A stretch of DNA of 64,000 bases, taken from Promethearchaeia archaeon. GTDB lineage: Archaea; Asgardarchaeota; Lokiarchaeia; Sigyniarchaeales; SOKP01. The translations under genes were made by a program, and so were the position numbers. Where the stretch lies: the NCBI GenBank assembly GCA_029856125.1, contig JAHQWJ010000120.1, forward strand, positions 124,001-188,000, in the 5' to 3' direction. Of this stretch, positions 1 to 64,000 are shown one piece after another. Under the pieces are notes generated by a model, which saw nothing but the letters and a program-made list of their open reading frames with translations, was not told where the DNA came from and did no database searches. Numbering within the stretch: position 1 is the first letter of the stretch; every line of letters starts with the position of its first letter.

Positions 1-1419
1 TTTTAGAATTTGATTTTGAACCGTAACATCTAATGCGGTAGTGGGTTCATCTGCTATTAGGAGTTTAGGACTGCAAGCTAATCCCATTGCAATTTGAATT
101 CTCTGTCGCATTCCACCGCTTAATTCATGAGGATATCTATCAATAATTTGCTCTGGAGCTGGAATATTTAATTCTCTTAAAAGATTTTCGCTCCAATCTC
201 TAGCTATACTATATATACTTTTTTCTGGCTGATTAATGGTTTCCATTAGTAATTCTTTTTCCATATGAAGAAGATATACTTCAGCAATCTGATCTCCTAC
301 TTTAAAAACGGGATTAATAGAATTAAGAGGATCTTGAAAAATCATAGTAATCTCTTTTCCTCGGTATTCAAGTATTTTTTCGGATTCCTGCAGTAGGTCT
401 TTGCCTTTAAAGAAAACTTCTCCTTTCATGATTTTTCCAGGTGGACGAACTAATTGAAGAATTGATAAAGCAGTAACAGATTTTCCACAACCAGTTTCAC
501 CAACAAGACCTACTACCTCTCCTTCAAGGATTTTAAAAGAAACCCCCTCTACAGCACGAACAATTCCTTCTTCCGTATAAAAATAGGTAGTGAGATTTTT
601 CACATTTAAAATTACTTTTTCGCCTTCTAGAGATTCAGAATTGGCCGTCCTATCTATATCTATTCCTTCCTGAATCTTCAACTTGCTTTTTTCATGCGCT
701 TTAGGTAAAAATACCTTTTTTGTGAATAGATAAAAAACTAAAACATAAACACCACTAACCACACCAATTAAGATCCGAATATCTTGTTCATATGGCCAAA
801 TCCCAAGTAATCTGGATAAATACATCTCAAAAATAATGAGTTGAATCGTCCACACTCCTAAAGAAGCAGCACTTCCAATTATTTGACTATTTCTAAGTAC
901 CTCCTTTGGAAGTCTGATGTCAATCGAGAGAGTTCTATTTAGTATTGAAGTGAGAGCTCCAAGGATAAATACCATTATTATAGCCCAAATTAATCCTAAA
1001 TGTAATAAATCAGCTCCCCTTAAATCAAAATCTTGTATCTCAATCCCTAATAATCCAAAAGATGTATATACTACAGCCGCAATCCAAGTTATAATTAAAA
1101 TTATCACTAACAATTTTTTAAAGAGCTTAGTCTCGCCTTTTCTCCCAAATATATGATGGAATAGGAAAAAGGCTGTTGTCATTATAGCAAAATGTAATGG
1201 TTGGTTATTTAAAATTACAAAAAATTCAAAATAATATCCTAAATTTTCAAATGGTAAGCGTATTCCTAATGATATACCAAGAACTATAAGAATGCTTATA
1301 AGATTACTTTTAAGGCTAACTTCTTTTGGAATTTGATGCTCTTCAGGAAGCCAGTTATTTAATCGATTAATTATTAAAAATAATAATAAAGCTGCTATTA
1401 TAGCTTCAATTAAAGCCAT
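1..1419 (-). CDS. Oligopeptide ABC transporter ATPase (OppD-like) with N-terminal membrane domain, partial
   Basis: The reading frame is open from the ATG at 1419 to the window edge (473 codons seen, C-terminus missing). Residues 1-235 are hydrophobic with about six or seven membrane helices. A short linker follows, and from about residue 268 there is an OppD/DppD-type ABC ATPase: Walker A GETGCGKS (308-315), a Q-loop in FQDPLNSINP, signature LSGGMRQR, Walker B LLIADEPTTALD. It should energise uptake of di/oligopeptides through the permeases just upstream. OppD proteins normally start at the ATPase domain, so the membrane domain is an extra module I cannot name. The next in-frame stop upstream is at 1459-1461, and no other good start lies between. 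Confidence 0.85.
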   Translation of the reverse strand, partial: MALIEAIIAALLLFLIINRLNNWLPEEHQIPKEVSLKSNLISILIVLGISLGIRLPFENLGYYFEFFVILNNQPLHFAIMTTAFFLFHHIFGRKGETKLFKKLLVIILIITWIAAVVYTSFGLLGIEIQDFDLRGADLLHLGLIWAIIMVFILGALTSILNRTLSIDIRLPKEVLRNSQIIGSAASLGVWTIQLIIFEMYLSRLLGIWPYEQDIRILIGVVSGVYVLVFYLFTKKVFLPKAHEKSKLKIQEGIDIDRTANSESLEGEKVILNVKNLTTYFYTEEGIVRAVEGVSFKILEGEVVGLVGETGCGKSVTALSILQLVRPPGKIMKGEVFFKGKDLLQESEKILEYRGKEITMIFQDPLNSINPVFKVGDQIAEVYLLHMEKELLMETINQPEKSIYSIARDWSENLLRELNIPAPEQIIDRYPHELSGGMRQRIQIAMGLACSPKLLIADEPTTALDVTVQNQILK

Positions 1420-1496
1420 AACTATATTTGGTTGGTAAAATTGTAGTAGTATACTAAATCATCTCCGAATTTTCCTTCTCAACTTTTTATAAACCT

Positions 1497-2489
1497 TTAT
1501 ATATGTAAGCGTGGATCTAAAGCATCCCTCATTCCATCACCCAACAACATAAAACCTATGGTAGCAATACCTATGAAAAATCCTGGCCAGACTGCTGCCA
1601 TAAACGCAGTAAATTGTTCTTGAGCCCAATTTATATCTGTTCCCCAATTAGCTACAGTCTGGTCAACTAGCCCAAGCCACGCTAAGCTTGCTATTCCTAG
1701 TATCGTTCGTGCCATCCCCCCAAAAAAGCGAATTATCATTGGGGAGAGCGCATTTGGTACGATATGTTTAAACATTACTTTAAATTTTTTTGCTCCACCA
1801 GTCTTAGCTGCCTTTACGTACACCATTTGTTTTACTTGGAGTACAGTTGATCTCATAAATCGGGTATAAAAGGGTATAAATAATAATCCATACAATGTAA
1901 GTGTAGTGAATAAATCAGTACCTAACATAGGGGCAATGACAATCACAAGAATCATCATTGGAAAAACAAACATTAAATCCACTACACGCATAATTATACT
2001 ATCAACTAAACCTCCAAAATAGGCAGAAATTGTACCAAAAACAAGACCTCCCACTTGAGCTATTATTACAGGGACTAAAGCCATTGAGAGGGTCGTCCTA
2101 GCACCCCAAATTATTCTCGCGAGAATATCGTATCCATAAAAAGTTGTCCCTAATGGATGTTCTGGAGATGGTGGTTCGAAAGGAAGTATTCCTGAAGGAT
2201 AATAGGGTAATGTAACTTCCTGTAACGGAATTTTTGTTAGCCAGGGTGCAAATACTCCAAGCACGACACAAAATAAAACCATTATAATTCCTATTATTGT
2301 TAAGGGTGTTAGAAATCGTCGAAATAGCCTCCTTTTTGATTTTATTTTTTCAATTTCATATTCTTGGGCTGTAATATCGGGATCTCGCCATCCAGGAATA
2401 AGTAGGAATTTTAGATATTTTTTGATCATTGCTTTACGGTTTAGCTTAACCTCTATATCTTTTATTTCAATCTCTTTTACATGTATCAT
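1497..2489 (-). CDS. Peptide ABC transporter permease, DppC/OppC family
   Basis: This is a 330-residue inner permease subunit of a dipeptide/oligopeptide importer. It has an N-terminal cytoplasmic segment, TM1 near 62-84, the family motif HPLGTTFYGYDILAR (111-125) and the EAA loop contacting the ATPase (about 226-246, AAKTGGAKKFKVMFKHIVPN). Five or six helices are visible, as usual for OppC. It lies 22 bp after the OppB-type gene and 77 bp before the ATPase gene, all on the same strand, so the genes form one operon. Substrate specificity cannot be read from the sequence. Confidence 0.93.
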   Translation of the reverse strand: MIHVKEIEIKDIEVKLNRKAMIKKYLKFLLIPGWRDPDITAQEYEIEKIKSKRRLFRRFLTPLTIIGIIMVLFCVVLGVFAPWLTKIPLQEVTLPYYPSGILPFEPPSPEHPLGTTFYGYDILARIIWGARTTLSMALVPVIIAQVGGLVFGTISAYFGGLVDSIIMRVVDLMFVFPMMILVIVIAPMLGTDLFTTLTLYGLLFIPFYTRFMRSTVLQVKQMVYVKAAKTGGAKKFKVMFKHIVPNALSPMIIRFFGGMARTILGIASLAWLGLVDQTVANWGTDINWAQEQFTAFMAAVWPGFFIGIATIGFMLLGDGMRDALDPRLHI

Positions 2490-2511
2490 AATAATCCCAT
2501 TATTTTATTGC

Positions 2512-3807
2512 TTAATTATAAGTAACTCTTGGATCTATAATTGTATACATAACATCTGTAAGGAGCGTACCAACAAGTATTATTATAGTTGAAAATACTA
2601 ATATCCCTTGTATCACAAAATAGTCTCCCATGAATACTGAACGAACCATATAATACCCTAGACCTGTGTAGTTAAAACTAATCTCTATAAAAAGCGATCC
2701 AAGTAGAGCAGCAGTTGTGTTTCCTATGATGAGAGTACTAGTTGGTAATAAAGAATTTCGAAGAGCGTGCTTGTTCAGGACTGTTTTTTCTTCAACACCT
2801 TTAGCACGAGCCGTTCGAATATAGTCTTGATCAATAACATCTAACATACTTGAACGCGTTTGTCTAGTAATTGGAGCCAAGGATACAAATACCATGCATA
2901 TAACTGGGATAAATAGATGATTTATTGTATCCCATAAATGATGTTGATCATTATATAATATAGCATCAATTATTCTAAATCCCGTACCGTATGAAAACGT
3001 ATATAAAAAAGAAGTTAAGATTATAAGTAGAACTAAGCAAATTGCTATTAATGATCCCCCCCAAATTAAATATTTAGTCCGCTTAGACTTATTTTCTTTC
3101 TCCATAAGTGGCATAACTTTCCTTTTTAATGAAACAGCTCCTTTATATACTAGAACAATACCAATGATCAGAAATAACAACATGGCTAAATAACTCAGCG
3201 TGAATAATGGGGGCGGCGGAACGATAGCTGCTGATGTATAACCCAAATACTCTGGTGCATTTGAGTACATAAGTGGCAGATTAATATCTTCAAAAGTAAG
3301 AATTCTTAGATTGAAGAAAAGCATTTGTAATAGCTTTGCTATAAAAAATACTGGGAAACCTGCTCCAAGAATCGCAACAAAACGTATAAAAATGTCTTTA
3401 TTTTTATTTTTATGCTTTGCGGATGTAACTCCAAGCTTGACAGCAATAATAGGTGCTATTATTATGGGGAGTAACACTAATTCGATTGTTTTAGGCCAAA
3501 CCTTGACAATCATGTCCAATACAGGAGTTCCTGGCATAGCTACATAAGAAACACCCCAATCGCCTGAGAAGAAATTTACCAAATATTTCCAAAGTTTAAT
3601 ATGTACTGGGTCTGTAAACCCCAATCTATCCAACTCTCTTTGGAGTGTAACCTCATCCATTCCAATATTTAATAAACTCATACTAGGGTCTGCCATCATC
3701 ATTTGAGATAACAAAAAAGTGACGATTAAAACAGCTAAAAGCATAGGAAACATAAATAAAATTCGTTTTATGATATATTTTATCATATTAGTTTGTTTTC
3801 GAGCCAT
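2512..3807 (-). CDS. Peptide ABC transporter permease, DppB/OppB family
   Basis: This 431-residue permease partners the OppC-type gene. The N-terminus (IKYIIKRILFMFPMLLAVL) and the C-terminal EAA region (about 333-355, ARAKGVEEKTVLNKHALRNS) are typical of OppB. The protein is about 100 residues longer than usual. The extra length is a middle insertion (roughly 195-275) with two additional hydrophobic segments separated by a Lys/Glu-rich stretch, as in some archaeal homologues. The ATG at 3807 has an AGGATGG stretch a few bases upstream. An internal Met at residue 8 is an alternative start. Confidence 0.92.
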   Translation of the reverse strand: MARKQTNMIKYIIKRILFMFPMLLAVLIVTFLLSQMMMADPSMSLLNIGMDEVTLQRELDRLGFTDPVHIKLWKYLVNFFSGDWGVSYVAMPGTPVLDMIVKVWPKTIELVLLPIIIAPIIAVKLGVTSAKHKNKNKDIFIRFVAILGAGFPVFFIAKLLQMLFFNLRILTFEDINLPLMYSNAPEYLGYTSAAIVPPPPLFTLSYLAMLLFLIIGIVLVYKGAVSLKRKVMPLMEKENKSKRTKYLIWGGSLIAICLVLLIILTSFLYTFSYGTGFRIIDAILYNDQHHLWDTINHLFIPVICMVFVSLAPITRQTRSSMLDVIDQDYIRTARAKGVEEKTVLNKHALRNSLLPTSTLIIGNTTAALLGSLFIEISFNYTGLGYYMVRSVFMGDYFVIQGILVFSTIIILVGTLLTDVMYTIIDPRVTYN

Positions 3808-3859
3808 TTTTCCATCCTTTCTATAGTTGCTTTTCTTAAACTAATTAATCCTATTAAAT

Positions 3860-4396
3860 CTAGTTTTTTCTTCTACTTAGCAATTGTTTTACTTTCATAC
3901 CACTAAAGGAACCAGTCATACTAATCAAAAACAAAATTAGAATATTTAAATACCCCTCTCCTCTACCAAATTGCAACACAAAAGGTTCGAGTGAAAGACC
4001 AAACATAATCCAATAGAAAAGGAAGCCCTCGATTATGATAGCAGGTATTAACCAGAGTGAAGCTTTAATCCCATACAAAGGTATATCTTCCTTATATGTT
4101 AATATAAAACTAATTAGAAATAATAGAAGAATTGGTAAAAAATAAGTTTGTAAAAAAGTTGTATAAGGCCAGATAAGAAATCTTCTGTCAATTCTTGGAT
4201 CTAAATATGAAATCCAATTTCCATAAGCGTCTACCATGATGATATTCGCAATTATTCCATAAAAACCGATCAAAACAACGATATATAAAAGAATAACGCC
4301 ACCTTGGCGACCCCAATTAATGGATATGTGTCCCTTGTTAAACTCTTTAGTAGAAATATTCCCACTTTCGACTACATTCTCTGTTTTCTTTCCCAT
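3860..4396 (-). CDS. Four-helix membrane protein, first gene of the peptide transporter operon
   Basis: I do not recognise this 178-residue protein. It has a polar N-terminus of about 30 residues, then four hydrophobic helices (around 32-55, 80-102, 108-132 and 146-166) and a short basic C-terminus. It lies 52 bp upstream of the OppB-type gene on the same strand and is divergent from the binding-protein gene. It is therefore probably the promoter-proximal gene of the operon and perhaps an accessory subunit. No catalytic motif is visible. Confidence 0.75.
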   Translation of the reverse strand: MGKKTENVVESGNISTKEFNKGHISINWGRQGGVILLYIVVLIGFYGIIANIIMVDAYGNWISYLDPRIDRRFLIWPYTTFLQTYFLPILLLFLISFILTYKEDIPLYGIKASLWLIPAIIIEGFLFYWIMFGLSLEPFVLQFGRGEGYLNILILFLISMTGSFSGMKVKQLLSRRKN

Positions 4397-4604
4397 TCTT
4401 CAATTTAAGTGTTTTTTAATGAAAATGTTACCAAAAAGAGTTTACTTTACTTATTAATAGTTTTGGAACTAATTATAATTTTTACGTGAGTAATTCACTA
4501 CCCTCAAGATCTAAAGTTTATATAGATATTAAATTCAATGATACTTTAGAAAACATTTAATAAAAAAATTAGAAATTTAAAAAACAAATAAAAAGAGAAA
4601 AAAA

Positions 4605-6779
4605 ATGAAAAAATTTAACCAATATATTTTTATAGTGGTTATGCTTAGCGTTATGGTCTTTCCCTTAATTCCTATAATTCCGACTGTTGTTGCCCAAACT
4701 GCTCCTATTGAATTTTCTCTCGGTACCGGTGGTCAAGCTAAAGACTGGGATCCAATTTCAAATGCAGGTTCAAGTCCAGTTCAAGATTATAGTTTTAATG
4801 CAATGGAAACATTGGGGGTTGCTGATGTGAATTATTCTGGACAAGTAGCGGATTGGATTCCTCATCTTGCATCAAGCTGGGAAATAGAATATTGGCCTGC
4901 AGAGAATAACTCACTTGATATACTTCAAACTGGTGGAATTAAATCAATTGAATTTACACTACGAGATGATGTAACCTTCCATGATGGTTCACCTTTTAAT
5001 GCAACAGTTGCAAAATGGAATTTTGATCGCAAGTTTATAGCTGATGGAAATTTAACCGGGAATGGATTATCTAAATGGAAACACGTTTTGTATGTAGAAG
5101 CACTAGAATACGAGGATTACTTTACAGATAGCTGGAACCTAACAAGGTTCAATAATACAATGCCACGATATGGAAGTTGGGGTGGACCAAGTATGCAGGA
5201 TGAAGCTATGCGCGGTTATGTCCCATTAATTAACAATTGTACTATCGTAGAGGATCTAGAATATGGAGGGAAGATAAACATCACATCAAACGGCTGGAAT
5301 TCTGGTCTTCTCGGTGTTATTTGTGGTATGGCAGGGTGGGGTGTAATGATGCTTTCAATGGAATCTTATAAGAATTATTTTGAGGTGCCTATTATCGGTT
5401 ATGGAAATGATCCTTCGTTTCTACAAACACCAACAGAAGCACAAATTATAGCCGGAACTTATCCTACTACTGGCTTCCCTGGACACATGATAGGGACTGG
5501 TCCTTATAAGTTTGTTGTCCACGATGAGGGTGGTTCCCCCGCAGGCGGAAAAATGGTAAAATATGAAGATTGGTGGAATGCTCCATTTATGCCTAATGAC
5601 ACTTTTGTTGTTGATACCTGGAATTTAGTTTGGTTTCCATATGGTGTAGGAGGTGGTGAAGCACTTCGTAATACAGCTTTAGTTACAGGAGAAGTGGATT
5701 TTGGTTTCCACTATGCAACTGAAGCACTCAATTATGACGATATTGAAGCCTCTGCTTTTGTTTCAGCACACGACACTACTTTTGATCAAAACATCAATAT
5801 CATATCGTTAAACTGTATTGAAGATTGGGCTATCCCCGATGATGAATTAGTCCCGCTCCCGGGATCTTCGCTGGATTGGGGCAATAAAAGTATTAGGAAA
5901 GGCGTTCCAAGGGCATTCAGAAAAGCATTATCCTACGCTTTTGATTACGACACTTATATCTCAGCTACTAAGAAAAATCGTGCGGTTCGAGTAAGATATC
6001 CTGTTGGAACAAGTTCTCCATGGTACGATGACTCCATTCCTTACTCCTACTATGATCTTGATATAGCAAGACAAGCATTGAGAGATGGAGCAATTGCTCC
6101 TTCCGAATCAATTAATTGGACAGATGCTCAGTGGATTGCCCGAGCTGCTTCTAACCCACTATATGTATTTGACTACGCTTGGGATGTGCCTCACGAGGAT
6201 GTTAACAACGAAGTCTATAATGCCATCGAAAAAATCGGTTGCGCTACCAATCAATCTGCTGAATGGGAATATTCTCCCCGTGTGTTCTCAGCAATTTATT
6301 ATAATATGTGGCTGACTTCATATTCTGGTGCATATCCTTTCTATACCGCAGGTGGATTTAATATGCTATGGCCTTGGGCCGATACTCTTCCTCCAGTAGG
6401 TGCAATGCTGAAAGGTGGTGAATATTGGAATTTGGGCTTTAGTTACAATGATACTGCTGACGGATGGTTGGATGGACTGAATTTTGCAAGTCCCGCTGAA
6501 TATCAGGTGCTATTAAGCAAATTCGCTGATTGGTTTACAAACTATCAATACGGCTATCTAATGATTTCACAGGATAAGAATTTCTACGCTATCAACAGAG
6601 ATTTTAAATTGAACTATGTTTTTGAAGAAATCTTCCAACTACCTGCTCGGATTATGTATGATCCATACATTGAACCTCCCGCACCCCTGATTCCTGGTTT
6701 TTCGATGTTCACACTAACACTAGTAACACTAGGCTTGATTGCTTTCATAACCTACAATATAAAGCACAAAAAAATATGA
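4605..6779 (+). CDS. Family 5 extracellular peptide-binding protein, C-terminally anchored
   Basis: This 724-residue substrate-binding protein (SBP_bac_5 family) captures peptides for the importer encoded divergently. It has a signal peptide at 1-31 (hydrophobic core, likely cleavage after VVAQ) and family motifs such as FTLRDDVTFHDGSPFNA near 126-142 and IGTGPYKF. Unlike a bacterial lipoprotein it has no lipobox. The C-terminus instead has the tripartite tail IPGFSMF, a hydrophobic helix, then the basic end NIKHKK, resembling archaeal PGF-type sorting signals. It probably sits on the outer face of the membrane. An A-rich leader precedes the ATG. Confidence 0.93.
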   Translation: MKKFNQYIFIVVMLSVMVFPLIPIIPTVVAQTAPIEFSLGTGGQAKDWDPISNAGSSPVQDYSFNAMETLGVADVNYSGQVADWIPHLASSWEIEYWPAENNSLDILQTGGIKSIEFTLRDDVTFHDGSPFNATVAKWNFDRKFIADGNLTGNGLSKWKHVLYVEALEYEDYFTDSWNLTRFNNTMPRYGSWGGPSMQDEAMRGYVPLINNCTIVEDLEYGGKINITSNGWNSGLLGVICGMAGWGVMMLSMESYKNYFEVPIIGYGNDPSFLQTPTEAQIIAGTYPTTGFPGHMIGTGPYKFVVHDEGGSPAGGKMVKYEDWWNAPFMPNDTFVVDTWNLVWFPYGVGGGEALRNTALVTGEVDFGFHYATEALNYDDIEASAFVSAHDTTFDQNINIISLNCIEDWAIPDDELVPLPGSSLDWGNKSIRKGVPRAFRKALSYAFDYDTYISATKKNRAVRVRYPVGTSSPWYDDSIPYSYYDLDIARQALRDGAIAPSESINWTDAQWIARAASNPLYVFDYAWDVPHEDVNNEVYNAIEKIGCATNQSAEWEYSPRVFSAIYYNMWLTSYSGAYPFYTAGGFNMLWPWADTLPPVGAMLKGGEYWNLGFSYNDTADGWLDGLNFASPAEYQVLLSKFADWFTNYQYGYLMISQDKNFYAINRDFKLNYVFEEIFQLPARIMYDPYIEPPAPLIPGFSMFTLTLVTLGLIAFITYNIKHKKI

Positions 6780-6797
6780 ATAAAAATAAAATAATAC

Positions 6798-6808
6798 TTT
6801 TTTTTTTT
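6798..6808 (+). terminator. T-tract terminator after the binding-protein gene
   Basis: A run of 11 T lies 18 bp after the stop codon of the peptide-binding protein. Archaeal RNA polymerase terminates at such tracts without needing a hairpin, and none is visible here. Confidence 0.5.
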
Positions 6809-6920
6809 AATTTGTTTTTAATTTTTAAGAAATCCTTAAGAAATTTTAAGATTAAATGTCTTGATAAAAAATTAATGAGAAAAAAGGTCTAAAAATTACA
6901 TCTAAAAGGTTAAAAGTAGA

Positions 6921-8453
6921 GTGAAAAAATCATCAACCATTAATACTTTATCTGGGAGAGTTCAAGGTTATATTAAAGACGGAATAACTATTTTTAAAGG
7001 AGTGCCCTATGCTAGTCCTCCGATTGAAGCACTACGATTTCAACCCCCACAAGAACATAAAGGGTGGGAAAATATTCTAAATACTACTGAATTTGGACCA
7101 TATGCACCACAAGGATTTACAGTATTGGAGGAAATGTTTGGTTTTTTTGAAAACCAAAACGAAGATAATTGCCTTTCATTAAATGTATGGACTCCAGATA
7201 CAGACAATGATTTACGCCCTGTGATGGTATACATACATGGAGGGTCCTTTATATTTGGAGGAGGGGCTGATATCTGGTATGGTGTTGATGGTACACAACT
7301 AGCGCAGAAAGGAAATGTGGTTGTTGTAACGCTAAATTATAGGTTAGGGGCTTTTGGTTTTCTCTATATTGAAGATCAAATAGCTAATATTGGTATCCTT
7401 GATCAAATTGCCGCCTTAAAGTGGATCAAAAAGAACATTGAAAAATTTGGAGGTAATCCAAATAATGTTACAATCTTCGGAGAGTCTGCAGGTGCTTTAT
7501 CAGCATTAATTTTAACCTCGATACCTTTAGCTAAAAATCTTTTTCATAGAGCTATTATTCAAAGTGCTCCAATAATGGATACGAAACCAACAATTAGAAG
7601 CACTACCAAATTATTTCAAGAATTAGGTATTAAAAATGGAGAAATTAGCGCGTTACATGAGTTAAATTTTAAAAAGATTATTAACGCCCAAAATAAAATT
7701 ATTTTAAATGGATTAGAAGAAAGGACACAGGAGATTATGGATTTTCGACCAAGTATTGATGGTAAAATTATTCCAATACATCCAATTGAAGCAATTAAAA
7801 GAGGAATTGGAAGAGATATCGATATTCTAATAGGACATAATAAAGATGAAATTAAGTTATGGACCGGACCTAATCCTCTATTTCAAAACATGAAAATGAA
7901 CGAGATATCTGATTTCTTACTATGGCGAGTAGGAAAATTCGGAGATGATAAACTAATATCAGACAAAAACTTATGTAAAAAGTTTATATCAATATATAAT
8001 CACGATTCCATAAATAGTCCGGTTGAAATTTACGATAAAATTGATACGGACTTTACTTTTAGAATCCCTGCTATTCGAGTATGTGAAGGAAATTCTCAAT
8101 ACAACCCAAACACTTATAATTACATTTTTACTTGGCCTTCACCCGCTTTAGAGGGGAAATATGGTTCTTGTCATATAATGGAGATACCTTTTGCTTTTGG
8201 AACATTAGGAAAAACTGGTGTGGAATGGTTTTATGGTGCTGGAAAAGAAGCTGAATTATTAAACGAAAAAATGATGAGAACTTGGGTATCTTTCGCACTT
8301 AATGGAAACCCAAATAGTGACCTAATTCCCAAATGGAAGCGTTATAATGTCGAAGATAGGACATCAATGTTTATTGGAAAAGAATTCAAAAGTGTTAACG
8401 CTCCAGATGATGATGAAAGAATTCTTTGGGAGAATGTTCTATTTAATTATTAG
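6921..8453 (+). CDS. Type-B carboxylesterase (alpha/beta hydrolase)
   Basis: This 510-residue carboxylesterase/lipase-family enzyme hydrolyses carboxylic esters. The oxyanion-hole motif HGGSFIFGGG starts at residue 106. The nucleophile elbow GESAG has Ser189, the acid is in GHNKDEIKLW, and the catalytic His is in SCHIMEIPFAF. Length and motif order are normal for the family. No signal peptide is present, so it should be cytosolic. The only reasonable start is GTG at 6921. It is followed 28 bp later by a clear paralogue. Natural substrates are unknown. Confidence 0.93.
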   Translation: MKKSSTINTLSGRVQGYIKDGITIFKGVPYASPPIEALRFQPPQEHKGWENILNTTEFGPYAPQGFTVLEEMFGFFENQNEDNCLSLNVWTPDTDNDLRPVMVYIHGGSFIFGGGADIWYGVDGTQLAQKGNVVVVTLNYRLGAFGFLYIEDQIANIGILDQIAALKWIKKNIEKFGGNPNNVTIFGESAGALSALILTSIPLAKNLFHRAIIQSAPIMDTKPTIRSTTKLFQELGIKNGEISALHELNFKKIINAQNKIILNGLEERTQEIMDFRPSIDGKIIPIHPIEAIKRGIGRDIDILIGHNKDEIKLWTGPNPLFQNMKMNEISDFLLWRVGKFGDDKLISDKNLCKKFISIYNHDSINSPVEIYDKIDTDFTFRIPAIRVCEGNSQYNPNTYNYIFTWPSPALEGKYGSCHIMEIPFAFGTLGKTGVEWFYGAGKEAELLNEKMMRTWVSFALNGNPNSDLIPKWKRYNVEDRTSMFIGKEFKSVNAPDDDERILWENVLFNY

Positions 8454-8481
8454 AATTTTATTCACCATTTACATATATTAA

Positions 8482-10002
8482 ATGTCTGAAATTATGAAAA
8501 AGACTCAAAAAATTGAAACTGAAATTGGAAAAATTCAAGGATATATAAACAAAGATATTAAAATTTTCAAAGGTATTCCATATGCAGAACCTCCTATAAA
8601 TCAACTTCGGTTTGATCCTCCGTGTGAGAAAGAACCTTGGAATAATGTGTTTGTAGCTAATAAGTTTGGACCTTCTTCATTTCAAGGACCTGATGTTGGA
8701 AGAGGACTATTTGGGCAATTAACAGAGCAACAAGAAGATAATTGTCTAACTCTTAATATTTGGACACCCGAAACAGATGATAAAAAGCGCCCCGTTATGT
8801 TCTGGATTCACGGGGGAGGTTTTATCTATTCTGGATCATCGAAAGCCATATACGATGGAACCCTCCTAGCGAGCAAAGGGAATGTCGTTGTTGTAACAAT
8901 CAATTATAGATTAGGGATTTTTGGTTTTCTACACATTCCTAATAACACTTCAAATGTAGGCATGTTAGATCAAGTTGCTGCTATAAAATGGGTAAAGAAT
9001 AATATTGAAGCCTTCGGAGGTGATCCAGACAACATCACTATTTTTGGAGAATCTGCGGGAGCATATTCAGTAATCACATTGATGACAATGCCAAGTGCTA
9101 AAGGATTATTTCATCGTGCTATCGCTCAAAGCCCATATATTTTCGAACTTGAACCAACTATAAAAACAACTAAAAATGTAATGAGCCGATTAAACTTAGA
9201 ATTCGATGATATTGATGTTTTAAAGAAATTACCGGCTAAAAAACTTAACAGAATCCAGAACGAATATATCAGCGATATGGCGGGGAACCCTGAAAGCTTC
9301 TATTCAAATTTTCGACCTTGTATTGATAATGAATCGATACTCCAACATCCTTTTCGAGCTTTAAAAGAAGGAAAGGCAAAAGATATCGATCTATTAATAG
9401 GAACTAATCAAGATGAAGCAACTTTTTTTACAAGATTCGACCCTGTCTTTGAGAAATTGAATAAAGAAGGACTGAAAACTCAAATTAGAATGGAATTAGA
9501 TCGATTATCATTTGGATTCAAAACCGACTTTTTTATAGAGCAATATAAAATGATCCGAAAAGGAAAGATGCCGATTGATCCTATAGATATTTATAATGCA
9601 ATTTATACCGATTTGTATTATAGAATACCTGCTATTAAAACAGCAGAATCAAATTCGACTCATAATTCCAATATATATTTTTATCTTTTAGATTGGTGTT
9701 CACCAATGTTTAAATCTGCTTGCCATTCAATAGATTTACCATTTACTTTTGGATATTTCACCTCTGATATCCAAGATTTCATAGGAGAAATTCAAGCAGC
9801 TAAAATTGTAAGTAATAAAATGATGAATGCTTGGATTAATTTTGCTTCTTTCGGAGATGTTAATCATAATTCAATTCCAGAATGGCCAAGATATGAATTA
9901 AAAAATAGATCAACAATAACTATCGGACCTGAGTTTAATGTTGTAGAAGATCCTTTTGGAAAGGAACGAGCATTATGGGAAGATCTTTATAACGATTATT
10001 AA
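8482..10002 (+). CDS. Type-B carboxylesterase, tandem paralogue
   Basis: This 506-residue carboxylesterase is similar along its full length to the upstream gene (IFKG.PYA.PPI, GESAGA, RLG.FGFL). Catalytic elements are present: HGGGFIYSGS, Ser in FGESAGAYS, acid in GTNQDEATFF and His in SACHSIDLPFTF. The pair looks like a local duplication that has since diverged, especially in the C-terminal lid region. Alignment with the paralogue makes the internal ATG at 8494 (MKKTQK) an equally good start. There is no signal peptide. The two genes are probably co-transcribed. Confidence 0.93.
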   Translation: MSEIMKKTQKIETEIGKIQGYINKDIKIFKGIPYAEPPINQLRFDPPCEKEPWNNVFVANKFGPSSFQGPDVGRGLFGQLTEQQEDNCLTLNIWTPETDDKKRPVMFWIHGGGFIYSGSSKAIYDGTLLASKGNVVVVTINYRLGIFGFLHIPNNTSNVGMLDQVAAIKWVKNNIEAFGGDPDNITIFGESAGAYSVITLMTMPSAKGLFHRAIAQSPYIFELEPTIKTTKNVMSRLNLEFDDIDVLKKLPAKKLNRIQNEYISDMAGNPESFYSNFRPCIDNESILQHPFRALKEGKAKDIDLLIGTNQDEATFFTRFDPVFEKLNKEGLKTQIRMELDRLSFGFKTDFFIEQYKMIRKGKMPIDPIDIYNAIYTDLYYRIPAIKTAESNSTHNSNIYFYLLDWCSPMFKSACHSIDLPFTFGYFTSDIQDFIGEIQAAKIVSNKMMNAWINFASFGDVNHNSIPEWPRYELKNRSTITIGPEFNVVEDPFGKERALWEDLYNDY

Positions 10003-10021
10003 AATAAAGTTATGTTAATAT

Positions 10022-11122
10022 TTAGAACTTGTACCTACATGCCTCATATATTTGTGATATTATCTCTTTTCTGCGAGCAAAATGTTGTTCAGTTGGTAAC
10101 ATTGTGTTGCTATTGAAATTTACAATTAAATCTAATTGAGGGTCACAGAAATTTGTGCATGAACTCCTTCCACCGTGCCCATAAGCTTCATCTGAAGTAA
10201 AAATAGAATTGTACTTCCCTAATCCAAAACCCAAACCCCAAGCTGGAGAACTTTGAAGAGTTGTGTCAAATATTCCCTTTCGATGTACTTCAGTTAGATA
10301 GTCTACGGTATGCTTTTCAATTATTCGGTTTCTTCCCCATTCTCCTCCGTTCCAAAGCGCTCGATAAAATTTACCCATATCAAAGGCTGTGCTAAAACAA
10401 GTTGAACCGGGAAAGATTCTGCCTTTAAAATCGTTTACCCAAAGATGCATTTGCTCAGAGAGATGAGCACTATCTTTTAGTGCTAATCGTTTTCCTAATG
10501 ATGCAGCTCTCTTTGAAGGCATTCCAAGGTAAGTCGAATTCATTCCCAAGGGCATGAAAATTTCCTCGTGTAAATACTCTTCGATTTTACGACCATCTAT
10601 TCTATGTATAATCTCTCCTAAAATCATCCAACTAACTCTGGGATGATAACCACATTGAGTCCCCGGTTGATAATCTGCTTTAATTTCACACGCATCATGT
10701 ATAATTTCATCCCATGATGCTGTGAGCCATTTTTGGTAATCTAACATAGGGAAACCACTTGTATGAGTCAAAAGGTGCCTTATTGTACACGATTCTTTTC
10801 CATTCTTAAACTCAGGAATAAAATCTTTTACTTTTTGATCAAAATCTAGCTTACCTTTTTCCCAAAGTTGAGCTATTGCTACTGAAGTCCAAGGTTTACC
10901 ACTAGACCACAGTACTAAGATTGAATTTACTTCCATGGGGATTCCGGGTCTTGTCTCACCAAGAGCAATGTTCATTACCGTCTTACCTTTTCTTGAAATA
11001 TGAAGCTGTACACCAGTATGAAGTTTATTATGTAATTGCTTATTCATGAGCGTTTCTATATTTTTAAGCTCAGAAAGATTCATTCCAATCTTATTTGACG
11101 ATTCCAAAATTCCTTCAATCAT
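10022..11122 (-). CDS. Beta-lactamase-fold serine hydrolase (class C / LACTB-like)
   Basis: This 366-residue serine hydrolase belongs to the beta-lactamase/transpeptidase-like family. It has an SxxK nucleophile motif at Ser73-Lys76 (SSGK), a Tyr motif at Tyr159-His160 (YHPRVS) where class C enzymes have YxN, and a C-terminal HGG in YGHGGRSS. The YH variant is common among esterases and peptidases of this fold rather than true antibiotic-degrading enzymes. No export signal is visible. It ends convergently with the carboxylesterases and lies 24 bp after the AMP-ligase gene, so it may be co-transcribed with that gene. Its substrate is unknown. Confidence 0.88.
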   Translation of the reverse strand: MIEGILESSNKIGMNLSELKNIETLMNKQLHNKLHTGVQLHISRKGKTVMNIALGETRPGIPMEVNSILVLWSSGKPWTSVAIAQLWEKGKLDFDQKVKDFIPEFKNGKESCTIRHLLTHTSGFPMLDYQKWLTASWDEIIHDACEIKADYQPGTQCGYHPRVSWMILGEIIHRIDGRKIEEYLHEEIFMPLGMNSTYLGMPSKRAASLGKRLALKDSAHLSEQMHLWVNDFKGRIFPGSTCFSTAFDMGKFYRALWNGGEWGRNRIIEKHTVDYLTEVHRKGIFDTTLQSSPAWGLGFGLGKYNSIFTSDEAYGHGGRSSCTNFCDPQLDLIVNFNSNTMLPTEQHFARRKEIISQIYEACRYKF

Positions 11123-11146
11123 GAGAGTTTCTTCATTTGAGTTTTG

Positions 11147-12955
11147 TTATTTTTGGTAATCTTGAATTTGATTATCCCACACATTAATTTTTTGTTTCTG
11201 TTGTTCCCATTCATTTCTCATTTCGTTTTTTAAGTATTCTGTGCTTGGCCCAACTGGTAAATTATCTTTAAAGACTATGTATCTTGGAACATGGTAAAAC
11301 GCAAGGTTATGGTATAAGAACCTACTTAATTTTTCAAGGGTTAGCGTAGAATTTTCTGCTTTAACTACATATAAGAGTAAGTCTCCTCTAGTGTGATTCT
11401 CATTAATGATTGGAATACATGTAGATAAAAAGACACTTGGATGTGAATTCGTCATTCTTTCAATTTCTTTTAGATATATTTTTTCTCCTGCTTTAGTTAT
11501 TATCTCATTTGCCTTTCCCATAAAATAAAGAAACCCCTCCTCATCGATGTATCCAAAATCCCCAGTATAAACCCAACCATCATCAACAACTCTTACATCT
11601 GTTGTTTCTGGTTGTTTATAATACTCTAGTGAGTAATTCATGTTTGATTTTACTAAAATTTCTCCAGTATTGTTCGAACCTGCTGTTAACGGGTTTCCAA
11701 ACGTATCTACGATTTTTAGTTCAACAAAATCTAAAGGTTTTCCGACAGAACCACTTTTACCTCCTTTAGATCCTATTGTATTCATCGTTATTCCTACACC
11801 CTCCATGTGGGACCAAAACTCGTATAATGTGATCCCGAATCGATTTTCAAATGATTTCCATAATTCAACACCTGCACCAAATCCATAAGCCAGATCGATA
11901 GAATGATTGCGATCGAGTTTATTTGGTGAATTATTCACAAGTGCATGTAGATACCCCCCAAAATAAGTTAAAACTTCCGGTTTGTGTATCCTAACGTCCT
12001 CCCAGAACTTTTGAACACTAAAATTTTCAGCCAATACCACCGCGGCGTCATAAAATAGAGAAGGAATTATGACATAAAATTGCGTGGCTCCATGAAATAA
12101 AGGCATTGGACAGTAAACTTTGGTTTCTTTTCTTAAACCTATTTTCTTTAACTCTAAACCAATGTTTATAGCAGAAAGAGCTAAGTTTCTGTACAAAACT
12201 CCTTTAGGATTTCCCGTAATTCCTTCTGTATAATTAATTTGAATTGCATCATCATCATAAATATTTATTTTAGGATTTTCTACATTCGAATCAAGAAGAA
12301 ATCGGAAATCGAATATTTTATCGTTAAATTCAAAGTCGCTAGGTGCGTTATAAACATAAACTCGTTTGATTTTTGGTAAAATGTCCAAGAACTTTTCAAT
12401 AGTATTAAAATAATCATAGTCTGTAATGATTATTTCAGTATCAGAATCACTTAGAATGTGAAGTAAAAACTCTTCCCTTAGACCAGTGTTAATGTTAACA
12501 GCAACACATCCCGATTTTAAAACTCCAAACCACAAAAAAAGAAATTCCGGGCTATTTTTCATAAGTAAAGAAATTTTAGGTTTCTTTAGATGCATTTCAC
12601 TTATAATATTTACTATGCCATGAGCGAACTGGTTCGCACTCGCATTTATATCGGAAAAAGAGTATTTATCTTTGTTAAAATATAAGAATGTAAGCTCCCC
12701 ATTCTCCTCTGCTTTTTTTTCTAATAATTTGGGAAGCGTTATATTATTAATTCCAAATTTTCTTAACGTTCTTGAACGTCTGTTATTTTTTGAAATTAAT
12801 ATTGAATCTTTTTGAACTTCAATTAGTATTTCTTCATCCCTTCTAAAGGGAAAAGAGGTGTCATTAGCTATTTTGCTTGGGATATAGATCCAAGTTGTCT
12901 TATACTTCCCCTTTCCAGAAGGTTTAATTACAATTTTACTTTTGCCTAATTCCAT
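11147..12955 (-). CDS. AMP-dependent acyl-CoA synthetase-like protein with N-terminal AbrB-like domain
   Basis: This protein has 602 residues. Residues 1-60 resemble a SpoVT/AbrB-type swapped-hairpin DNA-binding domain (IYIPSKIANDTSFPFRRDEE then EVQKDSILI). The rest is an ANL-superfamily adenylating enzyme: P-loop YTEGITGNPKGV (242-253, normally YTSGTTG), motif WSHMEG, and YTGDFGYIDEEGFLYFMGK. At the C-terminal A10 motif, LPVGPSTEYLKNEMR, the catalytic Lys is replaced by Glu573. Together with the altered P-loop this suggests weakened or changed adenylation chemistry. It could be an acyl-CoA sensor or regulator rather than a synthetase. The lineage is close to CaiC/FadD-like ligases. Confidence 0.85.
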   Translation of the reverse strand: MELGKSKIVIKPSGKGKYKTTWIYIPSKIANDTSFPFRRDEEILIEVQKDSILISKNNRRSRTLRKFGINNITLPKLLEKKAEENGELTFLYFNKDKYSFSDINASANQFAHGIVNIISEMHLKKPKISLLMKNSPEFLFLWFGVLKSGCVAVNINTGLREEFLLHILSDSDTEIIITDYDYFNTIEKFLDILPKIKRVYVYNAPSDFEFNDKIFDFRFLLDSNVENPKINIYDDDAIQINYTEGITGNPKGVLYRNLALSAINIGLELKKIGLRKETKVYCPMPLFHGATQFYVIIPSLFYDAAVVLAENFSVQKFWEDVRIHKPEVLTYFGGYLHALVNNSPNKLDRNHSIDLAYGFGAGVELWKSFENRFGITLYEFWSHMEGVGITMNTIGSKGGKSGSVGKPLDFVELKIVDTFGNPLTAGSNNTGEILVKSNMNYSLEYYKQPETTDVRVVDDGWVYTGDFGYIDEEGFLYFMGKANEIITKAGEKIYLKEIERMTNSHPSVFLSTCIPIINENHTRGDLLLYVVKAENSTLTLEKLSRFLYHNLAFYHVPRYIVFKDNLPVGPSTEYLKNEMRNEWEQQKQKINVWDNQIQDYQK

Positions 12956-13208
12956 AATTCTTCTCTCTAGTAATTCAAGTCAAATACTTAAATAAATTAC
13001 TTATGTAAATATAAAGGTAACTGTCATAATTACACCATAACTAATTTTTTTTTTTACATAGAATGTTTTTGTGAAATTAAGAGGTTTACATCAGAATTTA
13101 ATGGAAAATTAAGAATATGCAATACATAATTTATCCCGTTAATAAATAAGCTTAAAAGAAATTACTTGTTATCATTGAAAATAAACAAAGATAAGTATCT
13201 TTTTGTCG

Positions 13209-14342
13209 ATGCTATACAAGAAAGAAAGACCAGCTATTTTAATGCTTAAAGATGGGCGATTTTTCGAAGGGATTGGTTTTGGAGCGACTAAAAAAATATG
13301 TGGAGAAATTGTATTCACGACAATTACAGGTGCAGGATATAATGAAACTCTAACTGATCCCTCATATAAGGGACAAATCGTAGTTATGACTCATCCGTTA
13401 GTTGGAAATTACGGCGTTCCGGCTTGGGAAAAAGATTCGCACGGCATTCACAATTATTTTGAATCAGATTCGATAAAAGTAAGTGGATTTGTCGTTAACG
13501 AATGTTGTAAAAATCCTAGCCACTACGAAAGTGATAAAACCTTAAATGAATTTCTTTTGGAAGAAAATATTCCAGGAATCGAATGGATAGACACTAGAGC
13601 AATTACAAAAGTATTACGGGAAGAAGGAGTACAATTAGGAATTCTTGCGGTTTTCAACCCTGGAGAATCTCCTAACTTAGAAGAATTGAAAGAAGAAGTA
13701 AAAAAAGTGGAAGATCCAAACCTAAGACATTTAGCAAGCGAGGTATCTACGAAAGAAGTTAAAACATTTACACCCTTAAATCCTAAAGGAAAAGTGGTGA
13801 TAATAGATTTAGGAGTAAAAAATAATATCTTAAGAAATTTCTTACAGAGAAAAATCGAAGTAATTTTAGTACCGTATAATTATTCGTTTGAAACGATAAT
13901 GTCTTACAAACCAAATGGAGTATTTATTTCCAATGGTCCCGGAGATCCTGCTAAATATAAGAAAGCAATTGAAGTTGCTCGCAAATTAATAATAAATAGC
14001 GTGCCAACAATGGGAATTTGCTTAGGAAACCAAATTATAGCTTTAGGTGCTGGTGGTTCCTCATATAAATTGAAATATGGGCATAGAGGTGGAAACAAAA
14101 CCGTAATTAATCCCAAAACAAAGCAATGTTATATTACTTCCCAAAACCATGGATTTTGCGTAAAGGATTTTGAAAGGAATGGTTTTACTGAATTTTTAAC
14201 AAACATAGATGATAATTCAAATGAAGGTTTGATTCATGAGAGCAAACCTATTTTTGCTGTTCAATTCCACCCTGAGGCTTGTCCAGGGCCCTTAGACTCC
14301 TTATATCTGTTTTATAAATTCATTGAGTTTATGGAGCTGTGA
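13209..14342 (+). CDS. carA: Carbamoyl-phosphate synthase small chain (glutamine amidotransferase)
   Basis: CarA hydrolyses glutamine and passes ammonia to CarB for carbamoyl phosphate (pyrimidine and arginine synthesis). The N-terminal CPSase-small domain (LKDGRFFEGIGFG, TGAGYNETLTDPSY) is followed by a class I glutamine amidotransferase with catalytic Cys in GICLGNQ (Cys271 from this ATG) and the His/Glu pair in FHPEACPG. The usual GHQ after the nucleophile is GNQ. A TTG six bases upstream is an alternative start. The carB start lies 4 bp after the stop, so the two genes form an operon. Confidence 0.96.
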   Translation: MLYKKERPAILMLKDGRFFEGIGFGATKKICGEIVFTTITGAGYNETLTDPSYKGQIVVMTHPLVGNYGVPAWEKDSHGIHNYFESDSIKVSGFVVNECCKNPSHYESDKTLNEFLLEENIPGIEWIDTRAITKVLREEGVQLGILAVFNPGESPNLEELKEEVKKVEDPNLRHLASEVSTKEVKTFTPLNPKGKVVIIDLGVKNNILRNFLQRKIEVILVPYNYSFETIMSYKPNGVFISNGPGDPAKYKKAIEVARKLIINSVPTMGICLGNQIIALGAGGSSYKLKYGHRGGNKTVINPKTKQCYITSQNHGFCVKDFERNGFTEFLTNIDDNSNEGLIHESKPIFAVQFHPEACPGPLDSLYLFYKFIEFMEL

Positions 14343-14346
14343 TATC

Positions 14347-17300
14347 ATGCCATTAGATAAATCGATAAAAAAAGCGTTAGTATTAGGTTCTGGTGGAATA
14401 CGGATTGGTCAAGCTGGAGAGTTTGATTATTCTGGAAGTCAAGTTCTTAAAGCCTTGAAAGAAGAGGGTATAAAAACAATACTTATAAACCCAAATATTG
14501 CGACTATCCAAACTGACCCTGAATTATCAGATCAAGTTTACTTACTACCGGTAAACGTTAAATATGTGGAAGAAGTAATAAAGAAAGAGAAACCAGATGG
14601 CATACTGTTGGCGTTTGGAGGTCAAACTGCTTTAAATGTCGGAGTTGAGCTTAAAGAACAAGGGATATTAGAAAAATACAATATCCGAGTTCTTGGTACG
14701 CCGATAGAAGCGATCGAGGTTACAGAAGATCGAGATTTATTCGTAAAAGCTATGAACAAAGCCGATGCAAAAGTGTGCCGAAGTAAAGCGGTAACATCAT
14801 ATAAAGTGGCGGTAAAAGTAGCTCAAGAATTTGGTTTTCCTTTAATGCTTAGAGTTGCTTACACCTTAGGTGGTAGGGGATCAGGAATCATTGATAATAT
14901 GAAAGATTTCGAAAGAATGGCAAAAAAAGGGTTAGCCCAATCGAGGATTAATCAAATCTTAATCGAGGAATCAGTATGGGGTTGGAAAGAGGTTGAATAC
15001 GAAGTAGTACGAGATTCAGCGAATAATTGTTTTATTAACTGTAACATGGAAAATTTCGATCCTGTGGGAATCCATACTGGAGAGAGTATAGTAGTAGCTC
15101 CGAGTCAAACTTTAACCAACGAAGAATATCATATGCTTCGGTCTGCTTCAATTCGAGTTATTAGGGGTCTTGGGATTATCGGAGAATGCAACATTCAATA
15201 CGCATTAAATCCTTTTTCAAAAGAATTTCGAGTTATTGAAGTTAATGCGCGCCTTTCAAGATCGTCAGCGTTAGCCTCAAAAGCTACTGGATACCCGTTG
15301 GCGTATGTTGCTGCTAAATTAGCAATAGGATATACTTTACCTGAGTTGAAAAATAAGATTACTGGGATTACTACTGCTTGTTTTGAACCCGCATTAGATT
15401 ATTTGGTTCTTAAAATTCCACGATGGGATTTAACTAAATTTCAAAAAGTCGATCGCCGCATAGGTAGTCAAATGAAATCAGTTGGAGAGGTAATGGCGAT
15501 AGGAAGAACATTTGAAGAAGTTCTCCAAAAAGCGGTAAGAATGTTAGATATCGGCATGAAAGGATTAGTTGCAAATGACTTAGAAGATATTGAAGACATA
15601 AGCGAGTTAAAATACGCGTTAAGAAACCCAACTGACTTAAGACTCTTCAGAATTGCTGAAGCAATCAAAAAAGGCATATCAATTGATGAAATTTATCGTT
15701 TATCAAGAGTAGATAAGTGGTTTTTGTATAAATTAAAAAATATTGTAGATCTTAACCGTCAAATTCAAGACATTGAATTGCTTGAATCAGATGATAAGGA
15801 GAAGAAATATTGGTTAGAAAGAGCTAAAAGATATGGGTTTTCAGATGGACAGATTGCTAAAATAATGGGGGTCGATTCGATTTTCATACGGCAAATGAGA
15901 AGAAGGTTAAATATTCAGCCCTATGTTAAAAGGATTGATACTTTAGCAGCTGAATGGCCAGCCGTAACGAATTATCTTTATCTAACCTACAGCGCTTCTG
16001 AACACGATATTGATTTTGAAAGCGAATATAAATCTAACCTTACAAAAGTTATAGTGTTAGGTTCAGGAACTTATCGCATTGGTGCTTCTGTGGAATTTGA
16101 TTGGGGGTCGGTCAATTGTTTATGGGGATTAAAAAAGCTAGGAATCGATCAGGCAATAATGATAAATTATAATCCAGAAACAGTATCGACTGATTACGAT
16201 ATATCTGATAAGCTTTATTTTGAAGAATTATCTGGAGAAAGAGTGCTGGATATTTGCGAGTTAGAAAAGGCTGATGGTATAGTAGTTTCTGCAGGAGGGC
16301 AAATAGCAAATAACTTGGCTGCTAAATTTTCTAAATATTCAGATTTTTTCAGAAAGGCAAGCATAAAAATTCTCGGTACTCACGGAACGCGCATAGATAT
16401 GGCAGAAGACAGAAGCAAATTCAGTACTTTATTAGATCAGTTAAGTATTAAGCAACCCGAATGGAATGCTTTAACTACTAAAGAAGGAGCCATTGAATTT
16501 GCTCAAAAGGTTGGTTATCCTATATTAGTTAGGCCTTCATACGTATTAAGTGGCGCCGCGATGAGGGTCTCTTATGACGAAAAGACGCTTCAAGATACCT
16601 TAGACCTCGCAGTATCTATATCGAGCGATTATCCCGTTGTTATAACTAAATTTTTTATAAACGCCCGAGAAATTGAGTGTGATGGCGTATGCGATGGTGA
16701 AAATGTGCTTATCGGTGCAATTGTAGAACATATTGAGAATGCTGGTATTCACAGTGGAGATGCAACTATGGCTATACCACCTCAAACGGTCTCCAACGAA
16801 GTTACGTCAAAAATTGAAGAATATACCAAAAAAATCGCTCTAGCATTAAAAATTCACGGTCCTTTTAACGTTCAATATCTAGTTAAAAATAATGAGGTTT
16901 ATGTTATTGAGTGTAACCTGCGCTCAAGTCGAAGCATGCCCTATGTTTCCAAATCTCGGGGTATTAATTTAATGAGACTTGCGGCTGAAGTTATTATGGG
17001 TGGCAAAATTCCAAAAAGATTAATGAATCTTCCTTTAGGAAACTATGTTTCAGTTAAAGCGCCTATGTTTTCTTTTATGAGACTTGATAAAGCAGATCCC
17101 GTTCTGGGCGTAGAAATGAGTTCTACGGGCGAAGTAGCATGCATAGGTGAAAACTTTCCTGATGCCCTTATGAAATCGTTAGAAGCTGCTGATATGAATA
17201 TTCCAATAGAGGGAGGAAATATACTAATTTCCGTAGGTGGAGAAAAATTGAAAAATGAAGTAATCCCCTTGGCAAAAGAGATTAGTGAACTAGGATTTAC

Positions 17301-17658
17301 TATATTTGCGACAGAAGATACTAAGAATGCTTTAACAAGGAATAACATAAACGCTGTAAAACTTTATAAGGTTCACGAATACGGATTGGAGCCTAATATT
17401 ATGCAATGTTTGCAGGATGGGCGCATAGACATGGTAATCAACATTCCATTGCCAACCACAGTAGAAGAAAAATTTAAAATCATAATGGAGGACGAATACA
17501 AAATTAGACGGATGGCTGTAGACTACAATATTCCAGTAATAATCAATCTACAGCTAGCAAAAGCTGTTATCGACGCTATAAAAAATACGCGTGAAAAGAA
17601 AATTGAAATAAAGTCGCTTAACGAGTATCATCAAACGTTAAAAGAAGTGTATTGGTAA
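14347..17658 (+). CDS. carB: Carbamoyl-phosphate synthase large chain
   Basis: This protein of about 1103 residues makes carbamoyl phosphate from bicarbonate, ammonia and two ATP. Two ATP-grasp halves (about 1-400 and 555-940) flank an oligomerisation domain, and an MGS-like regulatory domain closes the protein. The ATG at 14347 (MPLDKSIKKALVLGSGG) matches the family; the longer frame from 14323 overlaps carA and is unlikely. Several motifs read like eukaryotic CAD/CPS rather than the E. coli enzyme: GECNIQYALNP, EVNARLSRSSALASK, KIPRWDL and the WFLYKLKNI region. It is translated just after carA. Confidence 0.97.
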   Translation: MPLDKSIKKALVLGSGGIRIGQAGEFDYSGSQVLKALKEEGIKTILINPNIATIQTDPELSDQVYLLPVNVKYVEEVIKKEKPDGILLAFGGQTALNVGVELKEQGILEKYNIRVLGTPIEAIEVTEDRDLFVKAMNKADAKVCRSKAVTSYKVAVKVAQEFGFPLMLRVAYTLGGRGSGIIDNMKDFERMAKKGLAQSRINQILIEESVWGWKEVEYEVVRDSANNCFINCNMENFDPVGIHTGESIVVAPSQTLTNEEYHMLRSASIRVIRGLGIIGECNIQYALNPFSKEFRVIEVNARLSRSSALASKATGYPLAYVAAKLAIGYTLPELKNKITGITTACFEPALDYLVLKIPRWDLTKFQKVDRRIGSQMKSVGEVMAIGRTFEEVLQKAVRMLDIGMKGLVANDLEDIEDISELKYALRNPTDLRLFRIAEAIKKGISIDEIYRLSRVDKWFLYKLKNIVDLNRQIQDIELLESDDKEKKYWLERAKRYGFSDGQIAKIMGVDSIFIRQMRRRLNIQPYVKRIDTLAAEWPAVTNYLYLTYSASEHDIDFESEYKSNLTKVIVLGSGTYRIGASVEFDWGSVNCLWGLKKLGIDQAIMINYNPETVSTDYDISDKLYFEELSGERVLDICELEKADGIVVSAGGQIANNLAAKFSKYSDFFRKASIKILGTHGTRIDMAEDRSKFSTLLDQLSIKQPEWNALTTKEGAIEFAQKVGYPILVRPSYVLSGAAMRVSYDEKTLQDTLDLAVSISSDYPVVITKFFINAREIECDGVCDGENVLIGAIVEHIENAGIHSGDATMAIPPQTVSNEVTSKIEEYTKKIALALKIHGPFNVQYLVKNNEVYVIECNLRSSRSMPYVSKSRGINLMRLAAEVIMGGKIPKRLMNLPLGNYVSVKAPMFSFMRLDKADPVLGVEMSSTGEVACIGENFPDALMKSLEAADMNIPIEGGNILISVGGEKLKNEVIPLAKEISELGFTIFATEDTKNALTRNNINAVKLYKVHEYGLEPNIMQCLQDGRIDMVINIPLPTTVEEKFKIIMEDEYKIRRMAVDYNIPVIINLQLAKAVIDAIKNTREKKIEIKSLNEYHQTLKEVYW

Positions 17659-17688
17659 GAGAAATTAAAAAAAAAAAGATTTATTTAT

Positions 17689-18714
17689 CTACGGGATTTT
17701 ATTTAATTTTACGAAGAGAAGGGGTACTACATATCCTAGAATGAAACCAATGATAGCATACCTAGCAAATCTGTAGAACACCGAATCGAATACACCTTTA
17801 ATTGCTTCAAGACCAAAGTAAACTACAAATAAAATTACCATTCCTATTGCTAAATTAATAATTTTCCATTTCAAATCTAATTTACTTGGTTCATATTTAA
17901 CGTACTCGTTTTCAAGAACATATGCGATTCCAAATCCTAAAAATATTCCACCAACTTGAGAAAATTGTCCACTATCATTGAATGCGTCAGGAACCGGTAA
18001 GAGAACTGTTCCTGAAGTAGGAAACAAAAATATACCTAATAAGAAGAGTACTATAGATGCAACTACAATAACAATCAACTTGATTGGTAGGTTTAAAGCG
18101 TTAAATTGTTTCGTACCATATGGTTCTAAATACATAAAAAATAAGAGCACAACAAGTCCTATTGAAAATCCTCCTATCACATCTTGAAGGTCATGAACAC
18201 CGATGATCATTCTTGATATAGCAACAAGAAAAATAATAATTCCCAAGATTATAACAATATAAAGCCTCTTTCGAAAATTGTATCCTATATAGCCCCATGT
18301 GCCTATGGCATTTTGGGTATGCCCTGATGGAAATCCATAGGATGTCCATGCTAATCCAGCAGGGTTTTCTGGTGAGACTTCTCCTAGATCGATGTTAGTA
18401 GCTGGTCGTGGATCCATAAAAATATTCTTAAAGAATTCATTTAAATAAGTTGTGAATAATAAACTCAAAGCTAAATTTTTGGCAAACCTCTTATCATATA
18501 TGAGATAGAAAAAAGCCACCATCACGATAAACACAATGGGTTCGCCAAGATAGGTAATTGCTTTAAAGATAGAACGTATTGTTGAGGAGGAACTATAGAA
18601 AGCTTCATTAAACCCCAAACCTAGAAGGATTAATCCCACTACTAGCACAACTACAAAGATAACACTGACAGTTATTAATTCTTTTTTACTAAGGTTTTTA
18701 TTACTCTCTGACAT
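17689..18714 (-). CDS. PAP2-family membrane phosphatase
   Basis: This 341-residue integral membrane protein has the three phosphatase motifs: DPRP in the C1 region (KNIFMDPRPATN), C2 PSGHTQ and C3 SRMIIGVHDLQDV. About eight or nine helices are visible, with the active site on one face of the membrane. Homologues dephosphorylate lipid phosphates such as phosphatidate or polyprenyl pyrophosphate. The C-terminal 130 residues add four helices beyond the minimal PAP2 core. It converges with carB, with an A/T-rich gap of 30 bp. Confidence 0.9.
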   Translation of the reverse strand: MSESNKNLSKKELITVSVIFVVVLVVGLILLGLGFNEAFYSSSSTIRSIFKAITYLGEPIVFIVMVAFFYLIYDKRFAKNLALSLLFTTYLNEFFKNIFMDPRPATNIDLGEVSPENPAGLAWTSYGFPSGHTQNAIGTWGYIGYNFRKRLYIVIILGIIIFLVAISRMIIGVHDLQDVIGGFSIGLVVLLFFMYLEPYGTKQFNALNLPIKLIVIVVASIVLFLLGIFLFPTSGTVLLPVPDAFNDSGQFSQVGGIFLGFGIAYVLENEYVKYEPSKLDLKWKIINLAIGMVILFVVYFGLEAIKGVFDSVFYRFARYAIIGFILGYVVPLLFVKLNKIP

Positions 18715-18937
18715 TAGACATCACTAATGTTATTTTGGTAAAAGAAAATCGATTTAATAGTTAATAAATCTTTTGCATAAAATTACCGGTAAAAATATAA
18801 TTTCACCATTAATAAAAACCATGAAAAAAAATAAATAGTAATTAAATTTTGCTTTAGATAACTATTAGATAGCAGTTTAAATCTGAGGAGTAACAAAAAT
18901 ATCGGGTGTCAAATAGATTTACTATCGAGGATACATT

Positions 18938-19204
18938 TTGGTTCGCTTGAAGATCATCGGAACTCAGTGGAAGATCGTAGAGAAATTAAAATATTTTCAC
19001 CCGATTGAAGGCCATAATTGGAAGATTACTTACTCATCACCTACTTACGGTGGATGGGATTTAATTATAGAATGTGTATTTAATAACCTAGGTGATTTGG
19101 ATGAGATCGTATCATTTTTCCGGACGGACAACGATTTGAAAGACTGGATCGATGCAACAACTACCCTAATTAGCACAAAAAAAACCTTTGATATCAAGTT
19201 ATGA
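18938..19204 (+). CDS. Stand-alone Lrp/AsnC-type ligand-binding (RAM-like) domain protein
   Basis: This 88-residue protein resembles the C-terminal RAM domain of Lrp/AsnC regulators (GGWDLIIECVFNNLGDLDE, ending in STKKTFDI), but has no helix-turn-helix. Such proteins may bind amino acids or modulate full-length Lrp proteins by mixed oligomers. The start is TTG at 18938, with GAGG about 10 bases upstream, and no ATG is available. It stands opposite the PhoU-like gene, with a 6-bp gap between stop codons. Confidence 0.7.
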   Translation: MVRLKIIGTQWKIVEKLKYFHPIEGHNWKITYSSPTYGGWDLIIECVFNNLGDLDEIVSFFRTDNDLKDWIDATTTLISTKKTFDIKL

Positions 19205-19210
19205 ACAATT

Positions 19211-20209
19211 TCAAATCAAATTGTTTATAATTATTTCTGAAATATCTGATGAATACTCGCCCGTTCTCCTGATACTCTCAATAATAAAACCTATTTCTAC
19301 AAGGTATTCTGAATTAGGGCTGATTTTAATGGCGTTACACGCTTTTGTTAACTTTTTTATCGATTCAATATTTTCGTTTGCTAAATTTAAATCTTTTTGA
19401 AGCCAGGCATCTAAACTCATATTTAGTAATTCTAGTGAGATTTCGCTTGCTTTCATAATGTTATTGTATAATTCCTTATCGATTTTTTGATAGTCTATTA
19501 GAATTACATTTTTTGCTATTTTTACGGCGTGATCACCTATTCGTTCCAAAAACCTGCTTATAAATTTGTAATTACTAGCATCGTCCAAGGTAATATCTAA
19601 TTTTTGACATAAAATTATGTCGCGTAATACGATGTGGGCTTGGCGTTCAACTAACCAATTTAATCTATCAATATCATCGTCACTTTCAATTACTTTTTTT
19701 GCTAACGCTTTATCCCCTGTTTCTAAGGCTTTAAGTGCGTCCTCGTGCATACCGTTAGCTAAAATATACATTCTTTTTATGGTTTTTTCGAAGGGTATTT
19801 CTGTAGGGTCCACTAAATCTTTTATTTTAATATAATTTTCTGATTCCTCTTCGATTTCTGTACCTATAGTAATTTTACTAAACACTCTAACTGTATGTTT
19901 GATATCGGAATCAAATTTTCTACTAGATATCACTTTTATAACGTTGTAACCCATGATATAAGCACCAATTAAGAGTCTGAATAAGAAATCTGGATCTTTA
20001 ATTTCTTCAGCATCAAAGACTTTTTCTTTAATATTCTTTTCTGAACTCATGTATGGAGTAATTAACAAATTCCCATCAGGTTGTGAAAGAATTCCAATTG
20101 TATCTTTAGCTTTAATTTCATGTTTATTTATCCATTCCTTTGGTAAACTAATAATAAAAGACGATCCACCCGTTTTTTGTACTTTCCTTGCTTCAATATT
20201 GAATGACAT
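19211..20209 (-). CDS. PhoU-like regulator with N-terminal AbrB domain
   Basis: This 332-residue protein has an AbrB/SpoVT-like N-terminus (MSFNIEARKVQKTGGSS, IISLPKEWINKHEI; about 1-50) followed by two PhoU-like three-helix bundles (about 115-215 and 225-325, with repeated ALETGDKALAKKV and RFLERIGDHAVKIAKN). This architecture is common in archaea next to phosphate transport genes, where it senses or represses. No pst genes are in the window, so the target is unknown. An AT-rich upstream region (20220-20300) holds possible TATA boxes. Confidence 0.9.
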   Translation of the reverse strand: MSFNIEARKVQKTGGSSFIISLPKEWINKHEIKAKDTIGILSQPDGNLLITPYMSSEKNIKEKVFDAEEIKDPDFLFRLLIGAYIMGYNVIKVISSRKFDSDIKHTVRVFSKITIGTEIEEESENYIKIKDLVDPTEIPFEKTIKRMYILANGMHEDALKALETGDKALAKKVIESDDDIDRLNWLVERQAHIVLRDIILCQKLDITLDDASNYKFISRFLERIGDHAVKIAKNVILIDYQKIDKELYNNIMKASEISLELLNMSLDAWLQKDLNLANENIESIKKLTKACNAIKISPNSEYLVEIGFIIESIRRTGEYSSDISEIIINNLI

Positions 20210-20420
20210 AACTTTTTCACTTTAAGTTAAAATTTGATATATATATAATATTATTTTTATGATACTAAATATATACTATCTTAATATTCTATATATTTCC
20301 AAAAATTCAAAAATCCCAAATTGGAGATTTTATAGTTTAAAATCCAAAGTTTAAGATACCTTTATATAACTGGAATGTATCTTTTTTTTATATAATTAGA
20401 CATCAAAGTATCATTTCAAA

Positions 20421-20618
20421 ATGGAAAGTAAGTTTAACATCTGCCCTAGATGTAAGGGCGCTAGAATAATAGATATGGGCGATACCATTGATTGCCCAGA
20501 TTGCAGATTAGAATTTGAAAAAGCTGATATTAAAACCCTAGAATCAGCCCAAATTCTCGCAGTATCTGAAAAACTTGATTTTATAAGAAGCATTAAGAAC
20601 AATAAGAATAAAACCTGA
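20421..20618 (+). CDS. Small zinc-ribbon protein
   Basis: This 65-residue protein has one zinc ribbon (CPRCKGA...DCPDC at about 8-32) and a charged helical C-terminus. A TATA-like TTTATATAA lies about 60 bp upstream, and a 10-T tract follows the stop codon directly, so it is probably a single-gene transcript. Function unknown. Confidence 0.72.
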   Translation: MESKFNICPRCKGARIIDMGDTIDCPDCRLEFEKADIKTLESAQILAVSEKLDFIRSIKNNKNKT

Positions 20619-20628
20619 TTTTTTTTTT
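20619..20628 (+). terminator. T-tract terminator
   Basis: Ten consecutive T start at the base after the TGA of the small zinc-ribbon gene. This is a typical archaeal hairpin-free terminator. Confidence 0.5.
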
Positions 20629-20763
20629 GAAGTAAATACTTTTTTTGTTATATTCTTCACTTATAGCTTATAGATACAAATTCTATTAACGAATGGATAT
20701 TTTTCTAATTTAAAGTTGAAGATAAAAGATTAGCTTTTTATTAATTATAATTATTGAAAGAGA

Positions 20764-22599
20764 ATGACACTGAATAAGAAAAAATTAGTTTCTGAGCCTA
20801 TAGTGGAATTTTCAACTGGTAAAGATCCTTATATTAAAGCACGGAAAAAGGGGGCGACTAGATGGATTTTAGCTCATGTATTTCATGGCTCAAACAAGTT
20901 GTTTATAACAATTATAATTTTTATGATTATTCTTTCTGCAAATCTATCCTCTATTACATATATTATAATAGGCGAAACAATATCAGCACTGTTGGGTGGA
21001 TTTACCGCACTATTAGGAAATTATATTTTAGTTTTGTTTATCTTAGGGATAGCAAGTCCTGTAATGAGGATTGTAAGTCGCATGTTAGTAGAGATTTTAG
21101 CGCAGAGGTTAGAAAGAGATGCGCGAAGAGAGTTTTTTACAAATCTATTAGGAAAAAGCCAATCCTTTCACGAGCAAATGAAAATTGGAGAATTAATGGC
21201 AAGAGTAACTGATGATGTAAGGATGTTGAATTTCTTAATTAGCCCTGCTCTTTCATTAATCGTAGAATCGTTTACATTTTTATTTATTCCAGTTATTTAC
21301 ATTGTTTTATATTACCCTTTACAGTTAATAATTGAACCTATATTCTTTTCTATTTCATTTCTTATCTTATTGAGGTCTTATTCTCGTAAAATTGGACCTA
21401 TAACGGGTCGTTTAAGAGGAAATTTTGGATTAATGACTGCTACTTTAAGCGAGACCTTGTCGGGAATCGAAGTGGTAAAAGCTACCGTCCAAGAAGCAAA
21501 GGAAAGGAAAAAATATTTTACGCACGCTAATAATTACAAAAATGCGTTTATCGAGCGAGGTAAGTTACAAGCAAAGTATCTTCCGATTTTAGTTTTAGCA
21601 TTAGTTATAACCGCAGGTTTTGCACACAGTATTCTGTTATTTAATTTCGGATTAATGAATATTGGGCAAATTGTTGCTTTTTTAGGTATTTTGGGAATGT
21701 TACGTTTTCCGACAAACATTTCTATGTTTGTTTTTGCCATATTTCGTTTAGCAGGATCAAGTGCTGATAGATTACTTGAGTTGATGAATAAAAAGACTGA
21801 AATTGACGAAAACAAAGAAGGCAAAGAAATTATTTTCAAGGGAAATATAGCGTTTGAGAAAGTAGAATTTACTTACCCTGATAGTAAAAAGCCGGTGTTA
21901 AAGGATATTTCTTTTGAAGTTCAAACTGGGCAAACAGTTGCGATAGTTGGCACAACTGGATCTGGAAAAACTACGCTAACCAAACTAATCTCCCGACTCT
22001 ACGATGTTTCTAACGGTAGAATACTAATAGATGGAAGTGATATTCGGGAATACTCTTTACAATCTTTACGAGATCAAATTTCTTATATTGAGCAAGATGT
22101 ATTCTTATTCTCTACTACAATTTTTGATAATATATCTTTTGGAAGAGTAAGTTCATTGGAGCAAGTTATTAATGTAGCTCAGCAGGCACAGGCTCATGAT
22201 TTTATCAGTGAGTTGCCTGAAGAATACCAGTCGAAGGTAGGAGAAAGAGGGGTTCAGCTTAGTGGGGGCGAAAGACAAAGAATTGCCATCGCACGCGCCT
22301 TTTTATCCGATCCTCGTATTCTTATTTTAGACGATTCAACTTCAGCTATAGATTCTAACACAGAGGACAAAATTCAGTTTGCAATTAAAAACATTCTGAA
22401 AAATCGCACTACCATTTTAATAACGCACCGATTATCCCAAATTAGGTGGGCTGATTTAATTTTAGTTTTAAAAAATGGTAAAATAGTCGCTAAAGGGAAC
22501 CATGAAGAATTATTAAATACATCTGAAGAATATCGCAAAATTTTTGTAAAGAAATTCGATATCGAAGAAGATCAGTTGCTTAAGGAGGTGAGAAAATAG
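20764..22599 (+). CDS. ABC exporter half-transporter, degenerate Walker B subunit
   Basis: This 611-residue half-transporter of the multidrug/lipid exporter type has a six-helix membrane domain (about 40-335) and an NBD. It has Walker A GTTGSGKT (396-403), signature LSGGE (499-503), Walker B ILILDD and an H-loop His in LITHRLSQ. The catalytic Glu after Walker B is Asp524, as in the non-hydrolysing subunit of heterodimeric exporters. It pairs with the next gene, which starts 1 bp after its stop. The probable role is efflux of lipophilic compounds or lipids. Confidence 0.93.
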   Translation: MTLNKKKLVSEPIVEFSTGKDPYIKARKKGATRWILAHVFHGSNKLFITIIIFMIILSANLSSITYIIIGETISALLGGFTALLGNYILVLFILGIASPVMRIVSRMLVEILAQRLERDARREFFTNLLGKSQSFHEQMKIGELMARVTDDVRMLNFLISPALSLIVESFTFLFIPVIYIVLYYPLQLIIEPIFFSISFLILLRSYSRKIGPITGRLRGNFGLMTATLSETLSGIEVVKATVQEAKERKKYFTHANNYKNAFIERGKLQAKYLPILVLALVITAGFAHSILLFNFGLMNIGQIVAFLGILGMLRFPTNISMFVFAIFRLAGSSADRLLELMNKKTEIDENKEGKEIIFKGNIAFEKVEFTYPDSKKPVLKDISFEVQTGQTVAIVGTTGSGKTTLTKLISRLYDVSNGRILIDGSDIREYSLQSLRDQISYIEQDVFLFSTTIFDNISFGRVSSLEQVINVAQQAQAHDFISELPEEYQSKVGERGVQLSGGERQRIAIARAFLSDPRILILDDSTSAIDSNTEDKIQFAIKNILKNRTTILITHRLSQIRWADLILVLKNGKIVAKGNHEELLNTSEEYRKIFVKKFDIEEDQLLKEVRK

Positions 22600-22600
22600 T

Positions 22601-24418
22601 ATGTGGGTGGGTCTTGAAGCAGAAGAATACGATCGAGTATATCGAGATAAAGACTTATTGAAACGAATTGTATCTTATTTCTCGCCTTATAAACGAGCAA
22701 TGATTCTTGTAATTTTCTTCCTTACAATCTCATCACTTACTACCGCTTTTCTACCTATTATAACTTCTCTCATTATTAGTAATTTAGAAACTTCTCCAGA
22801 TTTAATTTACATTGTATTCTTAATCTTGCTCATTCTTATCTTAAACACTTCGAGCTGGGTTTTTAATTATATTAGACAGATATATTCTAATCGAGTAATT
22901 GGTAGTGTGGTGTTAGATATAAGAAAGAACGCTCACAAATCAGTCGTAAATCACGATTTGTCTTTCTTTGATAAAAACCCCTTGGGTAAAATTGTTTCCA
23001 GAATCAATACAGATAGTAGAGATTTTGGAGAGACAGTTGGAATGTCAATTGAAGTAATCTCCTCTGTGATAGTCTTAGTTCTTTTAATAATTGTGATGTT
23101 TACTGTGAATGTGGTGCTAACTCTCGTTCTTCTTATATCGCTCCCATTATTTTTTATAGCAGCGTTGTCATTTAGGAAATTTGCGAGAAAGATGACTCTT
23201 CTAGGACAACGTGCCTTAGCTTCAGTAAACGCTTATACAAAAGAAAGTTTTTCTGGCATTCAAATAGCAAAGACATTTAGGCGAGAAAAAAAAGTCTACG
23301 ATGACTTCCTTCAAGTGAATAACCAATCCTATAAGGTTAATTTAAAAAGGGCGTTTTTGTTGAACGCTATCTTTCCTACTCTTGGTTTAATTCAAGGTTT
23401 TGTCACGACTTTGTTAATTTTATTCGGAAGTAACTTGGTAATTGAAGGAACTGTTGGAGTAGGAGAATTAGTTCTCTTCATTCAAAGCATAATACTATTG
23501 TTTTTTCCCTTGCTCATCATAGCAACTTTCTGGCCTATGTTTCAAACTGGTATGGCAGCTTCAGAGAGAATTTTTGCTATAATAGATACATTGCCTCTTG
23601 TTGTTCAAACAAATAACATCAAACCTTCTAAATTGAAAGGTGAAATAGAATTCAAAAATTTAACATTTCAATACGATAAGAATAGATTAATCTTCGATAA
23701 TTTTTCACTTAAGGTTAATCCCGGAGAGTCTGTTGCTCTTGTAGGTCACACCGGAGCAGGAAAATCAAGTATCGCAAAGCTTATTGCTCGATTTTATGAA
23801 TTTCAAGGTGGAGATATCTTAGTTGACGGGAAAAGCATAAGAGAATACGATCTTACGGAATATCGGAAACACATCGGTATAATCCCGCAAACTCCATTCT
23901 TATGGGCAGATACCGTTGAAAATAATATCAAATATGGGTATGACAATGCTTCAAAGAAGGATGTAATGCACGCATTGGAAATTAGTGGTGGATCTGAGTG
24001 GATTGAAAACCTTCCTAAAGGGTTACGCACAAATGTTCGCGAAAGAGGCTCTCTTCTCTCAATGGGCCAACGCCAATTAGTTGTTTTTGCTCGAGTTTTG
24101 TTAGAAAACCCTTCAATTCTAATTTTAGACGAAGCAACCGCTTCAGTAGACCCTTTTACAGAAACCCAAATTCAAGATGCACTCGAAAAAACAATTAAAG
24201 GACGATCGTCAATAATTATTGCTCATCGTTTATGGACTGTTAGGCGTGTTGATAAAATTATCGTTCTGGATCATGGGAAAATAGTTGAGGAAGGTAATCA
24301 CGACGAACTGATGAAACGGGGAGGAACATATGCTAGCCTGTATAACACATATTTTAGACACCAATCCTTAGAATACATTGAAGAGATGGGAAAAAATAAA
24401 GCTAAGGATATCGTTTAA
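22601..24418 (+). CDS. ABC exporter half-transporter, catalytic subunit
   Basis: This 605-residue partner of the preceding gene has a membrane domain (about 30-320) and an NBD with Walker A GHTGAGKS (382-389) and a complete Walker B ending in catalytic Glu511 (ILILDEATASVD). Its signature is the weakened LSMGQ (486-490). The defects are complementary. This subunit's Walker motifs plus the partner's LSGGE make the active site; the partner's Asp524 plus this LSMGQ make the degenerate site. That is the known logic of asymmetric heterodimers such as TM287/288 and BmrCD. Confidence 0.93.
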   Translation: MWVGLEAEEYDRVYRDKDLLKRIVSYFSPYKRAMILVIFFLTISSLTTAFLPIITSLIISNLETSPDLIYIVFLILLILILNTSSWVFNYIRQIYSNRVIGSVVLDIRKNAHKSVVNHDLSFFDKNPLGKIVSRINTDSRDFGETVGMSIEVISSVIVLVLLIIVMFTVNVVLTLVLLISLPLFFIAALSFRKFARKMTLLGQRALASVNAYTKESFSGIQIAKTFRREKKVYDDFLQVNNQSYKVNLKRAFLLNAIFPTLGLIQGFVTTLLILFGSNLVIEGTVGVGELVLFIQSIILLFFPLLIIATFWPMFQTGMAASERIFAIIDTLPLVVQTNNIKPSKLKGEIEFKNLTFQYDKNRLIFDNFSLKVNPGESVALVGHTGAGKSSIAKLIARFYEFQGGDILVDGKSIREYDLTEYRKHIGIIPQTPFLWADTVENNIKYGYDNASKKDVMHALEISGGSEWIENLPKGLRTNVRERGSLLSMGQRQLVVFARVLLENPSILILDEATASVDPFTETQIQDALEKTIKGRSSIIIAHRLWTVRRVDKIIVLDHGKIVEEGNHDELMKRGGTYASLYNTYFRHQSLEYIEEMGKNKAKDIV

Positions 24419-24471
24419 TTTCTATAAAATTTCATTTGTTTAAAAAATAATAAGAAAATTGAAAAAATATG

Positions 24472-25848
24472 CTACAGACGAGTAATATATCTATTTCTTT
24501 CCCATTCAGAGACAACTGATCTGTAAGCGTCATTTTCTTCTAATTTCGCGTAATAAAAGTTTTTAAACGGTTGTTCCCCGAAGATTTTTTTCATCAATTC
24601 AGAATTCTTAAATTCCTTCAGTGCTTCCATTAGGCTTCCAGGTAAAGCATTAATTCCTTCCTTTTCCATTTCTTTTGATGTAAGATTATACACGTTTCTA
24701 TCTGTAGGTTCAAAAAGTTCAAGGTCTTCGGATAAAAGCCCATACAATCCAGTACTCAAAAGAACAGCAAACTGTAGGTATGGATTACCGGCTGGATCTG
24801 GACAACGAATCTCGCATCTAGCGGCACCTGGCTTTCCATGAAAGTCTGGAACGCGAATTAATGGGGATCTATTGCGAAAACCCCACGCTATATACACGGG
24901 AGCTTCGTATCCTGGCACTAATCTTTTGTATGAGTTTGGCCAACTACTTAAAACAGCGCACATAGCTTTAGCATGCGTTAATTGACCCGCAATCCATTTT
25001 TTCATCGTCTGCGATATATAAGCTGGATCTGATTCGTCATAAAATACATTTTTTCCATCTTTCCAAAGGCTTTGATGACAGTGCATTCCGGAACCGTTTA
25101 TCCCATCAAAAGGTTTAGGCATGAAGGTTGCCGTCATATTATTTTGAGCTGCTACAATTTTAATTATCGTTTTTATCGTAATTGTATTGTCCGCACTTAC
25201 AACTGCTTTATCGTAGCGAAAATCAACTTCGTGTTGACCAAAAGCCACCTCATGATGTAGTTTTTCAATTTCTATTCCCATTTTGTCGCAATATTCTGCA
25301 ATTGTGTAGCGCATGCGTTCGTTAATATCGTATGGATCATAATCAAAATATCCTCGCATGTCAGATGGCTTAAAGGTAGCCTGCTTATGTTCTTGATTTA
25401 ACATAAAAAATTCCATCTCAGGAGCGCATATGTATTCAAATCCATGCTGTTTCGCTTTTTTGACTGCTTTTTGGAGAATATAGCGCGGGTCCCCGTCGTA
25501 ACGCTCGCCCTCTGGTGAATAAATATCACAAATTACTCTGGCTGCTCGATTGTTTGATTCATTGTTACGCCATGGCAACACGTAAAAAGTGCTTGGATCA
25601 GGCAACGCAACTTTATCAGACTCCTCGATCGCTCCATACCCGGTTATAGAACTTCCATCAAAAGCTTCGCCTATTTCAAAGCATTCCTCTATTCTTTTTG
25701 AGTTAATTTCAAAGGATTTAATTAACCCATGAATATCTGTAAATTGAAGGTAAATAAATTTAATGCCTTGCTCTTTAACTTGCTCGATTATGTCTTCGCA
25801 TAATCTCTTCCTATTTGGATCGTCTTTTTCAATCATTTCTAAACTCAT
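24472..25848 (-). CDS. glnA: Glutamine synthetase type I
   Basis: This 458-residue enzyme makes glutamine from glutamate, ammonia and ATP. Recognisable elements are FDGSSITGYG (N-terminal domain), the metal-binding EMEFF, the NGSGMHCHQSLW glutamate/ammonia site, NSYKRLVPGYEAP and RSPLIRVP. The short GSI-alpha length, without the GSI-beta insertion and adenylylation loop, suggests control by feedback or transcription rather than adenylylation. It lies 70 bp downstream of a small zinc-ribbon gene on the same strand and probably shares its transcript. An Lrp regulator is encoded divergently close by. Confidence 0.96.
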   Translation of the reverse strand: MSLEMIEKDDPNRKRLCEDIIEQVKEQGIKFIYLQFTDIHGLIKSFEINSKRIEECFEIGEAFDGSSITGYGAIEESDKVALPDPSTFYVLPWRNNESNNRAARVICDIYSPEGERYDGDPRYILQKAVKKAKQHGFEYICAPEMEFFMLNQEHKQATFKPSDMRGYFDYDPYDINERMRYTIAEYCDKMGIEIEKLHHEVAFGQHEVDFRYDKAVVSADNTITIKTIIKIVAAQNNMTATFMPKPFDGINGSGMHCHQSLWKDGKNVFYDESDPAYISQTMKKWIAGQLTHAKAMCAVLSSWPNSYKRLVPGYEAPVYIAWGFRNRSPLIRVPDFHGKPGAARCEIRCPDPAGNPYLQFAVLLSTGLYGLLSEDLELFEPTDRNVYNLTSKEMEKEGINALPGSLMEALKEFKNSELMKKIFGEQPFKNFYYAKLEENDAYRSVVSEWERNRYITRL

Positions 25849-25918
25849 TTTAATTTATTTAGTAAAATTTAAGGATTTGAAAATGGTTAGATTACATACA
25901 TCAAAGTTCTATAATTAT

Positions 25919-26188
25919 TCATTCATAGATTAATAAATAATTTTTTTCTTTTTCGAAGATTTTTAAATCTATAAGTGAAAATTCTTTGATGGCTTTTAAT
26001 TGAGAATTTCTATATTTTAAATCGAAGTCATCCGATTTTCGACGTCCAAATGCAATTGTTTTTTCATAATGAACATATGTGTAGTTCTTAGGGGTGTTTA
26101 TATTATTAATCGATTCATTTTCACATTTTTGGCATACTTTTCTATCGTGAAAATATTCCGTTCCACAAAATGGGCATTTTAATGACAT
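25919..26188 (-). CDS. Small zinc-ribbon protein upstream of glnA
   Basis: This 89-residue protein has an N-terminal zinc ribbon with the signature CxxCGxEYxxxRxVCxxC (residues 5-22) and a charged C-terminal part without further motifs. The same signature occurs in the protein encoded directly upstream of glutamate synthase (37652-37885). Its position upstream of and co-directional with glnA suggests a partner or regulator of the enzyme, but this is inference. Confidence 0.72.
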   Translation of the reverse strand: MSLKCPFCGTEYFHDRKVCQKCENESINNINTPKNYTYVHYEKTIAFGRRKSDDFDLKYRNSQLKAIKEFSLIDLKIFEKEKNYLLIYE

Positions 26189-26326
26189 TTTTAATCAATG
26201 TTTAAATTTGTTAGTAATTTTTAATTTTATAAATATCATTGGGATCGTAACCATATAAATTTTAACTATTTGGTTAACACAAATGGAAAAAAGTGCATTA
26301 CTTGGATCGAAAAATAGAGAAAAAAT

Positions 26327-26335
26327 GGTCAATTG
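26327..26335 (+). promoter_or_regulatory. GGTCAATTG repeat, distal copy
   Basis: The nonamer GGTCAATTG occurs here and again at 26401-26409, 74 bp apart, in the intergenic region between the zinc-ribbon/glnA genes and the Lrp gene. It contains the palindrome CAATTG. This is a candidate Lrp-family binding site. Confidence 0.35.
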
Positions 26336-26384
26336 ATATCACTTATGGTTTTTTTTTATTAATGATTTGGTACATTTGACTATC

Positions 26385-26409
26385 TTTATAATTTAAATTT
26401 GGTCAATTG
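26385..26409 (+). promoter_or_regulatory. TATA box and proximal GGTCAATTG repeat of the Lrp gene
   Basis: A TATA-like TTTATAATTTAAAT sits at about 26385-26398. It is followed at once by the second GGTCAATTG (26401-26409). Transcription would begin near 26417, placing the repeat between TATA and start, a classic repressor position. A second TTATATAA at 26426-26433 is too close to the ATG to serve it. Confidence 0.4.
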
Positions 26410-26445
26410 CATACTTTTAAAATAGTTATATAACTTTCTAATAGT

Positions 26446-26931
26446 ATGGTTGATCATAAGAATTTAGATGAAATTTTTGATTTAGATATTGAAATCCTGA
26501 AGAAATTAAGTGTAGACGGAAGAATTTCTCTTCGACGTCTCGCAAGAGATTTAGGAAACAGATCGCCAGTTACAATAAAAAAACATGTAGAGGAAATGGA
26601 AGAAAAAGGAATAATTAAAGATTATGGAATACACATTGACTACGAAGAATTGGGATATAAAATTATTGCGCTTATAGAAATAACAGTTTCAAAAGGTAAA
26701 ATGCTTGAAGTAGAAAAGAAAATTGCCCAAAATCCAAATGTTTTCGCTGTATATGATATAACAGGAACATATGATGCACTTATTCTTGCCAGGTTTAAAA
26801 AAAGGGCTAAGCTTAGTGAGATGATAAAAGAAGTGATTCATGCTTCCCCATATGTCGAAAGGTCTAATACTCACATCGTTTTAAATGTGATTAAAGAAAA
26901 GAGCTCTTTTGCTGAATTGACTAACAAATGA
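26446..26931 (+). CDS. Lrp/AsnC-family transcription regulator
   Basis: This 161-residue regulator has an N-terminal winged helix-turn-helix (about 12-60; ISLRRLARDLGNRSPVTIKKHVEEM as recognition region) and a C-terminal RAM domain (about 65-145; GTYDALILARFKKRAKL). The family senses amino acids and is often autoregulated. Its closeness to glnA and the repeated nonamer in the shared upstream region suggest control of nitrogen genes, which is inference. Confidence 0.92.
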   Translation: MVDHKNLDEIFDLDIEILKKLSVDGRISLRRLARDLGNRSPVTIKKHVEEMEEKGIIKDYGIHIDYEELGYKIIALIEITVSKGKMLEVEKKIAQNPNVFAVYDITGTYDALILARFKKRAKLSEMIKEVIHASPYVERSNTHIVLNVIKEKSSFAELTNK

Positions 26932-27041
26932 TAATTTAGAGCGCTTTAAAGCGTTCCTTAATGGAGAAATTAAGTTTTTCCTGATATATTCTTAACCCTA
27001 TATAATAATCCTTGTTCATAATTAATCTTTCGATTTTACTA

Positions 27042-27353
27042 TTAATTGATAAAATCATTCATTATCTTCTTTATCGATATATACTTCCATAGATATACTG
27101 TAAAGAATAGACCGATAAAAATGCTAAAAAGCAACAATAAAATTGTGCCAAATGAAATCAATAATGGGCTACGGTAGCTCCCAAAAATCCACGACATGGT
27201 GGAAATAACATCATAAGGGTAAAAAGTTAAGGCATATAGAGCCAACGATGCCAGAGTAAACGGGAAAACTAAAGTTATTGCTTTTTTTCTAGCCAACTTC
27301 TTTCTTTCTTCCAATGAGACGTAATATTCACTTGTTTCTTCTTTTATTTCCAT
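27042..27353 (-). CDS. Small two-helix membrane protein
   Basis: This 103-residue protein has a charged N-terminus rich in Lys/Glu, two or three hydrophobic segments (about 25-47 and 60-88) and a short basic tail. I do not recognise a family. It is on the opposite strand to the Lrp gene and converges with it. Confidence 0.6.
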   Translation of the reverse strand: MEIKEETSEYYVSLEERKKLARKKAITLVFPFTLASLALYALTFYPYDVISTMSWIFGSYRSPLLISFGTILLLLFSIFIGLFFTVYLWKYISIKKIMNDFIN

Positions 27354-27525
27354 AAGTAATCGCTAAATATTTTGTAATTTTACTTTCAAGAAAGTTTTGG
27401 ATAAAATATACTTTGTTGTTAAAGATTATTTTCTCTCTCAACATCAATAAACATCATTCATATGGATATCCAAGAATTAAAATCTAACAATTCTAGTAGA
27501 TCTTAATCTATAGATTTAATTCAAA

Positions 27526-27948
27526 TTATTCTATAATTCTTGAGATTCTGGATAGAGGATGTCCCTTAGCTTTCATTTCTAACTCATTAAACCACCCAAA
27601 AGGAAGGCGAACCACTGAATAATCCATCATTTTCAGTTCCAATTCGATTTTTTTAAAAAACTCAAAGGAAAATTCTATAGTGCTAAGTTGGCCAAAAAGA
27701 TGAGCAAAAGGAACAATTACAATATTTGAAATTTTTAGTTGGTTAGTTATTTTTTCAATTTCAATAATACTTTTTTTTAATATTTCTGAATTTTCTTCGT
27801 CTCGTTTTTCAGTACTAATGAAGAGAACTAATGCGTTTTTGATTTGGTTTTCTCTATTATCTTCCGTAATTTCTTCAATAACTTTCGAACGACCTTTTTT
27901 GGTTACTTTATATCGGAAATAATCAACATGAAACGATAAGAATCTCAT
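27526..27948 (-). CDS. Free-standing archaeal threonyl-tRNA synthetase editing domain
   Basis: This 140-residue protein matches the N-terminal editing domain of archaeal ThrRS (D-aminoacyl-tRNA deacylase-like fold). It starts MRFLSFHVDYFRYKV and shows the family landmarks IVPFAHLFGQL and RLPFGWFNELEMKAKGHPLS. That domain removes serine mischarged on tRNA-Thr. Here the frame stops after the domain and no synthetase core follows, so it should act in trans. Some archaea have split catalytic and editing ThrRS genes. No thrS is in the window. Confidence 0.85.
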   Translation of the reverse strand: MRFLSFHVDYFRYKVTKKGRSKVIEEITEDNRENQIKNALVLFISTEKRDEENSEILKKSIIEIEKITNQLKISNIVIVPFAHLFGQLSTIEFSFEFFKKIELELKMMDYSVVRLPFGWFNELEMKAKGHPLSRISRIIE

Positions 27949-27996
27949 TTTTCTTCCACACTTTTTATATTAAAAAAGATCAAAATAAATTAGATT

Positions 27997-28881
27997 TTAA
28001 TAATCAGACATATAATTATAAAAATGCTTAAAAAAGCCTTTAGTTTTATGTGAAATATAATTTCCTTTTATCTTTGGGTCATTAATTATGTTTAAAATAT
28101 TATAGCCCTTTTTGATAATGAAAAAGTTCATATACTTATTAGAAATCGCCCTTTCTGGGCAATTATAAACACAACGCATACAAAAAGTGCACTTATTCCC
28201 AAATATTATACTCTCATTTTGTTTAGATATATTTCTTGTAGGGCACTCTTTTATACATTTACCACATAAATTACATGAGTCTGATGCTATTAGATATTTG
28301 CCAAAATAAAACGCACCATTACACTCAGCTTTGTTGAATAAATAAGTTCCAATTTTTAGCCATAAATTATTTTTTTGCAGCTTCGTCTTTCCTGATAGGA
28401 TTTCTTCAGTTCCTCTTTTAACTTTCTTGACAGCCACTTCATATAATTGTTTAACTAAAGAATCATCGTATTTCACAACTACATTAGCAGGCATAATAAT
28501 CAAGTTTTCATGAAACACTTTATACCCTTTTTTATTAAGACCATTTCTAACCAAGCTTGTAGACCCTCCATGGCAAATTGGATCTCCTGCTGTTTTGAAA
28601 GTAAATGTTTTTCTATTATCTACATCTGGCAACCTGTCAAGAAAATCAAAAAATATTTTTGGTGCGCTAAATGCGTGAACAGGGTGGCCAAAACCTAAAA
28701 TATCATAATCACTTATAGATGGATTAAGATTTTTTCTCAAAATGTTCTCAATAGGTATAAGATTTGTATTGAAACCTTTATATTGAAACTCGTTTGCATA
28801 CAGATTTGCAACTATTTTAGTATTTCCCGTCCCAGAAAAATAGAAAATTCCTATTTTTTGAACATGCATCTTTATTTTCAA
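27997..28881 (-). CDS. Flavodoxin/ferredoxin fusion (EFR1-type)
   Basis: This 294-residue protein has a flavodoxin-like domain with the FMN phosphate loop FYFSGTGNT (about 13-21) and a C-terminal 2x[4Fe-4S] ferredoxin with CNLCGKCIKECP and CTFCMRCVYNCP. It probably transfers electrons between low-potential carriers in the cytoplasm. The two Fe-S motifs are complete. The partner enzyme cannot be told from the neighbours. Confidence 0.9.
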   Translation of the reverse strand: MKIKMHVQKIGIFYFSGTGNTKIVANLYANEFQYKGFNTNLIPIENILRKNLNPSISDYDILGFGHPVHAFSAPKIFFDFLDRLPDVDNRKTFTFKTAGDPICHGGSTSLVRNGLNKKGYKVFHENLIIMPANVVVKYDDSLVKQLYEVAVKKVKRGTEEILSGKTKLQKNNLWLKIGTYLFNKAECNGAFYFGKYLIASDSCNLCGKCIKECPTRNISKQNESIIFGNKCTFCMRCVYNCPERAISNKYMNFFIIKKGYNILNIINDPKIKGNYISHKTKGFFKHFYNYMSDY

Positions 28882-29010
28882 CCTAAATAGAAATTAAATC
28901 TTAAGAATTTATTCTTAGATACTCAAAGAATAGAGATAATGATATTAATTTGGTGAAATTTTTAAATATATGTGTTTATCCTCTTTCTTCTTGGTTAATT
29001 CTTTTTTTTC

Positions 29011-29331
29011 TTATACAGATAAATTAGATCCACAAAACGGGCAATACCCAATATCATCTTCGATTTTTTCTCCACAATACTTACATCTGCTGCTCATTTT
29101 TTCTTTAGTCAAATCTTCTTTATCAATTTTTACAAAAGAAGTGCCAGCATCCTCAGTGCGTAATTTCGGTATTTCAAATTTTGCATTGTTTTTATGATCT
29201 ACATTGCTATGGAGAAGCTTGTAAATGACAATAATTATTATGATGAAAACAATAATAACGATGACAAAAATTAATATAAAAAATCCACTTATAAAACCAA
29301 ATATATCGAATGGAAACATTGATTGCAGCAT
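29011..29331 (-). CDS. Membrane-anchored zinc-ribbon protein
   Basis: This 106-residue protein has one long Ile/Val-rich transmembrane helix (about 10-38), a polar linker, and a C-terminal zinc ribbon (CKYCGEKIEDDIGYCPFCG). The ribbon should face the cytoplasm. Function unknown. The architecture, a single helix plus ribbon, recurs in Asgard genomes. Confidence 0.65.
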   Translation of the reverse strand: MLQSMFPFDIFGFISGFFILIFVIVIIVFIIIIIVIYKLLHSNVDHKNNAKFEIPKLRTEDAGTSFVKIDKEDLTKEKMSSRCKYCGEKIEDDIGYCPFCGSNLSV

Positions 29332-29495
29332 ATTCTTTTTATTAGAAGTAATTCATTATCTAAGATATACTACAAAATTCGACTTAAAAAAGTTATGCTT
29401 AAGCTTGTTTTCTTTTAGAGTAAAATAGTATATTCAAACTAAAATATAAAAATGTTCGTATACGTTCCTTAGTTTTAGGTTTGTCATTAAATACA

Positions 29496-29524
29496 TTTAA
29501 ATACCCCATCTTTCCTATATATAC
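29496..29524 (+). promoter_or_regulatory. Promoter of the slipin gene
   Basis: TTTAAATA at 29496-29503 and CTATATATA at about 29515 are TATA-like and lie 35-60 bp before the ATG at 29558. A GAGG motif (about 29546) precedes the ATG by about 9 bases. Confidence 0.4.
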
Positions 29525-29557
29525 CATAACTTTACAATTTTTAATAGAGGATGAAAT

Positions 29558-30334
29558 ATGATATTTCAAGGTTTTGACATATGGTTTATAGTAATACCTG
29601 CAATAATTTTCGTTGTGATTTTCTTTTCTTGTTGGCTACTTGCAGGTATAAAGGTAATACTGGAGTATGAAAGGCTTATAATATTCAGACTCGGCAAGTA
29701 TAAACGAACGATAGGACCTGGCGTAGTTTATGTGCTCCCGGTTTTTGAAAAGTCCCAGAAAGTCGATTTAAGAATCGTAACTGCTGACATTCCGAGACAA
29801 GAAGTGATAACGAGGGATAATATACCCGTTTTGGCTAATACCGTAGTTTATTTCAAGGTAGAAAGACCCTCGGATGCAATCATCAAGATAGAAAACTTTG
29901 CTTACGCAGTTAGACAATACACACAAGCAGCTTTAAGAGATGTTGTCGGTAATATGGAATTAGATGGCGTTTTAACTGAAAGAGATAAAATTGCATCCGA
30001 CATTAGAGAGCTTGTAGATAAAGAGACAAACGAATGGGGCATCGACATAAAAAGCATAAAGATACAAGAAATAGAATTACCTGCTGAAATGAAAAGAGCA
30101 ATGGCCAAACAAGCAGAGGCAGAACGAGAAAAACGAGCAGCAATTATTGCTAGTGAGGGTGAGCTTGCATCAGCAAAAAACCTAGCGGAAGCAGCAAAAA
30201 TGATGGCATCTGAACCTGGAGCCTTACAACTTAGGACCCTTCAAACTATCAGGGATATTTCCCAGGATCCCTCTGAAAAGATAGTAATTTTCATGCCTTC
30301 TGAAATAGGTAATATTCTTAAGAAGTTTACGTAA
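29558..30334 (+). CDS. SPFH/band 7 protein, stomatin-like slipin
   Basis: This 258-residue protein has one N-terminal hydrophobic hairpin (about 8-33), the SPFH domain (about 35-200; YERLIIFRLGKY, GPGVVYVLPVFE, YTQAALRDVVGNMELD) and a helical Ala-rich C-terminus. Stomatins form membrane rings and scaffold or tune membrane proteases and channels. Prokaryotic slipins are usually next to an NfeD gene, and none is here. A metabolic-fold gene follows 16 bp downstream, probably in the same transcript. Confidence 0.94.
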   Translation: MIFQGFDIWFIVIPAIIFVVIFFSCWLLAGIKVILEYERLIIFRLGKYKRTIGPGVVYVLPVFEKSQKVDLRIVTADIPRQEVITRDNIPVLANTVVYFKVERPSDAIIKIENFAYAVRQYTQAALRDVVGNMELDGVLTERDKIASDIRELVDKETNEWGIDIKSIKIQEIELPAEMKRAMAKQAEAEREKRAAIIASEGELASAKNLAEAAKMMASEPGALQLRTLQTIRDISQDPSEKIVIFMPSEIGNILKKFT

Positions 30335-30350
30335 TATGGAGGGTTCAAGG

Positions 30351-31022
30351 ATGAGTAGAACTTTCATAACGAATCAAAGATACATACAAATAGCTTTCAA
30401 TCATTCAGCGACAGATGTTTTAAGAATCTTACCCAACATACCATACGACCCACGCGTAATCATAGAAGCTGGAACGCCGTTCATTAAAAGGGAAGGAATT
30501 GCCGGAATAAGATTGATTCGAAGACTTTGGCAGGGACTACTCGTTGCGGATTTAAAGGTTACAGATGGAGCATACGAAGAAGTAAAATTTGCACATGCTT
30601 CAGGAGCTAATGCAGTTACTGCAGCTGGAACCGCGCCAACAGAAACTCTGGATTTCTTTAATGAAATCTGTGAAAGAAATGGATTATTCTCTATGATCGA
30701 TATGCTTGGTCAGGAAAATCCTTTGCGTAAATTGCAACCATTAAAATTTAAACCAAAAGCAGTGGTAATTCATAAAGGTAGAGACGAAGAAATAAATCCA
30801 CGAAGTATTATCAGATACAAAGATATCAATAAGGTCCGCTCAAAATACGGTGTATTTGTGTCTGTAGCGGGTGGTTTAGATCACGATTCGGTAAGAAAAG
30901 CTTATTTCAACGGAGCAGATATAGCAATTTTAAATATAGTTAAATCATCAGATAAGAACAGAGGATTACTAGAAACAATGAATTTTAGATCACTGATTCC
31001 CTCAATTCTAAAAGAAGTTTAA
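30351..31022 (+). CDS. HUMPS-family protein (hexulose-phosphate synthase / OMP decarboxylase-like)
   Basis: This protein of about 223 residues is a TIM-barrel of the orotidine monophosphate decarboxylase/HUMPS superfamily. It has the active-site DxKxxD motif in ADLKVTDGA, then HASGANAVTAAG and the phosphate-binding end VSVAGGLDHDSVRKAY. Members include 3-hexulose-6-phosphate synthase (formaldehyde or ribulose monophosphate metabolism). Substrate cannot be decided by eye. The ATG at 30351 is preferred because GGAGG lies 8-12 bases upstream; a Met five codons earlier overlaps that site. Confidence 0.82.
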   Translation: MSRTFITNQRYIQIAFNHSATDVLRILPNIPYDPRVIIEAGTPFIKREGIAGIRLIRRLWQGLLVADLKVTDGAYEEVKFAHASGANAVTAAGTAPTETLDFFNEICERNGLFSMIDMLGQENPLRKLQPLKFKPKAVVIHKGRDEEINPRSIIRYKDINKVRSKYGVFVSVAGGLDHDSVRKAYFNGADIAILNIVKSSDKNRGLLETMNFRSLIPSILKEV

Positions 31023-31042
31023 TTAAGTAATTTAATTTCTCA

Positions 31043-31053
31043 TTTTTTTTTTT
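31043..31053 (+). terminator. T-tract terminator after the HUMPS gene
   Basis: An 11-T run lies 21 bases after the stop codon, just before the convergent small zinc-binding ORF. Confidence 0.45.
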
Positions 31054-31055
31054 AT

Positions 31056-31223
31056 CTATTTTATTACGATCGTATTTTTACAATCTTTACAGAATAATTC
31101 TATGTAATTATGAGATTCCTGTAAGAATAACTTATGTCGTTCTATTTCGCAACTATAGCATTTTTTCTTTCTATAGAAGAAGTTGGGGATTAAAAAATCA
31201 TTAGTTCTTTTTACTCTACTCAT
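31056..31223 (-). CDS. Micro-protein with two CxxC pairs (zinc-binding)
   Basis: This 55-residue frame is too short for usual gene callers. It starts MSRVKRTNDF, has a basic N-terminus, CYSC at 22-25 and CKDC at 45-48, spaced as a zinc ribbon, and ends TIVIK. The Cys pairs and lack of stops argue for a real gene in the otherwise empty 31023-31392 interval. Function unknown. The rest of that interval (31224-31392) holds only AT-rich sequence upstream of the ABC gene. Confidence 0.6.
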   Translation of the reverse strand: MSRVKRTNDFLIPNFFYRKKKCYSCEIERHKLFLQESHNYIELFCKDCKNTIVIK

Positions 31224-31392
31224 AATAAGGAAAAATCAAGATTTTTATATAAATCCCGCCTCAGTAATGATTTCTTGTTTTTAAAATATAAAAACTGAAT
31301 CTTTTTTTGGAACTTTAGTTTATAATAAACGATTTACTGGATACTTTTCTTAACTAAAATATGGATGATTATATAAATTTCCAAAGAAAATT

Positions 31393-32376
31393 GTGAGAAA
31401 CATAATGGGACAGCAAAAAGAAGTAACTAATTATGATGCTCTGATAACATTTCAGAATGTCTCAAAAAGTTATAATAAATCTTTAGCATTAGACAATATC
31501 TCCTTCACTATAAATAAAGGAGATGTGTTTGGGTACATTGGACCTAATGGAGCGGGCAAAACCACAACAATTAAGATATTGGTAGGACTGATAAGGGATT
31601 ACATTGGGAAAGTGTATATCGAAGGGAAGGATATATCAGAAATTCGGCAGGAAATTTATAAGATACTTGGTTATCATCCACAAGAAGCAGGATTTCAAAG
31701 CTGGCGTACGGTAGAACATGCTCTAAGAACTTTTGGGCGATTATCGGGATTGAAACATGATCATCTTGAATTAAAAATCACAGAAGTATTAAAATTTGTT
31801 AATTTAGAAGAAGTCAGGAATAAAAAAATAATCCATTTATCGGGAGGAATGCTACAGAAATTAAGGTTAGCTCAAGCACTTTTAAATGATCCTCAGGTTT
31901 TAGTACTTGATGAACCCTTATCTGGACTTGATCCAAGTAGTAGGTATCAGGTAAAAAACCTTATTAAATCTCTAAGTCTTCGGGGGATTACAATATTTTT
32001 TTCCTCCCATATTTTGTCTGATATTCAAGATATTTCTAACAAGATTGGTATTTTAAATAAGGGGAGAGTAATCAAGATTGGAGATCCTAACGAGATGCAA
32101 AGTGAGTTCCTCATAGGTAATATTATAGAAATAGTATATACCGAAGTAGGAAATCCTTGCCAAAATTTAGAACAAATTGATGGAGTTGAAAAGGTCGAAT
32201 TAGGAGCTCCTAGCAAACAATTTATTCATTTAGGAGTAAACGCAGATTTAGATAATACTATTCAAAAAATACTTAGATCAATAACAGATCAAAACTGTAA
32301 GATGCGAAATTTTCAAATTCTTAAACCAAGTTTGGAGGAAGTTTATTTAAAATACATTAAAGGTGATATCAAATGA
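31393..32376 (+). CDS. ABC transporter ATP-binding protein (drug/ABC-2 type)
   Basis: This 327-residue ATPase has Walker A GPNGAGKT (about 54-61), signature LSGGMLQKLRLAQ, Walker B VLVLDEPLSGLD and the switch His in FFSSHILSD. About 100 residues beyond the NBD form the C-terminal domain found in CcmA/DrrA-like proteins. It overlaps the permease gene by 4 bp (ATGA), so the two are co-translated. GTG at 31393 is the longest start; ATG four codons later is an alternative. Probable export of an unknown substrate. Confidence 0.93.
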   Translation: MRNIMGQQKEVTNYDALITFQNVSKSYNKSLALDNISFTINKGDVFGYIGPNGAGKTTTIKILVGLIRDYIGKVYIEGKDISEIRQEIYKILGYHPQEAGFQSWRTVEHALRTFGRLSGLKHDHLELKITEVLKFVNLEEVRNKKIIHLSGGMLQKLRLAQALLNDPQVLVLDEPLSGLDPSSRYQVKNLIKSLSLRGITIFFSSHILSDIQDISNKIGILNKGRVIKIGDPNEMQSEFLIGNIIEIVYTEVGNPCQNLEQIDGVEKVELGAPSKQFIHLGVNADLDNTIQKILRSITDQNCKMRNFQILKPSLEEVYLKYIKGDIK

Positions 32377-33035
32377 GTTTAAAGATATTGTTCGCAGACG
32401 AATTAAAAGGATTCTACAAATCAAAGGTGATGATTGTGCTATGGGTTGGATTACCGCTCTTATCATTATTATTTCATTATATCGTACCTGACACTGAGGG
32501 AATTCCAATTTCTTCCATCGTGGCAATAATTTTATCAAGTATTGGTGGAACACTTGGCTCTGCTATGTTGAGTACCTCTATTGCAAGCGAAAAAATGCGG
32601 CATGTTTATGATTTGTTCTTAATTCGACCAGTTAAACGCACAAGTATCCTTTTAGCAAAATTCTTTTCCGTGTATTTCTGCCTAATTATTGCTACAGGCA
32701 TTTCTCTAACACTCGGACTTATTCTAGATCAGATATTTATAGGGAATCTTCCTGAGTTCGTACTAAATCAAACTATTGAGTCATTAACAATCAGTATAGC
32801 GGCTATGGCAATTTCTTGTTCGATAGGTATATTTTTTGGGATAATTGTTTCATCTGTCCCTGTTGCTACGATATTGTCAGTTTATATAGGTAATCAAATC
32901 TCAGCTATCTCAATTTTACCAACATTATTCCTAGATTTTATCGATCCTATTATCTTCTCTTTACTAGTTGGTTCCATAGCAGCAGTAATTATGCTTACCT
33001 TAAGCAGTGTATTATTTTCGAGGAAACAATTCTAA
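32373..33035 (+). CDS. ABC-2 type transporter permease
   Basis: This 220-residue membrane protein has about six helices (starting near 22, 48, 90, 125, 160 and 190) and an N-terminal amphipathic segment (LFADELKGFYKSK) typical of ABC-2 permeases. The conserved stretch FLIRPVKRTSILLAKF lies between TM2 and TM3. It forms the membrane half of the transporter with the overlapping ATPase gene. Substrate unknown. Confidence 0.88.
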   Translation: MSLKILFADELKGFYKSKVMIVLWVGLPLLSLLFHYIVPDTEGIPISSIVAIILSSIGGTLGSAMLSTSIASEKMRHVYDLFLIRPVKRTSILLAKFFSVYFCLIIATGISLTLGLILDQIFIGNLPEFVLNQTIESLTISIAAMAISCSIGIFFGIIVSSVPVATILSVYIGNQISAISILPTLFLDFIDPIIFSLLVGSIAAVIMLTLSSVLFSRKQF

Positions 33036-33062
33036 ATAACTTGTGATGTTAGAAAATTTGAA

Positions 33063-33440
33063 TTAAATCTTAACTTTTTCAAGTTCTTTAGTCCACTTAT
33101 CCAAAGAAGTGACCCACCATGCAGCAGCATCTTCCTCTCCTTCTTGGTTTGTAAATACTACTTTCAACAGTTTTCTAAATGCAGATTTATGTAAAAACGA
33201 TTTCGTAATTTCGATATTTAATACGGAACTAATGGGGATTTGCAGAATTTTTTTTGGAATCCACATTTCAAAATATAAATCCTCTGCAGAAAGGATCAAT
33301 ACTCCATTTCCTCTAACTTGGGTAGATTTACGGGATTGTTGACCAAAGAAATTAGCATTGTCCGATGATAAAATAATGCTTTTATCTTTAAACTTATCCA
33401 AAATCTCATTAATTCGTCTTTGAAATAATTTCTTTACCAT
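33063..33440 (-). CDS. PH-like (bPH/GRAM-type) domain protein
   Basis: This 125-residue soluble protein has a core (GNGVLILSAEDLYFEMWIP, IPISSVLNIEI, LKVVFTNQEGEED, then an amphipathic helix WVTSLDKWTKELEKV) matching the seven-strand plus helix layout of prokaryotic PH-like domains. Function unknown. It converges with the ABC permease gene. Confidence 0.65.
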   Translation of the reverse strand: MVKKLFQRRINEILDKFKDKSIILSSDNANFFGQQSRKSTQVRGNGVLILSAEDLYFEMWIPKKILQIPISSVLNIEITKSFLHKSAFRKLLKVVFTNQEGEEDAAAWWVTSLDKWTKELEKVKI

Positions 33441-33484
33441 TTTATCTCAACTTCCTCATTTTGCTTTTTTTTTGATATATTTAT

Positions 33485-35050
33485 TTATTGATCTTGTAGA
33501 AAGTCCTCTTTTTTTGGATAATTTACATCAAATGCACTAAGCAATGGGAGGAACCTTTCTAGTCGTCTTAAAAACGACTCAAAATTTTTTTTATTTTTAG
33601 GTGTCCATCCCGTTTCTGCAACAGCAATTAATCTTGGAAAGGCTTGCCATTCTAACTTATCATTATTTTTAACATACTCAGTCCATAAACAGGCTTCAAG
33701 GCCTAATATTTTCTTATGAAATTTTTCTTCTAAATTGCTTGGAATAGGATCATAGTTATATGTCTGATGGAGTGGAATTAGTCTGTAAGGATAATCAAAA
33801 TAAAGAGCTTTCATTTCCGACATCACAACTTCTCTCCCTTTTCTTATATGCTCTAAAACTTTATCAAAATAATTTGTCCAATATTGACATAACGCGTTAT
33901 CAATAAGATTATCGTTAAGAATTTCGTTCCATCCTATTATCTGTCTTCCTTTAAGCCCTAGATAATCTGCAATTCTATTCGTAAAATATTCTTGTAAATT
34001 TTCTACACTTCCAAGGCTCTCTTCTTTAATACGAGCTTGGCAATCAAAACATCTTTTCCACCTCCTAGTAGGAGCTTCATCGCCACCAATATGAATTATG
34101 CTGGAAGGGAAAATCCCAATAATTTCGTTTAAAACATTTTGAATAAATTCAAAAACCTTTTCTTTTCCTATACAAAGTACATCTTTATGAATCCCAAACC
34201 GAGTACTAACTTTAAATGGCCCGCCTGTACAACTCAACTCGGGATAAACTGCGAGAACTGCCGTTGTGTGCCCGGGAAAATCTAATTCGGGAATAATTGT
34301 AATAAAACGCTCAGTTGCGTATTGAATCAGTTCACGAAGATCTTGTTGTGAGTAATAACCCGATACGGGAATTTCATCTATAGGGGCTTTAATTTTTTGA
34401 TTACTTCTTAAAAATCGTTGTGAAGTTATTGTTCCCTCCCGTTTTGAGCCGATTTCTGTAAGTAGTGGATATTTCTTTATTTCTATTCGCCAACCTTGAT
34501 CATCTGTGAGGTGCCAGTGAAATGTATTTAATTTTAAGAGAGCCATTAGATCCAAAATTTTTTTCACTTGTTTTTTTCCAAAAAAGTGGCGCGATTCGTC
34601 TAACATGAAACCTCGCCATTTAAAACGAGGGAAATCTTCAATTGCGACGCAAGGGATAGAAAATCCTAAAGAAATCTTATCTCCTTTCAAAGCTCTATTG
34701 GGGATTAGTTGAAGTAGCGTTTGGATACCATAAAAGACCCCGACTGATGTGGTTGCAGATATAATGATGTTCTCTTTTGAAACTAAAAGAGAATACCTCT
34801 CAGAATTATTTAATTCTTTTTCATTAGAAGTTTTAAGTATTATTGAGTTTTTTCCTTCATTGCTTTCTGAGGATTTATGAAAAGCTAGAATCAACCCGTA
34901 CTGTAAAGCTAATACTTGTTTCAAATATTCACCATTTCTTGTAGATGTTAAATCCACTTGAATGGTAGTTTTTTGACTAAGGAGAAATACCCCATCATTT
35001 AATGAAACTTTCGCAGGTTCAGGAATTATTTTCAGCTCTTCTTCAATCAT
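33485..35050 (-). CDS. Beta-N-acetylhexosaminidase, glycoside hydrolase family 20
   Basis: This 521-residue enzyme has an N-terminal GH20b domain (about 1-140) and a TIM-barrel with FHWHLTDDQGWRIEIK (177-192), PELDFPGHT and the catalytic pair Asp324-Glu325 in HIGGDEAP. It releases terminal GlcNAc/GalNAc by substrate-assisted catalysis. No signal peptide is present, so it should act on imported or cytosolic oligosaccharides. GH20 enzymes are unusual in archaea and transfer from bacteria is possible. The start at 35050 is the only suitable ATG. Confidence 0.93.
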   Translation of the reverse strand: MIEEELKIIPEPAKVSLNDGVFLLSQKTTIQVDLTSTRNGEYLKQVLALQYGLILAFHKSSESNEGKNSIILKTSNEKELNNSERYSLLVSKENIIISATTSVGVFYGIQTLLQLIPNRALKGDKISLGFSIPCVAIEDFPRFKWRGFMLDESRHFFGKKQVKKILDLMALLKLNTFHWHLTDDQGWRIEIKKYPLLTEIGSKREGTITSQRFLRSNQKIKAPIDEIPVSGYYSQQDLRELIQYATERFITIIPELDFPGHTTAVLAVYPELSCTGGPFKVSTRFGIHKDVLCIGKEKVFEFIQNVLNEIIGIFPSSIIHIGGDEAPTRRWKRCFDCQARIKEESLGSVENLQEYFTNRIADYLGLKGRQIIGWNEILNDNLIDNALCQYWTNYFDKVLEHIRKGREVVMSEMKALYFDYPYRLIPLHQTYNYDPIPSNLEEKFHKKILGLEACLWTEYVKNNDKLEWQAFPRLIAVAETGWTPKNKKNFESFLRRLERFLPLLSAFDVNYPKKEDFLQDQ

Positions 35051-35344
35051 AATATTAACTTCCGTTTAAAAATTTAATAGAAACAGACAAGATGGTTAAT
35101 CGTAAAGAATTTGCTTTCGAATAAAAACGTTATTTATCAAGCGAATTTCTTCCGAAATAAGATATCTTAAAATTTAATCGTACTATACAATGAAGTTCTT
35201 TCGTTAAATTGCCAGATAAAGAGAAAAAAAAGAAGCAAAAACACTTTCAATATTAATCACATAACTTTTTATGTGGAATGGTGATAAGTTTAAGTAAGAA
35301 GTTTAAATCAAAAAATAAACTTAAAAAAAACTGAAACGTTTTTT

Positions 35345-35782
35345 ATGAATTTTTGTCCTCAATGTGGAACTAAAATTGTAGCTTCCTGGAATGTGTGCCC
35401 TAATTGTGGACATAATCTCAAATCAGAGTTAGTAAATCAACAACCAACCTACGATCGAATTCCTAAAGAAACTTATTCTCAACAGAAACCCCAGTATCAA
35501 GTACGCCAATATCAACCTTATAATTATCGTCAGAGAAGTAATAACACAAATGGAATAGTTGCCCTAATTTTTGGACTATTGGGATTATTTGGCGTTATAC
35601 CCGTAATAGGTTCAATCATTGGCATCGTTCTTGGTGCCGTTGGTAAAAATAAAGATGACGATCCGAGAATGGCAAAAGCAGGCTTAATTATTGGCATTAT
35701 TGGAATTGTAATATGGATAGCCTTATATATATGGCTATTTTCGATGATATTTATGATGTTTAGGTATATGCCAATGGATTGA
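35345..35782 (+). CDS. Zinc-ribbon membrane protein with DUF4190-like tail
   Basis: This 145-residue protein has an N-terminal zinc ribbon (CPQCGTKIVASWNVCPNCG), a Gln/Tyr-rich linker (about 30-65), and two C-terminal transmembrane helices with Gly-rich GLLGLFGVIPVIGSIIGIVLG and AGLIIGIIGIVIWIALY typical of the DUF4190 family. Function unknown. The region 35051-35344 upstream is AT-rich, and I see nothing else in it. Confidence 0.75.
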   Translation: MNFCPQCGTKIVASWNVCPNCGHNLKSELVNQQPTYDRIPKETYSQQKPQYQVRQYQPYNYRQRSNNTNGIVALIFGLLGLFGVIPVIGSIIGIVLGAVGKNKDDDPRMAKAGLIIGIIGIVIWIALYIWLFSMIFMMFRYMPMD

Positions 35783-35916
35783 GCTTTTTTATTTGAAAAG
35801 ATTGAAAAGTAATATGAAACTAGTCTATCAATTTTACTTTTATTACTAAATTTGTCGGGACTCTTCTTTTATTATTTTTATCTGCTTTTATATCTATATT
35901 AATAAAATACACGGAT

Positions 35917-36144
35917 TTGAATAGAATGAGTTTAGAATTATTAAGTAAAAATCCTTCAGGATTGGAGAAAGAAGCAAACTATCTTATTTCAAATGTTTCT
36001 TTTGATATAGCTCCTTTTGTTATTCCATTTTCAGACTTAATTCAAAAGAAAGATCGTTTAGATAAATATTCTGGCCAAGAAAACATAACTTTTGCGGATA
36101 GAGATCCAGAGTATAAAAACATTTTATTATCCGAGTTCTTGTAA
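35917..36144 (+). CDS. Hypothetical small soluble protein
   Basis: This 75-residue frame (or 72 from the second Met at 35926) has no recognised motif. It is acidic and moderately hydrophobic in the middle (FDIAPFVIPFSDLI). A TATA-like stretch lies around 35890-35902. It could be a real orphan gene or a chance frame. Confidence 0.4.
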   Translation: MNRMSLELLSKNPSGLEKEANYLISNVSFDIAPFVIPFSDLIQKKDRLDKYSGQENITFADRDPEYKNILLSEFL

Positions 36145-36231
36145 CTTATTTTTAACATAGTAGTTAATCACTAACGTAAATCCGCTTAAATTGTACATGA
36201 ATAATTCAACAATCTCAATTTACTATTGTAA

Positions 36232-36900
36232 TTATGATTTTACCCTTTTATTAGCTCTTATTAGCAAATAAAATCCGTAAAATAACGTTGTTATTAACAA
36301 AATTAGTCCTGGGAACACATTAGTAGCGAATGATAGTGAAAATATATCTAAACCAAACGGAACTGCAAAACTTAAAACCATAGAAATAGTATACACGAAA
36401 GAAATTGTTATTAGAACAACACCAAGAATTCTTTCCTTCCTAGCGTTTACAATACTCTTGTCAATGTAAAATAATTTAAGCTCTTTATTCCCTATTAGAG
36501 CAAAAATTGCGCTAAAAATAAATCCAAAAGACGATAAACGCATAACTATATACCCGGATAATTCAAGAAATTGGCTTGCTATTAGCTGTATAATTGCAAT
36601 TTTATAAATTAGATTTTTATCGTATCGATTACCAAGTTTAGCATTACGCAACTCAATAAAGGAAACTACTACTAAAAAAAACGCACAAACTACTAAAAAA
36701 AGTCCCTGGATTTGTAAACCGAAATAAAACCTTGGTTCCCCAACAGGATTACGAGGAAAAAGGATATAAAATCCATAAACCCAATGAACCATGTCTCCAA
36801 TATCCCAGCCTATAGCCTGAGTTACGTGAGTAGGGAAGATCAATCCACACAACGAAAAACCAAGCGACAAATAAAAGAATATCCTAATTTTCCAAGGCAT
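36232..36900 (-). CDS. Six-helix membrane protein, unknown
   Basis: This 222-residue polytopic protein has hydrophobic segments near 8-28, 60-82, 92-112, 120-140, 158-180 and 190-212, loops rich in Arg/Lys, and no catalytic motif. I do not recognise a family. Confidence 0.7.
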   Translation of the reverse strand: MPWKIRIFFYLSLGFSLCGLIFPTHVTQAIGWDIGDMVHWVYGFYILFPRNPVGEPRFYFGLQIQGLFLVVCAFFLVVVSFIELRNAKLGNRYDKNLIYKIAIIQLIASQFLELSGYIVMRLSSFGFIFSAIFALIGNKELKLFYIDKSIVNARKERILGVVLITISFVYTISMVLSFAVPFGLDIFSLSFATNVFPGLILLITTLFYGFYLLIRANKRVKS

Positions 36901-37221
36901 GCGCTCTCTTTCGTTCTATTAATTGTCTTATAATCTCTAATTATAGGTTGTTTTTTGTCAACTTAAATATATATCTCATAGAAAAATTTAGCTCTTCATC
37001 AATTTTTTTAGTAATATGATAATAATTACTCAGTTTTTTGTCGGTACGCGGTTTTTTGTGGTTAAACAATTTTTAACGCAAGACAACAAGTTTATAAGTA
37101 AGGAGAGCAGTCTCTAAACAAAATATTAAAATTATTTATTATTATTGAAATCTTTTCAGGTTTTTTTCCCAATAAAAACATATAAAAGGCGACAAACCTT
37201 ACTAAATTTAAAAATTGTTCA

Positions 37222-37243
37222 TTATGGGAAATAAATCCCATAA
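37222..37243 (+). repeat. 8-bp inverted repeat upstream of the HTH-like gene
   Basis: TTATGGGA and TCCCATAA are perfect inverted copies separated by 6 bases, 32 bp before the ATG at 37276. It could be an operator or an RNA hairpin in the leader. The rest of the 375-bp interval 36901-37275 is AT-rich with short poly-T and poly-A runs, and I see nothing else in it. Confidence 0.5.
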
Positions 37244-37275
37244 AAAAATTAAAAAAAAATTGATGTGAATTATGA

Positions 37276-37530
37276 ATGATGTTGGAAGAAATAGATAAAA
37301 GCCCCGAGGCTGCAATAATTGCAGTAGACGAAGTATTTAAGACATACGAGCTAATGTGTTTGGATAAGTTAAAGGAAATTGGAAGATCTACAGCTCGAGA
37401 ATGGTCTTTCGCAATGGGCTACACGCATCGTAGTTCACTTGCGAAAATCATACGAAGAATCACAGAACGATACCCTGAGATGCTTAAAATCTACGATAAC
37501 AGGTTTCCGAGACTCTACGAAGCAATATAA
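37276..37530 (+). CDS. Small helix-turn-helix-like protein
   Basis: This 84-residue, mostly helical protein ends in a basic region. The stretch GRSTAREWSFAMGYTHRSSL (about 36-55) has the spacing of a helix-turn-helix, and RIIRRITERYP follows. It may bind DNA, perhaps the inverted repeat just upstream. The second Met (37279) is equally possible as start. No family recognised with certainty. Confidence 0.6.
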   Translation: MMLEEIDKSPEAAIIAVDEVFKTYELMCLDKLKEIGRSTAREWSFAMGYTHRSSLAKIIRRITERYPEMLKIYDNRFPRLYEAI

Positions 37531-37651
37531 GGTTCACTAAAGAGATGTAATCTGATATATCTTTCTGAACCTTTTTCACACATTTGATTTCGCACAAATT
37601 AGAACTTCAATTTTTTTATAAATATGAAAATCTATTAAAAGTGGTTGAAAA

Positions 37652-37885
37652 ATGATAATTAATTGTGAAAATTGTGGAATAGAGTATTCCTATGGTCGAA
37701 ATGTTTGCCATATGTGTGGAGACAATACATTATTCTTTGGTGCAATTTTTGGAGAGGAACGAACTGAACATAAATGGAGCTATGTTTCAGGTACGGACTG
37801 TATTGAGATTTTAACAGAAAAACCTGAATTGTCCAAATCTATTATAAAAGTTTTCCCGGAGAAATGGGATGGAGGTATGATGTAG
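37652..37885 (+). CDS. Small zinc-ribbon protein coupled to glutamate synthase
   Basis: This 77-residue protein has an N-terminal zinc ribbon CxxCGxEYxxxRxVCxxC (residues 5-22), the same signature as the protein upstream of glnA, and a C-terminal region of about 50 residues. Its stop is one base before the ATG of the GltB-like gene, so translation is probably coupled. A role as a small partner of the synthase is inferred from position. Confidence 0.78.
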   Translation: MIINCENCGIEYSYGRNVCHMCGDNTLFFGAIFGEERTEHKWSYVSGTDCIEILTEKPELSKSIIKVFPEKWDGGMM

Positions 37886-37886
37886 A

Positions 37887-39536
37887 ATGACAAAATTTTC
37901 GATGGTTACTCACAAAACAAGCATGATTGGTTCAAGGACAAGAGTTGAAGATTCTTGTGAATCTGGATTATGCCCGATATGTATTGCGGATTGTCCTGTG
38001 TTCTGTGAGGTCTCGAAATCAGCGTTAAGAGGTCGAGAAGCGCTATATCCTCGAAGAGAATATTTTGGAAACTCAACAGCAGGAACACCAAAAGATTTTG
38101 GTTTATCCTATGGCGATTTTCAAATTCAATTTGAAGTGCGAGGCGCTCAAGGGATCGAAGCTCATGAAGACAAGGTGATTTTCCCAAATGTGGATATGAC
38201 GATGCGTTGGGGTAATATATTACAAAAATTACCTATCGTGATCGCAGGACTTGGTAGCACTTACGTAGCTAAGCGGAATTGGGAAGGTTTAGCAATCGGG
38301 GCTGCTTTAGCAGGTGTAAGTATTACAGTTGGAGAAAATGTAGTTGGGATGGATCAATTTGCTCAATTCGCAAATCATAGCGTTTATCCTCAAGTAACTG
38401 ATACAGATGATATGAAATTTCGTGTCAACACCTATAGAGAGTTTTGGGACGGAAAGCATGGTGATATAATTGTCCAGAAAAATGTTGAAGACACGAGGCT
38501 CGGAGTATTCGATTACGTGATGTCAAAATTGGATATAGAATCACTTGAGTTGAAATTTGGTCAAGGAGCAAAAGCAATCGGAGGGGAAGTAAGGTTATCC
38601 TCTTTAGAGAGAGCACAACTGCTTCAACAACGAGGTTATTTAGTCTTTCCTGATCCCTCAGATCCAATGGTTATAGATCAATGGAACGCAGGGTTAATAC
38701 CTGACTTTGAAAGGCATAGCAGAGTAGGATTGTCCACAACTGAAGACGTTTTAGAAGAAATAGACCATGTTCGCTCGTCAGGAGCAAAAAACATATTTAT
38801 TAAAACTGGAGCTTATCGTCCAGCGGCAACAGCTTGGTTATTAAGGTTAGCAGTGGAAGGAAAGGTAGATGGAATAACATTTGACGGTGCTGGAGGAGGA
38901 ACAGGGATGAGTCCTGTGAGCATGATGAATGAAGGTTCAATTCCAACAGTTTATTTAGAAGCTCTTGTAGTTGGATGTTTAGACATGATAAAAAAGAAAA
39001 ATCCTAATGTTAATATTCCAACCGTGGCCATCGCGGGTGGAATTGCAAACGAGACGCAGATGTTCAAAGCTCTTGCCATGGGTGCACCCTATGTGAAATG
39101 TATAGCCATGGCAAGGGCTCCAATAACAGCTGCTATGAAATCTAAGTATATTGGTGAAACTATCTCAAAGGGTACGGTCACACCAGCGATGTTGAAAAGT
39201 TTAGGATTTCCCAAAGATAAGAATCCCTCGAGTTTAAGCCTTAATGAAGCTTTCGTAGAATATGATAATTTGTTGAAGATTCACAAAGGAAAAGAAATTC
39301 CTGCCTCCGCAGTTGGAGTTTATACGTATTTTGAAAGTAAGCTTGGTACTGGTTTAAAACAATTATCAGCTGGGGCTAGAAAATTCAATTTGGACCTTAT
39401 AGATCGTCATGATATCGCTTATATTACTCAGCGCGCTAAAGACGTGTGTAATAAATGGAATTTGCATGTTGAGTCTCAAGAATCTCTTGATTTTGAATTG
39501 GTAAAGAACGAGATATATTCAGGAAACTACGAATAA
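37887..39536 (+). CDS. Archaeal-type glutamate synthase, FMN-binding domain
   Basis: This 549-residue protein corresponds to the central FMN/Fe-S domain of GltB: TIM-barrel with GAGGGTGMSPVSMMNEGSIPT, VAIAGGIANETQMFKALAMGA and KCIAMARAP. The N-terminus has five Cys in the pattern Cx4Cx2Cx3Cx3C (residues 24-40), likely binding Fe-S. It lacks the amidotransferase domain, as in archaeal split GltB, so ammonia or a separate glutaminase subunit must supply nitrogen. It works with GS in assimilation. The glutaminase-like subunit is not nearby. Confidence 0.9.
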   Translation: MTKFSMVTHKTSMIGSRTRVEDSCESGLCPICIADCPVFCEVSKSALRGREALYPRREYFGNSTAGTPKDFGLSYGDFQIQFEVRGAQGIEAHEDKVIFPNVDMTMRWGNILQKLPIVIAGLGSTYVAKRNWEGLAIGAALAGVSITVGENVVGMDQFAQFANHSVYPQVTDTDDMKFRVNTYREFWDGKHGDIIVQKNVEDTRLGVFDYVMSKLDIESLELKFGQGAKAIGGEVRLSSLERAQLLQQRGYLVFPDPSDPMVIDQWNAGLIPDFERHSRVGLSTTEDVLEEIDHVRSSGAKNIFIKTGAYRPAATAWLLRLAVEGKVDGITFDGAGGGTGMSPVSMMNEGSIPTVYLEALVVGCLDMIKKKNPNVNIPTVAIAGGIANETQMFKALAMGAPYVKCIAMARAPITAAMKSKYIGETISKGTVTPAMLKSLGFPKDKNPSSLSLNEAFVEYDNLLKIHKGKEIPASAVGVYTYFESKLGTGLKQLSAGARKFNLDLIDRHDIAYITQRAKDVCNKWNLHVESQESLDFELVKNEIYSGNYE

Positions 39537-39623
39537 CTATTTGAGAATATTAATAAAATACTATATTTTTATTTTATTTTTTTTATTTGAACTAATTCTT
39601 AGAAAAAATAAATATTAGAAAGA

Positions 39624-41414
39624 TTAATTCATTGCTTTTTCAAATTCGTTAACAAATGCTTCATATTGGTTTATCCCTAACTCCCAGAAATCTTGTTTTG
39701 TGATATCTAATCCAACTAGAGCTCCTAATTCTTCTGGAGATAAACTACCGCCTGCTGCTAGCAATTTTTTAAATTTAGGAACAAAATCTTCTCCTTCATT
39801 TTTATAAGTCTGATACAACGCATATACAAAAAGCTGAGCGTAAACATAGGGATAATTGTAGAATCGAAAATTCGGGAAAAAGTAATGCGGCTTCATTGTC
39901 CATTCCCAGTCCATCTCTTCGAACCATTCTACAGAATCTCCGTAAATTTTATCTCTTCCAGCACACCAATATTTTGAAATCGTTTTACCGTCTAAATTTT
40001 CACTCTTTTCAATAGCTTTATACAAGCCTTGTTCAAACCACACTCTCGCGCTAACTTGAAATGCTGCTTGACCTGCGTCGTCTAAAACATGTGCTAAAAT
40101 AGCTAATTTTTCTTCTTTAGAGTTAGCCTTTTCTAAGAGGAGGTCTGTCATTAATAACTCTCCAAAAGTGGATGCTGTTTCTGCAACGGTGTAACTTGGA
40201 TGAATGTTAAAATATGTTTGTTCATCAATTGCTAGATAACCATGTATTGCGTGACCAAGTTCATGTATTAACGTATAAATATCAGTAATTTCTCCAGTAT
40301 AAGTCATGAGAATATAAGCAGATTTCCCTTTAAACCAATCAGCGCAGTTTGCCCCATTCCTTTTTCCTTCTCGTGGACTAGCATCAATGTGATTACGATT
40401 AAACATATCACGCACAATTTCTACGCATTCTGAATCGAATTTTTTATATGCTTGAATTACTAATTCTTTTGCTTCATCCCAAGAATGTTTTGTATGTGGA
40501 ACATTAGGTAGTGGAGCTCTAATATCAGCACAATTTAACTTAGGAAGGTTCAAAACATCGGCTTTAAGTTTTAAATATCTACGATACACGCTTACACCCT
40601 TTTCAATAGCTTTCATTAAATTATCGATTATTAATTGCGTTGTATCATTAACTAAGAGACTATTGTGCATTGGACTATCGTACTTGCGCCTTTTAGAATT
40701 ATTTACCCAATCTCCACATATACTTCTTAGAGCTAAAGAAAACACGGTTTCCTCTTTCCCAAGTAAGCCGTAAATAGACTTGTTGGCTGATATTCGGGTT
40801 CCTCTATCAGGGTGAGTAAGTAACGAATTAGCTTCCCCGTACGATAATTCTTTATCTTCACCTTCAACATTTACTATGATTTTTCTTGTATTCAACCACT
40901 TAGACTGCAACATACTCCATGCTCTTACTCCATATTGATCCTTTTCAAGAATTAGTTGTTCTTCTAATTCAGTCAGATTATGAGGGAACTTTCTTTTAAT
41001 ATTTTCTAAAATATGTTGATAGTTCGATAAAATGGGATCATTTACTAAAACTGGAATATCATAGACATATTTCGCTACATCAAGTTCTAAAAAAGCTAGA
41101 TCCTTAGATAATTTAGTCGTATAATCTTCTACTTTGTTTTTTAAGGCTTCGCTCTCAGGAATAGTCATTTTTGCACTATATAGTCTATTCTTATAGAGGT
41201 CAAGTTCGCTTAAATCCGCTTGAAATTTCTCCTGTCTCTTGAATAAATCTAACAATTTTTGTGGAGTAAAACTATCTGAAGTAATCTTTCCTTTGTAATC
41301 GTTAATAATATTTTTTGTTTCTTTTAAGAGTCTACTCATTGTTTCAGCTATTTTTGGATCATCATGACTAGCAAAGATTTCAGTTAAATCCCATGCAATT
41401 TCGTTTTCAATCAT
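39624..41414 (-). CDS. pepF: Oligoendopeptidase F, M3 family zinc metallopeptidase
   Basis: This protein of about 596 residues hydrolyses short peptides in the cytoplasm. The zinc site HELGHAIHG has its third ligand Glu in the ETASTFGE helix, and the substrate-binding YxY region is FRFYNYPYVYAQLFVYALY near the end. The ATG at 41414 (MIENEIAWDLTEIF) is preferred over one 21 bases upstream because a TATA-like TTTATTTATTA lies about 25-30 bases before it, fitting a leaderless mRNA. It fits downstream of the peptide importer. Confidence 0.93.
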   Translation of the reverse strand: MIENEIAWDLTEIFASHDDPKIAETMSRLLKETKNIINDYKGKITSDSFTPQKLLDLFKRQEKFQADLSELDLYKNRLYSAKMTIPESEALKNKVEDYTTKLSKDLAFLELDVAKYVYDIPVLVNDPILSNYQHILENIKRKFPHNLTELEEQLILEKDQYGVRAWSMLQSKWLNTRKIIVNVEGEDKELSYGEANSLLTHPDRGTRISANKSIYGLLGKEETVFSLALRSICGDWVNNSKRRKYDSPMHNSLLVNDTTQLIIDNLMKAIEKGVSVYRRYLKLKADVLNLPKLNCADIRAPLPNVPHTKHSWDEAKELVIQAYKKFDSECVEIVRDMFNRNHIDASPREGKRNGANCADWFKGKSAYILMTYTGEITDIYTLIHELGHAIHGYLAIDEQTYFNIHPSYTVAETASTFGELLMTDLLLEKANSKEEKLAILAHVLDDAGQAAFQVSARVWFEQGLYKAIEKSENLDGKTISKYWCAGRDKIYGDSVEWFEEMDWEWTMKPHYFFPNFRFYNYPYVYAQLFVYALYQTYKNEGEDFVPKFKKLLAAGGSLSPEELGALVGLDITKQDFWELGINQYEAFVNEFEKAMN

Positions 41415-41501
41415 AACAAACAAAATGTAGGTCATCTAATAAATAAAAATGTTTTTAGCGAGAAAACGAATCTTCATAGATTTTTTAAGAAAGGAAAGAG
41501 G

Positions 41502-43061
41502 CTACTCATATTCAATTGTGCTTGGTGGTTTGTTAGAAATATCATACACGACTCGATTAATTCCCTTTACTTCGTTTATGATGCGAGTGCCAATTTTTTC
41601 TAGTAATTCCCAATCCAGCTTGGCAAAGTTGGCAGTCATTGCGTCTAAAGACTCGACAACTCGTATAGCACAAATATATTCATAGGTACGATAATCTCCC
41701 ATAATTCCTACAGTTTTTAGAGGTAAAAATACGCAGAATGCTTGCCAAAGACTATCGTAAATTTTTGCTTTCTTGATCTCGTCGATCAAAACCTTATCAG
41801 CGTCTCTTAAGATGTCTAGTTTTTTCTTGTCAATTGGACCAATTATTCTTACTGCTAATCCAGGGCCCGGAAATGGATGCCGTAATACAATGCTTTCGGG
41901 TAACCCTAATTGTAATCCTATTTTTCTTACCTCGTCTTTATATAACTCTTTCAGTGGCTCAATAATTTTTAATGTCATGTTATCTGGTAAGGTTAAATTA
42001 TGGTGAGATTTTATTTTTACTGATGCGTTGCTCGTAGCGCTCGTTTCTACTCGATCGGGATAAATTGTTCCCTGAGCTAAGTATTTAATATCAGGATAAA
42101 CCTTTTCTAATTCGATCGTTTTTTTTTCAAATACCTCAATAAATGTGTGGCCGATAATATGCCTTTTTTCTTCAGGATCATCAATCTTTTTTAACCTTTC
42201 TAAAAATAACCCTTCAGCGTTAACATAATGGAAGTTTTCAAATTTTAATTCTTGTTCAAATGTTTTTTTGACCTCAACAACCTCGTTTTTTCTTAAAACA
42301 CCATTATTTACAAATATACTATGTAACCGACTTCCTATCGCTTTTTGGAGCAAAATCGCAACAACGGATGAATCTACCCCCCCGCTTAAGCCTAAAATAA
42401 CTCTATTTTTCGGTCCGACTTCTTTCTTAATATTTTCAATTGATTTTTCAATCCAATTTTCTAACTTCCATTCTTTCTTCGCTTTTACAATGTTCAAAAC
42501 GAAGTTTTTCAAAATTGTAATCCCCTTTTGCGTATGGATAACTTCCGGATGAAATTGAACCCCAAATAAATTCAAACGTTCATTTGCATACGCTGCAATG
42601 GGGCAAGTACTTGTTCTTGCTAATACTTCGAAACCGTCTGGCATAGATTCGACTTGGTCACCGTGTGACATCCATACAGTCTCCCTCTTATCTAAAGATT
42701 CGAATAGTTTCTTAGGCTTGAGGATTTCTAACTCCGTTTTACCATATTCTTTTTGTTTAAATGGTTTTATTCTTCCACCTAATTGATGAATTATCAAGTG
42801 TAAACCATAACAAATCCCCAAAACAGGTATTTTTTCCTCTTTTACAAAACTAAAGAAAATTTTTGTAAGTTGTGGGCTATCCTCCTCGTAGACGCTACTA
42901 GGCCCACCAGAAAGAACAATCCCTTTTGGGTTGACTCTTTTTAATTCTTCAATAGAGACATTGTATGGTAAAATTTCGGAATATACTCCTAATTCTCTAA
43001 TACGTCTAACTATAAGGTGCGTATACTGTGAACCCATGTCTATTACGCAGATTTTATCCAT
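41502..43061 (-). CDS. guaA: GMP synthase (glutamine-hydrolysing), fused form
   Basis: This 519-residue enzyme converts XMP to GMP. It has a class I amidotransferase domain (Cys84 in GICYGLH, His/Glu in FHPEV), an ATP-pyrophosphatase domain with LGLSGGVDSSV and a C-terminal dimerisation domain (RVVESLDAMTANFAKLDW). Many archaea carry the two halves as separate genes; here they are fused as in bacteria and eukaryotes. The start at 43061 (MDKICVIDMGSQYTHL) matches the family. Confidence 0.95.
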   Translation of the reverse strand: MDKICVIDMGSQYTHLIVRRIRELGVYSEILPYNVSIEELKRVNPKGIVLSGGPSSVYEEDSPQLTKIFFSFVKEEKIPVLGICYGLHLIIHQLGGRIKPFKQKEYGKTELEILKPKKLFESLDKRETVWMSHGDQVESMPDGFEVLARTSTCPIAAYANERLNLFGVQFHPEVIHTQKGITILKNFVLNIVKAKKEWKLENWIEKSIENIKKEVGPKNRVILGLSGGVDSSVVAILLQKAIGSRLHSIFVNNGVLRKNEVVEVKKTFEQELKFENFHYVNAEGLFLERLKKIDDPEEKRHIIGHTFIEVFEKKTIELEKVYPDIKYLAQGTIYPDRVETSATSNASVKIKSHHNLTLPDNMTLKIIEPLKELYKDEVRKIGLQLGLPESIVLRHPFPGPGLAVRIIGPIDKKKLDILRDADKVLIDEIKKAKIYDSLWQAFCVFLPLKTVGIMGDYRTYEYICAIRVVESLDAMTANFAKLDWELLEKIGTRIINEVKGINRVVYDISNKPPSTIEYE

Positions 43062-43200
43062 AGAATATTACCTACTTTGTATTGTTGATTAAGTATTTAT
43101 TAAATTGATATTGTAATTAACCTTTTCAATATAAAATATATATTGATTATCTCGTAAAAGAATATAATACATAAAAGAAAAAAGGATAAAAAATCTAATT

Positions 43201-43240
43201 GGATTGAATTATTGGTCTTTTAATGCCAGCCTCTCAATCC
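43201..43240 (+). repeat. Inverted repeat in the guaA/gdh intergenic region
   Basis: GGATTGA (43201-43207) and TCAATCC (43234-43240) are perfect inverted copies with a 26-base spacer that holds a further TGG/CCA pairing. It lies between the divergent GMP synthase and first GDH genes. It may be an operator or RNA hairpin. The remaining 43062-43419 interval is AT-rich, and I see nothing else in it. Confidence 0.35.
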
Positions 43241-43419
43241 TATAGCTTCAAAAACTAATTTGAACATTCGTTTACTAAGCTGCTTGAGTTATCAATTAAT
43301 TAAAAATATAGTATTTATAGTTCAAAAAAGTAATAATTAAATGCTTATTCATAAAGCAGAACTTATACTAAATGATATTTTATTAAAATCATAGAAACTA
43401 AACTAAAGAAGAAAAAATC

Positions 43420-44670
43420 ATGAAAGAAAATTTAGATCCGTTTCAGATCTCTCAAATACAACTTTATAATGCATGTAAGATTCGAGGTTGTGATAGAGAA
43501 ATTTATAACTCTTTAAGTCAACCTGAAAGATTCGTTGAAATAAAGCTTACAATAAAGATGGATGATAATTCACTTAAAACTTTCAAGGGTTTTCGTTCTC
43601 AATACAATTCTGCTAGAGGTCCAATGAAAGGAGGTATAAGGTGGCATCCTGATGAAACTGCTGCACTTGTAAAAGCATTGAGCGCTTGGATGACATGGAA
43701 ATGCGCATGTGTAGATATTCCATTGGGGGGCGCTAAAGGTGGTATCATTTGTAATCCAAAAGAAATGAGTAATAGAGAATTAGAAGCGCTTGCAAGAAGT
43801 TATATTAGGAAAATAGCAGATTTTATAGGGCCAAGTATTGATGTTCCCGCTCCTGATGTCTATACTAACCCCCAAATTATGGCATGGATGATGGATGAAT
43901 ATGAAATAATTATACGTAAACATGCACCCTCTGTAATCACTGGAAAACCATTACCTTTAGGAGGTAGTGCTGGGCGTTCAATCGCAACGGCTAAAGGTGG
44001 ATCTTATTGCATCAGAGAAGCTGCAAAAGGTATTGGTTTAGACATAAATGGAGCAAGAGTTGTAATACAGGGATACGGAAATGCTGGTTCTTGGGCGGCT
44101 AAAATCCTGCAAGATGATTATAATTGCAAGATAATTGCGGTTTCCGATTCAAAAGGGGGTATTTACAATAAAGATGGAATTGATGCTTATTTTGCTTCGG
44201 AACATAAAGAAAAAACTTCCACGGTAGTAGGATTGAAAGGAACGCAAGAAATAACAAATAATGAAATATTGGAATTAGAATGTGATGTTTTAATTCCTTC
44301 TGCGCTTGAAAATGTAATTACACGTAAAAATTCACAAAATTTAGATTGTAAAATTATCGCGGAACTCGCAAATGGACCAACAACACCTGCAGGAGATCAA
44401 ATCTTGTTTAAAAACGATATTATTGTTATTCCTGATTTTTTATGTAATGCTGGAGGAGTTACTGTTTCTTATTTCGAAATGGTGCAAGGATATTATCAAT
44501 ACTTCTGGACTGAGGCAGAAGTATTTACTGCTTTGGATAAAATAATAACTAAAGCATATGCTTCTGTTGTTGAAAAAGCAAAAGAATATAATTCTAATTA
44601 TAGAATGGGTGCATATTTAATTGCTATTGATAGGGTTATAAATGCCATGAAATTACGTGGTTGGTTATAG
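43420..44670 (+). CDS. Glutamate dehydrogenase family, paralogue 1
   Basis: This 416-residue Glu/Leu/Phe/Val dehydrogenase-family enzyme interconverts glutamate and 2-oxoglutarate plus ammonium. Key residues are present: Lys70 in MKGGIR, Lys106 in LGGAKGG, Asp146 in PAPDVYTN, Rossmann motif GYGNAG and Ser in GGVTVSYFEM. It is the most divergent of the three tandem paralogues in its C-terminus (EMVQGYYQYFWTEAEV) and in the N-terminal insertion IRGCDRE. Substrate may differ from glutamate. Confidence 0.93.
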   Translation: MKENLDPFQISQIQLYNACKIRGCDREIYNSLSQPERFVEIKLTIKMDDNSLKTFKGFRSQYNSARGPMKGGIRWHPDETAALVKALSAWMTWKCACVDIPLGGAKGGIICNPKEMSNRELEALARSYIRKIADFIGPSIDVPAPDVYTNPQIMAWMMDEYEIIIRKHAPSVITGKPLPLGGSAGRSIATAKGGSYCIREAAKGIGLDINGARVVIQGYGNAGSWAAKILQDDYNCKIIAVSDSKGGIYNKDGIDAYFASEHKEKTSTVVGLKGTQEITNNEILELECDVLIPSALENVITRKNSQNLDCKIIAELANGPTTPAGDQILFKNDIIVIPDFLCNAGGVTVSYFEMVQGYYQYFWTEAEVFTALDKIITKAYASVVEKAKEYNSNYRMGAYLIAIDRVINAMKLRGWL

Positions 44671-44871
44671 ACATAGTAGTATGATTTTTCCCTATTTTTT
44701 AAAAGCCATAATTTACACCAAAAAATGAAAAAACTATCTTTTTATTTGTTTTTAATGAACAAAAATACAATTCTTATCTACTAATAGAGTGTTTTATTAA
44801 AAATAATTTAATTTTAAATACAATATAAAATATTAACTAATCATAATAGTAATAATTTGGAGTTTAGAACT

Positions 44872-46122
44872 ATGATAATAAACCCATATGAGAGTGCTAA
44901 AAAAAAAATTGATATAGCGGCAGAATTAATTAATTTGCACCCAAATACTTTAGAATATCTAAAAAAGACAGAAAGAGCGCTCGTTGTTTCTATCCCATTA
45001 AAGATGGATGATGGTTCTCTCGAAATTTTTGAAGGTTATAGAGTTCATCATTCTACTTTACGAGGTCCAGGAAAAGGAGGAGTAAGATATGCTCCTTGGG
45101 TGACTCTTGACGAGATGAAAGCTTTAGCCCTATTGATGACGTTTAAGACTGCTTTATTAGGGTTACCTCTTGGTGGTTCTAAAGGTGGTATAAGAGTCGA
45201 TACTAAAAAACTCTCAGATCGAGAGTTAGAGACGTTAACGAGAAGATATACCATGGAAATTATAAATATGATTGGACCAGAAAAAGATGTTGCCGCACCA
45301 GACATGTATACCGACTCACGCACAATGGCTTGGATGATGGATACATATAGTATGCAAAAAGGGCGAACTATTCCTGGAGTCGTTACTGGTAAACCAATTG
45401 AGATTGGAGGCTCTATAGGGAGAGCTGACGCCCCTGGTACAGGGATGGTTTATATCTTACAGCATTTATGTCAAAAACTAAATTATGATATAAACAAAAT
45501 GAGTGTTGTAATTCAAGGATTTGGCAAAGTAGGATCTGTTGTTGCCAAGAATTTATGTAACAACTCCTGCAATGTTATAGCAATCTCTGAAGAAGAAGGA
45601 GGAATATATTCACCAGATGGTTTAGATATGGATAAATTAATTAAATGGAAACAACAAGGTAATTTGGTAAAAGAATATGAAGGTAAAAATACAAGCCCAA
45701 TTACCAATGATGAATTACTAAGCACTAAATGTGATGTTTTAATTCCTGCTGCTGTTGAAAATCAGATTTTTAGCGGAAATGCAGATAAGATAGATTGTAG
45801 AATAATATTAGAAGGCGCAAATAGTCCAACAACTTCCCAAGCAGATGCAATCCTGGAGGAAAAAGAGATAGTAGTTGTTCCAGATATTCTTGCAAATAGT
45901 GGAGGAATATGCGTATCTTATTTTGAATATATTCAAGATATGCAAAGTTATTTCTGGAAGTTAGATCGCGTTAATAGTGAAATGAAAACTATTCTTGTAG
46001 ACACATTTGAGGATATAATTAACTTTTCAAAAAAAATGAATACATCACTCCGAACGGCAGCATATGCTATTAGTACAACTCGATTAGCAAAAGCACATGA
46101 ATTGAGAGGCTTATTTCCTTAA
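44872..46122 (+). CDS. Glutamate dehydrogenase family, paralogue 2
   Basis: This enzyme of about 416 residues is close to paralogue 3. Catalytic Lys in LGGSKGG and Asp in AAPDMYTD are kept. Other conserved positions differ: SKGG for AKGG, VAAPD for IPAPD, DSRTMAW for NPQIMAW, and DAPGTG instead of the usual ATGxG before the coenzyme domain. The Rossmann motif is GFGKVG. The drift suggests another substrate or a regulatory subunit of a mixed hexamer. ATG at 44872 is preferred; a TTG five codons upstream is weaker. Confidence 0.92.
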   Translation: MIINPYESAKKKIDIAAELINLHPNTLEYLKKTERALVVSIPLKMDDGSLEIFEGYRVHHSTLRGPGKGGVRYAPWVTLDEMKALALLMTFKTALLGLPLGGSKGGIRVDTKKLSDRELETLTRRYTMEIINMIGPEKDVAAPDMYTDSRTMAWMMDTYSMQKGRTIPGVVTGKPIEIGGSIGRADAPGTGMVYILQHLCQKLNYDINKMSVVIQGFGKVGSVVAKNLCNNSCNVIAISEEEGGIYSPDGLDMDKLIKWKQQGNLVKEYEGKNTSPITNDELLSTKCDVLIPAAVENQIFSGNADKIDCRIILEGANSPTTSQADAILEEKEIVVVPDILANSGGICVSYFEYIQDMQSYFWKLDRVNSEMKTILVDTFEDIINFSKKMNTSLRTAAYAISTTRLAKAHELRGLFP

Positions 46123-46173
46123 ATGTGAGCAATTAAGTTTATGAGAATTAAGCAGATATTATTATTATAAAGA

Positions 46174-46200
46174 ATAAAATAAAATAAAATAAAATAAAAA
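46174..46200 (+). repeat. Short AAAAT tandem repeat
   Basis: About five consecutive copies of a TAAAA/AAAAT unit lie in the leader just upstream of the third dehydrogenase gene. Probably simple low-complexity DNA. Confidence 0.6.
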
Positions 46201-46220
46201 ATAGAAAAAAGTGTATCATA

Positions 46221-47471
46221 ATGGCCCTTAATCCTTTTGAAATGGCAAAAAAGCAGATTGATATTGTAGCAGAAGAGATGGATTTAGATCCAAATATTCT
46301 TCCGTTTTTAAAAAGAATAGAACGTTCTTTAATAGTTTCTATTCCAATTATGATGGATGATGGTACTATAAAAATTTTTGAAGGTTATAGGGTTCATCAT
46401 TCAACAATCAGAGGCCCTGGGAAAGGTGGTTTACGATATTCTCTAGGTGTTAATCTTGACGAAGTTAAAGCTTTAGCAATATGGATGACATGGAAAACGA
46501 GTCTTTTAAACTTGCCTTTAGGGGGCGCTAAAGGTGGTGTATGCGTTGATCCTTTTAAACTGTCAAAAAATGAGTTAGAACGTCTTACAAGAAGGTTTAC
46601 TGCTGAAATTATTAATATCATAGGACCAGATATTGATATTCCAGCTCCAGATGTAAATACTAACCCACAAATTATGGCTTGGATAATGGATACATATAGC
46701 ATGCAAAAAGGACGAACAATTACTGGCGTTGTAACTGGAAAACCAGTTGAAATTGGCGGTTCTGTTGGCAGAGCAAATGCTACTGGAATGGGCTTGTATT
46801 TTGTACTCCAAGCTATGGTTGAAAAACTAAGCTTAGACTTAAAGTCCTTGAAGATTGTAATTCAAGGATTTGGTAATGTAGGAGGTTCGATTGCCGATCT
46901 ACTTTATAAACACGGATGTAAAGTTATTGCCCTCTCAGATATATCAACGGGTATTTACTACGAAGATGGATTAGATATAGAAAAATTATTAGCATGGGCT
47001 AAACAAGGTAATTTATTAAAAGATTATAAAAACGATAAGTATAAGCTTATTGATAATGACGAGTTACTTACATTAAAATGTGATGTATTAATCCCTGCAG
47101 CTATAGAAAATCAAATAACTGAAAAGAATGCGGAGAAAATAGACTGTAAAATCGTTTTGGAGGGTGCAAATGGTCCTACAACACCAGAAGCAGATAAAAT
47201 TTTGAATAAGAAGGAAATTTATGTTGTACCCGACATTCTCGCCAATAGTGGTGGGGTTTGCGTCTCTTACTTCGAATATGTCCAAGATATTAATTCGTAT
47301 TTCTGGAAACTTGATCGTATTAATGAAGAGCTTAAAAGAATTATAATTGAAGCCTTTGAAGAAACATATAAAATATCAGAAGAGAAGCACATTTCTCTTA
47401 GAACTGCAGCTTACATCATCGCTGTGTCAAGAATTGCTAAAGCAATTGAGTTAAGAGGAATTTTCCCTTAA
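46221..47471 (+). CDS. Glutamate dehydrogenase family, paralogue 3
   Basis: This 416-residue protein is the most canonical of the three. It has MALNPFEMAKKQID, KGGLRYS, PLGGAKGGV, IPAPDVNTNPQIMAW, NATGMGLYF, Rossmann motif GFGNVG and NSGGVCVSYFEYVQD. It is likely the true NAD(P)-glutamate dehydrogenase. It follows paralogue 2 by 98 bp. The A-rich leader has no clear Shine-Dalgarno. Confidence 0.94.
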   Translation: MALNPFEMAKKQIDIVAEEMDLDPNILPFLKRIERSLIVSIPIMMDDGTIKIFEGYRVHHSTIRGPGKGGLRYSLGVNLDEVKALAIWMTWKTSLLNLPLGGAKGGVCVDPFKLSKNELERLTRRFTAEIINIIGPDIDIPAPDVNTNPQIMAWIMDTYSMQKGRTITGVVTGKPVEIGGSVGRANATGMGLYFVLQAMVEKLSLDLKSLKIVIQGFGNVGGSIADLLYKHGCKVIALSDISTGIYYEDGLDIEKLLAWAKQGNLLKDYKNDKYKLIDNDELLTLKCDVLIPAAIENQITEKNAEKIDCKIVLEGANGPTTPEADKILNKKEIYVVPDILANSGGVCVSYFEYVQDINSYFWKLDRINEELKRIIIEAFEETYKISEEKHISLRTAAYIIAVSRIAKAIELRGIFP

Positions 47472-47499
47472 ATTACTTTTTTTTAATTACATTTTCTTT

Positions 47500-48819
47500 T
47501 TACGAAGTAAAGGGAATTAGGATTAACAAATAAAGGCATGAAATTCCAATATGAATAAAAGCAAAAATCGCTCCTGTTTTTAACAACCTTTTAAAACCTA
47601 AGTTTTCAACCCCACTATCTTTAGCAACTTTAAGAGTCATCATATCTGCTGCTGCACCGCTAGGTAAGATGTTTCCGCCTATATTTATAGCAACGATAAA
47701 AGCAAATAATAGAGGTATTGCTGGAAATGTAAATTCCTCTATTAAAACTTCAATAATTGGTAAAAAAATCAATGCTATTGGCGTGTTTGCTATAAAACCA
47801 GAAAGCAGGCTAACAAGAATAAGAATTATAAATACCGTTAATATCGGACCAAATGCCTCGAAAGGAATCAACCCAATTATGTCTCTAAACCCCGCTTGCA
47901 ACATGCAATTAATAACGACATACATGGAAATGAAAAAGAATATTATTTCCCATTCTACGTCCTTTAAGATTTTTCCCATTGGTTTCTTAGTATACTTTCT
48001 ATTAACTAAAACTAGTATTACTGCTGAAAGTGCTGCTGTAAGATATAATAATGGTAAAGCGACAAATAATGTAATTGTAACGAGTATAGCAACGCTATTA
48101 AAGTAAAACATTGTTTTATTTTTGATCACAACATCTGTGCTTATTAGTTCTAACACGTACTCTCTCTGTTGCTCTTTAATTTTTGGCTCTTTTGAAAGCA
48201 TTAATTTATCTATTAAGAATATGGTTAAAAACAACAATGCAAAAGAGAAAACCCAGAAATACCGGAAAAAAAAGACTGTATCAAGACCAAACCAAGTAGA
48301 AATAATGATATTCTCCCCACTTGAGAAGGGCGTAATAATAGAACCTATATTAATACAAATCGTCATTCCTAATAAGTAAGTTCCCGCTCTTATTTTTAAA
48401 AAATGACAAAGGCGAACAACTACAGGTGCTAAAATAATAACCACGACTACGTCACTGATAACGGCTGCTAATAATGTAGTAATAACACAAATTAGATAAA
48501 AAAAATACCGTTGATTTCCTTTTGAGATTTTAAAAATTTTTACGGCTAAATATTCTAATACGTTTGAATCTTGAGCAATTTTAGATATAATACTCATACT
48601 CAATATAATTATTATTGCTTGCCATTCAATAGATAATACGAAATTATCAAACCAACTTTCAAAACTTAATGGTACCTCCAATACCAAACCAGTAACAAAC
48701 GCAGCTACGAACATGCATATGAGGGATATTGCTACGAAATCTACATCTTTTATAGAGTAACTTACAATAATTAATGCAAAGACAATAAAAACGAAAATAA
48801 GTAGAGGAAGATTAATCAT
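47500..48819 (-). CDS. ArsB/NhaD (ion transporter) superfamily permease
   Basis: This 439-residue polytopic protein has about eleven or twelve helices. The two inverted halves have the family's re-entrant segments: SDVVVVIILAPV and GSIITPFSSGENIII in the first, NTPIALIFLP and GGNILPSGAAADM in the second. Relatives include NhaD Na+/H+ antiporters, ArsB and citrate or tyrosine transporters (SLC13/P protein). Cation or anion specificity cannot be decided by eye. It converges with the third dehydrogenase. Confidence 0.87.
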   Translation of the reverse strand: MINLPLLIFVFIVFALIIVSYSIKDVDFVAISLICMFVAAFVTGLVLEVPLSFESWFDNFVLSIEWQAIIIILSMSIISKIAQDSNVLEYLAVKIFKISKGNQRYFFYLICVITTLLAAVISDVVVVIILAPVVVRLCHFLKIRAGTYLLGMTICINIGSIITPFSSGENIIISTWFGLDTVFFFRYFWVFSFALLFLTIFLIDKLMLSKEPKIKEQQREYVLELISTDVVIKNKTMFYFNSVAILVTITLFVALPLLYLTAALSAVILVLVNRKYTKKPMGKILKDVEWEIIFFFISMYVVINCMLQAGFRDIIGLIPFEAFGPILTVFIILILVSLLSGFIANTPIALIFLPIIEVLIEEFTFPAIPLLFAFIVAINIGGNILPSGAAADMMTLKVAKDSGVENLGFKRLLKTGAIFAFIHIGISCLYLLILIPFTS

Positions 48820-48936
48820 TCTCTAAATTATGATGTTAGTTTTATATTAATATTGTTTAATAAAGTGTTTTTAATAAATCTAATTATAATACATTTTCAA
48901 GGTTTTTAGAATGCAAAAACTAATTCCTAGAAAAAA

Positions 48937-49785
48937 TTATTTAAATAGAAAAAGTTGTAGAAGAAATTTAAATAGGTTTAGTTCGCTTAATAATGTTAAG
49001 TTTGAAATTAGATATTCAAAAACATTCTCTTCAATAAAATAGTGTAAAGTTACAAAATAACCTTCTTCTTGCTTTATTTTATTTACAAGCCGAGTAATAA
49101 GATTGATTACTTGTTTTTCTACTACAATCATATCACAGTTTGCCGGATTTATGTTGATAATATTTATACCAGAAACGCGACTAAACGAGATTTTACTTAA
49201 TTCTGGATTATTTTGAACATATTGGTGATTCAGATAATTATTAAACATAGATTCGATCTGATCGTAAATGTTCTCTTTTTTCTCGGTTATAAAATGGCCT
49301 TCAATTACATTAACGAGTAAATTTAGAATCTGTTGGAAGACGCCTAATATATCAAAATATTCTGCAATCGTTGATATATTTTCAGCGGTTAACCACTGGG
49401 AGTAATACTCATCGATAGTGTCTTTGAATGGGCTGAAATGTTCAGTGTTTCCTTTCCATAAGCTTTTCCATTCGTCTCTATTATCAGAAACAAACTGTTC
49501 TATGAATGAATGCTTGATAATGTTAAGTCGGGCTTTTAACATGTTTGAACTGATGTTTTTTTCTGAAGTTGCAACAAATAATAAGTTTGCATCTTTTTCC
49601 TCTAAATATGACCATCTTAGGCCACCCATTTCGATGCTTTCTATCCCTTCTTTTAACTCGTAGGTCGTAAACTGGTTAAGAGCGGCTAATAAACCACTAA
49701 TAAGATCCTCATCTATTGGTAGATCCATATATGCCTTGTATAACAACGTAATACCGCTTTCTGAATCAAGAACCCAAATATTCAT
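48937..49785 (-). CDS. Longin-like domain protein
   Basis: This protein has 282 residues. The N-terminal 100 residues read like a longin/roadblock-type fold: WVLDSESGITLLYKAY (strand pair), ISGLLAALNQF (helix), SIEMGGLRWSYLEEKDANLLFVAT (strands) and a long helix ending HSFIEQF. A helical linker follows, and a second alpha/beta region (about 190-270) may repeat the fold. Longin proteins of Asgard archaea are studied as possible partners of small GTPases in membrane trafficking. No GTPase is in the window. The assignment is by pattern, not by search. Confidence 0.65.
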   Translation of the reverse strand: MNIWVLDSESGITLLYKAYMDLPIDEDLISGLLAALNQFTTYELKEGIESIEMGGLRWSYLEEKDANLLFVATSEKNISSNMLKARLNIIKHSFIEQFVSDNRDEWKSLWKGNTEHFSPFKDTIDEYYSQWLTAENISTIAEYFDILGVFQQILNLLVNVIEGHFITEKKENIYDQIESMFNNYLNHQYVQNNPELSKISFSRVSGINIININPANCDMIVVEKQVINLITRLVNKIKQEEGYFVTLHYFIEENVFEYLISNLTLLSELNLFKFLLQLFLFK

Positions 49786-49870
49786 AATAAACCATGTTTT
49801 TAGAAATTACATTTAGATATATAAAAGCCCGCTTTAATAAATGATTATTTTTATATAAAATTTTTATTCA

Positions 49871-50365
49871 TCACAAAAAATCTTTCAAATCTTTGGCTTT
49901 GCAATACTTTTCAATATTCCTTAACATTTCAGAGATTTTATTTTGTAGAACTAATTCACTTACGCCGGCTATGCTACGTAAGACATCGCTACTCATCGTA
50001 AAAATTTCTACAAAAACCCCCACTTTTGATTTATTGGGAGATAGTGGTTTGATGCGTATTCTTCCTTCCAATTCTCGGATATCTTTATTATTTCTCACAT
50101 TAAATTCGATTAGATGTCCTTTACCTGGATCATGCCCCTTATCAGAAAGTATCAATTCTCCTTCCATTTCGATTGGAATTTTTATTAAGTCTACCTCATC
50201 GTATATTTTGGTATATAGTACATTTGGGGCAGTAAATTTTGCTTCCATTTTCTTGGAAGGGTTAATTTCTTCCCAAAATTCTGCTACATAGAGTGCTTTA
50301 AGGAGATCATTATCATTACAGTTATCTATTTCTAAAACTTTCGAGATTTTGGCCGTAATTTTCAC
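49871..50365 (-). CDS. SRPBCC (START-like) fold protein
   Basis: This 164-residue protein begins with a strand (MKITAKISKVLEID) and has a short helix pair, a beta meander with VLYTKIYDEVDLI, GELILSDKG and IEFNVRNNKD, and a long C-terminal amphipathic helix (ISEMLRNIEKYCKAKDL). This is the layout of polyketide-cyclase/SRPBCC ligand-binding proteins. The role is unknown. It lies 85 bp upstream of the longin-like gene on the same strand. Confidence 0.6.
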   Translation of the reverse strand: MKITAKISKVLEIDNCNDNDLLKALYVAEFWEEINPSKKMEAKFTAPNVLYTKIYDEVDLIKIPIEMEGELILSDKGHDPGKGHLIEFNVRNNKDIRELEGRIRIKPLSPNKSKVGVFVEIFTMSSDVLRSIAGVSELVLQNKISEMLRNIEKYCKAKDLKDFL

Positions 50366-50574
50366 CTTATTTTATATTGAGTATGATTTACTAATAAAAA
50401 TCGAAAGTTTTTAACTTTTTATGTTAATGAATACAAAAGTTAGAATGGTAGCCTCAGACTTCCTCTTGATTATTTCATCTTTTAGACATTAAATCATTTT
50501 TAGTTTGTCATCATTGGCTCTTGAGCAAATTTTTATAACTTAAAAAATCAGAATGATTTCAATTTTACTATAAT

Positions 50575-50775
50575 TTATTGGTCACGAAATAGCATGCTTT
50601 TACTTAGATTTCGTTCTTCTTTACAATTGGGACATATCCAAGTTGCATCGTTTTTCTTTATCGAATTTATGCACACATCACATACAAACGTGTCGCAAAT
50701 GCAGTAATAGCATCTATCTAGTATATTTTCACAGTTTTTTCCACATATGTAACAATTTGGAGGATTTTTAGACAT
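50575..50775 (-). CDS. Small RING-like double zinc-finger protein
   Basis: This 66-residue protein has ten Cys in the order CxxC-x3-C-x7-CxxC-x-C-x4-CxxC-x13-CxxC (CYICGKNC, CYYCICDTFVCDVC, CPNC). The interleaved pairs resemble a C4C4 RING/FYVE/ZZ-like cross-brace more than a simple ribbon. Asgard archaea encode ubiquitin systems with small RING E3s, so an E3-like role is possible but unproven. It could equally be a ZZ-type binding module. Confidence 0.68.
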   Translation of the reverse strand: MSKNPPNCYICGKNCENILDRCYYCICDTFVCDVCINSIKKNDATWICPNCKEERNLSKSMLFRDQ

Positions 50776-50857
50776 ATTTATAGTACGATTTAAATTCTTT
50801 TATAATATGCATTATTATGTTTATTATTAATTAAATTTAACAACATTTCTGGACATA

Positions 50858-51043
50858 ATGGATAAACTTAGGTCACGAATTCAACTACTCTCCCTTCTGA
50901 TAATTTTTTTTATATATAGAGCGATTTCAGCCATAATTTACAATAATTTTCCAGAATTTACCCTTTGGTTGCTGATCTCTATAATTTACGCGATCTCTCT
51001 TATAGTTTTATATGTAGTTTTTAAACAGAGAGATAAGCTTTAA
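50858..51043 (+). CDS. Two-helix micro membrane protein
   Basis: This 61-residue protein has a basic N-terminus (MDKLRSRIQ), two transmembrane helices (about 10-30 and 36-55) and a charged tail. It has a plausible start after AT-rich sequence. Function unknown; a chance hydrophobic frame cannot be excluded. Confidence 0.5.
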   Translation: MDKLRSRIQLLSLLIIFFIYRAISAIIYNNFPEFTLWLLISIIYAISLIVLYVVFKQRDKL

Positions 51044-51098
51044 ATTTATTCCTTGCGAGATTAAAAATAGGCGAATCTATATTTAGAGTCGTTTTGGT

Positions 51099-51368
51099 TC
51101 ATTTACTTTTTTTTTTAAAAATGTCAGGTATTAAACCTTCTATTCCTAAGCTTTTTAATACGCTATCCCTAACATCAACTTGTACTCTCATGTTTTGCAT
51201 TACTTTTAATGTATCTCCTAAAGTTTTTGAGAAAGTATCGCTCATTTCCTTAATAGTGTCTGACGTTAGTTTTAGAGATTCCCGTATTGCTAAGTTAGTT
51301 TCATGCAATTCAGCTGTTAACTTTTCCATTGTCTTTCTCATTTCAGAGAGTTCTTCTTTCAGTCCCAT
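51099..51368 (-). CDS. Small coiled-coil protein
   Basis: This 89-residue protein has residues 3-65 with heptad spacing of Leu/Met/Ile (EELSEMRKTMEKLTAELHE, LKLTSDTIKEMSDTFSK), predicting a long coiled coil. It ends in the basic IFKKKSK. Probably a scaffold or oligomerisation factor. No family recognised. Confidence 0.65.
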   Translation of the reverse strand: MGLKEELSEMRKTMEKLTAELHETNLAIRESLKLTSDTIKEMSDTFSKTLGDTLKVMQNMRVQVDVRDSVLKSLGIEGLIPDIFKKKSK

Positions 51369-51496
51369 TTATACTCAAGATTACTAATTATTTTAATAAT
51401 CTTCTTAAAGTAGGTTTGATTTAAAGTTTTTTTTATCCGAGAGTCTATTTAGTAATATTATCAAATATAATCAACTAGTCTTTTAAGAATCTGTTA

Positions 51497-51506
51497 TTAT
51501 ATAAAA
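51497..51506 (+). promoter_or_regulatory. TATA box of the first mini-selenoprotein candidate
   Basis: TTATATAAAA is centred about 35 bp before the ATG at 51536, so transcription should begin near 51527 with a leader of about 10 bases. Confidence 0.5.
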
Positions 51507-51535
51507 TCAATAATAAGAAGAAACTTGTGAATATA

Positions 51536-51682
51536 ATGTCGGAATGGAAAAACAGAGTTAAAAAGCCAGTTTCAAACGAGACTTACTGTACGGGCTGAAG
51601 TATGGTTGATGGTTTTATACAAATAATCAATTCATTAAAACAAAAACGTAAAGAAAAAAAAGCAAAAACAACAATAAAATAA
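51536..51682 (+). CDS. Candidate mini-selenoprotein A (in-frame TGA at codon 21)
   Basis: The frame runs ATG 51536 to TAA 51680-51682 through one TGA at 51596-51598 (codon 21). If TGA encodes selenocysteine (U), the product has 48 residues: MSEWKN..., then ETYCTGUSMVDG, a hydrophobic segment FIQIIN, and a Lys-rich tail. CTGU gives a CxxU redox-like pair. The paralogue at 51883 shares the MSE start, U at position 21, Tyr17, Thr19, Ser22 and a basic tail. A structured element follows 4 bases after the stop. Selenocysteine encoding is known in Lokiarchaea. No family is recognised. Confidence 0.7.
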
Positions 51683-51686
51683 AAGA

Positions 51687-51749
51687 AATCTCATAGATTA
51701 AATCAAAAATATTAGGATTTCATCTAAAGTTCTGCAGGAACTCGAGATT
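51687..51749 (+). promoter_or_regulatory. Candidate SECIS-like 3' element A
   Basis: This 63-nt element lies in the 3' untranslated region. P1 pairs AATCTC (51687-51692) with GAGATT (51744-51749). P2 pairs 51694-51704 with 51716-51726 (TAGAT, T/C mismatch, AAATC with GATTT and ATCTA) and has an 11-nt loop. P3 pairs AGTTC (51728-51732) with GAACT (51738-51742) around TGCAG. Copy B has the same three helices. The fold is not the textbook single-hairpin archaeal SECIS, so the name is provisional. Confidence 0.6.
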
Positions 51750-51847
51750 CTACCAAAATTTTAGGTAAAGAAATTTTATGAACAACAATAATAGCCTTCT
51801 AGAACCTTATTTTTTATAAAACACACCCTTAATAGGCTTATTTTTTC

Positions 51848-51860
51848 TATTATACATAAT
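51848..51860 (+). promoter_or_regulatory. TATA box of the second mini-selenoprotein candidate
   Basis: TATTATACATAAT is centred about 29 bp before the ATG at 51883, so transcription should start a few bases before the ATG. The two small genes therefore seem to have separate promoters. Confidence 0.45.
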
Positions 51861-51882
51861 AGTGTAATAGTGATTAAAACTT

Positions 51883-52023
51883 ATGTCTGAAGAAGAAAAC
51901 GAATTTGATTTCGGTTTTGATGATGATTGTTATCAAACCAGTTGATCTCTAATCAATATGTGGTATTTAAGAGCCTTAAAATTACGCAAAACTGAAGAAA
52001 AAAAACACAAACCTAAGAATTAA
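51883..52023 (+). CDS. Candidate mini-selenoprotein B (in-frame TGA at codon 21)
   Basis: The frame runs ATG 51883 to TAA 52021-52023 through a single TGA at 51943-51945, again codon 21. Read as selenocysteine, the product has 46 residues: MSEEENEF, an acidic stretch, DDDCYQTSUSLINMWYLRAL, then a Lys-rich tail. The Cys is five residues before U rather than three as in copy A, so the shared core is YxTxUS. The acidic N-terminus differs from the basic one of copy A. A related structured element follows 8 bases after the stop. Confidence 0.7.
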
Positions 52024-52031
52024 ACAAATAA

Positions 52032-52096
52032 ATCTCGATGGTCAAGTCGTTAAATGGTAGGATTTGATCAATAAGGTCCTCGCAAGGACTTGAGAT
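52032..52096 (+). promoter_or_regulatory. Candidate SECIS-like 3' element B
   Basis: P1 pairs ATCTC (52032-52036) with GAGAT (52092-52096). P2 pairs 52039-52048 with 52061-52070 (ten pairs, two G-U) around a 12-nt loop. P3 pairs GTCC (52076-52079) with GGAC (52086-52089), plus AA/TT with a bulged G. Compared with copy A, P2 keeps its pairing while bases change, including one T-A to A-T swap. The loops share AAAT and a terminal TAG, and the P3 loops share GCA. Confidence 0.6.
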
Positions 52097-52146
52097 AAAA
52101 CAACTTTTTTTTCTGAATTACCTCATTATTTTTATTTAAATAGACG

Positions 52147-53511
52147 TTAAACCGGTTTTTTAGCACCTTCTCCGACTTTCCGGTAAGTGAAGCCTTTGTC
52201 TTCAACAGTTTTTTTATCAAATATGTTTCTTCCATCTATAATAATTGGAGTATTTACTCTTTTTTTAAGATCATCCAAATCTATATCATAATATACAGAA
52301 TGATTCGTAGTAAAAAGCAAAACATCTGCTTTATCAACCGCTTCGTTGAAATCACTTGTAAGATCAGTTAGGCTATAATCTCGCTTTTTTACATAAGGAT
52401 CGTGTGCTACATAGACGATATTGTGTGAATGATATCGTGCTTTTAAGATTTTTACAATATTTTCCGTTGGGGTATTTCGCGTATCGTCAGTATTTGCCTT
52501 GTAAGACACCCCTAAAAGAGTAATTTTAATGTTGTCGACTAGCTGATGCGAATCTCTAAATACATTCTCCATCAACTCAATCATATGATATGGCATGTAA
52601 TCGTTTAGTTTTCTCGAGTCAGGAATTATTTTCATTTTCGATTCGTTAATTCTTTCGGTATATTTGTTAAAACCGTAGAGTAAGAGCCAAGGATCCTTCG
52701 TGAGACAATGACCTCCTACTCCTGAACCGGGATAATGCATCATTCTGTCATGACGGTGATTGATTAAAGTGATAATTTCGAATACATTTCTATTAAAATC
52801 CTCACACAATAAAGCCATTTCATTTGCAAATGCGATATTTACGTCCCTATATGCATTTTCTATGCATTTTGTTAGTTCTGCTGTAAGCGTGTCTGTTCCT
52901 TGTAGTTCTTTTTTAACCACCTTACCGTATAAAAATTTACCTTTTTCATTGGCTTCTTCGCATCCACCTCCTATTACGCGAGGAAAATCCGTAATATATT
53001 CAATTAATTTTCCTGGCATAACTCTTTCAAACGAAAACACTAGATAAAAATCAGAACCTCTTTGTAGTCCACTTTCTTCCTCCAATATTGATTGAACAAT
53101 GTTATCTGTTGTTCCAGGGGCAACCGTAGATTCAACTATTACTGTAGCTCCTTTTTTTATATGTTTGGCAATTTTTTTGGATACTTCTTTTAAAGACGCA
53201 TACCTTGGAACTTTTTCGTCATCAACAGGAGTTTGAACATCGATCAATATGAAATCAGCAGCGCTTACATCATCGTAATTATCAGTAACTTTGAATTTTC
53301 CTGCTTTTACCACTCTCTCTATTAGTTCATCTAAACCAGGTTCTTCTCCCTCGTAAGGATTCTTACCGTTATTAAGCCAGTCAATTTTCCATGCTGATCT
53401 GTGTGATCTCCTCTGAATTCCTGTAACATAGAAGTCATCAACGTCAGCTAAAAGTGCTGCCATAGGAATCCCAACATATCCCATTCCAATTACTACTATA
53501 TTTGTTGCCAT
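52147..53511 (-). CDS. Nucleotide-sugar dehydrogenase (UDP-ManNAc/UDP-Glc dehydrogenase family)
   Basis: This 454-residue enzyme oxidises a UDP-sugar C6 alcohol to the uronate with two NAD+. It has an N-terminal Rossmann motif GMGYVGIPMA (about 8-17), the central TECIENAYR-type helix (LTKCIENAYRDVNIAFANE), catalytic Cys in GSGVGGHCLTKDPW, and a C-terminal UDP-binding domain with GVSYKANTDDTRNTP. It is closest in motifs to WecC-type UDP-N-acetylmannosamine dehydrogenases. It supplies uronic acids for surface glycans or N-glycosylation. Confidence 0.92.
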   Translation of the reverse strand: MATNIVVIGMGYVGIPMAALLADVDDFYVTGIQRRSHRSAWKIDWLNNGKNPYEGEEPGLDELIERVVKAGKFKVTDNYDDVSAADFILIDVQTPVDDEKVPRYASLKEVSKKIAKHIKKGATVIVESTVAPGTTDNIVQSILEEESGLQRGSDFYLVFSFERVMPGKLIEYITDFPRVIGGGCEEANEKGKFLYGKVVKKELQGTDTLTAELTKCIENAYRDVNIAFANEMALLCEDFNRNVFEIITLINHRHDRMMHYPGSGVGGHCLTKDPWLLLYGFNKYTERINESKMKIIPDSRKLNDYMPYHMIELMENVFRDSHQLVDNIKITLLGVSYKANTDDTRNTPTENIVKILKARYHSHNIVYVAHDPYVKKRDYSLTDLTSDFNEAVDKADVLLFTTNHSVYYDIDLDDLKKRVNTPIIIDGRNIFDKKTVEDKGFTYRKVGEGAKKPV

Positions 53512-53645
53512 TTTCTTAAATTAAAATTGATTTATATTTCTACATTAATGAATTAACAATGAAATAAATGGATCATAATTCAAAAAATTATAGATCAAAA
53601 AGTTAAAAGAAAAAAGAAAAGAAGTTAATTATTTGTTTTTTACAA

Positions 53646-54317
53646 TTACTTCGGCTTTTTCTTATAGGAACTACCTTTTACGGCCTTAAATATAAATGCC
53701 ATTATTGCCCCCGCAACAAAACCTCCCACGTGAGCAAAGTGAGCTGTTCCAGATAACTCAAACGAGAAAAATGCGTAGGTTAATTCAGCGATAAAATATG
53801 TAATAATAAAATAACTAGCAGTTACTTTACGCACTACTGTCCCCGTTGGAAGATAAAACTTATTGGAAGGGTAAAGTATCGCGTAAACAGCCATTAGACC
53901 AAAAATCGCTCCGGACGCTCCTAATGAAGGGATAAATTGAGCTATTGTGACTCCCCATACTGGAATAAAAACCGTGCTCCAAGCGTGAAGTAAAGTGGCA
54001 AATATACCAGAGGCAAAGTACGTTATCAAATAAAAGACATGCCCCATTGCGTGTTCGCAATTATCCGTAATAACCAGAAAAAACCACATATTCATAATAA
54101 TATGCATTATATCTCCGTGCATAAACATCGAAGTAAATATTGTCCACAGTTTCTCTCCTGCAAAGAATTCAGCAGGTACAAAAGCGTATTCAATGCGCAT
54201 ATTACCTGAAGGATCCATCATTTGCCACACAAAAACTGCTATGTTCGCAATCAAAATTATTACTGAGAAGTACTGCTTAAAAAAAGAAATTTTGTCGTCA
54301 GTTGCTTCTAAAACCAT
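53646..54317 (-). CDS. Rhomboid-family intramembrane serine protease
   Basis: This 223-residue membrane protease has six helices. The catalytic dyad is Ser135 in GASG (TM4) and His196 in HFAHVGG (TM6). The HxxxN motif HIIMN (72-76) in TM2 stabilises the oxyanion. It cleaves transmembrane helices near the outer leaflet. Both dyad residues are present, so it should be active. The short polar N-terminus has no extra domain. Confidence 0.94.
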   Translation of the reverse strand: MVLEATDDKISFFKQYFSVIILIANIAVFVWQMMDPSGNMRIEYAFVPAEFFAGEKLWTIFTSMFMHGDIMHIIMNMWFFLVITDNCEHAMGHVFYLITYFASGIFATLLHAWSTVFIPVWGVTIAQFIPSLGASGAIFGLMAVYAILYPSNKFYLPTGTVVRKVTASYFIITYFIAELTYAFFSFELSGTAHFAHVGGFVAGAIMAFIFKAVKGSSYKKKPK

Positions 54318-54474
54318 TTTATATCATCTTTTATGTATAATTCGAATAATTATTTAATATAATAAATTGATTTAACGAGTTATTTAAGGCTTGCTAAAAT
54401 AATTAATAAATAAGTAGTAAAACTTTATTCACGGAAATTAAAAATTAAAATACTAATTAATGCTTATTTAAACT

Positions 54475-55659
54475 ATGAAACTAGGTAAATCGAGTTTACA
54501 CGACATAGCAAAGATACAACCGGATTCCGTGAAAAGAAGAAGAATTTCGAGTTATGACGCTTCTGGTGGCAACCATGATTGGATTGATATCAAACCCGGG
54601 GAAAAGGTTGTAATAGGCGAAGTGAACGATCCAGGTTGCATAACACATATTTGGTGCACGATTTTATGCAAATCACGCTATTATTTAAGGAATATCATAC
54701 TTAGAATGTATTGGGATAACGAACAAGAGGATTTTCCAAGTGTAGAAGTCCCTATCGGAGATTTTTTCGGATTAGGTCATGCCAAACATAAAAATTACGT
54801 TTCTTTACCGTTCCAAATGAGTCCTCAGTGGGGAAAAGGATTTAATTGTTGGTGGCCGATGCCTTTTTCAAAAGGGTTCAAATTTACAATAGAAAACGAT
54901 AATTCAAAAACGATGAGGTTCTTTTTTTATATCGATTACGAATTATATCAAGAAGGATTTGAAAACGAAAAAGATTATGGGCGTTTTCACGCACTCTGGC
55001 ATCGAGAAAATCCAACTACGCCTAAAAAGAAAGATAGTACCACGGGCAAGAAATTTACTAAAATCAAGCCAAAAAACTATGCTTATAGTGGAAATAACAT
55101 CGAAGACCCTCGATCTCAGAATTACAGAATTCTCGAAGCCATGGGGAAAGGTCATTTTGTAGGATGTCATTTAGATATTGATAATGTAACATTTCTCCCA
55201 TGGTACGTAAATTGGCCAGGTGAAGGCGACGATATGATTTACATTGACGAGGATATCGAAAAAGGTGTTCCTACTCTACATGGTACGGGCACAGAAGATT
55301 ACGTAAACCAGTCTTGGGCGCAATTTCAGAAATACCACGCTCCCTATCATGGTACAATCAAAGCGGGGGGAATAAATTGGTGGGGAAAAATTTCTTATTA
55401 CAGATACCACATTGAGGATCCAATCTATTTTAATAAAAAAATTCTTGTAACCATTGAACATGGACACGATAATCATCGTAGAGATGATTGGTCGTCCACT
55501 GCTTATTGGTATCAGATAGAACCACACGATCCTACTTTGTTTCCGAAATTACTTAATAAAAAAGGAAGAAAACCTCGTTTCCACTTAGCACATATGGTTA
55601 GAAAAACATTTTGTATTGGCTTACTACTAACGATTATATTGGTGTGGATTTTTCTATAG
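54475..55659 (+). CDS. DUF2961 / GH172-like protein with C-terminal membrane anchor
   Basis: This 394-residue protein has the DUF2961 hallmarks: GEKVVIGEVNDPGCITHIW, the ligand loop EVPIGDFFGLGH and GTGTEDYVNQSW, in a double jelly-roll layout. Family members include GH172 difructose-dianhydride and arabinofuranosidase enzymes. A single hydrophobic helix at the C-terminus (TFCIGLLLTIILVWIFL) would tether it. There is no N-terminal signal, so the catalytic domain would stay inside unless inserted as a tail-anchored protein. Substrate unknown. Confidence 0.87.
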   Translation: MKLGKSSLHDIAKIQPDSVKRRRISSYDASGGNHDWIDIKPGEKVVIGEVNDPGCITHIWCTILCKSRYYLRNIILRMYWDNEQEDFPSVEVPIGDFFGLGHAKHKNYVSLPFQMSPQWGKGFNCWWPMPFSKGFKFTIENDNSKTMRFFFYIDYELYQEGFENEKDYGRFHALWHRENPTTPKKKDSTTGKKFTKIKPKNYAYSGNNIEDPRSQNYRILEAMGKGHFVGCHLDIDNVTFLPWYVNWPGEGDDMIYIDEDIEKGVPTLHGTGTEDYVNQSWAQFQKYHAPYHGTIKAGGINWWGKISYYRYHIEDPIYFNKKILVTIEHGHDNHRRDDWSSTAYWYQIEPHDPTLFPKLLNKKGRKPRFHLAHMVRKTFCIGLLLTIILVWIFL

Positions 55660-55742
55660 TTATTTGACTTAATTGTTTAAAAAATAAGCTGAAAAAACCA
55701 ACAAGTGAAAATTATAAGATATACTAATTTTTAACTAATATC

Positions 55743-56747
55743 TTGTCAGAAGTTTCTTTAATTAACGCAGTTGTTGGAATAATTCTTGCTTTAATCACTA
55801 CTTTTTGTTTCAACATAGGTATTGTCTATCAAAAAAAGGGTCTGAAAGAAGCTGCATTAAAGGGTATTGAGATAAAAACAGAAGAAGGCTTCATCAGCAT
55901 AATAAAGACATTTCTGAAGTTATTTAAAGTTAGATCATGGTTTATTGGTGCGATCTTAGGAGTCGCAGGTTGGTTTCCGTATATTATTTCTATTGGAATG
56001 GTTGGAGTTCTAGTTACGGAACCGGTTATGGCAACAGGCTTTATATTTTTTGTATTTGCAGCTATGAAAGTATTAAACGAGAGAGTTGGTATTATCGAAT
56101 ACATTGCAATAGGAATACTAACGGTTTCACCAATTCTTATTGGAGTTGCCGGGATATCTGATGTTGAACTAGATCTAGTCGAATTTGTACCTTCACTTGT
56201 TATATTTTTAACAATCTCCGTTTCCCTCAGCGTTATATCTTTGACAATCGCAAGGAAAAAAAGAGGTAAGAGCTCTGAGGGACTCTTTATTATGTTTGGA
56301 GGCGCTATCCTTTTCGCTCTCGGAGGCTCTGCTACAAACATATTAGCTCAAGCGTTAATTCAAGCAGGTGATTTTCAATGGTATACAATATTCCAATTAC
56401 CTTTTGGTATATTCTGGTTTTTTTTTGCAGGAAATTACATTGTTTTGTGGATATTTTTAGGATTTTGGATGATGGCTATTTTTAACCTTAGTAGCCTTCC
56501 GTATTATCAAAGTGGGTTCCAGAAAGGGAAAATTCTTATAATGTATCCAATATTAGATTCAATTGCTTTATTATTTCCCATTTTTGCAGGTATTTTCGTA
56601 TTTAAGCAAACTTTTGCGAATTTTCCGTTATTTTTTATCGCTTTACTTCTTACTGTTTTTGCTACAATTGTCTTAAGCAAGTACCAGGTTGCAATCGAGG
56701 AAATGGATATTACTGGTAACCCAACTAAGGAAGATCTACCTAGCTAA
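55743..56747 (+). CDS. DMT-superfamily (NIPA/EamA-like) transporter
   Basis: This 334-residue protein has nine or ten helices. The first helix (FNIGIVYQKKGLKEA) resembles NIPA-type magnesium transporters, and later helices look like the drug/metabolite transporter fold (ITEPVMATGFIFFVFAAMKV-like region with VLNERVGIIEYIAIGIL). The only start is TTG at 55743. Substrate cannot be decided. It lies 83 bp after the GH172-like gene. Confidence 0.8.
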   Translation: MSEVSLINAVVGIILALITTFCFNIGIVYQKKGLKEAALKGIEIKTEEGFISIIKTFLKLFKVRSWFIGAILGVAGWFPYIISIGMVGVLVTEPVMATGFIFFVFAAMKVLNERVGIIEYIAIGILTVSPILIGVAGISDVELDLVEFVPSLVIFLTISVSLSVISLTIARKKRGKSSEGLFIMFGGAILFALGGSATNILAQALIQAGDFQWYTIFQLPFGIFWFFFAGNYIVLWIFLGFWMMAIFNLSSLPYYQSGFQKGKILIMYPILDSIALLFPIFAGIFVFKQTFANFPLFFIALLLTVFATIVLSKYQVAIEEMDITGNPTKEDLPS

Positions 56748-56892
56748 TCAGAAACATCAATAAAATCGGGTTAACACTACAGATATTTTCTATTTTGAAA
56801 TGATTATACTAAAATAAAATTGTTAAATTGACAATTCTTTAATCTATGTAATATATCAAATAGTACTTTATTAAAATAAATACATAAAAAAT

Positions 56893-57477
56893 GTGAGTGA
56901 CTTGAAGAAAAATAAAATAAAGCCAAGCGCATATTTATTTCCTATGCCTGTCGCGCTAATTGGGGCAAATGTAAATGGAAAACCAAATTTTGAGCCATTA
57001 GCTTATGTTGGTGTCGTCGAATATAAACCCCCTTTAATTTCAATTGCGTCCTACGAGACTCATTATACTAATATAGGAATAAAGGAAAATGGAGTTTTTA
57101 GCATAAACACTCCTTCTGAGAATATTATAAAGGGTACTGATTATTGCGGTATAGTTTCAGGAAAAAATGTAGATAAATCAGAAGTTTTTGATGTTTTTTA
57201 TGGAGAACTTAAGACTGCACCAATGATAAGTCAGTCTCCACTAAATTTGGAATGCAAAGTAATTAAGACTATAAAAATCAGCGAATTTGTTGATATTGAG
57301 AAAAGCCATGAGTTATTTATTGGAGAAGTAGTGAACGCTTATGCGGATGACGAATATCTCACCGAGGGTGCTCCAGACATTTATAAATTTAAAACTTTCA
57401 CATTTTCAATGGGACATTATTGGAAAGTAGGTGAAAAATTCGCAAAAGCATGGGAAGTTGGTAAAAATTATAAGTAA
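56893..57477 (+). CDS. Flavin reductase-like FMN-binding split-barrel protein
   Basis: This 194-residue protein opens with PSAYLFPMPVALIGANVNGKPN and contains PPLISIASYETHYT and GVFSINTP, typical of the flavin-reductase/HpaC-like split barrel that binds FMN. It may act as an NAD(P)H:FMN reductase or a flavoredoxin. The start is GTG at 56893. No partner monooxygenase is in the window. Confidence 0.9.
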   Translation: MSDLKKNKIKPSAYLFPMPVALIGANVNGKPNFEPLAYVGVVEYKPPLISIASYETHYTNIGIKENGVFSINTPSENIIKGTDYCGIVSGKNVDKSEVFDVFYGELKTAPMISQSPLNLECKVIKTIKISEFVDIEKSHELFIGEVVNAYADDEYLTEGAPDIYKFKTFTFSMGHYWKVGEKFAKAWEVGKNYK

Positions 57478-57550
57478 GGCTTCAAAAGAAATTAACGAAG
57501 AAAATCTTTAAAAGTTCCTATTTTTGTTAGTTTTAATAGAAATTTAATAA

Positions 57551-57931
57551 CTAGTTATTTTTTTTTAGGATATTCTTAACATAAGCTATAATTTCATTAC
57601 CAGAAACAGCTTTAACCAAATAACCATCCGCTCCTAATTCCTTACCTTTTTGAATATCTTCAAAAAAATTTTTTACAGAAAATAAAACTACAAGAATATT
57701 AGGATATCTTAACTTGATTTCGGTTAATATTTCGTACCCACTCTTGCCAGGGAGCATAATATCCAGTAAAATAAGTGCTATGTCGTCATGCTTTTCTTCT
57801 ACTATGTCTAACGCATCGTATCCATTACTACAAGTAATTGTTTCATATTTCTCTAATTGTAGAAACTTTTCAGTTAAATGTGTAATATCTTCCTCGTCGT
57901 CTACTATTAAAATCTTTTTCACTGCTGACAT
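57551..57931 (-). CDS. Stand-alone response-regulator receiver, altered KP motif
   Basis: This 126-residue CheY-like receiver has acidic pocket D11/D12, phospho-acceptor Asp57 (LLDIMLPG), Ser85 at the Thr/Ser switch and Lys107. The conserved Pro after the Lys is Ala (VKAVSG). No output domain is present. It is paralogous to the next receiver (58154-58534). No histidine kinase is in the window. Confidence 0.93.
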   Translation of the reverse strand: MSAVKKILIVDDEEDITHLTEKFLQLEKYETITCSNGYDALDIVEEKHDDIALILLDIMLPGKSGYEILTEIKLRYPNILVVLFSVKNFFEDIQKGKELGADGYLVKAVSGNEIIAYVKNILKKNN

Positions 57932-58022
57932 TGAAATCCTTATTTCAGATAAATCTAATTTTTATTTAAAATTTGAATCTTTATTTAATACCTAATATAG
58001 TGTCATTTTAGTTATTTAAAAA

Positions 58023-58063
58023 GTATATATGATTCGCAGGTTTTGATCGCTAGGCTCGATCAA
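58023..58063 (-). promoter_or_regulatory. TATA box and inverted repeat upstream of the first receiver gene
   Basis: On the minus strand ATCATATATAC (58023-58033) is TATA-like. Immediately upstream of it lies a perfect 7-bp inverted repeat (TTGATCG, 7-base spacer, CGATCAA; 58043-58063). Its position at or beside the BRE suggests an operator. Confidence 0.4.
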
Positions 58064-58153
58064 TTTCTTTTGTTTAAAAGGGGATTGATTCCAATGCGAT
58101 TAGGCATTAAGAGATTATAAATGTTCGATAATTGAACGAATGATCGATAGAAC

Positions 58154-58534
58154 TTAATTATTTAATATATCCTTTACGTAAGATCGAAGCTCATTTCCTG
58201 AAAATGGTTTCGTTACATAACCATCAGCACCTAATTCCGTCCCTTTTTCCACATCCTCCTTAAAACTTTTAACTGTGAAAAGAATTACTTTAACATTGTT
58301 GTAGGAATCCTTCGATCTAATGGTTCTAAGAACTTCAAATCCGCTGAGCGCTGGCATCATAACATCTAACAATATCAATAGGATTTCGTTATATTTTTCT
58401 TCAAGAATTTTTAATGCTTCTTTACCGTTACTACATGTAAGAATATTGTAATTATCAAGCTGTAAAAACTTTTTAACGAGGCTAACTATATCAGGCTCAT
58501 CATCACAAATAAGGATAGAATTTTTATCTGACAT
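58154..58534 (-). CDS. Stand-alone response-regulator receiver
   Basis: This 126-residue CheY-like receiver has D11/D12, phospho-acceptor Asp57 (LLDVMMPA), Thr87 and the canonical Lys109-Pro110. It is a tandem paralogue of the 57551-57931 gene, about 220 bp upstream. It has no output domain, so it must act through protein contacts, perhaps in a phosphorelay. Confidence 0.94.
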   Translation of the reverse strand: MSDKNSILICDDEPDIVSLVKKFLQLDNYNILTCSNGKEALKILEEKYNEILLILLDVMMPALSGFEVLRTIRSKDSYNNVKVILFTVKSFKEDVEKGTELGADGYVTKPFSGNELRSYVKDILNN

Positions 58535-58651
58535 ATTAAATCTTAATACTTTTTTTTAATCACTAATATTAAATTTCGTTTAATATATTAGATCAACTTA
58601 TTTAACTAATTTATATGTATACTTTTTACTATTCTGAATTAAAATTCTATT

Positions 58652-59326
58652 ATGTCGAAACACGATAGCACTCCGAAGTTCCCTAACTCTTATCTTGGGA
58701 ATAATTCTCTAGACTATGATTCATCAATATGGATGGAGAGAAATCAAAAAAAAACTACGATCCTCTGTTTACAATATTTGTATGACGAAAGATTAGATAT
58801 TCTAGAGAAACCGGATATTTTAAAAGATGAGCCTTCTTTCATTCTTGATTTAGGCTGTGGAACGGGATTTTCCACTGAGATTTTATTAGAGAGTGGTTTT
58901 AGGGTAGTTGGAGTCGATGTTTTAGACGACATGATTTCAAAAGTAAAAAATAAGAAGAATCACATGAAAAATCAAAACAATCTCGAGCTCATTTTGGCAG
59001 ATATAAACTTTATACCTTTAAGAAGGTCTTCAATTAATCACGCAATTTCTATCTCAGCATACAATTTCATCACCCATAAAGCAGAATCGATTCGAGAAAA
59101 AACGAAAATTGCAAATAACACTGCAAAATATTTGTATACATTACTGAAACCAAATGGAAGAATTATAATTGAATTCTACCCCAAAGACGATAATGAACTG
59201 GATATATTTAGTTCGTCTTTTAAAACTAATGGTTTTACTGGGTTTGTCGTCAAACAGAATCCTAATCAGAAATCAGGACAGACTTTTCTATTGTTAAAGA
59301 AGCGGTTATTATATATATCACAATAA
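58652..59326 (+). CDS. Bud23-like class I methyltransferase
   Basis: This 224-residue SAM-dependent methyltransferase has motif I DLGCGTG (66-72) and the acidic loop VGVDVLDDMI. The signatures of eukaryotic Bud23/WBSCR22 are AISISAYNFI (131-140), EFYPKDD (174-180) and a C-terminal GFTGFVVKQNP region. Bud23 makes m7G in the 18S rRNA near the P site and needs the Trm112 partner. The eukaryotic basic C-terminal tail is missing. No Trm112-like gene is in the window. rRNA modification is the likely role. Confidence 0.8.
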   Translation: MSKHDSTPKFPNSYLGNNSLDYDSSIWMERNQKKTTILCLQYLYDERLDILEKPDILKDEPSFILDLGCGTGFSTEILLESGFRVVGVDVLDDMISKVKNKKNHMKNQNNLELILADINFIPLRRSSINHAISISAYNFITHKAESIREKTKIANNTAKYLYTLLKPNGRIIIEFYPKDDNELDIFSSSFKTNGFTGFVVKQNPNQKSGQTFLLLKKRLLYISQ

Positions 59327-59353
59327 TAATTGGAAAAAAAATCGGTATGAAAA

Positions 59354-60451
59354 ATGAAGAGAGTCCAGAGCATTGATATGATTCGAGGTTTTTGTATATT
59401 CCTTATGGTGCTCGGACACTTGCTTGATTGGTGGATAATAAAACAAGATAGATGGTTAATATTTTATTTGTTCTCGTTTTTAGCGCCAATAGCTGCTACG
59501 GGTTTTGTACTAGTATCTGGCTTCAGTGCAGCAATATCGTATAAAAGTAGAGCTAAAAAGGCAGAAACTTCTATTGATATTACTTTGACCCAAGCTAGAA
59601 ATATCTATTTAATTAGAGCTTTATTATTATTGGGAATAAGTTTAATTTATAATACTGCAATTGGTTTAGCCATGAACGACTTGAGGTGGATTTGGGCCTG
59701 GAATGTTCTCCAAACGATTTCAATTTCTCTCTTATTGGCGTGGCCTTTATTACGCACCCCAAAATACTTGCGAATTGGTTTAGGAATTGGATTATTAGTT
59801 TTGAATGAACTGCTTTCACCATTTTTACTTACATATAGCGGTCAACTAAATATTTATGGTGTTTTATTCCACATTTTATACCATCCGATAGAAGCATTTA
59901 CGATTTTGTCTTATTTCGCAATATTCATAATTGGAACTGTAGTTGGTGATTTCTTCTTTGACATTAATATAATCAAAGATCAAAAAGAAAGGAAGAATAC
60001 TATTAAACGCGTGTTTTTACGGACGATATTAATAGTAGGGATAATATTTACTTCATTCGGAATTATATATCGTTTTTATGATTTTATTTATCGCCGAACT
60101 CTTTCGGCTATGTTTTACTCGATTGGAGGGATTCTTATTTTACTCTCAGTTCTCTTATATCTCGAAGAATTTGAGAAAATTAAACCGAAAAAAAGGTACA
60201 GGTTTTTCTATTATTTCTCATTTTACTCTTTTACTATCTATATTGCTCACGATCCGTTGTTTTTTATATTTTTTCAGCAATTGAACGCTATAAATATCTG
60301 GCTGGCTGTTATCGGATTATTTGTAGTGATCACTTTAATGCTAAAGGTTATGCACAAAAAGTTAGGAATAAAAGGCTCTTTAAAAGCCCAGTTGGGTATC
60401 TTAAGTTTAATTATCGCAAATAAAATCGAACAAAGGAAAAGTAGAAATTAG
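59354..60451 (+). CDS. HGSNAT-like membrane acyltransferase (DUF1624 family)
   Basis: This 365-residue polytopic protein begins MKRVQSIDMIRGFCIFLMVLGH, the signature (R-SID--RG-----M---H) of the heparan-alpha-glucosaminide N-acetyltransferase/DUF1624 group. About ten helices follow. The conserved His in TM1 is the likely acetyl carrier. It probably acetylates a surface or lumenal sugar. It starts 27 bp after the Bud23-like gene. Confidence 0.87.
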   Translation: MKRVQSIDMIRGFCIFLMVLGHLLDWWIIKQDRWLIFYLFSFLAPIAATGFVLVSGFSAAISYKSRAKKAETSIDITLTQARNIYLIRALLLLGISLIYNTAIGLAMNDLRWIWAWNVLQTISISLLLAWPLLRTPKYLRIGLGIGLLVLNELLSPFLLTYSGQLNIYGVLFHILYHPIEAFTILSYFAIFIIGTVVGDFFFDINIIKDQKERKNTIKRVFLRTILIVGIIFTSFGIIYRFYDFIYRRTLSAMFYSIGGILILLSVLLYLEEFEKIKPKKRYRFFYYFSFYSFTIYIAHDPLFFIFFQQLNAINIWLAVIGLFVVITLMLKVMHKKLGIKGSLKAQLGILSLIIANKIEQRKSRN

Positions 60452-60538
60452 AAAATTAAGGTCTTTAAAGGTAGCAATGATAAAATTTATTACAATTTAA
60501 TGATTTTTCAAACTACTCAATTAAAAAAAGTTTAAAAA

Positions 60539-60844
60539 ATGCAGCAAGCACGAATAAGACTCAGCAGCACTCAATTACCTGCTTTGAAAGCTGTTTGTGA
60601 GCAAATAGAAAGCGTGTGCAAGAATCAAGGAATTAGAAAACTAGGACCTATTCCTTTACCTACAAAGAGCTTACGAGTTCCTGTAATGAAAGCACCTTCT
60701 GGGCAAGGTACCTCGACTTGGGCAAAATTCGAGATGAGAATTCACAAACGACTTTTTGAAATAACTGCCAACGAACGTTCGATGCATCTTATTATGAAAA
60801 TTCAAATTCCTGAGACAGTTTTAGTAGAAATTGAGTTAATGTAA
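60539..60844 (+). CDS. rps10: 30S ribosomal protein S10 (uS10)
   Basis: This 101-residue uS10 is recognised from ARIRLSSTQLPALKAVCEQI, GPIPLPTKSLRVPV and IHKRLFEI. It binds the head of the small subunit. In most archaea it follows the EF-1 alpha gene; here it is alone between membrane-protein genes. The preceding gene cluster includes a probable rRNA methyltransferase. Confidence 0.96.
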   Translation: MQQARIRLSSTQLPALKAVCEQIESVCKNQGIRKLGPIPLPTKSLRVPVMKAPSGQGTSTWAKFEMRIHKRLFEITANERSMHLIMKIQIPETVLVEIELM

Positions 60845-60914
60845 TAACACTTCTTTCTTTAGGTTTTTAACATCTTTCAAAAGAATTAATATAGTTTGAA
60901 TTTATCAATAATTT

Positions 60915-61430
60915 ATGCCCTTTACACCATTTCATTTGGGTCCGGGTTTCCTTATTAGTTTAACATTTCTTTCTTTCATTGATATTCCTACTTTCTTAAT
61001 AGCGAGTGTAATTATTGACCTTGAGCCTTTTTTAGTTTTGGTTTTTCACTTAAATTATCCACTTCATGGTTTTCTCCATAGTTTTTTAGGAGGTTTTATC
61101 GTCGCCGCTCTTTTAACGATGGTTATGAGTAAGATTAGGAGGTACTTCACGCCTTTGATTACATTTTTTAAAATAGAACAAAATTTTTCGTTCAAAAAAA
61201 TATTATTTTCGAGCATTTGTGCAATTTTCCTCCATATATTATTAGACTCTCCAATTTACTTGGATATTCGACCGTTTTTCCCGTTTGAATTTAACCCTTT
61301 TTATCGAAGTACCGTCATGCCTGGCTTAATATTGTATTTAATTTGTGCTTGGTGTTTCATAGGAGCAATATTAGTATATATAATTAGACTGTTTCAATAT
61401 AAAATTAAAATTAGAAAATTATCCACTTAA
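60915..61430 (+). CDS. YdjM/DUF457-like membrane protein
   Basis: This 171-residue protein starts MPFTPFHLGPGFLI, followed by IIDLEPFL, HGFLHSFLGG and LLDSPIY. The conserved His/Asp residues at helix ends are typical of the YdjM/DUF457 membrane-bound metal-dependent hydrolase-like family. Four helices. Function unknown. Confidence 0.82.
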   Translation: MPFTPFHLGPGFLISLTFLSFIDIPTFLIASVIIDLEPFLVLVFHLNYPLHGFLHSFLGGFIVAALLTMVMSKIRRYFTPLITFFKIEQNFSFKKILFSSICAIFLHILLDSPIYLDIRPFFPFEFNPFYRSTVMPGLILYLICAWCFIGAILVYIIRLFQYKIKIRKLST

Positions 61431-61499
61431 AATTTTTAGCATGAATTTAAATCAATAGGTAAATTTTATGTTTTTAAGACAGTGAGCTCTTAATGAATT

Positions 61500-62222
61500 A
61501 TGACAGATTATCATACTAAAACATTTTACGGACAAAAGTCTAGCATTACCCTTACAAGCCCTTCTAAGGCGGTTCCGTATATTTTCCTGAGTTGTATAAA
61601 TCGGAAGGAAGATGGGAAATGGGAGAACACATCGGAAGGGGAAGGGAAAACTGTTAAAATTAGTATTGAAGAAATTATTTGTATATTAGAGGTTCTTCTT
61701 AAAAAGAGCGCAAATTGGAGAGGTTTCCATGTCTTTAAAGAGCGTAAAACAGAAATTTATGTAGGCTGGGAAAAAGAATCTCGGGAAGTAATTCAAATTA
61801 AAATTGGGGAATATATTAAGAAACTCCGTTTTCCAAATCTAAATTTCTTCACCTTAATGCTTGAACATATATTAAACGAAAAAATTGAATGCGCTACGAG
61901 CGGAAAATCCAAGAAGAAATCAAAGGACGATGCTACTCCGGAAGAGGGCGATTATGGCATATTTTCTGAACACATAATAGCTAGAGACGGATTACAAGTA
62001 GTAGAAACTACGGAATTTGGTGTTTCAGAAGAAACAATCGAGATTGAAGCAAAAGTTAAAGTAGAAAGCCCTAAAGCTCTTTTAATAACATTAGAATCGG
62101 ATAAAGAATTTTGGATTCCAAAAAGCACAATTCACAACAATTACGATGTGGAAAACAAAAAGAAACTGCAAACACTTATTGTAGATAAATGGATTATAGA
62201 AAAACAAAGAATAGTCAAATGA
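61500..62222 (+). CDS. Hypothetical two-part protein with C-terminal WIPKS motif
   Basis: This 240-residue soluble protein has an N-terminal alpha/beta part (about 1-125; KISIEEIICILEVLLKK, GFHVFKERKTEIYVGWE). It is joined by a Lys/Ser/Asp-rich linker (about 132-150) to a C-terminal domain with KALLITLESDKEFWIPKSTI, a small beta motif found in varied prokaryotic proteins. No catalytic residues stand out. Its stop overlaps the start of the CDF gene by ATGA, so the two are co-translated. Confidence 0.75.
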   Translation: MTDYHTKTFYGQKSSITLTSPSKAVPYIFLSCINRKEDGKWENTSEGEGKTVKISIEEIICILEVLLKKSANWRGFHVFKERKTEIYVGWEKESREVIQIKIGEYIKKLRFPNLNFFTLMLEHILNEKIECATSGKSKKKSKDDATPEEGDYGIFSEHIIARDGLQVVETTEFGVSEETIEIEAKVKVESPKALLITLESDKEFWIPKSTIHNNYDVENKKKLQTLIVDKWIIEKQRIVK

Positions 62223-63466
62223 CAAATAAAGATATAAGTGAAAAATTCTATGGTAAGCCCTTATTTGTGAATTTACTATTATTAGTTATAAATCTTTTTT
62301 TGTTTGTATTCAAGCTTATAGTTTCTAGTTTAAGTGGAAGTTTAGCCCTTCAAGCAGATGCTTTTGATAATTTAACAGATATTATTATGGTTTTTGCAGC
62401 TATAGTTGGAATTTACTATGCAAAAAAAAAACCTAATAAAAAGTTTCCATATGGCTATTACAAAATCGAAAATATAATAAGCCTCATTATTTCAATGGTC
62501 ATATTTTTTACGGCTTATAACATAATTACTACATCGTTCTCTGAAATTTCTGGAACCATTGCTGGATTTCCAAAACAGATAATAGTTACACCTCCTATTT
62601 TTCTTTTTTTAATAATCTCTTTACTAATTTCGTTCTTATCAACTATTTATTTAAAAATAGTTGGAAAACAGACAAAATCACCAATAATTCAATCTCAAGC
62701 AACTGAAAAACTCTACGATAATCTGATATCTTCTTCAGTAATAATCGGATTTATAAGTGCTTTATTTGGTATAAACCTTGTAGATTCAATTATTAGTTTA
62801 ATTATTGCCCTGCTTATCATCAAAGGGGGATATGATATTTTCTTAGCGTCTACTAAAACACTATTAGATGCAGTGATTGATTTTGATAAAAGAAATGAAC
62901 TCTATAAAATAATAGATAGCTTTCCAAATGTTAAAGAGATTGAAAACATTGAAATTCGCTCCTACGGGAGATATATTTTTGTTGAAACTGTAATTGAATT
63001 AAATAAAGAACTTCATTTACATCAAGTAGAATTATTAAAAAATACACTATCAGTTAAAATAAAAACAGAGTTCCCTGAAATCTTTAAAATTATAATTATT
63101 TCTCAGGCTCAACCAAAAGAAATTATTAAAATTGCTGTGCCCTTACTGGACGACAACGGTTTAAATTCTAAAATTTCTGAGCATTTTGGAGAATCTCCTT
63201 TCTTTTCTATCATAGAATTGCAAGAAGAAAATAATCAATTTAAATTAATCAATTATCATATTGTCCCAAATAAGTTTAAAGACGAAGAGAAAAGGAAAGG
63301 AATTTTGATTTCTGAGTGGTTTTTAGAAGAAAAAATTGATAAGCTTTATCTAAAAAGCGATTTGAAAAAGGGTCCAAAATTAATCTTAGAAAGTAGCTTA
63401 GTTCAAATGATAATTACTGAATTTGAAAGTTTACATGAGATTGTCGAACAAGAAACACAAATTTAA
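62219..63466 (+). CDS. Cation diffusion facilitator with C-terminal NifX-like domain
   Basis: This protein of about 415 residues has a six-helix CDF domain (metal site AFDNLTDI for the usual HxxxD-type pair in TM2), a cytoplasmic ferredoxin-like domain (about 215-290), then an extra domain of about 110 residues (IKIAVPLLDDNGLNSKISEHFGESPFF) matching the dinitrogenase iron-molybdenum cofactor/NifX-like family. It exports divalent metal ions. The first usual metal-binding His is Ala/Phe here, as in Fe or Mn subgroups. ATG at 62219 is preferred; a longer frame from 62189 overlaps the upstream gene. Confidence 0.87.
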   Translation: MTNKDISEKFYGKPLFVNLLLLVINLFLFVFKLIVSSLSGSLALQADAFDNLTDIIMVFAAIVGIYYAKKKPNKKFPYGYYKIENIISLIISMVIFFTAYNIITTSFSEISGTIAGFPKQIIVTPPIFLFLIISLLISFLSTIYLKIVGKQTKSPIIQSQATEKLYDNLISSSVIIGFISALFGINLVDSIISLIIALLIIKGGYDIFLASTKTLLDAVIDFDKRNELYKIIDSFPNVKEIENIEIRSYGRYIFVETVIELNKELHLHQVELLKNTLSVKIKTEFPEIFKIIIISQAQPKEIIKIAVPLLDDNGLNSKISEHFGESPFFSIIELQEENNQFKLINYHIVPNKFKDEEKRKGILISEWFLEEKIDKLYLKSDLKKGPKLILESSLVQMIITEFESLHEIVEQETQI

Positions 63467-63532
63467 GTCTTAGAATAAGAAATATTTACCTAAGAACATT
63501 TAATTATTTACTTAAACTTTTAATTGATTTCT

Positions 63533-64000
63533 ATGGAACTGTCTATTAACCTGTTAAAATTAATTGCGTTAAATGTATATGATGCCATACATCCGATCTT
63601 AGGCTCTAAAAAGGCGGCAGAAAAGGCTCAGAGGGGTGTAGGAGGTGATATTTCAATGCAAATAGACCTTATTGCGGAAAATATCGTTATTAACACTTTA
63701 GAAAATGAGAAAATAAATCTATTGTTAATTAGCGAAGAATTAGGCGAAAAATATATAGGAAATAAAGAAGAAGCAATTAAAAGCCAAAATGTTTTAATTA
63801 TCGATCCTGTTGATGGTTCTAATAACGCAGTAAGAGGAATCCCATACTGTTCTATATCAATCGCCTATGCAAGAGGTAAGAGTATAAAGGACATAAAAAA
63901 AGCTGTCGTATTAGATTTAGTTTCAAAAGACATATATTGGGCTGTTAAAGGAGAGGGTGCTTACTTAAACGATAAGAAAATTCATGTTTCAAATCTGAAC
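63533..64000 (+). CDS. Inositol monophosphatase-family phosphatase, partial
   Basis: This gene has 156 codons up to the window end and its C-terminus is missing. The metal-binding motifs EELG and DPVDGSNN are present, with MQIDLIAENIV before them. The family includes archaeal fructose-1,6-bisphosphatase/inositol-1-phosphatase enzymes (Mg-dependent, Li-sensitive). Candidate roles are gluconeogenesis or inositol-lipid synthesis. The second half with the remaining Asp ligand lies outside the window. Confidence 0.88.
   Translation, partial: MELSINLLKLIALNVYDAIHPILGSKKAAEKAQRGVGGDISMQIDLIAENIVINTLENEKINLLLISEELGEKYIGNKEEAIKSQNVLIIDPVDGSNNAVRGIPYCSISIAYARGKSIKDIKKAVVLDLVSKDIYWAVKGEGAYLNDKKIHVSNLN

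What the first reader, a model, noticed from the sequence alone, without database searches (positions are those of the whole stretch)
51536..52023. Two tandem mini-genes with TGA at codon 21: an undescribed selenoprotein family?
Two small frames, 48 and 46 codons, each start MSE. Each has exactly one in-frame stop-like codon, TGA at codon 21 followed by Ser, and each continues into a hydrophobic segment and a Lys-rich tail ending in TAA. The cores align as YCTGUSM and YQTSUSL. Each has its own TATA box. Copy A has a CxxU redox-like motif; copy B has Cys at -5. This matches tiny selenoproteins, whose U is usually near a Cys. A TGA at the same codon in two independent copies, with matching 3' elements, is hard to explain by chance. 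Selenocysteine use is known in Lokiarchaea. I cannot name the family, and annotation pipelines would miss it.
Basis: partly seen in the sequence, partly recalled or inferred. Interest (0 to 1): 0.95.

Follow-up and report, generated by a model that had tools for sequence, protein, structure and literature searches.

The report
Two tiny new Lokiarchaeal selenoprotein families
Two neighbouring genes of fewer than 50 codons in a Lokiarchaeon almost certainly read UGA as selenocysteine, belong to two selenoprotein families I found described nowhere, and carry a selenocysteine-insertion RNA signal that lacks the core motif thought to define it in this lineage.

Summary
Frames A (51536-51682) and B (51883-52023) each hold one TGA, at codon 21. 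A was recovered in 46 of 65 genomes of the same family-level Lokiarchaeal group and B in 27; in every strong hit but one the site is a TGA. A named pattern scan of 84,980 species genomes hit 26 records, all Lokiarchaeota.

The exception is close to decisive. In genome G149 the syntenic B orthologue has Cys (TGT) exactly at the TGA, and it has lost the RNA element that follows the TGA forms.

That element, just behind or overlapping each stop codon, is a Y-shaped RNA with strong compensatory changes. It shares layout and an AAA...UAG-type apical loop with the SECIS elements of hdrA/frhD genes in the same genus, but 0 of 70 copies keep the AUGA/GA core. The post-TGA frame is under purifying selection. 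SepSecS, PSTK, SelD and a two-intron tRNA-Sec are in the genome; EFSec is in sister genomes and probably falls in an assembly gap here.

No Pfam, NCBIfam or PDB family matches, and the published Asgard selenoproteome lists I could read do not include them. Function (thiol/selenol redox centre at the start of a basic helix) is inferred.

The parts
51536..51682 (+). Mini-gene A: MSEWKNRVKKPVSNETYCTG-U-SMVDGFIQIINSLKQKRKEKKAKTTIK, UGA at 51596-51598, stop TAA
   Evidence: Frame; homologues with TGA at this site in 46 genomes of the family; frame-specific selection after the TGA
51686..51750 (+). 3' element of A: Y-shaped three-way junction (outer stem AUCUC/GAGAU, hairpin with AAAAAUAUUAG loop, second hairpin GUUC/GAAC), proposed AUGA-less SECIS
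51883..52023 (+). Mini-gene B: MSEEENEFDFGFDDDCYQTS-U-SLINMWYLRALKLRKTEEKKHKPKN, UGA at 51943-51945, stop TAA
   Evidence: Frame; homologues in 27 genomes; Cys orthologue in G149
52030..52098 (+). 3' element of B: same Y-shaped element, hairpin loop GUUAAAUGGUAG, second hairpin GGUCCU-CGCA-AGGACU
   Evidence: fold z-score -3.6
51497..51506 (+). TATA-box-like sequence TTATATAAAA upstream of A
   Evidence: Direct reading; TATA-like runs found upstream of 25 of 44 A genes
51810..51821 (+). TATA-box-like sequence TTTTTTATAAAA between A's element and B, suggesting B has its own promoter
   Evidence: Direct reading; TATA-like runs upstream of 24 of 25 B genes

Best explanation
A and B are two tiny selenoproteins of Lokiarchaea. 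Each mRNA is translated through its single UGA, which selenocysteyl-tRNA decodes as selenocysteine; each gene's own Y-shaped 3' element acts as the SECIS. Supported by comparative sequence evidence: translation through the UGA, Sec/Cys equivalence at that position, and association of the 3' element with the UGA forms only. Inferred: recognition of the element by EFSec and a partner. The mature peptides are predicted to be a short flexible N-terminus followed by a long basic amphipathic helix, with the selenol and a nearby thiol (CTGU in A, CYxTSU in B) near the start of the helix. That layout suits a small thiol/selenol redox or peroxide-reducing centre that docks on a partner, membrane or nucleic acid through the basic helix; this function is inference only and much less certain than the Sec decoding (I would give it about 0.5).
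For: (1) A is found in 46 of 65 genomes of the family-level group and B in 27; apart from the G149 B, every strong hit has TGA at the site, in searches that read through any stop. (2) The G149 B orthologue, same locus, has TGT (Cys) at the TGA and no 3' element behind it, while A next door keeps both. (3) After the TGA the coding frame has dN/dS 0.56 (A) and 0.36 (B), against 0.95-1.27 and 0.67-1.01 in shifted frames. (4) Of 75 strong 3' elements in 65 genomes, 72 lie behind an intact A or B frame; the other three are a broken A frame (G022), an A masked by N (G155) and an A off a contig end (G159). The next-best hits, 33 bits against 55 or more, are mostly chance. (5) All 10 pairs of hairpin 1 show compensatory changes; 129 double-changed cells against 31.6 in shuffles. 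(6) hdrA/frhD SECIS in the same genus share the Y layout (16 of 22 by MFE) and a similar AAA...UAG-type apical loop. (7) SepSecS, PSTK, two UGA-containing SelD genes and a two-intron tRNA-Sec in the window's genome. (8) Named scan: 26 of 26 hits are Lokiarchaeota among 84,980 species genomes.
Against: No protein or ribosome data. EFSec is not in this assembly. The Cys-for-Sec swap is seen in one genome only. The 3' element lacks the AUGA/GA core present in the other SECIS collected from the genus, so calling it a SECIS rests on shared layout, covariation and strict association. The AlphaFold models are modest (pLDDT about 70, pTM 0.35-0.42).
Confidence: 0.94

Rival explanations
1. The TGA is an ordinary stop: A and B are peptides of about 20 residues, and the downstream conservation belongs to a structured non-coding RNA.
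For: TGA does end 5 of 37 long frames in the window; many TGA-interrupted short frames occur by chance (25 in the window).
Against: Frame-specific purifying selection after the TGA; an invariant WY in the B core after the TGA; the Cys orthologue in G149 runs straight through.
Confidence: 0.02
2. The UGA is read through by another route, with Cys, Trp or another residue inserted by a near-cognate tRNA under control of the 3' element, instead of Sec.
For: Direct chemical proof of Sec is lacking, and EFSec is absent from this assembly.
Against: The organism has Sec synthesis genes, tRNA-Sec and other UGA-containing selenoprotein genes; the element resembles their SECIS; the replacement residue is Cys.
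Confidence: 0.03
3. The 3' element is not itself the SECIS but another conserved regulatory RNA, for example a selenium-status or stability element; Sec insertion uses some other signal.
For: It lacks the AUGA/GA core (0 of 70) and the euryarchaeal GAA_A bulge (0 of 70).
Against: It sits at the stop codon of the UGA mini-genes examined (a G143 pair shares one), is absent behind the Cys version, and shares layout and apical loop with known SECIS.
Confidence: 0.05
4. A and B are selenoproteins, but act as selenium or redox sensors (leader-type peptides whose translation reports Sec supply) and not as redox effectors. This is a rival about function only and is compatible with the Sec decoding.
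For: Very small size and no recognisable enzyme domain.
Against: The next gene downstream is convergent and the gene upstream is divergent, so there is no obvious gene for a leader to control; the whole protein is under selection.
Confidence: 0.12

Closest known systems
Asgard archaeal selenoproteins SelD, HdrA, FrhD/VhuD, FrhA/VhuU, Prx-like, AhpF-N-like and DsbA-like (Huang et al. 2024, PMC11227280)
   Same: UGA decoded as Sec in the same organisms, with a 3'-UTR RNA element
   Different: A and B match none of these families in profile searches, are about 45-60 residues, and are not among the seven; that study searched with known families only
eSECIS-like elements of Lokiarchaea (type I; PMC11227280)
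   Same: Hairpin with unpaired A run in the apical loop, just after the stop codon; in this genus also an outer stem and second hairpin
   Different: No AUGA/GA quartet: 0 of 70 under a strict test, and the looser published pattern is met about as often as in shuffles (39 against 31); hairpin 1 is a continuous helix
Euryarchaeal SECIS (eaSECIS, GAA_A bulge)
   Same: 3'-UTR location
   Different: GAA_A motif absent: 0 of 70 against 1.6 in shuffles
Bacterial small CxxU selenoproteins, e.g. the CC/Se motif family NF041239 (listed in PMC13188914)
   Same: Small size and CxxU motif, as in A
   Different: No NCBIfam match at E <= 1; different domain of life and different type of SECIS

Membership tests
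Selenoprotein (general) | In-frame UGA conserved in homologues and replaced only by Cys | tested here: met
Selenoprotein (general) | Protein-level selection continues after the UGA | tested here: met
Selenoprotein (general) | Sec machinery in the same genome | tested here: met
   SepSecS, SelD, PSTK (below the family cut-off but full length), tRNA-Sec with two introns; EFSec only in sister genomes
Selenoprotein (general) | Selenium present in the purified protein | not testable with these tools
   No culture data
Known Asgard selenoprotein families | Sequence homology to a known family | tested here: not met
   No Pfam, NCBIfam or PDB match of note; not in the published list
[quoted passage not shown]
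   0 of 70 under a strict test; looser published pattern 39 of 70 against 31 in shuffles
eSECIS-like element, type I | Unpaired A run in an apical loop above a stem of 7-15 bp | tested here: met
   AAA...U[AGU]G loop in 70 of 70; covarying stem of about 10 bp
eaSECIS (euryarchaeal) | GAA_A internal bulge | tested here: not met
Lokiarchaeal hdrA/frhD SECIS of this genus | Outer stem plus second hairpin forming a three-way junction | tested here: met
   67 of 70 mini elements and 16 of 22 hdrA/frhD elements by MFE
Lokiarchaeal hdrA/frhD SECIS of this genus | Directs Sec insertion at an upstream UGA in vivo | not testable with these tools
   Needs a reporter

The most novel reading that the evidence does not exclude
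Lokiarchaea hold a second class of SECIS, without the AUGA/GA kink-turn core, dedicated to a pair of tiny selenoproteins. The kink-turn quartet would then be dispensable for archaeal Sec insertion, with recognition resting on the apical A/UAG loop and the three-way junction.
Probability: 0.7. Interest if true: 0.87.

Novelty: new variant of a known kind. Interest (0 to 1): 0.82.

Why it matters
It adds two selenoprotein families to a lineage close to the ancestry of eukaryotes, where a survey that searched with known families reported only seven. It shows that Asgard selenoproteomes are undercounted and that very small selenoproteins are missed when TGA is read as stop. The natural Sec-to-Cys swap with loss of the 3' element ties the element to UGA decoding. 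A SECIS without the AUGA/GA quartet bears directly on which part of the element the archaeal machinery reads, and so on how the eukaryotic SECIS and its SBP2-type recognition arose.

Tried and rejected
Rfam scans of the window gave nothing at gathering score, only chance snoRNA-like matches below it. The first tRNA-Sec search suggested that mini-gene carriers lack tRNA-Sec; reading the DNA upstream of SepSecS showed the gene is split by introns, so that apparent contradiction was dropped. The SelB family search first pointed to EF-1A, aIF2-gamma and a SelB-like paralogue without the GTP-binding loop; likely EFSec genes were then located in sister genomes. Weak model hits at 30-33 bits lie mostly inside coding sequence and were rejected as chance; the one in G025 is left open. 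Homology of A and B to each other is only weak (hhalign probability 39%). The AlphaFold models are single helices of modest confidence, so no fold search was made. The argument that both TGAs sit at codon 21 was rejected because the position varies among homologues. Supplementary tables of the Asgard selenoproteome paper, and the 2016 Lokiarchaeota paper, could not be read.

Full report
What is there. On the window alone this is weak, because 25 comparable TGA-interrupted short frames occur in it, and TGA is a working stop for 5 of 37 long frames, so there is no general code change.

Homologues. B was recovered with exactly one in-frame TGA in ten genomes of the genus at first. With a profile, A was found in 46 of 65 genomes of the same family-level group and essentially nowhere else in 228 genomes of the phylum, and B in 27. 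These searches read through any stop; the strong hits have TGA at the site, and two of them also reach a terminal TAA. A reads MSEWK-(variable)-CTGU-GIIDGII..I..IKK.R...KK; B reads ...FDDDCYxTSU-SMLxMWYxRAxKLRK. A named DNA pattern scan of 84,980 species genomes gave 26 hits, all Lokiarchaeota MAGs. B was never seen in a genome shown to lack A: in G159, the one apparent case, A would fall off a contig end behind its own 3' element. The locus is syntenic in most genomes, between a divergent coiled-coil gene and a convergent UDP-sugar dehydrogenase.

The Sec/Cys pair. In G149 the B orthologue reads MDEKEDYLDLGFDDDCYYTS-C-SLINMWHRRALKLKHQEEKLKEKE, with TGT at the TGA position. A just upstream keeps its TGA and its 3' element, while no element follows the Cys version. 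This is the classic signature of a selenoprotein, and it links the 3' element to UGA decoding.

Selection. In the 18 codons after the TGA, dN/dS is 0.56 for A and 0.36 for B in the coding frame, against 0.95-1.27 and 0.67-1.01 in the shifted frames. Parts before and after the TGA are both constrained.

The 3' element. Both genes are followed by a Y-shaped RNA: an outer stem AUCUC/GAGAU, a hairpin of about 10 bp with an AAA...UAG apical loop, and a second short hairpin. A model built only from the window's genus (R1) found the elements of the other genera. In 70 distinct copies every one of the ten pairs of hairpin 1 has compensatory changes (129 double-changed cells against 31.6 in shuffles; 96.5% of cells paired against at most 61% when slid; that alignment is fitted to the structure and so leans towards it). 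Swapping arms between elements drops hairpin 1 pairing from 95.7% to 78% and weakens hairpin 2. A second model (R2) searched over 65 whole genomes gave 75 strong elements at 55 bits or more. Of these, 72 lie behind an intact A or B frame; the other three are a broken A frame (G022), an A masked by N in the assembly (G155) and an A off a contig end (G159). The next hits, at 33 bits or less, are mostly chance matches inside coding sequence. In G143 A has no element of its own and one element follows the A-B pair.

Is it a SECIS? Elements behind frhD (hdrA/frhD cluster) genes of the same genus, with the published AUGA core (PMC11227280), show the same outer stem and second hairpin in 16 of 22 MFE folds, and mostly similar apical loops such as AAAAAUAUUAG. 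The mini-gene elements keep the layout (67 of 70 MFE folds) and the loop (70 of 70) but not the AUGA/GA core: 0 of 70 under the strict test, and the looser published pattern is met about as often as in shuffled sequence. They also lack the euryarchaeal GAA_A bulge. I conclude that they are a derived SECIS subtype. That step is inference from shared layout, strict association and the natural Cys experiment.

Machinery. The genome has SepSecS, two SelD genes with UGA at the active-site Cys position, PSTK and tRNA-Sec just upstream of SepSecS, with one intron in the anticodon loop and one in the T loop, which explains why ARAGORN and Rfam missed it. A T-arm intron in Lokiarchaeal tRNA-Sec was already known (PMC5330540). 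EFSec was not found in the assembly; in sister genomes it lies about 3-4 kb from SepSecS, and the window genome's 3.6-kb contig ends before that distance.

Function. No family in Pfam, NCBIfam or the PDB is recognisable. AlphaFold gives a helix from about residue 14 or 15, so that the Cys and Sec sit near its N-end, with a basic tail (modest confidence). A thiol/selenol redox centre near a helix start is the most economical reading, but it is not shown. A and B align weakly with their Sec columns matched, so an ancient duplication is possible.

Novelty. The most comprehensive survey I found lists seven Asgard families, searched by homology to known ones, and a 2026 review adds none in Asgard archaea. 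Supplementary tables and the 2016 Lokiarchaeota paper were not available to me, so a prior mention there cannot be excluded.

Noticed in passing
L047 (G000:C101) about 1270-1405, minus strand: tRNA-Sec gene interrupted by two introns, in the anticodon loop and in the T loop; other species of the genus have both or only the T-loop intron, and some have none. The tRNA finder and Rfam miss the two-intron form.
   Followed up: partly
L048 (G000:C24:346-1383 and 1842-2879): Tandem pair of Sec-containing SelD genes, each followed by an AUGA-type SECIS-like sequence.
   Followed up: partly
L220 (G155:C1:189500-192500): Second A-B locus plus an additional B copy in one genome, three B copies in all, each with UGA and element; the extra A is partly masked by N.
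   Followed up: partly
L125 (G143) 1501-1877: A and B nearly adjacent with a single element after B, so one SECIS may serve two UGA codons in two cistrons, as proposed for hdrA-frhD.
   Followed up: partly
L228 (G000:C32), 366-aa frame: SelB-like paralogue whose N-terminal domain lacks the GTP-binding loop; similar hits occur in most genomes of the genus examined.
   Followed up: partly
window 51099-51368 (-) and 50858-51043 (+): A conserved coiled-coil protein divergent from A and a 61-residue membrane protein, syntenic with the mini-genes across genera; neither has a confident Pfam match.
   Followed up: partly
L276 (G025:C163:5074-5139): Weak but structurally plausible copy of the 3' element with no recognised mini-gene; possibly a relic.
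   Followed up: no
L141, L138, L142 (G156, G160, G153), A genes: A homologues in which the Cys of CTGU is Asn or Lys (YNTGU, YKSGU) and another Cys lies further upstream, so the CxxU pair is not strictly required.
   Followed up: no
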